Below are positions 1-33,316 of a DNA stretch of 33,316 nt, one piece after another. Source of the stretch: an uncultured delta proteobacterium (GTDB taxonomy: Bacteria; Myxococcota_A; Polyangia; Polyangiales; JADJMO01). The DNA lies in contig CAIXWQ010001082.1 in NCBI GenBank assembly GCA_903923175.1, positions 1-33,316 on the forward strand, read 5' to 3'. Position 1 is the stretch's first letter. Each line of letters starts with the position of its first letter. The notes under the pieces were generated by a model. That model was not told the origin of the DNA and did no database searches. It saw only the letters and a program-made list of their open reading frames with translations. The translations under genes and the position numbers were made by a program.

Positions 1-2
1 CG

Positions 3-311
3 ACGCCCAACGCCGCGATGGCGCACCCCGCGCCGGGCCCGACGGCGCCGAAGCGCTCCGACGCGGTCGATCTGTCTGCGCTGCACGCGCCCGCTCGCCC
101 GACGAAGACCGCCGCCGAGCGCGCCCCCGCCGTGACGGGGGTCGCCGCCACGATCGCCCAGCGCCGCAAGGACGCGGCGCCCAAGACCGCGGCGCCGATC
201 GCGCCGGTCATCGTGCGCCCAGTCGCGCGGCCGGCCGCGCCGAAGGACGACGGCAAGGGCGCGGGCTCGCTCGCCGATCTCGCGGCGAAGAGGCGAGACC
301 GGGGCAAGTAG
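3..311 (+). CDS. C-terminal end of an unknown Pro/Ala-rich protein (5' end outside window)
   Basis: The frame is open from the left edge to a TAG at 309-311, so this is probably the tail of a longer gene. An ATG at 18 is an internal Met or, less likely, the true start. The visible ~100 residues are low-complexity and rich in Ala, Pro, Lys and Arg, with charged stretches such as IAQRRKD and a basic end (LAAKRRDRGK). This suggests a disordered linker or tail. No domain, signal peptide or membrane segment is visible. The next gene starts 4 nt after the stop, so the two are probably co-transcribed. I do not recognise the family and assign no function. Confidence 0.5.
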   Translation, partial: TPNAAMAHPAPGPTAPKRSDAVDLSALHAPARPTKTAAERAPAVTGVAATIAQRRKDAAPKTAAPIAPVIVRPVARPAAPKDDGKGAGSLADLAAKRRDRGK

Positions 312-315
312 CCCG

Positions 316-780
316 ATGAATTGGCTGCAACGTCAGCTCGTCCGCCTGCGCAACCTCTGGCGGCGCGCGCTCGCGGAGAACGCCACGCCGGAGCGGTTCG
401 CCTACGCCGTCGCGCTCGGCGCCTTCATCAGCGCCGGCCCGTTCTGGGGGGTCCGCGCCCCCCTCGCGATCGCGTGCGCCTGGGCGACCCGGCTCAATCG
501 CCTCACCGCGGTGCTCGCCTCGCACATCCTGTTCGTGCCGCTGGTCATCCCCGTGTGGGCCCTCGAGGTGCGCCTGGGCGCGCGCCTCCTCGGACGCGTG
601 CCGCCGAGCTGGCACGGCGACGCGACGGCGCGCCTCGCCGAGATCCAGGCCGCCCTCGGGGCGTGGTGCCTCGGGGCGGCGATCCTCGCGCCCCTCTTCG
701 CCGTCGCCTGCGGGGCGCTCGCCTTTCCCCTCGCGCGGCGCTGGCAGGCCCGCGGCGTTCGCGGCGTCGTCCGTGACTGA
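316..780 (+). CDS. DUF2062 family membrane protein
   Basis: A 154-residue protein with a basic N-terminus (about residues 1-30), then a hydrophobic segment containing the pattern FAYAVALGAFISAGPFWGVRAP, typical of DUF2062. Further hydrophobic segments lie around residues 55-80 and 112-140, so it is probably an inner-membrane protein with two to four helices. DUF2062 proteins are small, of unknown biochemical role, and often sit near lipid or glycosyltransferase genes. The start is the ATG 4 nt downstream of the preceding stop. The end KAR/GVRGVVRD-like tail is basic and cytoplasmic in character. The family call rests on motif recognition only; no catalytic residues are known. Confidence 0.7.
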   Translation: MNWLQRQLVRLRNLWRRALAENATPERFAYAVALGAFISAGPFWGVRAPLAIACAWATRLNRLTAVLASHILFVPLVIPVWALEVRLGARLLGRVPPSWHGDATARLAEIQAALGAWCLGAAILAPLFAVACGALAFPLARRWQARGVRGVVRD

Positions 781-975
781 ACGTCGGTTCCCCGGTGCGT
801 GCGCGGCGACGCGCCCCTGAGTTCCGTCATTGACGGCACGCCGCAGGTAGCCCCGGCTCTGTTACGGTGCGCCTCTGCCGCGGGATCCGATCGACCGTTT
901 CTCCATTCGATCGTCCCGAGGCCGAAGGCGTTGCGCGTGCTCGAAGCGCACGGCGCATCAACAAGGGAGAGCCTG

Positions 976-1707
976 ATGCTTCACGTTCTGAACCGTACTC
1001 GCTCGCTGTGCATGGTCGCGCTCGTCACCGTCGTGGCCGCCGCCTCGATGGGCTGCCCCAAGGAAGAGAAGAAGCCCGAGGCGACCGCGGCTGCCGCGAG
1101 CACGACGGCCGCGAAGCCGGCTGCCTCGCCCGCCGCCGAGAAGGCGTCGGCGGCCCCCGCCGCGTCGTCGGCCGAGAAGAAGAAGCCGGTCGCCAAGAAG
1201 GCGCCGGTCGACAAGGTCGCGCCGCAGGCGAAGAAGGAAGTCCCCTCCGAGTGGGAGCAGCGCGATCACACCGCGAAGGGCTTCGCCTTCTGGGTTCCGA
1301 AGGGTGTCAAGGAGACGCAGGCGAGCGAAGACGGCATCGACGTCTACATGGCGCAGCTGCCCGCGCCGCACGACAAGGTCGGCGTCTTCGTCATGGCGTT
1401 CAAGGGCGCCGACAAGAAGCTCCCCGAGCTCACGACGATCACCGAGAAGCTGATCAAGAACGTCGACAAGGGCGACGACTACAAGGTCATCAAGACCGAG
1501 CCGATCAACGACAACTACGAAGTCCTCGAGATCCAGTACAAGGACAAGGACGGCAAGCTCAACCACGTCAAGGCGCTCCTCGCGCTCGACGTGACGGACC
1601 GCTACATCCTGATCGCCGGCGGCGAGGGCGAGCTCAAGGACTCCGAGGAGACCGTCGACACGATCCTCGCGAACTTCGAGATGTACGCGAGCGGCCTGGG
1701 CGAGTGA
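976..1707 (+). CDS. Lipoprotein with Ala/Lys-rich linker, function unknown
   Basis: A 243-residue protein. The ATG at 976 is chosen because AAGGGAG lies about 7 nt upstream and it is followed at once by a signal peptide (hydrophobic core around residues 11-24) ending in a lipobox-like SMGC, with Cys27 the likely lipidated residue; the open frame upstream to 799 has no such features. Residues 28-90 form an Ala/Pro/Lys-rich linker (EEKKPEATAAAAS, EKKKPVAKKAP). The folded domain, residues ~95-243, starts with EWEQRDHTAKGFAFWVPKG and has alternating beta-type segments. It resembles the small domains of unknown function in myxobacterial lipoproteins. No enzyme motif is seen. The gene is monocistronic as far as can be seen, with a strong terminator at 1752-1796. 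Confidence 0.75.
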   Translation: MLHVLNRTRSLCMVALVTVVAAASMGCPKEEKKPEATAAAASTTAAKPAASPAAEKASAAPAASSAEKKKPVAKKAPVDKVAPQAKKEVPSEWEQRDHTAKGFAFWVPKGVKETQASEDGIDVYMAQLPAPHDKVGVFVMAFKGADKKLPELTTITEKLIKNVDKGDDYKVIKTEPINDNYEVLEIQYKDKDGKLNHVKALLALDVTDRYILIAGGEGELKDSEETVDTILANFEMYASGLGE

Positions 1708-1751
1708 GCCCTGCGCACCCCGCCGCTCGGCAGGGTGCGACGTCGTGAGTC

Positions 1752-1796
1752 ACGCGGGCGCCTCCTCCGGGGGCGCGCCCGCGTTTCTTCTTTTTG
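1752..1796 (+). terminator. Intrinsic terminator after the 976-1707 lipoprotein gene
   Basis: A perfect 10-bp GC-rich stem pairs 1752-1761 (ACGCGGGCGC) with 1775-1784 (GCGCCCGCGT). The loop is 13 nt. A T-rich tract, TTTCTTCTTTTT, follows up to 1795. It lies 45 bp after the stop codon and between converging genes. The T tract is only on the plus-strand side, so it should mainly end plus-strand transcription. Confidence 0.85.
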
Positions 1797-1827
1797 TGGG
1801 GCAGGCGCGCCCGGAGGCGGCGGCGCG

Positions 1828-3213
1828 TCAGCCGCGGCAGGCCGCCTCGACCTCCGCGACCGTCTTCGGGATGGCGCGCGTGAGGTTCTCGTGGCCGCCC
1901 TCGGTGACGAGGATGTCGTCCTCGATCCGGATGCCGATGCCGCGCACGTGGCTCCAGTCCTTGAGCCCCTTCTCGCCGACCTTGGCCTTGTCCGCGCCGA
2001 TGCCGAAGTAGAGCCCCGGCTCGATGGTGATCACCATTCCGGGCTCGAGCGGCCGCTGCAGCATCTTCACCTCGGCGTCGTCGCCCGCGCCACGCTTCGG
2101 CGCGAAGTACGCGCCGACGTCGTGCACGTCCATGCCGAGCCAGTGCCCCGTCTTGTGCATGTAGAACGGCTTGTACGCCTCGTCCTTCACGAGCTGCGCG
2201 ACGTCGCCCTCGAGCACCCCGAGCTTCACGAGGCCGGCCGTGAGCACCTCCACCGCGCGATCGTGCAGCGCGCCCTGCGTGACGCCCGGCTTCACCATCT
2301 CGATCGCCGCGAGCTGCGCGTCGAGGACGACCTCGTAGGCCGCGCGCTGCGCATCGCTGAACGTGCCGTTCGCCGGGAACGTGCGCGTGACGTCGCTCGC
2401 GTAGTAGCCGTACTCGCAGCCGGCATCGATCAGCACGAGGTCGCCGTCCTCGAGCCGCCGATCGTTCTTGCGGTAGTGGAGGATGGTCCCGTTGGGGCCG
2501 CTGCCGACGATCGAGCCGTACGCCGGGCGCTCCGAGCCGCGCCGCCGGAACGTCTCGAGCAGCACCGCCTCGAGCTCGTACTCGTAGCGACCCGGCGCCG
2601 CGATCGCCATCGCCTTCGCGTGCGCCTCGGCGGTGATCGCGCACGCCGTCCGCATCTGCGCGAGCTCGTCCTCGGACTTGCGCAGGCGCTGCTCGTACAG
2701 GACCTCGATCGGATCGATCAGGCGCGTGGGCGCGTAGCCGCCTTGCCGACCGGCGGTGCGCCGCGCCGTCTGGATCGCGGCGAACAGGCGCTCGTCGAAC
2801 GCCTTGTTCCCCCACCGGTACACGACTGCGTCGTGGCCGAGCAGCAGCTCGGGGAGGCGCTTGGCGAGGTCGTCGATCGGGAACGCGGCGTCGGCGCCGA
2901 GCTGCTCGCGCGCCCCTTCGACGCCGGCGCGGTAGCCGTCCCAGACCTCGCGCTCGGGGTCGCGCGGGCGCACGAACATCGTGAGCTTCGGCGCGAGCGT
3001 CGCGTCGTCGACCTTCAGCGACGCGTGCGGCGTGAGCACGACGACCGTGTCGGGCTCGTCGAAGCCGGTGAGGTAGAAGACGTCCGAGTCCTGGCGGAAG
3101 TCGTGCTCGACGTCGTTGTTGCGGATGGCGTTGGCGGTGGCGACGAACACGGCCGCCGTGCGCGGGCCGATCGCATCGAGGAATCGCTCACGTCGGGCTC
3201 GGGACGGGTTCAC
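1828..3213 (-). CDS. pepP: Aminopeptidase P-type Xaa-Pro aminopeptidase (M24B)
   Basis: A 461-residue metallopeptidase expected to remove an N-terminal residue preceding proline in the cytoplasm. The GTG start at 3213 has CTGGAGG 5 nt upstream and gives the N-terminus VNPSRARRERFLDAIG, as in AMPP proteins; the frame extends further upstream only as non-coding sequence. The N-terminal domain (about 1-170, AMP_N) contains DVFYLTGFDEPD. The pita-bread domain follows with all five dinuclear metal ligands: D263 and D274 (VLIDAGCEYGYYASDVTRTF), H357 (HKTGHWLGMDVHDVG), E398 (VITIEPGLYF) and E431 (GIRIEDDILVT). The H357-E398 spacing is about 12 residues longer than in E. coli AMPP as I recall it, because of a KRGAGDDAEVK insertion. 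It stands alone on the minus strand. Confidence 0.93.
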   Translation of the reverse strand: MNPSRARRERFLDAIGPRTAAVFVATANAIRNNDVEHDFRQDSDVFYLTGFDEPDTVVVLTPHASLKVDDATLAPKLTMFVRPRDPEREVWDGYRAGVEGAREQLGADAAFPIDDLAKRLPELLLGHDAVVYRWGNKAFDERLFAAIQTARRTAGRQGGYAPTRLIDPIEVLYEQRLRKSEDELAQMRTACAITAEAHAKAMAIAAPGRYEYELEAVLLETFRRRGSERPAYGSIVGSGPNGTILHYRKNDRRLEDGDLVLIDAGCEYGYYASDVTRTFPANGTFSDAQRAAYEVVLDAQLAAIEMVKPGVTQGALHDRAVEVLTAGLVKLGVLEGDVAQLVKDEAYKPFYMHKTGHWLGMDVHDVGAYFAPKRGAGDDAEVKMLQRPLEPGMVITIEPGLYFGIGADKAKVGEKGLKDWSHVRGIGIRIEDDILVTEGGHENLTRAIPKTVAEVEAACRG

Positions 3214-3601
3214 GGGGCCTCCAGGAGACGTCAGGCGCCAGCGCCTCGCCGCCGGTCGAGACCGTAGGCGGAGGGCTTCGGGGGGTGGGGGGACACGGGT
3301 TGGAGCGTGGGGTCGCTCCCATTCGAACGGCCTGCGCGGGACGACCGTCGCGAGGCGTTGTGGCGTGGGCGGACGTGTCGGGTCAAGCGGCGGGCGCCCC
3401 CCTTCCGCGCCTGGGTGTGCCAGGTCGTGGCGAGAACCTGCGGTCACTCTCCGAGCGGGACCGTGACGTCGTCGCCGCAGGTCGGCGCACCGAAGTGCCG
3501 CCGCTTCGGGCGATTTCGAGCGAGAATGGGCGAACGCGCACCGGAGACGGTGCCTGGCGCGAACCTTGTAAGGGGCGCGTTGCTCGGGAGGCGTTCAAGA
3601 C
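3214..3601. other. 388-bp divergent intergenic region
   Basis: This lies between the divergent peptidase gene and the first tandem paralog. The open frames crossing it lack starts, RBSs and plausible protein character. A small perfect hairpin, GCACCG-GAGA-CGGTGC (GNRA-type loop), lies at 3538-3553, about 50 nt before the ATG at 3602, and GGGAGG at about 3586-3591 is the likely RBS. No convincing -35/-10 pair was found. Confidence 0.4.
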
Positions 3602-4474
3602 ATGAAGAAGTTCTCGCTGGTCGCCGCGGCGTGCGCGGCCACCCTGATCGGCACCAGTTCGTTCACTGCTTCGGCGCAGGAGCGCGTCCCCGATCCGCCC
3701 CCTCCCAACGATGCGCCCGGCACCACGGTCGTCACGGCTCCGCCCGGAAGCGGCGGGGTCACCGTGGTCGCCCCGACGGCGGGTGGCGGCACCGTCGTCG
3801 CGTCGCAGTGCCAGCAGGTCGTGGTGAACGGCGCGCCGACGTACGTGACGTCCACCGGCGAGCCGTGCCCGCAGTACGCGCCCTACCAGCCGTATCAGCC
3901 GTATCAGCCCTACGCGACGGGGCGCTCGGCCTACGACCAGCGGCCTCGCTACGCGCGCGACCCCGAGCGCACCGGCGCGCTGATCGCCTCCTCGGTGGTG
4001 TGGGGGGTCGGCACGCTGGTGACCGGCACCGTCTACCTCGCCGAGAAGCTCGACTGCTCGATGAACGACTCGCTCAGCGGCGACGGCAGCAGCCTCACGA
4101 ACAGCAGCTGCAAGAGCGTCACGAGCGCCTACGTCACCTACGGCACGATCCTCTCGATCACGCCGAGCGTCCCGCGCTTCGTCATGGGCGACTACGGCAA
4201 GGGGCTGCTCTACACCGGCCTGCGCGCCGCCTCGGTCTTCGCCGCGTCCGCCGTGAACTTCGGCAGCGACGCGACCAACGCGGAGATGGGCTTCCTGCTC
4301 GGCTTCGCGGCGCCCGTCGCGCTCGGCATCGTCGATCTCGTCACGACGCCTCACCGCGAGGACCTCGACGAGAAGGTCGCGCAGGCGCGCGGCGTCACCG
4401 GCGTCGCGCCGGTCGCGCTCGCCGACAAGCGCGGCACGCACGGGGCGATGGTCGCGGTCCAAGGCCGCTTCTGA
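3602..4474 (+). CDS. Exported protein of unknown function, tandem paralog A
   Basis: A 290-residue protein with a clear signal peptide (MKKFSLVAAACAATLIG..., cleavage probably after ASA, about residue 25). Next comes a Pro/Gly/Thr-rich stretch, then [23 protein letters not shown] with a YQP repeat (residues ~95-103). The C-terminal half contains several hydrophobic segments (GALIASSVVWGVGTLVTG, GLLYTGLRAASVFAASAV, MGFLLGFAAPVALGIVDL). A conserved TTPHRED motif follows, and the protein ends in Phe. It is followed 86 bp later by a homologue of almost equal length. RBS GGGAGG is about 10 nt upstream. The hydrophobic segments and terminal Phe suggest an envelope protein, but helix versus barrel cannot be settled by eye. 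No known family recognised. Confidence 0.8.
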   Translation: MKKFSLVAAACAATLIGTSSFTASAQERVPDPPPPNDAPGTTVVTAPPGSGGVTVVAPTAGGGTVVASQCQQVVVNGAPTYVTSTGEPCPQYAPYQPYQPYQPYATGRSAYDQRPRYARDPERTGALIASSVVWGVGTLVTGTVYLAEKLDCSMNDSLSGDGSSLTNSSCKSVTSAYVTYGTILSITPSVPRFVMGDYGKGLLYTGLRAASVFAASAVNFGSDATNAEMGFLLGFAAPVALGIVDLVTTPHREDLDEKVAQARGVTGVAPVALADKRGTHGAMVAVQGRF

Positions 4475-4560
4475 GCTCGAATTCCGCGGTTCGCCGCGGC
4501 GCTGGCCCTTCGCTCGGCAGCCGTGACGGCCGCGGGCCGCGTCGAGAGGAGCACCTCCGC

Positions 4561-5436
4561 ATGCGCGTGTCGTTCGCCGCCCACTTCGCGCTGTCGGCCC
4601 TCGCGCTGTCGGCCGCGTTCCCCGGCGTCGCGCGCGCGGGCGACGAGGCGAACCCGCCCGTCGCGTCGTCGCACGCCGACACGACGATCACCGCGCCGCC
4701 GGGCTCCTCAGGGCTCACGGTGGTGTCGCCGTACCCGGGCGGCGGGCAGGTCGTCGCCGCCGGCTGCTCGGAGGTGACGGTGAACGGTGCGCCGACCTGG
4801 GTGACCCGGAGCGGCGCGCCGTGTCCGCAGTACGCGCCCTACCAGCCCTACGTGCCCGACACGGCGCCGCAGCCGCGCTACGAGCGTGTCCGCTGGCCGC
4901 GCGACGACGAGCGCAGCGGCGCGCTGATCGCCTCGTCGATCGCCTTCGGCCTCGGGGGCGCGGTCGCGGGGATCGCGTACGTGATCGCCTACGAGAGCGA
5001 CGACTCCAGCTGCAGCCCCGGCTACGTGGGTGCCGGGAGCGGCCAGGTGCCGGCCTGGAGCGCCGGGTGCCGTCATCCCTCGTCGGCCACGCCGCTCGTG
5101 CTGTACGGCGCGGTCGTCGGCCTCGCGCCGAGCGTCCCGCGCTGGACCGTCGGCGACGTGAAGGGCGGACTCCTCTTCGCCGGTCTGCGCGTCGCGAGCG
5201 TCACCGCCGCTGCGCTCGTCCCGTGGGGAGACGGCGACGGCAAATGGACGGGCGCGTTCCTCTTCGGCTTCGCGGCGCCGATCGCGCTGGGGATCGTCGA
5301 TCTCGCGACGACGCCGCACCGCGAGGAGCTCGAGCCCACGGCGAAGGGGGCGCGCGTCACCAGCGTCGCGCCGGTCGCCCTCGCGGATCGCGGCGGCGCC
5401 CACGGTGCCCTGCTCGCGGTCGGCGGGCGCTTCTAG
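4561..5436 (+). CDS. Exported protein of unknown function, tandem paralog B
   Basis: A 291-residue homologue of the upstream gene, sharing its order of elements. These are a signal peptide (cleavage probably after ARA, about residue 24), the glycine-rich [20 protein letters not shown] segment, [85 protein letters not shown] and a terminal GGRF. The YQP tract is shorter than in paralog A, and the central loop has different Cys-containing sequence ([15 protein letters not shown]). The ATG at 4561 is chosen because GAGGAG lies about 8 nt upstream and a signal peptide follows; the frame continues upstream only as a shadow of paralog A. The pair looks like an old tandem duplication. Confidence 0.8.
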
Positions 5437-5445
5437 AGCAGGTCC

Positions 5446-5457
5446 GCCGCGCGCGGC
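5446..5457. terminator. Possible bidirectional hairpin between converging genes
   Basis: The palindrome GCCGCGCGCGGC fills most of the 25-bp gap between the stop at 5436 and the converging stop at 5462. It could form a short GC hairpin in either transcript. No T tract follows, so this is weak evidence for termination. Confidence 0.25.
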
Positions 5458-5461
5458 TCGC

Positions 5462-6202
5462 TCAGCGCACGAGCGAGATCTCGAGCGGCTTGTCGGCGGC
5501 GGCGCCGGCGATCACGCCGCGCCAGCCGTCGGGCGCGGGGGCGAGCACGACGATCTCGTGGGGTCCGCTGCTCCCCCAGGAGACGGCGAGGTTCGGCCCC
5601 TGCCGCAGCCCGAAGCCGGTGACGCCGTTGTGCCAGTCGAGGGAGAAGACCTCCGACGCCTCGGTGATCGCCAGCGTGCCGCTCCCGCCGCTGCCGAGCG
5701 GCAACGGCGTCGGCGAGGGGTTGCGCGCGATCCAGGTGTACGTCCCCGGCGGCCCGCCGCTCGGCCCGCCGTCGAGCAGCTCCTCGCCGAGGAACTCGCG
5801 CGACGAGAAGGTCGTGAACTCGCCGCGCGCGCGGCCGTCGCCGAGGCGATAGACGACGATGCCGCCGCCGCCGGTGCTCGTGCCGATCGCGAGCATGAGG
5901 CGCCCGTCGCGCAGCAGGCCGAGGGTCTCGAGGCTGGTGGAGGTCTCCCGCGCGACGAGCTCGCCCGAGATCACGCCGGCTCCGTTCGTCTCGAGCCGAA
6001 CGTCCCACAGCCCACCCGGGCTCCGGCAGAGGTACTTCCCTTCGATCCGGACGATCGCGGGGCGCAGGCTCGGTCGCATGAACCCCGCCGCCGGTCCCGC
6101 CGGCAAGGAGAACGCGAGCGCGGCGGCCAGGGCGACGACGAGGGCGCTGCGGCGCGCAGGGCGCGAGTGGCGCGTGAAGCGCGTGGGGCGCGTGGGGCGC
6201 AT
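5462..6202 (-). CDS. Exported protein of unknown function
   Basis: A 246-residue protein starting at the ATG at 6202. The N-terminus is strongly basic ([18 protein letters not shown]), followed by a hydrophobic core ([15 protein letters not shown]) and a likely cleavage region near PAAG, about residue 40. The mature part is rich in beta-type segments and glycine, for example [42 protein letters not shown] and [11 protein letters not shown]. This fits a small periplasmic or outer-surface beta domain. A single Cys follows KYL. The frame upstream of 6202 is a shadow of ttcA on the other strand. The gene diverges from ttcA across about 100 bp. No family recognised. Confidence 0.65.
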
Positions 6203-6304
6203 GGAGCCGAGCGTGCCGGCATCGGGCGCTCGGCCGCAACCGCGCGGCGCGCGCCGCGACCCGCGAGGTTGCGCGGAGCGCCTCCGGCACGTACATCCGC
6301 GCGC

Positions 6305-7204
6305 ATGACGGCGTCCCCGGCCCGCGATACGGCGAACGAAACGCGGGAGCAGGAGCGCGAGCGCCTCGAGAGGCGCCTCGCGCGCGAGCTCGGTCGCGCG
6401 GCCGGCGACTTCGAGATGCTCGGCGAGGGCGATCGCGTGATGGTCGCCATCAGCGGCGGCAAGGACAGCTACACGCTGCTGCACCTGCTGCGCCGCCTGC
6501 AGCGCCTGGCGCCGATCTCGTTCTCGATCGTCGCGGTGAACATCGATCAGGGGCACCCTGGGTACCCGGTCGAGACCCTGCGCGGCTGGCTCGAGCGCGA
6601 GGGGTACGAGCACCGCATCGTCACCGAGGACACCTACTCGATCGTCAAGGAGAAGGTCCCCGAGGGGAAGACCTACTGCTCGCTCTGCTCGCGCCTGCGA
6701 CGCGGCATCCTCTACAACGTCGCGCAGGAGCTCGGCTGCACGAAGATCGCGCTCGGCCACCACCGCGACGACGTGCTCGCGACGCTGATGCTCAACCTCT
6801 TCTTCGCCGGCCAGCTCAAGGCGATGCCGCCCAAGCTGCAGAGCGACGACCGCCGCAACGTCGTGATCCGCCCGCTGGCCTACGCGTCCGAGGCGATGAT
6901 CGCGCGCTTCGCCGAGCTCGAGGGCTTCCCGATCCTGCCGTGCGATCTCTGCGGCTCGCAGGAGAACCTCCAGCGTAAGCAGATGCAGGCGCTGCTCGAG
7001 ACGCTCGAGGCCAAGAACCCCGGCACCAAGGCCTCGATGCTGGCGGCGCTGCGCAACGTCCGCCCGACCCACCTCCTCGATCGCGGCCTCTGGCAGCGGC
7101 TCGGCCTGCCGCTCGCACCGAGCGAAGCGCCCGTCGACGACGACGCGGTCCCCGGCGGCGAGGGCGTGATCGCGGCCGATCGCCTCGCGCGCCCCGCGCG
7201 CTGA
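6305..7204 (+). CDS. ttcA: tRNA 2-thiocytidine biosynthesis protein TtcA
   Basis: A 299-residue ATP-dependent, Fe-S-containing enzyme that thiolates cytidine 32 of certain tRNAs in the cytoplasm. The PP-loop SGGKDS is at residues 50-55, with hydrophobic strands before it (VMVAI). Cysteine pairs C125/C128 ([11 protein letters not shown]) and C213/C216 ([17 protein letters not shown]) match the TtcA signature, and GHHRDD and [16 protein letters not shown] are also characteristic. The length is close to the usual ~300 residues. The ATG at 6305 lacks an obvious SD, and a TACATC hexamer sits 7 nt before it. The first ~20 residues are charged and probably disordered. No partner genes of tRNA modification are adjacent. 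Confidence 0.93.
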
Positions 7205-7243
7205 CCCTCCGCGGATCGGCCGCGGCTCTGCTAGTCTCCGCGC

Positions 7244-8053
7244 GTGGCAGAAGCCGCCCGGCCCGCACGCGACCCGATCGGCGACACGCTGCCGCTCGTC
7301 CTGTCGGCGACCGCCGCGTGGTGGACGACCGTGCGCGCGGGCTCGTTCGGCCCTAGCGCGACCTGGGTCACGCGGGTGCCGGCCATCGTCGCCCTCGTCG
7401 GGATCGCGCTCGGCGCCTACGCGATCGTCCGCGGCTCGCGGCGGTACGTCTGGATCATCCTCGGCGGCTTCGTCGTCCCCTCGGCGGCGGCGTGGCTCCT
7501 CGCGGCCGATCCCGGCAACGGCGCGCTCGCGGGCACCGCGCTCCTCGAGCCGATCGAGCTGTTCCTCGGCGCCCTCTCGTGGACGACCCTCGGCCTCGTG
7601 CTCATGCGCCCGCACGCCGTCGTCGTGCCGCGTGGCGCGCAGGGCGGGCGTGGGCCGACGATCGGCGCGGGCGACGACGTCTCGCGCATCGCGATGCGCG
7701 AGGTCGAGGCCGAGCTTCGCCCGGAGGAGCCGACCCAGCGGCTGCTGCCGCGTCACGTCCTGCCGCGCCTGGCCGCGCTGCCGCTCTGGGCCGCCAGCGC
7801 GCTCGCCGCCGTCGCGGCCTACCAGCTCGCCCGCGTCGCCACCCCCGACCGCGCGATCCTCGCGCGCCTGGCCGCCGCCGCGATCGCGATCGCGCTGCTC
7901 GGCGCCGCGAGCGACCTCGTCGAGGTGCGCTACCTCGCGCGCGCGCGCCCCAGGGCCTCGACCCGGCTCTCGCGCGCCGGGGTGACGCTCGCGGTCGTCG
8001 TCCTGCTCGCGGTCATCGGCTTCGTCCTCGTCGGCCGCGACGCCGGCCCCTGA
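7244..8053 (+). CDS. Multi-pass membrane protein of unknown function
   Basis: A 269-residue protein from a GTG at 7244 (VAEAARPARDPIGDTLP). About six hydrophobic segments can be read. These include VPAIVALVGIALGAYAIV (residues ~45-62), YVWIILGGFVVPSAAAWLL, LFLGALSWTTLGLVLM, LPLWAASALAAVAAYQLA, LARLAAAAIAIALLGAAS and VTLAVVVLLAVIGFVLVG at the C-terminus. A polar loop of about 45 residues (PRGAQGGRGPTIGAGDDVSRIA...) separates the first three from the last three. No catalytic motif is seen. There is no SD, but TAGTCT at 7232-7237 lies 6 nt before the GTG, which could mean a leaderless transcript. It is 39 bp after ttcA, so read-through is also possible. Confidence 0.7.
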   Translation: MAEAARPARDPIGDTLPLVLSATAAWWTTVRAGSFGPSATWVTRVPAIVALVGIALGAYAIVRGSRRYVWIILGGFVVPSAAAWLLAADPGNGALAGTALLEPIELFLGALSWTTLGLVLMRPHAVVVPRGAQGGRGPTIGAGDDVSRIAMREVEAELRPEEPTQRLLPRHVLPRLAALPLWAASALAAVAAYQLARVATPDRAILARLAAAAIAIALLGAASDLVEVRYLARARPRASTRLSRAGVTLAVVVLLAVIGFVLVGRDAGP

Positions 8054-8216
8054 TCGCGCGCCCAGCGACGCCGAAGCCCCCGATTCTCCGGCGGAAACCG
8101 CGCCTCGCGCCGGTCCGCGCCCCTTCGACGCAGGATCGCGTCACGACCCCTTGCTGCCCAGGGGCCCACGCGAGAAGAGGGCCGGCTCGCCGGTTGCTCC
8201 CGGCCGAGCGTTCCCC

Positions 8217-11200
8217 ATGTCCCAGCCCGAAGCCCCGAAGAGCCGTCCGCACCCCGAAGCGCCTCCTGCCGAAGCCGAGCCGAAAGCCGCGGTGAATGCC
8301 GACGAGCCCGAGCCCGCGCCGAGTGCCGAGGTGAGCCGCGAGGGCGTCGAGGACGACGCCGCCGCCCCTGCCAGCGCCCCGCCCAAGGGCGAAGGCGCCA
8401 GCGCCGCCGATCCCACGTCGAGCAAGGAAGACGTCAAGGAGTCGGCCTCGATGCTCGGGTTCATGAAGGGGGGCCACCCGATGCGGTGGCTGCGCGGGGG
8501 CGCGACCTTCGGCGTCGGCGCGTTCGGCGCCATCCTGCTCATGGCGCGCACCGAGCAGTGGCGCTGGGGCGTGCCGGTCGGCCTGCTCTTCGTGCTCACC
8601 GCGGTCGTCGGTCTGCTCGACTTCGTCGGCTCGTTCGACGACGCGACCCCATGGACGCAGGGGCTCCGCCCGCTCACTTCCAAGACGGGGGCCTCGGTCG
8701 CGACCCTGCCGCCCGCGCGCGTCGGCGCGCGCGTGGACGTCTCGGTCGTGTACATGCCCGCCTTCAGCGCGCTCGTCGCGGCGCTCGCCTCGATGGCGCT
8801 GATGGCCTACGCCGGCGGCGCGGTCTGGGGCGTGCTCATCGCCTGCGGCTGGATCACCACCGCCGTCTTCGGCTTCCAGGCGCTCGCCGCCCTCGGGCTC
8901 GTCGACGACGCCGCGCGGCCCCTGCTCTCGCGCCACGGCTTCTGGCTCATCGTCTTCTGCTGCGTGCTGTTCTTCCCCACGCTCGGCGCGCACTCGCTCG
9001 TCGATCCCTGGGAGACGCACTACGGCGAGGTCTCGCGAGAGATCCTCTCGCGCGACGACTGGATCACCATCTGGTGGGCCGAAGAAGGCTGGTTCGTCAG
9101 CAAGCCGATCCTCGACTTCTGGATGCAGGCGCTCGCGATGGCCGCCTTCGGCGTCGGCTTCGTCGGCGGCGACAAGCACGCGTACATGCCGGGGAACATC
9201 ATCGCCCCCGCGCAGATCGGCGGCGAGCCGACCCACCCCGAGTGGATCGTCCGCTTCCCGTCCCTGATCCTCTCGGTGATCGCGCTCTACCTCGCGTACC
9301 GCGCCGTCGCGCAGGTGCGCGGGCGCCGCGCGGGGCTCATCTCCTCGATCGTGCTCGCGACCGGCTGCGACTGGGCGATGCTCTCGCACCAGTCGATCAC
9401 GGACATGCCGTTCGTGGCCTCGCTCACGGCGGCGATGTCGCTGCTGATCATCGGCCTCACCACCGACGACGACGCCACCGTTCGCGCGGTGCCGGTCCGC
9501 TTCGGCTCGAAGGTCTGGTCGCTCTCGGGCTACCACCTCGCCCTCGGCGTCGTGCTGATCTGCGCGCTGCCGCAGGCGCTCTACCTCATCTCGCGCAACT
9601 TCGAGTTCGTCACGAGCAACGGCTTCGGCTTCGCGCCGCACCTCGACGAGTACTTCCCCGGCTCCGGCCACGAGTGCTGGAAGCCGCAGGACGGCTCGTA
9701 CGAGCGGCTGATGGTCATCGGCAAGTGGCCTTGCGACAAGGCGAAGGTCTTCCACCCCGAGTTCCAGCCGGTCGTGCAGGGGCTCGCGTGGCTCGGCCTC
9801 GGTGCGCTGCTCGTCGCGTTCAACCGCAACGAGCGCCGCATCTCGCGCCTCTGCTTCCTCGTCGCGTGGGTCTTCGCCAGCATCTCGACGATGGGCAAGG
9901 GCGTGGCGGGCTTCCTGCTGCCGATCGCCGTCGCGGGCATCTACGTCGTCACCGCCCGCAAGTGGCGCGACCTGCTCCGCTTCGAGTTCGTCTCGGGCGC
10001 GATCGTGCTCGCGATCGTCGCCGCGCCGTGGTTCGTCGGCATGTTCATGCGCATGGGCGACGAGTTCATCCAGCAGCTCTTCGTGCACCACATGTGGAAG
10101 CGCGCGCTGGACCACGTCCACGACACCAACGGCGGCGACGACGTGTCGCTCCGCTACTACGTCTGGCAGCTCGGCTACGCCTTCTTCCCGTGGACGGGCG
10201 TGGTCGCGGGCGGGCTCGTGTGGTGGGCCCGCGATCGTTGGGGCGTCGCGAAGCGCGCGCTCTCGCTCGACGACGAACGCCGCCGCGACGTCGGCATCTT
10301 CCTCGTGATGTGGTTCGTCTTCGCGTGGGCGCTGTTCACCTACATGAAGACGAAGTTCCACCACTACGTCTTCCCCGCCGTGCCGCCGGCCGCGATGCTC
10401 ACGGGGATCTTCCTCGACGGCGCGCTCGGGCGCAGGCCCTTCGCCGGCAAGCGACGGGTGCTCGCCGCCTTCTTCGGCACGCTCCTCGGCGTCGGCCTCG
10501 CGGCGTACGGCTTCTCGCGCCTCGTCCCCGGCACCTTCTTCGGCTCGATCGACCCGAAGCAGGCGCTGCCGCCGGCCGCCCCGCTCATCGGTGCGCTGCT
10601 CGCGGCCGCGGGGCTCGTGCTCGCGTTCGTCTCGGCGCGCTTCGCCGACGACCCCTCCGCGCCCGCGGACGACGCGCTCGACGAGGACGAGTCCGACGGC
10701 GCCAGCACGACCGGCATCTTCGTCGGCGCCCTCGCGCTCGCCGGCGCGGTCGCCACCGCGCTCGTGACGCGTGACCTCGCCTCCGCGCCCCTCACCGACA
10801 TCAAGGGTCAGGAGCGGCTCATCCAGCTCTTCACCTACCGGTACGATCGCGTCTGGCCGAAGGAGCTCAGCTTCTCCCCGGCGCTCCTCGGCTTCGGGCT
10901 CGCCGCCACCGTGCTCGTCGCGCTGATCGCCGTCCGCGCCTACCGCCGCCAGGCGATCGTGTCGCTCGCGGCGCTCGCCTTCCTCTGGGCGGGCTGGGAT
11001 CTCAACGTCTACATGGTGAAGGTCGCGCCGCACTGGGGGCAGCGGCCGCTTTTCGAGGCGTACTACCGTGACCGCAAGGCCGTGAACGAGCCGGTCGTCG
11101 CCTTCGAGATGAACTGGAAGGGCGAGAACTTCTACTCGGGCGGCCGGCTCATCGAGTTCGGCAACGGGATGGCGCAAGGGGCCACCGCGGGCGAGCGCGC

Positions 11201-11411
11201 GAGCGATCGCATGCGCACCTGGCTCGTGGACATGCGCAAGCACGTCAAGGCTGTCTACTTCGTCACCGAATTCGGCCGCGTGCAGAAGATCGAAGAGATG
11301 CTCCGGTCGACCATGGGCGCCCCTCCGAACGGCGGCGCCAAGTGGGTCGAGGCGATCACGACCGAGGCGCAGGACAACAAGTTCGTCGTCGTGCGCGCTC
11401 GCTTCGAGTGA
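8217..11411 (+). CDS. GT39/ArnT-like membrane glycosyltransferase
   Basis: A 1064-residue integral membrane protein of the dolichyl-phosphate-mannose mannosyltransferase/ArnT (GT-C) type, expected to move a sugar from a polyprenyl-phosphate carrier to a lipid or protein on the periplasmic side. After an ~80-residue Pro/Glu/Ala-rich N-terminus come many hydrophobic helices. The first periplasmic loop carries the family signature DPWETHYGEV (D263, E266), followed by FVSKPILDFW (K296) as in ArnT and PMT proteins. A KFHHYVFPAVPPAAML segment near residue ~710 also fits. The protein is longer than typical ArnT (~550) because of extra loops, an acidic insertion (DDALDEDESDGAS) and a C-terminal globular part of about 150 residues. 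The start at 8217 is the first ATG; a TTG at 8151 is less likely. The acceptor is unknown. Confidence 0.82.
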   Translation: MSQPEAPKSRPHPEAPPAEAEPKAAVNADEPEPAPSAEVSREGVEDDAAAPASAPPKGEGASAADPTSSKEDVKESASMLGFMKGGHPMRWLRGGATFGVGAFGAILLMARTEQWRWGVPVGLLFVLTAVVGLLDFVGSFDDATPWTQGLRPLTSKTGASVATLPPARVGARVDVSVVYMPAFSALVAALASMALMAYAGGAVWGVLIACGWITTAVFGFQALAALGLVDDAARPLLSRHGFWLIVFCCVLFFPTLGAHSLVDPWETHYGEVSREILSRDDWITIWWAEEGWFVSKPILDFWMQALAMAAFGVGFVGGDKHAYMPGNIIAPAQIGGEPTHPEWIVRFPSLILSVIALYLAYRAVAQVRGRRAGLISSIVLATGCDWAMLSHQSITDMPFVASLTAAMSLLIIGLTTDDDATVRAVPVRFGSKVWSLSGYHLALGVVLICALPQALYLISRNFEFVTSNGFGFAPHLDEYFPGSGHECWKPQDGSYERLMVIGKWPCDKAKVFHPEFQPVVQGLAWLGLGALLVAFNRNERRISRLCFLVAWVFASISTMGKGVAGFLLPIAVAGIYVVTARKWRDLLRFEFVSGAIVLAIVAAPWFVGMFMRMGDEFIQQLFVHHMWKRALDHVHDTNGGDDVSLRYYVWQLGYAFFPWTGVVAGGLVWWARDRWGVAKRALSLDDERRRDVGIFLVMWFVFAWALFTYMKTKFHHYVFPAVPPAAMLTGIFLDGALGRRPFAGKRRVLAAFFGTLLGVGLAAYGFSRLVPGTFFGSIDPKQALPPAAPLIGALLAAAGLVLAFVSARFADDPSAPADDALDEDESDGASTTGIFVGALALAGAVATALVTRDLASAPLTDIKGQERLIQLFTYRYDRVWPKELSFSPALLGFGLAATVLVALIAVRAYRRQAIVSLAALAFLWAGWDLNVYMVKVAPHWGQRPLFEAYYRDRKAVNEPVVAFEMNWKGENFYSGGRLIEFGNGMAQGATAGERASDRMRTWLVDMRKHVKAVYFVTEFGRVQKIEEMLRSTMGAPPNGGAKWVEAITTEAQDNKFVVVRARFE

Positions 11412-11423
11412 CGGAGCGCTCCG

Positions 11424-11439
11424 GCGCCTCGGGCGCTTT
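11424..11439 (+). terminator. Weak terminator-like hairpin after the glycosyltransferase
   Basis: A 5-bp stem GCGCC-TCG-GGCGC (11424-11436) is followed by TTTG, 12 bp after the stop codon. The overlapping sequence AGCGC...GCGCT offers an alternative pairing. The T run is short, so this is tentative. Confidence 0.35.
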
Positions 11440-11638
11440 GCGTCGACGTCGTTCTCACTCCCGATTCGTGCCTTCGGCGCGGTAACGGAATCGAGCGCGG
11501 CTCGACCCACGACGCGCATCGATGCCGCTCAAACGGCTCGCTTGCGGCGGAACAGCCCCTTGCTGTCGCACAAGCTCGCACAAAAGCGACGTAGCCTTCG
11601 ATTTTGTCGCCTGACGAAGCTGCCTTCTCGGTACTCCG

Positions 11639-11647
11639 TGCGATAAT
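11639..11647 (+). promoter_or_regulatory. Extended -10 promoter candidate for the Crp/Fnr gene
   Basis: TGCGATAAT has a TGn extension and a GATAAT -10 hexamer (11642-11647) in a locally AT-richer stretch. Transcription would begin near 11654, leaving a 5' leader of about 56 nt that contains GGAGAGG before the ATG at 11710. No good -35 is present, as is common for extended -10 promoters. The rest of 11440-11640 holds no gene that I can support. Confidence 0.5.
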
Positions 11648-11709
11648 TGCGGCTCAAGGGGAGGGTATCGAGCACCGGTCTGGCGAGCCCAGGCTGGAGA
11701 GGTATTGCC

Positions 11710-12429
11710 ATGCGAGCGGCCGAACCGAGCGACGCTTTGGGCGAGCTCCGCAAGATCCCCATCCTTGCGGACCTGCCCCCGCCAACATTCCAAGATATCG
11801 CCGCCAAGGCGCGATGGATTCGCGTCGATCACGAGAGGGCGATGGTCGTCGAGGGTGAGCCCATCGTCGCGATGCCCGTGCTGTTGCAGGGGCTCGTGAA
11901 GCTGGTCGCCGGCAGGACCCTGGTCGATCTCGTCCGAGGGCCGTGGCTCGCGCTTCCCTCCGCCGTCGTCGACGGCGCGCCGGCGGCGGTGTCCGTCGTC
12001 GCGCTCGGGCCTTGCCTGGTCGCGGTGCTCGACCGCGCGGCGTTCCTGGGCGCGGTCGGAGCCTCGGCGACGGCGGCGACCAAGCTGGCCGAGCTCGGCG
12101 CGCAGGAGGCTCGTTCGTATCTGCGTCGCCTCCCGGAGCTCGTGGGGGGCTCCGTCGAGGAGCGACTCACCACGCTGCTCGATCGGCTCGCGGAGCGGCA
12201 CGGCTCGCCGCTCGACGACGGCCGCTACATGGCGCTGCCGCTCCGTCGCTGCGACGTCGCGATGATGATCCACGCGACGACCGAGACGGTCTCGCGCACG
12301 CTCGCCGCCTGGGAACGTCAGGGGTGGCTGCGCTCGAACCGCTCGGGCTTCTGGTGGGCCTCGCGGCGCGCGCGTGAAGGCGGGCTCCCCTTGCCGCTGC
12401 GTCCCAAGAGCGATCGACCCGAGATCTGA
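11710..12429 (+). CDS. Crp/Fnr family transcriptional regulator
   Basis: A 239-residue protein. The ATG at 11710 has GGAGAGG 7-8 nt upstream and is preferred over a TTG at 11647. The N-terminal half (about 15-125) has the cyclic-nucleotide-binding beta-roll pattern (IPILADLPPPTFQDIAAKARW, then PIVAMPVLLQGLVKLVAGRTLVDL), but the canonical phosphate-binding GE...R/S/A cassette is not evident, so cNMP binding is uncertain. A dimerisation helix follows (~130-165). A winged HTH (about 175-225) has RRCDVAMMIHATTETVSRTLAAWERQGWL, the classic Crp recognition-helix region. No cysteine cluster for an Fe-S sensor is seen. It lies just upstream of the GH31 lipoprotein gene, which may be a target; that is an inference from position. 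Confidence 0.85.
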   Translation: MRAAEPSDALGELRKIPILADLPPPTFQDIAAKARWIRVDHERAMVVEGEPIVAMPVLLQGLVKLVAGRTLVDLVRGPWLALPSAVVDGAPAAVSVVALGPCLVAVLDRAAFLGAVGASATAATKLAELGAQEARSYLRRLPELVGGSVEERLTTLLDRLAERHGSPLDDGRYMALPLRRCDVAMMIHATTETVSRTLAAWERQGWLRSNRSGFWWASRRAREGGLPLPLRPKSDRPEI

Positions 12430-12449
12430 CCGACGCGCTCGACGCGGAG

Positions 12450-15047
12450 GTGCGGCTGCTACGCTCACGCGTGGTGGCCCGCCTCCGCTTCGTGCTTCTG
12501 CCGCTCCTCCTCGCGCCGACCGCCGGCTGCTCCAAGCAAGCGGAGGCCGTGTCACCGCCCCTCGACGGCACCGTCGGCGGGTTCGTCGTGCACCTCGAGA
12601 CCGAGCCGCTCCGGCTCGCGGTCACCACGCCGTCGGGGAAGCTGGTGTTCGACGGTCTTTCGCCCGCGGACGTGGCCGCGCCGAGCGAGGACGTCGATCC
12701 ACCGCCGCTGACCGGCCTCGCCGTTCGCGACGTCGCCACCCGCGTCGAGTCGAGCTTCGGCGCCTTCCAGTTCACCGACGTGGGCGCCGCCTGGCGCGTC
12801 GCGCGGTCGGCTCGCTCCATCGTGTCCGACGCCGCGGGGATTCGCTTCGACGCGCTCGACGGCGTCGGCGGACCGATCGCGCGCGTCGCCCTCACCTCCG
12901 ATCGCAAGGGCGAGCTCGCCATCGCGATCACGCCGGTCGACGCCCCGGCGACGGGCTCGCGTACCTGGGTCTCGGTGGCGTCGAAATGTCAGCCCGACGA
13001 CCGCTTCCTCGGCTTCGGCGATCAGGAGCGCGACGCCGAGCACCGCGGCTTCACCGTGCCGATCTTCACGAGCGAGCCGGGGATCGGCAAGCGCGACGAC
13101 GACTCGAATTCGCCCATCTACTTCCTCTCGGGCACGCGTCACGCGAGCTCGTTCCCGCTCCCGCTCTTCGTCGCCAAGAGCGGGTTCGCCGGCGTGGTCG
13201 ACGCGCCCGGCCGCTCGCTCTTCTCGATGTGCAGCGAGCGCGACGACGTGCTCCGCGTCTCGGCCGACGCGACCGCGGCGCCGCAGGGCACGTTCGTGTA
13301 TCGCCTCCTCGACGCCCCCACACCGAAGGACGCCGCGCGGGCGATCACGGCGCACTGGGGGCTCCCGCGCATGCCGCCGCGGCTGGCCTTCGGCGTCTGG
13401 AACGACGCGATCTTCGGCGCAGCGAACGTGCGCGCGTTCGCGAAGTACCTGCGTGATCACGACGTGCCATCGAGCGCGATCTGGACGGAGGACTTCCGCG
13501 GCGGCGCGTTCAGCGGCGACAACTATCGCCTCTCGGAGGAGTGGGACTTCGATCCGACGCTCTACCCGGATCCCACCCAGCTGGCCGCCGATCTGCGGGC
13601 GACGGGCTACGCGTGGTTGCTGTACTTCAACACCTTCGTCGAGACGGACGTGTCGTTCTGGAAGGAGGCCGAATCGGGCGGCTACCTGATCGAGAAGGCC
13701 GACGGCTCGACCTACACGTTCCAGAACGCCAAGCAGAAGCCGGCGAGCATGGTCGACCTGACCATCGTCGCCGCGCGCACGTGGATGGCCGGCAAGCTGA
13801 AGGACGCGCTCGCGGTCGGCGTCGCGGGGTGGATGGGCGACTACGGAGAGTGGCTGCCGCTCGACGCGAAGCTCGGCGACGGCAGCGATCCGTGGGCGAC
13901 GCACGATCTCTATCCGCAGCTCTGGCAGACCACGCAGCGCCTCGCGCTCGACGCAGACGACGTGGGCGGCGCCGCGCTCCCGAAAGATCAGCGGCTCGCG
14001 TTCGTGCGCTCGGGGTGGCTCGGCAGCACGCCCCTGATCGACGTGTTCTGGCCGGGCGATCAGCGCACGGACATGGAGGCCGACGACGGCCTTCCGACGG
14101 TCATACCGCAGGCGCTCGGCCTCTCGTTCGCCGGGGTCTCGACGTACGGCTCGGACGTCGCGGGCTACCAGTCGGCGACGAACGAGTACACCTCGAAGGA
14201 GACCTTCTTCCGCTGGGCCGAGCTCGGCGCCTGGTCGCCGGTGATGCGCACGCACCACGGCACGGCGCCCAAGAAGGAGTGGCACCTCGACAGCGACGAC
14301 GAGACGCTGGCGCACTGGCGCCGCTACGCCATCCTGCACCAGCAGCTCTTGCCGACGTGGGAGCGCCTCGCGAAGGAGGCGCACGACACCGGCGTCACGA
14401 TCTGGCGGCACCTCGCCACCGAGTTCCCGGCCGATCCGGCCGCGTGGACCAACGGCTACGACGAGGTCATGGTCGGCGAGTCGATCCTGATCGCGCCCGT
14501 CATCGAGAAGGGGGCGATCTCGCGCAGCGTGTATCTGCCGAAGGGCGCGGGCTGGTTCGTGCTGGGCGCAGCGGGCCCGCCGGTCGAAGGCGGGGTGAGC
14601 GTCATGGCGCAGGCCGACGTGGGCAGCATCCCCGTCTTCCTGCGCGCCGGCTCGATCACCGCGATGCTCCCCGATCGCGTGCGCACCGTGCTCACCGCGG
14701 CGTCCGGGGTCACCGGGGTCGCGACGGTCGAGGACGTGGGCGACGATCGCGTGCTGCTCGTCGCCGCCGGGCCCGACGCGACGACCACCGAGGCCTCCGG
14801 GCTCTCGTACGCGCTGACGGGGGGCGCGGCGCTCGTGCTCCCGGCGACGACGACGACCTGGAACGGCGCCTCGCTCGCCGCCTGCGCGGCGCCTGCGGTC
14901 GCGCCCTGCGTCGACGCGAAGGCGGGACACGCGAAGGCCTACGTCACCGGGCCGGGCACGCTCGCGCTCGACGCCGCGAAGGTCCAGATCACGGGCGGCG
15001 CTGCGACGCGCGCGCTCGTCGTGGACGTGGTGGGGGCGGTCAAGTGA
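12450..15047 (+). CDS. GH31 glycosidase lipoprotein, sulfoquinovosidase-like
   Basis: An 865-residue family 31 retaining alpha-glycosidase, numbered from the GTG at 12450; the GTG at 12471, with TACGCT 5 nt before it, is an equally good start. A hydrophobic signal (LRFVLLPLLLAPTAGC) ends in a lipobox, so the enzyme is probably anchored in the periplasm or outer membrane. The N-terminal beta-sandwich (about 30-310) precedes a TIM barrel. The nucleophile is D464 in GWMGDYGEW and the acid/base D537 in FWPGDQRTDM. E347 and R360 (WTEDF...NYR) and Y573 (DVAGYQ) fall at the spacings of YihQ sulfoquinovosidase sulfonate-binding residues as I remember them, but the expected Trp is E363. RTHHGTAPKKEW is also YihQ-like. 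Substrate is therefore open: sulfoquinovosides or another alpha-glycoside. The next gene overlaps by 4 bp. Confidence 0.85.
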   Translation: MRLLRSRVVARLRFVLLPLLLAPTAGCSKQAEAVSPPLDGTVGGFVVHLETEPLRLAVTTPSGKLVFDGLSPADVAAPSEDVDPPPLTGLAVRDVATRVESSFGAFQFTDVGAAWRVARSARSIVSDAAGIRFDALDGVGGPIARVALTSDRKGELAIAITPVDAPATGSRTWVSVASKCQPDDRFLGFGDQERDAEHRGFTVPIFTSEPGIGKRDDDSNSPIYFLSGTRHASSFPLPLFVAKSGFAGVVDAPGRSLFSMCSERDDVLRVSADATAAPQGTFVYRLLDAPTPKDAARAITAHWGLPRMPPRLAFGVWNDAIFGAANVRAFAKYLRDHDVPSSAIWTEDFRGGAFSGDNYRLSEEWDFDPTLYPDPTQLAADLRATGYAWLLYFNTFVETDVSFWKEAESGGYLIEKADGSTYTFQNAKQKPASMVDLTIVAARTWMAGKLKDALAVGVAGWMGDYGEWLPLDAKLGDGSDPWATHDLYPQLWQTTQRLALDADDVGGAALPKDQRLAFVRSGWLGSTPLIDVFWPGDQRTDMEADDGLPTVIPQALGLSFAGVSTYGSDVAGYQSATNEYTSKETFFRWAELGAWSPVMRTHHGTAPKKEWHLDSDDETLAHWRRYAILHQQLLPTWERLAKEAHDTGVTIWRHLATEFPADPAAWTNGYDEVMVGESILIAPVIEKGAISRSVYLPKGAGWFVLGAAGPPVEGGVSVMAQADVGSIPVFLRAGSITAMLPDRVRTVLTAASGVTGVATVEDVGDDRVLLVAAGPDATTTEASGLSYALTGGAALVLPATTTTWNGASLAACAAPAVAPCVDAKAGHAKAYVTGPGTLALDAAKVQITGGAATRALVVDVVGAVK

Positions 15048-15691
15048 GCCGCGCGCCCGGCGTCGCGCTCGCGTGCGCGCTCACGTGCGCGCTCGCGTGC
15101 GCGCTCACCTGTGCCGCGGGCTGCACCGGAGCGCGCCCGACGACCAACGATCGCTTCGTCGACGCCCCGACCGGCGAGGTCGCTGCGTGGGCGACGTCCC
15201 CGGACGGCCGGCTCCGCGTGCCGCTGCGGCGCGGGCTCGCTTGGAACAAGGAGCCCACCGACGACGGCTCGCTCCTCAAGGCTCGCGCCGACGAGGGGCC
15301 GACGTACGTCGTCGCGACCACGTTCGAGGCGCCTCCCCCCGTGACGCTGCGCGCCTGCGCGGAGGCCCACGGCGCGCGGATGCTCGCCGCGGCCGCGTCG
15401 CGCGGCGTCGAGATGACCACCCCGCGCCTGATCGAGGAGGCGCATCGCGCCGCGATGGTGCCGCGCGTCTCGTACGCGGTCGCGCTCGAGGCGGCGGCCG
15501 GCGCGCGCCCGGCGTCGCTCATGTCCTCGTGGACCTACGCGCTCGACGGCACGCGCTGCTACGCCATCGGCGTCACGACGCTCGTGCACGCCAAGGCGGA
15601 CGACGCGCGCCTCCCCGATCCCGACGATCTCCAGCGGCTCGAGCGCGTGTACGCCGTCGTCGCCGATGGCGTGGCCGTCGCGCCGCCATGA
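15044..15691 (+). CDS. Small lipoprotein, translationally coupled to the GH31 gene
   Basis: A 215-residue protein from a GTG at 15044 that shares GTGA with the stop of the GH31 gene, so translation is probably coupled. The signal sequence is unusual: two exact copies of ALACALTC (residues 8-23) precede a lipobox CAAGC with the likely lipidated Cys27. The mature domain (about 40-215) has alternating beta segments (RLRVPLRRGLAWNKEP, TYVVATTFEAPPPVTLRACAEAHGARML, SWTYALDGTRCYAIGVTTLVHA). This pattern is reminiscent of the small envelope domains of unknown function also seen in the 976-1707 lipoprotein. No enzyme motif is visible. Coupling suggests a role beside the glycosidase, such as a partner or substrate-binding lipoprotein, but that is inference. 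Confidence 0.75.
   Translation: MSRAPGVALACALTCALACALTCAAGCTGARPTTNDRFVDAPTGEVAAWATSPDGRLRVPLRRGLAWNKEPTDDGSLLKARADEGPTYVVATTFEAPPPVTLRACAEAHGARMLAAAASRGVEMTTPRLIEEAHRAAMVPRVSYAVALEAAAGARPASLMSSWTYALDGTRCYAIGVTTLVHAKADDARLPDPDDLQRLERVYAVVADGVAVAPP
15065..15112 (+). repeat. 24-bp tandem duplication inside a signal peptide
   Basis: Two head-to-tail 24-bp units (15065-15088 and 15089-15112) differ at two positions near the end of unit 2. Each encodes ALACALTC, and each is itself two near-identical 12-bp halves. The repeat forms most of the hydrophobic core of the lipoprotein signal. Confidence 0.9.
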
Positions 15692-15754
15692 GCCGCGCGC
15701 GCAGAGCTCGCGACGACGCCCACGCGCCGGCAGGCCCGACGCGCGAAGATCGCT

Positions 15755-17353
15755 TCAGACCGGCACGACGCCGTGCTTCTTCCAGGGGCGCAGCGGCTTC
15801 TTCTGCTGCGCGAGCTCGAGCCCCCAGGCGATCGCGCGGCGCGTGTCGCGCGGATCGATGACGTCGTCGACGTGCCCCCAGCCGGCCGACTTGTAGATGT
15901 CGATGCGGCTGCGGATCTGCTCGAGGATCCCCTGCTTCACCTCGGGCGGCGGCTCCATGTCGCCGAAGAGCTTCTTCGCCGCGATGCCGAGCATCCCTTC
16001 GGCGCCCATCACGGAGATCTCCGCCGACGGCCACGCGACCAGCAGGTCCGGCTCATAGGCGCGGCCGCACATCACGTAGTAGCCCGCGCCGTAGCCCTTG
16101 CGGACCACCACGGTGATCTTCGGTACGGTCGCCGCGCTCATCACGTGCAGCATCTTGGCGCCGTGGCGGATGATGCCGGCGTGCTCGACCTTCGAGCCGA
16201 CCATGAAGCCGGGGACGTCTTGCAGGAAGATCAGCGGGATGTTGAACGCGTCGCAGATCTGGATGAAGTGCGCGCCCTTGTCGGCGCTGTCGTTCTCGAG
16301 GATGCCGCCGAGGTACATCGGCTGATTGGCCACGATTCCCACGCTGCGCCCGCCGATGCGCGCGAGGCACGTGATCAGCGAGCGCCCGAAGCGCGGCTTG
16401 ATGTCCAAGATCTCGCCGTGATCGACGAGCAGCTTGATCAGCTTGTACATGTCCCACGGCTTGCGGTTCGACTCGGGGAGCAGGTCGAGGATCTTCTCGT
16501 CGCGGCGCTCGATCGGATCGTCGCAGGGCACGATCGGCGGCAGCTCCTCGCAGTGCGAGGGGAAGTAGCCGAGGTACTTGCGCACGAGCGCGATGCAGTC
16601 GTCGTCGTTCGGGACCTCGACGTCGCCGACCCCGGAGACCTCGGAGTGGACCTTCGAGCCGCCGAGCTCCTGCTCGCCGATGTCCTGGCCGGTGACCGCC
16701 TTCACGAGCGCGGGCCCCGCGAGCGCGAGCGAGCCGATCTGCTTCACCATCGGCACGAAGTCGGCGAGGCCGGGGATGTACGCCGTGCCCGCGGCGCCGG
16801 GGCCGACCATCGCCGCGACCTGCGGCACCACGCCCGACATCGTGACCTGCTCGCGGAACAGGAAGCCGGTGCCGGCGAACTGCGAGATCGCGTCGGCGTG
16901 CGACGAGCCCGGGTCGATGCGCGCGCCGCCGCTGTCGATGAACCACACGATCGGGTGGCGGCCGGTGAGCGCCATCGAGCGCAGGCGCGTGACCTTCTCT
17001 TCGCCCGTGTAGCCGATGCTCCCGCCCTTCACGGTGAAGTCGTACGCCGCGGCGCAGGCGATGCGGCCGTTGACCTTGCCGAAGGCCGTGACCACGCCGT
17101 CGGCCGGCGGCTTGTCCTTGCCGTCGGGGCCCGCCGCGGGGCCCATCTGCGTGCCGTGCATGCCGATCTCGAAGTAGACGCCGTCGTCGAAGAACTTCTC
17201 GAGGCGCTCGCGACAGGTGAGCTTCCCGCGCGCGTGCTGCTTCGCGATCTTGTCCTCGCCGCCGAGGCGCTTGATGGTCGCGCGGCGCTCGTCGAGCTCC
17301 CTCACGAGGCGGCGCATCATGGACTCGGTCGTCGTGTCTTTGGCGTCGGACAT
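15755..17353 (-). CDS. Acyl-CoA carboxylase carboxyltransferase (beta) subunit
   Basis: A 532-residue biotin-dependent carboxyltransferase (Carboxyl_trans family) of the propionyl-, methylcrotonyl- or geranyl-CoA carboxylase beta-subunit type. It moves carboxylate from carboxybiotin to an acyl-CoA. The N-terminal region has KQHARGKLTCRERLEKFFDDG, then the first crotonase-like half with IVWFIDSGGARIDPGS and MGPGAAGTAYIPGLADF-type loops. The second half has PLIFLQDVPGFMVGSKVEHAGIIRHGAKML and VVRKGYGAGYYVMCG, which hold the oxyanion-hole glycines. The start at 17353 (MSDAKD) is chosen because GGAG lies 6 nt upstream; an ATG at 17359 sits directly on that SD. No biotin carboxylase/BCCP subunit is in the window. 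The promoter at 17376-17405 contains an 18-bp palindrome. The acyl specificity cannot be told by eye; leucine/isoprenoid or propionate catabolism would fit. Confidence 0.9.
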   Translation of the reverse strand: MSDAKDTTTESMMRRLVRELDERRATIKRLGGEDKIAKQHARGKLTCRERLEKFFDDGVYFEIGMHGTQMGPAAGPDGKDKPPADGVVTAFGKVNGRIACAAAYDFTVKGGSIGYTGEEKVTRLRSMALTGRHPIVWFIDSGGARIDPGSSHADAISQFAGTGFLFREQVTMSGVVPQVAAMVGPGAAGTAYIPGLADFVPMVKQIGSLALAGPALVKAVTGQDIGEQELGGSKVHSEVSGVGDVEVPNDDDCIALVRKYLGYFPSHCEELPPIVPCDDPIERRDEKILDLLPESNRKPWDMYKLIKLLVDHGEILDIKPRFGRSLITCLARIGGRSVGIVANQPMYLGGILENDSADKGAHFIQICDAFNIPLIFLQDVPGFMVGSKVEHAGIIRHGAKMLHVMSAATVPKITVVVRKGYGAGYYVMCGRAYEPDLLVAWPSAEISVMGAEGMLGIAAKKLFGDMEPPPEVKQGILEQIRSRIDIYKSAGWGHVDDVIDPRDTRRAIAWGLELAQQKKPLRPWKKHGVVPV

Positions 17354-17375
17354 CGGCATCTCCGCGGGGTGAGGT

Positions 17376-17405
17376 AATATACTTCGCACACGAAACGTTT
17401 CGTGT
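17376..17405 (-). promoter_or_regulatory. Promoter with palindromic operator for the acyl-CoA carboxylase gene
   Basis: Reading the minus strand, a perfect 18-bp palindrome acacgaaacgtttcgtgt (17388-17405) is followed after 6 nt by the -10-like hexamer TATATT (17381-17376). The start codon lies at 17353. The AT-rich patch stands out in the GC-rich background. The palindrome covers the -35 and spacer, the usual place for a repressor operator. The GAAAC/GTTTC core recalls operators of TetR-family fatty-acid regulators such as PsrA, and also LacI-type sites; the regulator itself is not in the window. Confidence 0.7.
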
Positions 17406-17520
17406 CGATGCCCTCTGCGCCGCCGCCGCGTGCGGCTTTCGCGGCCGCGGATTCCTCGGTCGCAGCTCCGGTGCGCTGCCGACGGCCTCCCGGAACTCGC
17501 GGTGACGTCGCAGGTCGCTC

Positions 17521-17546
17521 CCTCGTGCGCGTGATGCGCGAGGAGG
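17521..17546 (+). promoter_or_regulatory. SD-sequestering hairpin candidate before the ExbD-like gene
   Basis: CCTCG (17521-17525) can pair with CGAGG (17539-17543), and CGC (17528-17530) with GCG (17536-17538), leaving a 2-nt bulge and 5-nt loop. The right arm overlaps the start of the AGGAGG Shine-Dalgarno (17541-17546), 6 nt before the ATG at 17553. It could modulate translation; the sequence alone cannot show this. Confidence 0.35.
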
Positions 17547-17552
17547 TGACCG

Positions 17553-18221
17553 ATGGCTGGAGTCGAGGTAGGTGGCGGCGGCGGTGGGCGGCGCTCGCTC
17601 GATCAGGAGATCAACATGATCCCCTTCATCGATCTGTTGATGGTCACGATCTCGTTTCTGCTGATCACCGCGGTCTGGACGAGCATGGGGCGCATCGACG
17701 CGCACGCGACGCTGCCCGCCAAAGAAGGAGCCGCGCCCGCGAAGCCGAAGAAGGAGCCCGCGGTGCTCCACGTCCGCGCGAACGTGCGTGAGTCCAAGTT
17801 CCTCCTGCAGTGGCAGCAAGGGACCAAGGTCGAGGACGTCGCGAGCGTCGACCTGGAAGAGGACGCGAGCGGCCGCTACGCGAAGCTCGAGGCCGCGATC
17901 GCGAAGGCGTACGTCGCGGGGCGCGACGCCGAGCACGGCCTCGTTGGCGACGAGGTCTCGTGGCGCGCGGGCGACGAGGCCGAGCATGCGCGGCGCAACA
18001 CCGTGATCCTCCACGTCGACAACGCGTGGAAGCTGCGCGACGTGGTGCGCGTGATGGACGCGATCGCGACGCCGAAGCGCCTCGCCTGCGACGCGCCCGC
18101 GCCGGAGTGCTGCGGGGTGGCGTCAGGCGTGAGCGGGGCGAAGGGCGCGTCTCCCGACGGCTGCGTGCGCGCGGCGGCGACGGTGCCCGCGTTCGACGTC
18201 GTAATGGCCTCCGCGAGCTGA
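17553..18221 (+). CDS. ExbD/TolR-like protein with long Cys-containing C-terminus
   Basis: A 222-residue protein resembling the ExbD/TolR stator subunits that, with ExbB/TolQ, use the proton gradient to energise outer-membrane transport. Residues 14-47 carry the family signature: EINMIPFIDLLMVTISFLLITAVW, one transmembrane helix with the proton-path Asp27. The periplasmic domain (~60-180) includes HVRANVRESKFLLQW and RRNTVILHVDNAWKLRDVVRVMDA, matching the usual ExbD helix-strand order. It is longer than typical ExbD (~140 residues) because of an insertion around EVSWRAGDEAEHA and a tail of about 40 residues with four cysteines (LACDAPAPECCG, PDGC). SD AGGAGG lies 6 nt before the ATG. No ExbB, TonB or Pal gene is nearby, so its partner is unknown. 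Confidence 0.8.
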   Translation: MAGVEVGGGGGGRRSLDQEINMIPFIDLLMVTISFLLITAVWTSMGRIDAHATLPAKEGAAPAKPKKEPAVLHVRANVRESKFLLQWQQGTKVEDVASVDLEEDASGRYAKLEAAIAKAYVAGRDAEHGLVGDEVSWRAGDEAEHARRNTVILHVDNAWKLRDVVRVMDAIATPKRLACDAPAPECCGVASGVSGAKGASPDGCVRAAATVPAFDVVMASAS

Positions 18222-18348
18222 GCGATCGCACCGCGAGCTCGCTCTGCAAGAGCGCGCACGTGCGCTGAGCAATGAATCACCGTTCAGCCCGCGCACCTGC
18301 TCCCACAAACGCGCTCTAGCCTTGTTTTCTCGCTCCTTGGTGGCAGTT

Positions 18349-18366
18349 CCTTTCGTACGCGAAAGG
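18349..18366 (+). promoter_or_regulatory. Dyad upstream of the multifunctional beta-oxidation gene
   Basis: Inverted arms CCTTTCG (18349-18355) and CGAAAGG (18360-18366) are separated by TACG. A -10-like TACGCT follows at 18371-18376. The arrangement resembles an operator in a promoter, but no good -35 is seen. The rest of 18222-18348 shows nothing I can support. Confidence 0.4.
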
Positions 18367-18380
18367 ACGCTACGCTATGC

Positions 18381-18435
18381 GTCCCGCCGCGCCGGTCGCC
18401 GCCTCCGCATCTCGCGGAGAGGCGGGCGGCGGGAC
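18381..18435 (+). other. Large imperfect hairpin in the 5' leader of the multifunctional enzyme gene
   Basis: The outer arm GTCCCGCCGC (18381-18390) pairs perfectly with GCGGCGGGAC (18426-18435). Inside it, CCGC (18399-18402) pairs with GCGG (18422-18425) and CTCCGC (18403-18408) with GCGGAG (18414-18419), around a 5-nt loop. That gives about 20 base pairs with one 8-nt bulge and one 2-nt bulge. It ends 26 nt before the AAGGGG SD and 40 nt before the ATG, with no T tract. It is probably a leader RNA structure and not a terminator; its function is unknown. Confidence 0.5.
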
Positions 18436-18474
18436 ACGTAGCCGCGGATCCACTGCTCGCAAGGGGTCACGACA

Positions 18475-21400
18475 ATGGCGAACGAACTTCGATTCGATGG
18501 GAAGGTCGCGATCATCACCGGCGCGGGGGCGGGGCTCGGTCGCTCGCACGCGCTGCTCTTGGCGAGCCGCGGCGCGAAGGTCGTCGTCAACGACCTCGGC
18601 GGCTCGGCCTTCGGCCAGGGGAAGAGCTCGTCGGCGGCCGACAAGGTCGTCGAGGAGATCAAGGCCGCGGGCGGCCAGGCCGTCGCCAACTACGACTCGG
18701 TCGAAGACGGCGCGAACATCGTGAAGACCGCGGTCGACACCTTCGGCCGCATCGACATCGTGGTGAACAACGCGGGCATCCTCCGCGACACCTCGTTCCA
18801 GAAGATGAGCGAGGCCGACTGGGACCTCATCTACCGCGTGCACGTGCTCGGCTCGATGCGCGTCACCAAGGCCGCGTGGGACCTCATGCGCGATCAGGGC
18901 TTTGGCCGCATCGTGTTCACCGCGTCGGCCGCCGGCATCTACGGCAACTTCGGCCAGGCGAACTACGCGATGGCGAAGCTCGGCCTCGTGGGCCTCTCGA
19001 ACACGCTGGCGCTCGAGGGGAAGAAGAAGAACGTCTTCGTGAACACGATCGCGCCGATCGCCGGCTCGCGGTTGACCGAGACGGTGCTCCCGAAGGATCT
19101 GATCGACGCGCTCAAGCCCGAGTACGTGAGCCCGCTGGTGGCGTGGCTTTGTCACGAGTCGTGCGAGGAGACCGGCGGCCTCTTCGAGGTCGGCGGCGGC
19201 TTCTACGGCAAGCTCCGCTGGGAGCGCACCGAGGGGAAGGTCTTCAAGCTCGGTCGCGACATCTCGCCCGACGCGATCAAGAGCGCGTGGAACGTCATCA
19301 CCGACTTCGCGAAGTCGTCGCACCCGACCGACATCACCGCGTCGATGGGGCCGATCCTCGGCAATCTCGGCACCAAATCGCGCGGCGGCAACGATCTCAT
19401 CGACGTCGACGAGGCCATGTCCGCCGAGCTCCCCGAGCTCACCAACTCGTACGACGAGCGCGACGCCGCGCTCTACGCGCTCTCGATCGGCGCGGCGCAC
19501 GATCCGCTCGACGGCAAGGAGCTGCAGTACGTCTACGAGCTGCACGGCGACGGCTTCCGCGTCGCGCCGACCTTCGGCGTGATCCCGGTGCTGCAGGGGA
19601 TGATGGCGATGGCGAAGGAGGGGAAGACCGTCCCCGGCCTGCGCTACGGCTTCGATCGCATCCTGCACGGCGAGCAGTACCTCGAGCTCAAGCGCCCGCT
19701 GCCGCCGCACGCGAAGCTGCGCCACAAGGCGAAGATCAAGGACATCTTCGACAAGGGGAAGAACGCCGTCGTCGTGAACGCGATCACGACGTACGACGCC
19801 GACACCGGCGAGGAGTACGCCTACAACGAGCTCACGATGTTCGTGCGCGGCGCCGGCGGCTGGGGCGGCGAGCGCGGTCCGAGCGAGCCGGCGAACGTCG
19901 CCCCCGAGCGCACGCCCGACGCGGTGATCACCGAGCGCACGAGCGACAACCAGGCGCTGCTCTATCGCCTCACCGGCGACTGGAACCCGCTCCACGCCGA
20001 TCCGTCGTTCGCGCAGGCGTTCGGCTTCCAGAAGCCGATCCTGCACGGCCTCTGCACCTTCGGCTTCGCCGCGCGTCACGTGATCAAGGCGTTCGCGGGC
20101 AACGACGCGCGCCTGTTCAAGAGCATCAAGGTCCGCTTCGCGGACAGCGTGTTCCCCGGCGAGACGATCAAGACCGAGATGTGGAAAGAAGGCGACAAGA
20201 TCGTCTTCCGCAGCTCCGTCGTCGAGCGCGACAAGGTCGTGATCAGCAACGCGGCGATCGAGCTGTACAAGGAAGTGCCGAAGCCGGCCGCGAAGGCTGC
20301 GAAGGCCGCGCCCGCTGCGGCAGCGGCGAGCGCGCCCTCCACGCCGAACAGCGCGGCGGTGTTCAGCGCGATCAGGTCGTTCGTCGATCAGAACCCGAAC
20401 CTCCCGGGGCAGGTCGGCAACGTCTACGTCTTCAAGCTCACGAACCCGAGCAGCGTGTGGGTCGTCGATCTGAAGAACGGCAAGGGGGCGGTGACCCAAG
20501 CAGCGCCGAAGGCGTCTGCGTCGGGACAGGGCGAAGGGAAGGGCGACTGCACGCTCGAGCTATCGGACGCCGACTTCATGGATCTCGTGAGCGGCAAGGC
20601 CGACGCGCAGAAGCTGTACTTCGCCGGCAAGGTGAAGATCAGCGGCAACGTGATGGCGTCGCAGAAGCTGCAGACCGTGTTCAAGGGCGTGGACCCGAAG
20701 GCGGTCGAGGCGGCGATGGCGCAGGCGGGCGGCGGTGCTTCGGCGCCGGCCGCGGCCGCTGCGGCGGCGCCTGCAGCGGCGGCGAGCGGCGAGGCCACGA
20801 GCGCGGAGATCTTCGGCGCGATGGGCGAGTTCGTCGCGAGCCACCCGGAGATCACGGCGAAGGTGCAGACGCTCTTCGCGTTCAAGCTGAAAGGGCCCGA
20901 CAGCGCTTGGGTCCTCGATCTCAAGAACGGCGGCGGCTCGGTCACCCAAGCAGCGCCGCAGGCGTCTGCGTCAGGAACGGGCGAGGCGAAGGCCGACTGC
21001 ACGCTCGAGATCGCCGACGCGGACTTCCTCGCGATGTCGGCCGGCAAGGCCGATCCGCAGAAGCTCTACTTCGGCGGCAAGCTGAAGATCTCGGGCAACG
21101 TGATGGCGTCGCAGAAGCTCGAGATCCTCTTCAAGGCGATGACGCCGGACGAGGCGAAGAAGGCGCTGGACGCGTACCGCGCGAAGGGGGGCTCCTCCAC
21201 GGCCGCGGCCGCGGCGACCTCGACCGAGGCCGCGGGCGCGCAGGCCGCCGCGATCTTCAAGGCGCTCGCCGAGCGCCTCGCGACGAACGACAAGCTCGCC
21301 CGCGAGGTCGACGGCGTCGTGCAGTTCAAGATCAAGGACCCGGCGGGCGCGTGGGTGCTCGATCTGAAGGCGGCGCCGGGGAGCGTGAAGGAGGGGACGG

Positions 21401-21558
21401 CCTCGGCCGACGCCATCATCACGCTCACCGACGAGGACCTCGCGCTGGTCGCGAAGGGCGAGGAGACGCTCCGCGATCTCTTCCAGCGCGGCAGAGCTCG
21501 CGTGGACGGCGACGTGCGCTACGCCACGCGCCTCGGCTTCCTCCACAAGCTCGTCTAG
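18475..21558 (+). CDS. MFE-2-like multifunctional beta-oxidation enzyme: SDR + hydratase 2 + three SCP2 domains
   Basis: A 1027-residue fusion resembling peroxisomal MFE-2/HSD17B4. It is expected to hydrate trans-2-enoyl-CoA to (3R)-hydroxyacyl-CoA and oxidise it to 3-ketoacyl-CoA. SDR domain (about 1-300): cofactor motif TGAGAGLG (G16, G20, G22), catalytic S151, Y164 and K168 (NYAMAK). Hydratase 2/MaoC region (about 300-600): YRLTGDWNPLHADPSFAQAFGF, with D502 and H507 spaced as the catalytic Asp/His pair, then PILHGLC. Three SCP2 lipid-carrier domains follow at about 627-752, 777-905 and 923-1027, joined by Ala-rich linkers; the first two are near copies, the third divergent. Human HSD17B4 has one SCP2 domain. 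SD AAGGGG lies about 9 nt before the ATG. A thiolase follows 121 bp later. Substrates could be branched, very long or steroid side-chain acyl-CoAs (inference). Confidence 0.93.
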   Translation: MANELRFDGKVAIITGAGAGLGRSHALLLASRGAKVVVNDLGGSAFGQGKSSSAADKVVEEIKAAGGQAVANYDSVEDGANIVKTAVDTFGRIDIVVNNAGILRDTSFQKMSEADWDLIYRVHVLGSMRVTKAAWDLMRDQGFGRIVFTASAAGIYGNFGQANYAMAKLGLVGLSNTLALEGKKKNVFVNTIAPIAGSRLTETVLPKDLIDALKPEYVSPLVAWLCHESCEETGGLFEVGGGFYGKLRWERTEGKVFKLGRDISPDAIKSAWNVITDFAKSSHPTDITASMGPILGNLGTKSRGGNDLIDVDEAMSAELPELTNSYDERDAALYALSIGAAHDPLDGKELQYVYELHGDGFRVAPTFGVIPVLQGMMAMAKEGKTVPGLRYGFDRILHGEQYLELKRPLPPHAKLRHKAKIKDIFDKGKNAVVVNAITTYDADTGEEYAYNELTMFVRGAGGWGGERGPSEPANVAPERTPDAVITERTSDNQALLYRLTGDWNPLHADPSFAQAFGFQKPILHGLCTFGFAARHVIKAFAGNDARLFKSIKVRFADSVFPGETIKTEMWKEGDKIVFRSSVVERDKVVISNAAIELYKEVPKPAAKAAKAAPAAAAASAPSTPNSAAVFSAIRSFVDQNPNLPGQVGNVYVFKLTNPSSVWVVDLKNGKGAVTQAAPKASASGQGEGKGDCTLELSDADFMDLVSGKADAQKLYFAGKVKISGNVMASQKLQTVFKGVDPKAVEAAMAQAGGGASAPAAAAAAAPAAAASGEATSAEIFGAMGEFVASHPEITAKVQTLFAFKLKGPDSAWVLDLKNGGGSVTQAAPQASASGTGEAKADCTLEIADADFLAMSAGKADPQKLYFGGKLKISGNVMASQKLEILFKAMTPDEAKKALDAYRAKGGSSTAAAAATSTEAAGAQAAAIFKALAERLATNDKLAREVDGVVQFKIKDPAGAWVLDLKAAPGSVKEGTASADAIITLTDEDLALVAKGEETLRDLFQRGRARVDGDVRYATRLGFLHKLV

Positions 21559-21572
21559 CCCGGCGAGCGACC

Positions 21573-21604
21573 GCGAGAGAGAGGGACCTCTCGCGCTCTC
21601 TCGC
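21573..21604 (+). other. Alternative hairpins between the multifunctional enzyme and thiolase genes
   Basis: The arm GCGAGAGAG (21573-21581) can pair with CTCTCTCGC (21596-21604), 9 bp. Alternatively its first seven bases pair with CTCTCGC (21588-21594). The two pairings exclude each other. No T tract follows. This may be a processing site, a weak attenuator or a chance product of the GA/CT-rich spacer. Confidence 0.3.
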
Positions 21605-21679
21605 TCCAACATCGGCGCGACCGCTGCGGTTGCGCGCTCCACAGACTCGACAAGACTTCAGTGCACGAAGAGGTGAGCC

Positions 21680-22858
21680 ATGGGTCGCAAGGTCAACGTG
21701 CTCGGCGTCGGGATGGTGAAGTTCGGCAAGCCCGGCGCCAGTGACGACTACAACGTGATGGCGTCCGGCGCGATCAAGGGCGCGATCGCGGACTCCGGCG
21801 TGAAGTTCGACGAGATCGAGCAGGCGTACGCGGGCTACGTCTACGGCGACAGCACGTGCGGGCAGCGCGCCGTGTACGAGGTCGGCCTCTCGGGCATCCC
21901 CGTCTTCAACGTGAACAACAACTGCTCGACCGGCTCGTCGGCGCTGTTCCTCGGCCGCCAGGCGATCGAGGGGGGCTTGGCCGAGTGCGTGCTCGTCGTC
22001 GGCTTCGAGAAGATGGAGAAGGGGGCGCTCGGCTCGAAGTTCACCGATCGCACCAACCCGCTCGACAAGCACGCCGAGGTGATGAGCCGCGTGCAGGGCT
22101 TCAACCAGGCGCCGCCCGCCGCGCAGATGTTCGGCGGCGCGGGGCGCGAGTACCGCTGGCGCTGGGGGACCAAGCGCGAGACCTTCGGCAAGATCAGCGA
22201 GAAGGCGCGCAAGCATGCGAGCAACAACCCGCTCGCGGTGTTCAACCAGGTCCTCTCGCTCGACGAGATCATGAAGAGCGAGGAGGTCTTCGACCCGCTC
22301 ACGCGCTACCAGTGCTGCCCGCCGACGTGCGGCGCGGCGGCCGCGATCCTCTGCTCGGACGACTTCGCCAAACGGCACGGCGTCTCGAACGCCGTGTACA
22401 TCGCGGCGCAGTCGATGACGACCGACTACGCCTCGAGCTTCGGCGACTCGATGATCAAGATGATCGGCTACGACATGGCCGCCGCCGCCGCGAAGCAGGT
22501 CTACGAGAAGTCGGGCATCGGGCCGGAGGGGGTGCAGGTCGTCGAGCTGCACGACTGCTTCACCGCCAACGAGCTGCTCACCTACGAAGCGCTCGGTCTC
22601 TGCAAGGAAGGCGAGGCCGAGAAGTTCATCGAGGCCGGCGACAACACCTACGGCGGCAAGTACGTCACCAACCCGTCGGGCGGCCTGCTCTCCAAGGGGC
22701 ACCCGCTCGGCGCGACGGGCCTCGCGCAGTGCGCGGAGCTCGTGTGGCAGCTTCGCGGCCAGGCCGACAAGCGCCAGGTGCCGAACGCGAAGGTCGCGCT
22801 CCAGCACAACCTCGGCCTCGGCGGCGCGTGCGTCGTGACGATGTATCGCCGCGACTGA
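21680..22858 (+). CDS. SCPx-type thiolase / lipid-transfer protein
   Basis: A 392-residue thiolase of the sterol-carrier-protein-x type, expected to cleave 3-ketoacyl-CoA with CoA as the last step of beta-oxidation. Nucleophilic Cys82 lies in [13 protein letters not shown], and H291 in [13 protein letters not shown] is characteristic of SCPx thiolases. H341 is in [15 protein letters not shown] and the C-terminus has [18 protein letters not shown]. It ends without an SCP2 domain, which animal SCPx carries in the same chain; here SCP2 modules are on the upstream gene. SD GAGGTGA lies about 6 nt before the ATG. With the preceding gene it supplies hydratase, dehydrogenase and thiolase steps; an acyl-CoA dehydrogenase or oxidase and CoA ligase are not in the window. 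Confidence 0.92.
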
Positions 22859-22876
22859 TCGCGCGCGCGCGCCGAT

Positions 22877-22901
22877 GCTCGGCTCGGCTCGGCTCGGCTC
22901 G
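22877..22901. repeat. (GCTCG)5 microsatellite
   Basis: Five exact tandem copies of the pentamer GCTCG lie 18 bp after the thiolase stop codon and directly before a strong hairpin. It is non-coding in the likely gene layout and is a candidate slippage-prone tract. Confidence 0.9.
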
Positions 22902-22931
22902 GAGGCCTCGCGCGACGTCGCGCGGGGCCTC
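22902..22931 (+). terminator. Very stable 13-bp hairpin after the thiolase gene
   Basis: The arm GAGGCCTCGCGCG (22902-22914) pairs with CGCGCGGGGCCTC (22919-22931) around an ACGT loop, with a single G-U pair. The central 16 bp (22909-22924) are a perfect DNA palindrome. It lies 43 bp past the stop. There is no T tract, so it may be a Rho-assisted terminator or an mRNA 3' end stabiliser rather than a classical intrinsic terminator. Confidence 0.6.
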
Positions 22932-23053
22932 GCGCGTTCCTGGCGTTCCGCCGGCCGTGCGGGTCTGCCGGAGCGGGGGCGGCGTGGCGCCGCGGAAGCG
23001 TCCTGTCCGCCGGTCGTGCCGACGTGGCATCCTCGGGGCAGGAGCGCGACGCG

Positions 23054-23482
23054 ATGATGATCTGCCCGAAATGCAGCCGTTCCGTGCGCGAGGCGCGCGC
23101 CTGCCTCCACTGCGGCGCGCGGCTCTCCGACCCCCCGGCGTCCAGCCTCGGCAAGAGCGCGCTGCAGTGGCGGCAGGAGGGGGCGCGGGTGGCGCAGCTA
23201 CGGCAATTCGAGCGCGCGCTGCAGGCCTTCGAGCACGCGCTCGCGATCGAGCCCGAGAACGGCCTCGCCTGGCTGAACAAGGCGATGGTGCTGCGCGAGC
23301 TCGCCCGCGCGGACGACGCGCTCGAGGCCATCCGCACCGCCGCCGAGCTCGACCCGGGCGACCCGACCATCCAGCGGGCGTTGCGCATGTACCCCGGCGC
23401 CGGAATCGCCGCCGCGAGGCCCGCCGAGGGGCGCGACGACCCCGCCACGGCCCCGCCGCATCGCGGAAGCCCCCACGATTGA
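23054..23482 (+). CDS. Small zinc-ribbon plus TPR protein
   Basis: A 142-residue protein with an N-terminal zinc ribbon (C4-P-K-C7 and C17-L-H-C20, a CXXC-X9-CXXC pattern). A helical region with at least two TPR-like repeats follows: ALQWRQEGARVAQLRQFERALQAFEHALAIEPENGLAWLNKAMVLRELARADDALEAIRTAAELDPGDP, split over residues ~35-105. The C-terminal ~35 residues are Pro/Ala-rich and probably disordered. The ATG at 23054 is chosen because AGGAG lies about 10 nt upstream and the zinc ribbon follows at once; a GTG at 23024 would add ten residues. TPRs suggest a protein-protein interaction role in the cytoplasm. No partner is identifiable from the neighbours. A GC-only hairpin lies just downstream at 23495-23513. 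Confidence 0.75.
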   Translation: MMICPKCSRSVREARACLHCGARLSDPPASSLGKSALQWRQEGARVAQLRQFERALQAFEHALAIEPENGLAWLNKAMVLRELARADDALEAIRTAAELDPGDPTIQRALRMYPGAGIAAARPAEGRDDPATAPPHRGSPHD

Positions 23483-23494
23483 GCCTGTTCTGTC

Positions 23495-23513
23495 GCGGCC
23501 GGTCCGCGGCCGC
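23495..23513 (+). terminator. GC-only hairpin after the zinc-ribbon/TPR gene
   Basis: GCGGCCG (23495-23501) pairs with CGGCCGC (23507-23513) around GTCCG, 12 bp after the stop. No T tract follows, so termination is only possible, not shown. Another GCGGCCGC-like copy occurs at about 23521. Confidence 0.35.
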
Positions 23514-23594
23514 TGGTCATGCGGCCGCGTCCGTCCTAGGATGCGCGCCCCTTCGCCGCCGACCCCTACGTGTCGGCGCGCGCCCCGAGGCCTC

Positions 23595-25454
23595 ATGCCC
23601 ACCGACGAGACCACGACGCCGGGAGGCTCGCAGCCCGACGCGAGCCCCGAAACCACTTCGCCCGCCGAGCCCGCCACCGCGGTCGAGGCCAAGCCGGCGG
23701 AGGCTCCTCCCACCGACGCGAGCGCGGCCCCCGCCGACGCCCCGTCTGCGCCGGCCTCTGCCGCAGAGGCTGGCGGCGACGCCGCGGCCCCCGTGGCCGA
23801 GGGCGCCGCGGTGCCCGAGGGGGAGAAGAAGAAGCGCCGTCGCCGCCGCAAGCGCAAGCCCGGCGGGGCCGCGGCCGCCGATGGCGCGCCCGCTGGCGAG
23901 GGCGGCGAGGCCGCCGAGGGTGAGGAGGGGGCTTCCGACGACGACGCCGAAGGCGAGTCGGCCGAAGGCGCCTCCGAGGAGGGGGCCGAGGCCAAGGGCG
24001 ACCAGCCCAAGCCCGCCCGCGACGCCCAGAAGAAGAAGGACAAGAAGCCGCAGCCGCACCGCGAGAAGCCGCCGTTCGCCGTCGGCGAAGAGGTCGCCGG
24101 CAAGGTGACCAAGGTGATGCCCGACGCGATCATGGTCGACGTCGCCGGCAAGGCGCTCGGCATCGTCGATCGCGCCGAGGTCCCCGAGAGCGAGACGCCG
24201 GCCGAGGGCGAGAAGTTCATCGCCAAGATCGCCAACGATGGCGCGCGCGGCGGCCTCGTCGTCCTCACCAAGGACCTCAACCGCTGGCAGAAGGCGCGCG
24301 GCGCCGTCGAGCTCGCGTTCACGCACAAGCAGACCGTGCAGGGCCTGATCACCGGCGTGATCAAGGGCGGCGTCGAGGTCGACGTCGACGGCCTGCGCGG
24401 GTTCGCCCCCGCGTCGCAGGTCGAGCTGCGCCTCGGCGCCGATCTCCACCACCTGATCGGGCAGAAGTTCCCGTTCGACGTCATCGTCTTCGCCAAGCGC
24501 GGCCGCGAGTTCGTGCTGTCGCGCAAGTCGATGCTCGAGGGCGAGGCGAAGAAGCAGCGCGAAGAGGCGCTGACGCACATCGAAGTCGGCAAGGTCGTCA
24601 CCGGCACCGTGCGCTCCGTGAAGGAGTTCGGCGTGTTCGTCGACGTCGGCGGCGTCGACGGCATGGTGCACGTGAGCGAGGCCTCGCACACCGGCGTGCC
24701 GATGAACGAGGTCTTCAAGGTCGGCGAGCAGGTCGAGGTCAAGATCCTCCGCGTCGACGAGAAGGGGAAGATCTGGCTCTCCCGCAAGGCGGCCGAGCAC
24801 GACCCGTGGGACGGCGCGGCCGAGCGCTACGCGCGTGGCACGCGGCTCAAGGGGAAGGTCGTGCGGCTCCAGCCGTTCGGCGCCTTCGTCGAGCTCGAGC
24901 CCGGGATCGACGCCCTGCTCCACGCGAGCGACATGATCTCGGCGAAGCGCTTCATGCACCCGAGCGAGATCATGGCGGTCGGCGACGAGCTCGACGTCAT
25001 CGTCGCGCAGGCCGACATCGCGCACCGGAAGATCGCGCTCCACCCGGCCCCGAAGGAGGGCGAGGTCCCCGCCGAGAACGTCGGTCGGCCGCCGCCGCGC
25101 CTCGCGCCGCACGCCGCCGTGAAGGTCATCGTCGAAGGGCACGAGCCCGGCGGCGCCGGCATCATGGTCAAGATCGTCGGGCAGACGGGGCGCAACGCGA
25201 AGGGCTTCATCGGCTCCTTCGCCACCGGCACCCCCAAGGGCGCCGATCTGCGCCGGGCCTTCCCCGTCGGCACCGAGCTCGACGCGAAGATCGTCGAGAT
25301 GGATCCGCGCAAGGGGATCAAGCTCTCGATCAAGGCGCTGGCGCAGGACCAGGAACGCCAGTCGTTCAAGCAGTACCAGAACGAGGTCAAGCAGACCGCG
25401 AAGTTCGGGACCTTCGGCGACCTCCTCGCCAAGAAGGGCATCGGTACGAAGTAG
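23595..25454 (+). CDS. Multi-S1-domain RNA-binding protein (ribosomal S1-like)
   Basis: A 619-residue protein with five S1-like OB-fold repeats. Approximate spans are 164-230 (GEEVAGKVTKVMPDAIMVDV), 245-315 (VQGLITGVIKGGVEVDVDGLRGFAPASQ), 332-402 (GTVRSVKEFGVFVDVGGVDGMVHVSE), 415-485 (GKVVRLQPFGAFVELEPGIDALLHASDM) and 505-590 (a divergent one). This is the architecture of ribosomal protein S1 and its paralogs, which bind single-stranded RNA. The N-terminal ~155 residues are low-complexity: Ala/Pro/Thr/Glu-rich with one basic run (KKKRRRRRKRK, about residues 77-87). That extension is not found in E. coli S1. Because it lacks the typical six regular repeats, it may be an S1 paralog and not RpsA itself. 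The ATG at 23595 is the first plausible start. RNase R follows after a terminator. Confidence 0.85.
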   Translation: MPTDETTTPGGSQPDASPETTSPAEPATAVEAKPAEAPPTDASAAPADAPSAPASAAEAGGDAAAPVAEGAAVPEGEKKKRRRRRKRKPGGAAAADGAPAGEGGEAAEGEEGASDDDAEGESAEGASEEGAEAKGDQPKPARDAQKKKDKKPQPHREKPPFAVGEEVAGKVTKVMPDAIMVDVAGKALGIVDRAEVPESETPAEGEKFIAKIANDGARGGLVVLTKDLNRWQKARGAVELAFTHKQTVQGLITGVIKGGVEVDVDGLRGFAPASQVELRLGADLHHLIGQKFPFDVIVFAKRGREFVLSRKSMLEGEAKKQREEALTHIEVGKVVTGTVRSVKEFGVFVDVGGVDGMVHVSEASHTGVPMNEVFKVGEQVEVKILRVDEKGKIWLSRKAAEHDPWDGAAERYARGTRLKGKVVRLQPFGAFVELEPGIDALLHASDMISAKRFMHPSEIMAVGDELDVIVAQADIAHRKIALHPAPKEGEVPAENVGRPPPRLAPHAAVKVIVEGHEPGGAGIMVKIVGQTGRNAKGFIGSFATGTPKGADLRRAFPVGTELDAKIVEMDPRKGIKLSIKALAQDQERQSFKQYQNEVKQTAKFGTFGDLLAKKGIGTK

Positions 25455-25494
25455 CCCTTCGACCGATCCTGGTGCGGGTTTCGCACGACCACTT

Positions 25495-25532
25495 CGGCCG
25501 CCCGGCACCCGTCGGGCGGCCGTCGTCATTTT
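25495..25532 (+). terminator. Intrinsic terminator after the S1-domain gene
   Basis: A perfect 10-bp stem pairs 25495-25504 (CGGCCGCCCG) with 25513-25522 (CGGGCGGCCG) around an 8-nt loop. CATTTT follows at 25527-25532. It lies 40 bp after the stop codon and before the RNase R gene. Confidence 0.8.
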
Positions 25533-25592
25533 CGCGCGCCCTCCGAGCCGCCTCCGCGCGCACCCACCGACCGATCACGACAGAGACCATCC

Positions 25593-28001
25593 TTGGCACT
25601 TCCCCACCGCTCCCAGCTCCTCGAGCTCCTCGCGCAAGCGGGACGCCCGCTCCACGTCGCCGAGATCGCCGGCCGCCTCGGCCAGGAGGAGACGGTGATG
25701 CACGCGCTCACCGCGATGCTCGACGACATGGTGCTCACCGGCGCGGTGCGCGCGTTCCCGGGGCACCGCTACCGCATCGCCCACGACGTCACCGAGGTCG
25801 AGAGCCAGCGCGAGGGGGCTCGCTCGATCCGCGAGCGTGACGGCATCTTCAGCATGAACCCGCGCGGGTTCGGCTTCGTGGCGAGCCCCGGCACCGGCGC
25901 CGCCGACGCGTTCATCAACCCCGAGGCGATCGGCGGCGCGCTCCACGGCGATCGCGTGCGCATCCGCGTGGGCCGCACGACCTCGCGGGGCACCGAGGGG
26001 GAGATCATCTCCGTCGTCTCGCGCGCCGTCACGCGCGTGCCCGGCACCATCCGCCAGAAGGGGCGCTCGGCGTGGCTCGAGCCCGACGACGCGCGCATGC
26101 GCGGCCCGATCACGTTCACGGTCCCGGGCGCCGAGCCCGGCGCGCCGCGCGTCGAGTGGAACGACGGCATGGCGGCGATCCTCAAGATCACGCGCTACCC
26201 GACGCGCAACGACGAGCTCCCCGAGGGCGAGCTGCTGCAGGTGCTCGGCATGCCGGGCGAGCCGAAGGTCGAGCTCGCCAAGATCCTCGCGCGCGAGGAG
26301 GTCATCGAGACGTTCCCCGACGCGGTGGTCGCCGAGGCGCGCGCGTACGGCGACGCGATCACCGACGCCCAGATCGAAGGGCGCGAGGATCTCCGCCCGC
26401 TGCCGCTGGTCACCATCGACCCCAAGGACGCCCGCGACCACGACGACGCGGTCTTCGTGCGCCGCGCGACCGAGCACGACGGCGACGACGCCGCCTACGT
26501 CGCGTGGATCGCCATCGCCGACGTGGCCGACTACGTGCGGCCCGGCACCGCGCTCGACACCGAGGCCCTGCGCCGCGGCTGCTCGGTGTACCTGCCGGAT
26601 CGCGCCATCCCGATGCTCCCGCGCGAGCTCTCGACGCACCTCTGCTCGCTGGTGGCGGAGCAGGATCGGCTTTGCCTCGCCGTCGAGGTGACGCTCGACG
26701 CGACCGGCCTGCCGCTGCGCCACCGCCTCGTCGAAGGCGTGATGCGCAACCGCGCGAAGCTCGCCTACGAAGACGTCGCGCGCGTGCTCGGCTTCATCAC
26801 CGACGACGAGCCGCTGAACCCTGCGGCCGTCGCGCTCAAGCCCGACCTCGTCATCGCCTGGGAGCTCTCGTCGCAGCTGCGCGCGTGCCGCATGCGCCGC
26901 GGCGCGCTCGATTTCGATCTCCCCGAGGCGAAGGTCGTCCTCGACGACACCGGCCGCTGCATCGACGTGATTCGCGCGCGCGGAAACCCTGGGATCAAGA
27001 AGGCCTACAACCTGATCGAGGAGCTCATGCTCCTCGCCAACGAAGTCGTCGCCGAGGACCTCACCGGCAAGACGGTGCCGACGGTGTACCGCGTGCACGG
27101 CGTCCCCGACGAGGCGAAGCTCGATCGCTTCGCCTCGGTGGCCGAGACGATGGGCGTGCCGTTCGACGTCGAGCTCGCGCGCGATCCGAAGGCGCTCGGC
27201 AAGTTCCTCAAGGTGATCGCGACCCACCAGCAGGCCAACGTGCTCAACACGCTGCTGCTGCGCGCGATGAAGCAAGCCACCTACGACGTCGTGAACATCG
27301 GCCACTACGGCCTCGCGTCGAAGGCCTACCTGCACTTCACGTCGCCGATCCGGCGTTACCCTGACCTCGTCGTCCACCGCGCGGTCCACCGACTGATCCG
27401 CGGCGTCCCCGTCGCGCGCGATCACGACGCGCTCGAGGCGCTCAAGGAGGCCGCGCTGCTCGCCAGCGCGCGCGAGCGCAAGGCGATGGACGTCGAGCGC
27501 GAGGTCGTCGACCTCCACCGCGCGATCCTGATGCAGGCCCACCTCGGCGAGGCCAAGGAGGGGACCGTCACGGCCCTGGTCGGCAGCGGGATCTTCGTCG
27601 CCCTGGACACGCCGTACGTCGACGTCCTCGTCAAATTCGAGTCGCTCGGCGAGGGGTGGGAGCTCGACGAGGAGGGGATCACGGCGTTCTCGCAGAGCTC
27701 GGGTCAGTCGATCCGGCTCGGCGATCGCATGATGGTGCGCGTCGAGGAGGTCTCGATCCCGCGCCGCACGGTCTACGGCTCGCGGCTCGCGTCCGCCGAG
27801 CAGGACGGCGCGCGCCCCTCGAAGCGCCCGCAGGGGCGCAAGCGCGTCGTCGAGGCCGCGCCCCCCGCCCGCGGCGGCAAGCGCGGCGAGAAGAAGGGCG
27901 CGCCGCCGTCGCGGTCGGCTGGCCCTGGCGGTCAGGGCGGCGGAGCTCGCTCCGCTGCGCCCAAGCCGCGCAAGGGGCCGAAGGGGAAGAAGCGTCGCTG
28001 A
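25593..28001 (+). CDS. rnr: Ribonuclease R
   Basis: An 802-residue 3'-5' exoribonuclease of the RNase II/RNB family, expected to degrade structured RNA in the cytoplasm. In order: an N-terminal helix-turn-helix-like region (about 5-55), cold-shock OB domains (about 80-240), the RNB catalytic domain (about 270-610), an S1 domain (about 650-725) and a basic Lys/Arg/Gly-rich tail (735-802), as in RNase R. The metal-binding signature ITIDPKDARDHDDAV places acidic residues at D276, D282, D284 and D285. FTSPIRRYPDLVVHR is the second RNB hallmark. The start is the TTG at 25593, with only a weak purine-rich stretch upstream; in-frame ATGs come too late and would remove the N-terminal domain. It follows the S1-protein gene, with a terminator in between. 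Confidence 0.94.
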   Translation: MALPHRSQLLELLAQAGRPLHVAEIAGRLGQEETVMHALTAMLDDMVLTGAVRAFPGHRYRIAHDVTEVESQREGARSIRERDGIFSMNPRGFGFVASPGTGAADAFINPEAIGGALHGDRVRIRVGRTTSRGTEGEIISVVSRAVTRVPGTIRQKGRSAWLEPDDARMRGPITFTVPGAEPGAPRVEWNDGMAAILKITRYPTRNDELPEGELLQVLGMPGEPKVELAKILAREEVIETFPDAVVAEARAYGDAITDAQIEGREDLRPLPLVTIDPKDARDHDDAVFVRRATEHDGDDAAYVAWIAIADVADYVRPGTALDTEALRRGCSVYLPDRAIPMLPRELSTHLCSLVAEQDRLCLAVEVTLDATGLPLRHRLVEGVMRNRAKLAYEDVARVLGFITDDEPLNPAAVALKPDLVIAWELSSQLRACRMRRGALDFDLPEAKVVLDDTGRCIDVIRARGNPGIKKAYNLIEELMLLANEVVAEDLTGKTVPTVYRVHGVPDEAKLDRFASVAETMGVPFDVELARDPKALGKFLKVIATHQQANVLNTLLLRAMKQATYDVVNIGHYGLASKAYLHFTSPIRRYPDLVVHRAVHRLIRGVPVARDHDALEALKEAALLASARERKAMDVEREVVDLHRAILMQAHLGEAKEGTVTALVGSGIFVALDTPYVDVLVKFESLGEGWELDEEGITAFSQSSGQSIRLGDRMMVRVEEVSIPRRTVYGSRLASAEQDGARPSKRPQGRKRVVEAAPPARGGKRGEKKGAPPSRSAGPGGQGGGARSAAPKPRKGPKGKKRR

Positions 28002-28135
28002 GCTCGTCCGCGGGACTCGACGCGGAAGGCGAGCGCAGCGACGCGAACGGATGCCGATCATGCGCGCGCGCGGCGCTCGTCTTCGTCGAAAGTCGTCGGG
28101 TGAGCGTCGGGCGGACGCCGGTCATGGCAACGGGG

Positions 28136-28163
28136 GTGACGCGCGCCGCGCGATTCGTATGCT
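28136..28163 (+). promoter_or_regulatory. Promoter candidate directly before the kinase gene
   Basis: GTGACG (28136-28141, close to TTGACA) and TATGCT (28158-28163) are separated by 16 nt. Transcription would begin at about 28169-28171, that is at the GTG start codon (28170), which has no SD. This suggests a leaderless mRNA. The remaining 28002-28135 spacer shows no other feature. Confidence 0.5.
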
Positions 28164-28169
28164 CGCGAG

Positions 28170-30365
28170 GTGCCTCTCCCGCCGACGCCCCCCACGCAGC
28201 CCCTCGGCGCCTCGGCCGAGACGGTGAGCGCACATTCGTTCGGCCCGTTCGTGCTCGAGGAGCGCATCGCGCTCGGCGGGACGGCGGAGGTCTACGTCGC
28301 GCATCCGGCGCGAGGGGCGCTCCCCGCGCCGCGGCTGGTGGTGAAGCGGCTCCTGCCTGCGCTGCGCGGTGACGAGGAGCTTCGCTCCACGTTCTCCGAG
28401 GAGGCGGCCATCCACGGCAGGTTCCGCCACCCCAACATCGTGGCCTGCTTCGGCGTCGGCGAGGCCGCGGGCGAGCCGTACCTCACGATGGAGTACGTGC
28501 CCGGCGTCGACCTGCACCGCGTGCTGCGCGTGCTCCACGCGCGCGCCGCCGCCGTCCCGGTCGCGGTCGCCTGCTTCGTCGCGCGCGAGGTGCTCGCCGC
28601 GCTCGCCGAGGTCCACGCGGCCGTCGGCGAGGACTTCACGCCGCTCGCCATCGTGCACCGCGACGTCAGCCCGTCGAACGTCTACCTGTCGATCGACGGC
28701 GACGTGAAGCTCGGCGATTTCGGCATCGCGCGGGCCGCCTCGCTCCGGCCGCGGCCGGGCGGAGGCGCGCTGCGCGGGAAGATTGGCTACCTCGCGCCGG
28801 AGCAGGTCGCCGAGGCCGTCGTCGATCATCGGGCCGATCTCTTCGCGGTCGCGAACGTGCTCGCGGAGATGGTCGTGGGCAAGCCGATCTTCACGGGTGC
28901 CGGTCAGCTCGCCATCCTGCTCGCGATCCGCGACGTGCGGCTCGGCGTGCTGCACGAGGCGAAGGCGCGGCTCCCCGAGGCGCTGGTGGCCGTGCTGGAG
29001 CGGGCGCTCGCGCGCAACCCGAGCGATCGCTTCCACGACGCCGAGGAGCTCGCGGCCGCGCTCGCGCCCTTCGCGCTCGAAGGCGTCGCCGGTCGTCGCG
29101 AGGTCAAGGCGCTCGTCGCGCTCGCGAAGACCTCGCACCTGGAGCCCGCGCCGGCCGTCCCGCACGCGCCGCCGGTGCGCGCCGCCGCTGCCCCGCCGAG
29201 CTCGCCGCTCACGTTCGCCGAGCCGCTCGAAGGGGAGCCCGTGGCGCTCGCCGCGCCGGCGCCGGCGCCGAGCCTGGGCGCCCCCACCGTGCCGGTCGAC
29301 GACGAGAAGACGCCGATTCGCGCGGCGATCGTGGCCGACTCGTTCGACGACGAGTGGGCCGAGCCGGCGCTCAGCCAGCGCACCACGGCGCCGTTCTCGC
29401 CCGCGCCGTCGCACGTGAAGACGGGCGACGGGCGCGTGATCGGCCCGCTCACGTACGCGAAGCTCGTCGAGCTGGTCGCTACCGGGCGCGTCGCCGCCGA
29501 CGACCAGGTCGACTTCTTCGGCACCGGCTACGTGCCGGTGACCGACATCGAGGAGCTCGCGCGCCTGCTGGCGCCGCGGAGCACGGTCACGAGCAAGATC
29601 GAAGGGCCGGGTTCGGCGGTGTGGCAGGCGCCGGCCGCCGAGCAGTTCGACGCCGGCCTCGGCGGCGCGATCGAGCCGGGCGCCGCCGCCGCGCTCGCCT
29701 ACGTCGCGAGCCGTCGCGCGACCGGCGTGCTGCTCGCGCAGGCGGACGATCGCCGCAAGGAGATCTACTTCGTCAACGGTCGCTTGTTCCACGTGCCGTC
29801 GAACGAGACCAACGAGCTGCTCGGCGAGTACCTCGTCGCGCGCGGCATGCTCGATCGCTCGGATCTCGACTTCGCGCTCGCCGTGCTCCCGCGCTTCAAC
29901 GGGCGCATCGGCGAGGCGCTGATGGGGCTGGGCCTCGTCGACACCATGAAGATGTTCCGCGCCATCCAGGAGCAGGGGCGCGACAAGGTCGCCGAGCTCT
30001 TCACGTGGAGCGAAGGGGCGCTCGCGTTCTACGAGGGCGCGCAGCCCACGAAGGTCGAGTTCCCGCTCGACCTCCCGGTCGGCCCCATCATCGAGTCCGG
30101 GGTCGCGCGCATGCTCGACGATCGCCGGGCGAGCGCGCGCTGGGCCCCCTGGGTCGACCGCCGTCTGGCCGTCGTCGACGTCGCCCCCGGCCTGCGCGAC
30201 GCCGCTTGGTCGCCACGCGTCGAGCAGGCGCTGTCGCTCGCCAAGGCACCCATCGTCGCGCGCGCGCTGCTGCGCGCGATCGCCGTTTCGGGCGCCACCG
30301 CTCACGACGCGGCGCGCGCGGTCGAGGCCGCGCGCCTCGCCGGACTGCTCCGGTTCACCGACTGA
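28170..30365 (+). CDS. Ser/Thr protein kinase with C-terminal GYF_2-like and DUF4388-like modules
   Basis: A 731-residue Hanks-type kinase. Residues ~24-310 form the kinase domain: glycine loop IALGGTAEVYVA, K59 (VVKRLLP), catalytic HRD at H163-D165 (IVHRDVSPSNVYLS), DFG at D183 (LGDFGIARA) and YLAPEQV. All key residues are present, so it should be active. A Pro/Ala-rich linker (about 320-405) leads to DGRVIGPLTYAKLVELVATGRVAADDQVDFFG (about 415-460), which resembles a GYF_2 domain. After that, FVNGRLFHVPSNETNELLGEYLVARGMLD...RFNGRIGEALMGLGLVD (about 510-640) resembles DUF4388/PATAN. No transmembrane helix is seen, so it is probably cytoplasmic. Such kinases are common in myxobacteria. The GTG start lacks an SD. 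Confidence 0.88.
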   Translation: MPLPPTPPTQPLGASAETVSAHSFGPFVLEERIALGGTAEVYVAHPARGALPAPRLVVKRLLPALRGDEELRSTFSEEAAIHGRFRHPNIVACFGVGEAAGEPYLTMEYVPGVDLHRVLRVLHARAAAVPVAVACFVAREVLAALAEVHAAVGEDFTPLAIVHRDVSPSNVYLSIDGDVKLGDFGIARAASLRPRPGGGALRGKIGYLAPEQVAEAVVDHRADLFAVANVLAEMVVGKPIFTGAGQLAILLAIRDVRLGVLHEAKARLPEALVAVLERALARNPSDRFHDAEELAAALAPFALEGVAGRREVKALVALAKTSHLEPAPAVPHAPPVRAAAAPPSSPLTFAEPLEGEPVALAAPAPAPSLGAPTVPVDDEKTPIRAAIVADSFDDEWAEPALSQRTTAPFSPAPSHVKTGDGRVIGPLTYAKLVELVATGRVAADDQVDFFGTGYVPVTDIEELARLLAPRSTVTSKIEGPGSAVWQAPAAEQFDAGLGGAIEPGAAAALAYVASRRATGVLLAQADDRRKEIYFVNGRLFHVPSNETNELLGEYLVARGMLDRSDLDFALAVLPRFNGRIGEALMGLGLVDTMKMFRAIQEQGRDKVAELFTWSEGALAFYEGAQPTKVEFPLDLPVGPIIESGVARMLDDRRASARWAPWVDRRLAVVDVAPGLRDAAWSPRVEQALSLAKAPIVARALLRAIAVSGATAHDAARAVEAARLAGLLRFTD

Positions 30366-30518
30366 GGCTGCGCGAGTGACCGCGGCGACCGTGGTGACGG
30401 CGGTGACCGCGCCTCGGTGGACCGAGCCCCGAGGGGGAGCGCCCCGCGAAGCCGACGCTCGCGAAGCTGCCAGGTGACGACGCGCGATCGCGCCTCGTGC
30501 TACCGTTTCGACCCTGCG

Positions 30519-31187
30519 ATGGAAGATCTGATCGCCCCCGACGCGCGGCTCCTCGAGCGCTTCGGCCGTCGCTTCGCCGCCGGCGAGGTCCTCTTTCGCG
30601 AGGGCGAGCCCGGCCAAGAGGCATTCCTGCTGCATGAGGGGCGCGTCCGGCTGCTCAAGCGCGTCCGCACGGTCGAGCGCTCGCTCGTCGTGCTGAAGCC
30701 GGGCGATCTCTTCGGCGAGTCGGCGCTCATCCCTGGCTCGGCGCGCTCCTCGAGCGCCGTCGCCCTGAGCGAAGGGGTCGCCCTCGCGCTGGCCGAGTCG
30801 ACCTTCCGCGCGCTCCTCCAGAACAACGCTGCCATCGCGAGCCGGGTGCTCCAGCAGCTGGTGCGGCGCCTGCGCGAGCTCGAGGACCAGATCGAGTTCA
30901 CGATGATCCGCGACACCCAGTCGAAGGTCGTCTCGGCGCTCTTGAAGCTCGCCAGCGCGAGCACCGGGACCGGCGGGGCGGTCGTGGTGTCTCCGCTCGA
31001 GCTCTCCTCGCGGGTCGGCCTCGACGTCGACACCGTCAAGCGAACGGTCCAGCAGCTACGCGATGGCGAATACGTCCGGATTGCGGACGAGAAGCTCGAG
31101 ATCCCGGACGTCGAGGCGCTGCGGAAGCTCTACGGTTTGCTGGGCGTGAAGGACGAATTGCGCGGCAACCCTGACGATCAAGCCTGA
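30519..31187 (+). CDS. Crp/Fnr family transcriptional regulator
   Basis: A 222-residue regulator. The cNMP-binding-type beta-roll (about 12-120) shows GEVLFREGEPGQEAFLLHEGRVRLLKRV and then LKPGDLFGESALIPGSARSSSAVAL. This is a complete phosphate-binding cassette: GES with R and SS following. Cyclic-nucleotide or related ligand binding is thus plausible, unlike the other Crp-like protein at 11710. The dimer helix (about 110-145) and winged HTH (about 155-205; LELSSRVGLDVDTVKRTVQQLRDGEYVRI) follow. The ATG at 30519 has no clear SD, and TACCGT lies 12 nt before it. The upstream open frame to 30417 is Arg-rich and not protein-like. The RodZ-like gene begins 90 bp downstream, with a palindrome between. 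Confidence 0.88.
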   Translation: MEDLIAPDARLLERFGRRFAAGEVLFREGEPGQEAFLLHEGRVRLLKRVRTVERSLVVLKPGDLFGESALIPGSARSSSAVALSEGVALALAESTFRALLQNNAAIASRVLQQLVRRLRELEDQIEFTMIRDTQSKVVSALLKLASASTGTGGAVVVSPLELSSRVGLDVDTVKRTVQQLRDGEYVRIADEKLEIPDVEALRKLYGLLGVKDELRGNPDDQA

Positions 31188-31238
31188 AAATCGGGCCAGT
31201 GTGTGCGCTGAACCGCGCCCGGGCCAAGATTTTCGCGG

Positions 31239-31267
31239 TTGACCGGGGATCCCCGGTGCGTTACTCA
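31239..31267 (+). promoter_or_regulatory. Promoter with 16-bp palindromic operator before the RodZ-like gene
   Basis: TTGACC (31239-31244) and TACTCA (31262-31267) are exactly 17 nt apart. The perfect palindrome ACCGGGGATCCCCGGT (31242-31257) overlaps the end of the -35 and fills most of the spacer. Transcription would begin near 31274, only a few nt before the ATG at 31278. Its position suits a repressor or a MerR-like regulator that works in the spacer. Confidence 0.6.
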
Positions 31268-31277
31268 CGGTTCGCCC

Positions 31278-31781
31278 ATGGTTGTGCCCGCCGACGCCGG
31301 CGCCCCGCTCTCGGGGCGCAGATTCCCGCGCCTCGTCGCGCCCGGCGCGACGCCCGGCTCGATCGGTGCGCGGCTGCGTGCGGAGCGCGAGGTTCGTGGG
31401 ATGTCGCTGGAGGAGGTCGCCCGCGCGACCCGCATCCCGCTCGCCTCGCTCGAGCGCCTCGAAGGCGACCGCTTCGACGATCTGCCGGGCGAGGTCTTCG
31501 TCCGGGGCTTCCTGAAGGCCTACGCGCGCGCCCTCGGCATCGACGCCGACGACGTCCTCGCGCAGTACAGCTCGGCGCGGCGGGTGCCGTACGTCGCGCC
31601 GATGCCGGTGAGCCAGGCCGTCCCGCGTCGCGAGACCCGCCGCGTCGGCGTGGCGATCGCGTTCGTGCTGCTGCTCGTGCTCTGCACGATGGCGCTCAGC
31701 TTCGTGCTCAAGCCGCGCGGTCGCGACCTGCCGACCGAGGTCTCGAGCCGCGACGCCGCCCACCGCACGCTCGTGGCGTGA
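31278..31781 (+). CDS. RodZ-like HTH membrane protein
   Basis: A 167-residue protein with a cytoplasmic HTH_25/xre-type domain (about 27-90; SIGARLRAEREVRGMSLEEVARATRIPLASLERLEGDRFDDLPGEVFVRGFLKAYA split over the domain). One transmembrane helix (about 118-140; VGVAIAFVLLLVLCTMALSFVL) and a short periplasmic tail follow. This is the RodZ layout, in which HTH plus membrane anchor links MreB to the envelope, but the usual large periplasmic domain is missing and MreB is not nearby. A membrane-bound regulator is the alternative. The ATG at 31278 lies just after the promoter at 31239-31267. The stop shares GTGA with the next gene, so translation is coupled. Confidence 0.8.
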   Translation: MVVPADAGAPLSGRRFPRLVAPGATPGSIGARLRAEREVRGMSLEEVARATRIPLASLERLEGDRFDDLPGEVFVRGFLKAYARALGIDADDVLAQYSSARRVPYVAPMPVSQAVPRRETRRVGVAIAFVLLLVLCTMALSFVLKPRGRDLPTEVSSRDAAHRTLVA

Positions 31782-32518
31782 GGCGCGGCCCTCCGGCGCG
31801 TGATCGAGCGTTCGTGCTGCGCGTCTCGCCGTTCGGCGAGGACGATGTCGTCGTCTCGTTGCTGACCGAGGGGGCGGGGCTCGTCCCGGCGCTCGCCAAG
31901 CACGCGCGCGCACGCCGGGGGAAGTCCGCGCTCGCGTTCGAGCCGTTTCACACGCTGTCGGTCGAGCTGCTCGCAGGCGGGGGCGAGCTGCACCGCCTCA
32001 CGTCGTCGACCATCGCGGTGGCCCGCACGCGCCTCCTCGATCGCGGCGAGGCGCTGGAGCGGGCCGGGCTCGCCTCGCGATGGGCGCGCGAGCTGTCACC
32101 GCCGCACACGCCCGAGCCGGAGGTCTTCGAGGCGCTCGAGCGGCTCTACGACGCGCTCGACGCCGAGGGCGCACCCGACGCCGCCCGCGCCGACGGCGCT
32201 GTCGCGCTGCTGGCGTTCGGCCTCACGTTGCTCGAAGCGCTCGGCTGGGGGCTCGAATTCGGGCGCTGCGTGCGCTGCGGCCGCGAGCGCCCCGCGGGCC
32301 GCGGCGCCTTCGTCTCGGCCGCCGCCTCCGGCGTGCTCTGCAGCGCGTGCGGTGGCGGAGCGGCAGGCGAGCTGCCGATCGAAGGTGCGCTGCTCGATCG
32401 GGCCCTCGCGGGCGCGACGGAGCTCGACGCCGCTGCGATCGCGCCGCTGATGCGCGTCGTCGAAGAGGCGATCGCGCGCCAGGCGCACGCGGTCGGCGCG
32501 CGCAAGGGTCGCGCATGA
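31778..32518 (+). CDS. recO: DNA repair protein RecO
   Basis: A 246-residue RecO family protein, which loads RecA on single-stranded DNA with RecR in recombinational repair. The N-terminal OB-fold (about 10-85) reads RAFVLRVSPFGEDDVVVSLLTEGAGLVPALAKHARA, and the zinc-binding cysteines C164/C167 and C188/C191 (GRCVRCGRE, LCSACGG) are typical. The GTG start at 31778 overlaps the RodZ-like stop by 4 bp (GTGA); it gives RRGPPARDRAFVLRV, a normal RecO N-terminus. It overlaps the downstream kinase by ATGA. RecO is often next to era, but here it sits between a RodZ-like and a sugar kinase gene. Confidence 0.88.
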   Translation: MRRGPPARDRAFVLRVSPFGEDDVVVSLLTEGAGLVPALAKHARARRGKSALAFEPFHTLSVELLAGGGELHRLTSSTIAVARTRLLDRGEALERAGLASRWARELSPPHTPEPEVFEALERLYDALDAEGAPDAARADGAVALLAFGLTLLEALGWGLEFGRCVRCGRERPAGRGAFVSAAASGVLCSACGGGAAGELPIEGALLDRALAGATELDAAAIAPLMRVVEEAIARQAHAVGARKGRA

Positions 32519-33316
32519 GCGAGCGCGTCGTCGTGGTCGGCGAGGCGGTCTGGGATCTCTTCGCCGACGTGCCGGGCGCTCGGCTCTCGTCGTGGCGACG
32601 GCACGTGCGCCACGTCGGCGGCGTCGAAGCCAACCTCGCGTCGACGCTGGCGCGCCTGAGCGTGCCGGTCGAGCTCGTCACGACGCTTGGCGCCGATCCG
32701 CTCGGCGACGGGCTCGCCGACGCCCTCGTGCGCGACGGCGTCTCGCTGCGCGCGCGGCGCTTGCCGTTGCGTACACCCGTCGTCTTCGTCGACGTCGCGC
32801 CCGACGGCGAGCGTCGCTTCGTGCCCTACCGCGCGGGGACCGCCGACGGCGCGCTCGGCGCGGAGGATCTCGACGCGATCTCGCTCGACGGCGTCGGCTG
32901 GGTCCACCTCTCCGGCAGCGCCGCCGCGTCCGCCACCGCCCGCGCCCCTGCCGAGGCGCTCCTCGCGCGCGCGCAGGCGAGCGGCGTGCGCGTCTCGCTC
33001 GACGTGAACGCGCGCCCCTGGCAGTGGCCGGACGCCGCGACCGCTTGCGCGACGCTCGAGCGCTGGCTCGCCCGCGTCGACCTGGCGAAGGCGAGCGACG
33101 AGGACCTGCGCGCGCTCGGCTTCGGCGACGAGGCGGCGGCGGTCGAGCGGCTCTTCGCCCTCCGCGAAGGCCACCTGCGCCGCGCCACCCTCGTGACGCG
33201 CGGCGCCCGCGGCGCGCTCGCGCGCGTGGGCGAGCGGACGCTCGAGGTCGCTGGGCGCCCGCTGCGCGCGATCGACGCGACGGGCGCCGGCGACGCGTTC
33301 ATGGCCGGCGTGCTCG
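32515..33316 (+). CDS. PfkB-family carbohydrate kinase (3' end outside window)
   Basis: The frame runs from the ATG at 32515 to the right edge with no stop, 267 codons. It begins MSERVVVVGEAVWDLFADV. It contains the PfkB first-signature-like GGVEANLASTLARLSVPVEL, then LVTTLGADPLGDGLADALVRDGV, RRFVPYRAGTADGAL, and DVNARPWQWPD. The second signature DATGAGDAFMAGVL ends at the edge, with the catalytic Asp260. This fits a fructokinase, ribokinase or 2-keto-3-deoxygluconate kinase type; substrate is not decided. It starts by ATGA overlap with recO and so belongs to the same transcript. Truncation is by the window, not by mutation. Arginine and tryptophan content looks normal for its neighbours. Confidence 0.9.
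   Translation, partial: MSERVVVVGEAVWDLFADVPGARLSSWRRHVRHVGGVEANLASTLARLSVPVELVTTLGADPLGDGLADALVRDGVSLRARRLPLRTPVVFVDVAPDGERRFVPYRAGTADGALGAEDLDAISLDGVGWVHLSGSAAASATARAPAEALLARAQASGVRVSLDVNARPWQWPDAATACATLERWLARVDLAKASDEDLRALGFGDEAAAVERLFALREGHLRRATLVTRGARGALARVGERTLEVAGRPLRAIDATGAGDAFMAGVL

Follow-up and report, generated by a model that had tools for sequence, protein, structure and literature searches.

The window, by which we mean the whole stretch of 33,316 nucleotides analysed here, contains a perfect 18-bp palindrome in front of a gene for a subunit of an acyl-CoA carboxylase. Symmetry of this kind in a promoter raises the question of whether a regulator binds there and, if so, which regulator, at which bases and together with which other genes. 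In the preliminary description the core of the palindrome was likened to operators of TetR- or LacI-type (PsrA-like) regulators of fatty or branched-chain acid catabolism. The palindrome finding is real, but it is out of register and was given the wrong regulator family. The features of the locus are the following:

15755-17359, minus strand: carboxyltransferase subunit (PccB-like) of a biotin-dependent acyl-CoA carboxylase, 534 aa, recognised by Pfam PF01039 and PDB sequence matches; the gene reads leftwards from an ATG at 17357-17359
17376-17381, minus strand: TATATT, adjoining the palindrome, between it and the carboxyltransferase start codon
17379-17384, minus strand: AAGTAT, putative element corresponding in position to the -10-like AARYAT found in relatives and sharing bases with the end of operator A
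17382-17395, minus strand: putative operator A of the carboxyltransferase promoter, TTTCGTGTGCGAAG as read on this strand, overlapping half of the palindrome
17388-17405, no strand: perfect 18-bp palindrome, ACACGAAACGTTTCGTGT, whose end at 17388-17395 is part of operator A
17403-17408, minus strand: TCGACA, putative element at the place of the -35-like TTGNNN of relatives in genus g24; the same-genus genome G001 reads the same
17553-18221, plus strand: ExbD-like gene, between both operator regions
18273-18286, no strand: operator-like repeat B, TGAATCACCGTTCA, in the MFE-2 promoter, consensus CTGAAT-N4-ATTCAG
18351-18364, plus strand: second putative operator A, TTTCGTACGCGAAA, 110 bp ahead of the MFE-2 start codon
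18475-21558, plus strand: MFE-2-like multifunctional beta-oxidation protein, with SDR dehydrogenase, hydratase 2 and SCP2 domains by domain matches
21680-22858, plus strand: SCP-x-like thiolase downstream of MFE-2, above the cutoff of the NCBIfam lipid-transfer protein subfamily NF006102

The palindrome itself, the neighbouring TATATT and the divergent arrangement with the ExbD-like gene were all found as first described. By sequence, the nearest solved structures of the carboxyltransferase are propionyl-CoA carboxylase beta chains (the query began at 17362, one codon ahead of the ATG, and thus carried one extra residue), and the protein scored under the cutoff for all seven NCBIfam families that it matched. 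From the carboxyltransferase, MFE-2 and the thiolase one may guess at a pathway for the oxidation of branched or bulky acyl-CoAs yielding propionyl-CoA. The window also holds two CRP/FNR-type regulator genes (cNMP-binding and Crp-like HTH domains), at 11647-12429 and 30417-31187, and a relative of the former adjoins the carboxyltransferase in G001 (cluster 11).

The palindrome is less remarkable than had been claimed. There are two perfect 18-bp palindromes in the window (72% GC) and 1.32 on average in 100 dinucleotide shuffles of it, so that this length is not rare if composition is ignored; palindromes with at least 10 A/T bases are rare and arose 0.01 times per shuffle. A scan of the window's own genome for the 18-mer with up to two mismatches returned zero additional copies, and two further places appeared at three mismatches. 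Among 56 genomes, four contained it with up to two mismatches, the own genome counted, and the matches in the three others were weak. Its best match in 13 other carboxyltransferase promoters bearing the shorter repeat A had 3 to 8 mismatches (3 in G001), and the remainder of the palindrome, 17396-17405, is without conservation in the orthologous promoters. The lack of a second close copy and the weak matches elsewhere rule out the 18-mer as a genome-wide motif.

The unit that is conserved is a 14-bp inverted repeat, TTTCG-YRYR-CGAAA, referred to here as A, with the wider consensus GATATTTCGYAYRCGAAACATC in a logo of 94 upstream regions of a MarR-family gene. Within the family, TTTCG-N4-CGAAA is common to the carboxyltransferase promoters of the other four genomes, G001-G004 (with one mismatch in G003). 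Sites with at most one mismatch to TTTCGYRYRCGAAA number 14 in the window's genome (G000), where the reversed-pattern control gave 0, and 9, 10, 10 and 24 in the four other genomes of this family (f1) vs 4, 1, 1 and 4 for the reversed pattern. Eight of the 14 own-genome sites precede acyl-CoA genes or the MarR gene:

Window: A sites at the carboxyltransferase and at MFE-2
Contig C489: two A sites, at an FAH-like gene and an acyl-CoA dehydrogenase
Contigs C533 and C1246: A sites at acyl-CoA dehydrogenases
Contig C1208: A site 21 bp ahead of the start of a biotin carboxylase
Contig C1123: A site at the MarR gene

The biotin carboxylase of C1208 is presumably the partner subunit of the carboxyltransferase in the window. 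The remaining six sites comprise four within predicted genes and two (C700, C1018) at called gene starts. The additional copies and the orthologous conservation that had been expected of the 18-mer thus belong to the overlapping 14-mer at 17382-17395. A regulator site very probably does lie in the carboxyltransferase promoter, as was first proposed, in the register 17382-17395 and not 17388-17405; the link to acyl-CoA catabolism, including the neighbouring beta-oxidation gene, also stands, as the operator set includes MFE-2. Of 105 sites, 26 had an extra CGAA half-site in the nine bases upstream of A, vs 4.2 with flank letters permuted, an excess that is confounded with a -10-like GAATA sequence and with the relatedness of the genomes; such half-sites may be the reason for the perfect palindrome of the window.

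The MarR gene deserves closer attention. In the window's genome it heads a MarR-BKACE-enoyl-CoA hydratase cluster on another contig (G000:C1123, locus L183), and the 14-mer in its own promoter, TTTCGTGTGCGAAG at C1123:8160-8173, is identical to that of the carboxyltransferase. A palindromic operator in the gene's own promoter is usual for the MarR family. The protein belongs to this family by PF01047 (61.0 bits vs a cutoff of 24.6), as do those of L052 and L054. In G001 and G004, likewise, exact A sites immediately precede a MarR gene that has BKACE behind it. Two NCBIfam MarR families share the fold with the orthologue in G002, which scored 65.6 bits for HpaR and 44.7 bits for FabT; the curated cutoffs of 121.2 and 200, respectively, rule out either equivalog, and FabT is, by its model name, concerned with control of fatty acid synthesis, whereas the present set is catabolic. 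A single-sequence AlphaFold model of the own MarR protein had a mean pLDDT of 49.3 and was set aside.

Where the sites lie and how they are associated with the MarR gene was computed across the order, which we take to be Polyangiales and in which named records include Sorangium, Polyangium, Minicystis and Labilithrix. Of 183 genomes in this order, 100 have the MarR orthologue by a search with an alignment of five proteins. If two mismatches are allowed, A is present within the 300 bp upstream of the gene in 94 of 100 regions, and in 79 if only one is, shuffles giving 1.2 and 0.1, respectively; the regions come from 99 of these genomes, G116 contributing a weak second copy as well, with G112 left out and G099 having only 61 bp. 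In a phylum sample of 377 genomes, 42 of the 44 MarR matches at E up to 1e-45 fell within the order, and eleven distant MarR genes of other phyla lacked an A site, their closest matches differing at 3 to 6 positions. MarR also has two distant relatives in Pyxidicoccus (L350, L351; 42% identity); upstream of these a TTGACT element is followed by TTCGYTATACGAAA, which is related to A and may be an operator that has diverged outside this order.

Exact 16-mer sites were found in 33 of 100 genomes with MarR vs 8 of 83 without (Fisher 1.5e-4), and a control pattern in 9 of 100 and 9 of 83. Outside family f1, 36 of 57 exact sites were examined, picked by genome and not by gene: in our reading, 19 stand in front of a gene for MarR, the carboxyltransferase, MFE-2, an acyl-CoA dehydrogenase, a thiolase or a biotin carboxylase, and 17 have no such gene beside them. 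Gene starts were assigned by a simple script that made several genes too long, and some "within-gene" exact sites are likely upstream of the true start. Two exact sites within the family, L055:6120 (G004) and L058:6092 (G002), are located between a histidine-phosphatase gene and the opposite strand, which carries a MerR gene; at L055 an amidohydrolase gene comes first on that strand. They are candidates either for membership in the A set or for a second regulator.

The carboxyltransferase is not always separated from the regulator gene. Several lineages (L185, L190, L193, L195) have an operon MarR-BKACE-enoyl-CoA hydratase-carboxyltransferase with A ahead of MarR, whereas in the window's genome MarR, BKACE and the hydratase are elsewhere (L183) and the carboxyltransferase lies in the window. 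In 36 of the 77 genomes with a carboxyltransferase, the gene had its own A in 14 of 15 detached cases, in 0 of 18 cases in the operon and in 0 of 3 cases with no MarR found; in the single detached miss, G119, the sequence upstream is only 72 bp long. The contrast between detached and in-operon genes gives a Fisher value of 1.8e-8, kinship of the genomes ignored. "In operon" means here that the starts of MarR and of the carboxyltransferase, in this order, are approximately 2.1-2.2 kb apart (for genes on the minus strand, the low ends differ by 3.2-3.4 kb). This line was drawn from the distance table after viewing, and gene order was checked in part of the 18; the detached cases nearest to it are G130, with 3.0 kb and both genes on the same strand, and G002, with 2.8 kb and opposite strands. 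Detachment was seen in about two lineages (family f1 and genus g24), which leaves few independent events.

Of 61 informative genomes with MarR, 44 have A at MFE-2 with at most two mismatches, vs 0 of 18 without MarR. The former figure is made up of three sets (25 of 30, 19 of 29 and 0 of 2), and all 30 genomes of the first are in the MarR match list. A was absent from MFE-2 in the MarR-bearing genomes of families f6 (0 of 4) and f5 (0 of 4), and the MFE-2 contrast is therefore largely one between families.

Could another regulator bind A, the MarR gene being merely one of its targets? A TetR/PsrA-like protein, or the MerR protein encoded beside two sites, might do so, as the promoter of a regulator gene can itself be bound by a different regulator and exact A sites occur at the MerR-gene locus in both G002 and G004. 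We nevertheless regard such an arrangement as unlikely. That 94 of 100 regions upstream of MarR have A argues against it and disfavours MerR (L055, L058) in particular; the exact sites are concentrated in MarR-bearing genomes, and in genomes without MarR A is missing at three of three carboxyltransferases and 18 of 18 MFE-2 genes. PsrA, the TetR repressor of beta-oxidation genes in Pseudomonas, has the motif C/GAAAC-N4-GTTTG/C (PMC5722320). The half-sites of PsrA stand in the opposite order to those of TTTCG-N4-CGAAA and its motif requires a 4-base spacer, which is missing from GAAACGTTTC in the palindrome; the site is thus not a PsrA-like operator. No TetR gene was present among the flanking genes scanned near the sites. 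The evidence favours instead the MarR-family protein encoded on G000:C1123.

It is very improbable that the whole 18-bp palindrome is the operator of a species-specific regulator. The palindrome is perfect and A/T-rich for this genome, and the excess of CGAA would fit if the extra half-sites were used, but that excess is confounded as described above. An 18-bp operator agrees neither with the own genome, which has no second copy within two mismatches, nor with the 13 orthologous promoters, which differ from the palindrome at 3 to 8 positions. The palindrome rather joins part of A to a non-conserved outer half, which might contribute a weak third half-site at most. Hardly credible at all is the notion that the sites are functionless chance palindromes: although a window of such make-up should hold 1.3 perfect 18-bp palindromes by chance when A/T content is disregarded, A occurs before MarR, carboxyltransferase and MFE-2 far above shuffles, and the reversed-pattern controls are low. 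The genomes are related, so that the counts are not independent, lineage confounding stays in all these comparisons, and the evidence is wholly computational.

The reading that we consider likely is that A is the operator of one self-regulating MarR-family repressor controlling a set of genes for acyl-CoA catabolism. Its targets would be the MarR operon, the carboxyltransferase, MFE-2 with the thiolase, the biotin carboxylase of C1208 and the acyl-CoA dehydrogenases of C489, C533 and C1246. In the MarR promoters a TTGAC-like element is found 21 to 25 bp upstream of A (logo over 94 regions), which places A on the core promoter. In eight of the 14 detached carboxyltransferase promoters, all of genus g24, TTGNNN is followed after exactly 7 nt by A, whose far end carries AARYAT; as the two elements are 18 nt apart, A fills the spacer. 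A consensus scan returned no sigma-70 promoter at the carboxyltransferase promoter of the window. A MarR dimer sitting on A would block RNA polymerase, and since A lies on the core promoter, occlusion by the bound dimer is the simplest reading. Release from A might follow when an acyl-CoA of the pathway binds the dimer, by analogy with CouR of Rhodococcus jostii RHA1, a MarR repressor of p-hydroxycinnamate catabolism that is released by the pathway acyl-CoA, p-coumaroyl-CoA (PMC4737184). An inverted-repeat operator over promoter elements and release by an acyl-CoA are features of CouR, and both are proposed here. CouR serves an aromatic acyl-CoA pathway, whereas the present system has many scattered targets, and the two are likened by description and not by sequence or operator.

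The MFE-2 promoter of the window contains, besides A, the unrelated repeat B. Its core, TGAA-N6-TTCA, has 30 distinct matches in 2.46 Mb of redundant loci, compared with 3 to 21 when the spacing is set to any other value between 0 and 11. Among 79 MFE-2 promoters (80 sampled, G119 left out with 2 bp upstream), 42 have A only, 18 B only, two both and 17 neither, with at most two mismatches each; 0.2 B sites were expected from shuffles, and some B calls are weak (e.g., G070, G083). The mutual exclusion of A and B gives a Fisher value of 2.4e-6, a figure again confounded with lineage. Only the window's genome and G001 have both, and the elements are arranged alike in the two, as MFE-2, A, B, A, carboxyltransferase. 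In G001 (L053:1541-1830) MFE-2 and the carboxyltransferase are directly divergent with no ExbD-like gene between them; this gene was therefore either gained in the window's genome or lost in G001.

Further B sites lie upstream of MFE-2 and acyl-CoA dehydrogenases (L389:3497, L418-L426, L457-L464, L144:5071, L145:5327, L146:2172), and B adjoins A at the acyl-CoA dehydrogenases of L144 to L146. Among nine genes adjoining MFE-2 or close to B sites that were surveyed for a linked regulator of B (L389, L390, L457, L144, L145), none had a TetR or other repressor domain; an ECF sigma factor gene, one of these nine, is approximately 4.5 kb from B in L145. A CRP/FNR-type regulator such as those encoded in the window is a candidate for the regulator of B. 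It is possible, if somewhat doubtful, that the window has captured a regulatory handover, in which MFE-2 moves between operator A of MarR and operator B of another regulator. If so, the genomes with both sites would represent a redundant intermediate through which a gene swaps its transcription factor without losing control, and the handover would run alongside a carboxyltransferase that left the MarR operon with its own copy of A.

Among the matches listed in a search of the open-access literature, there was no description of the present regulon, which would be new and would have an unusual evolutionary side story at MFE-2. The carboxyltransferase inside the operon or outside it with its own A, together with MFE-2 promoters having A, B, both or neither, makes up a natural series on the gain, retention and exchange of operators. 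For the order of Sorangium and Polyangium, large soil myxobacteria whose polyketide products draw on acyl-CoA precursors, a regulator of acyl-CoA catabolism and its operator can be proposed.
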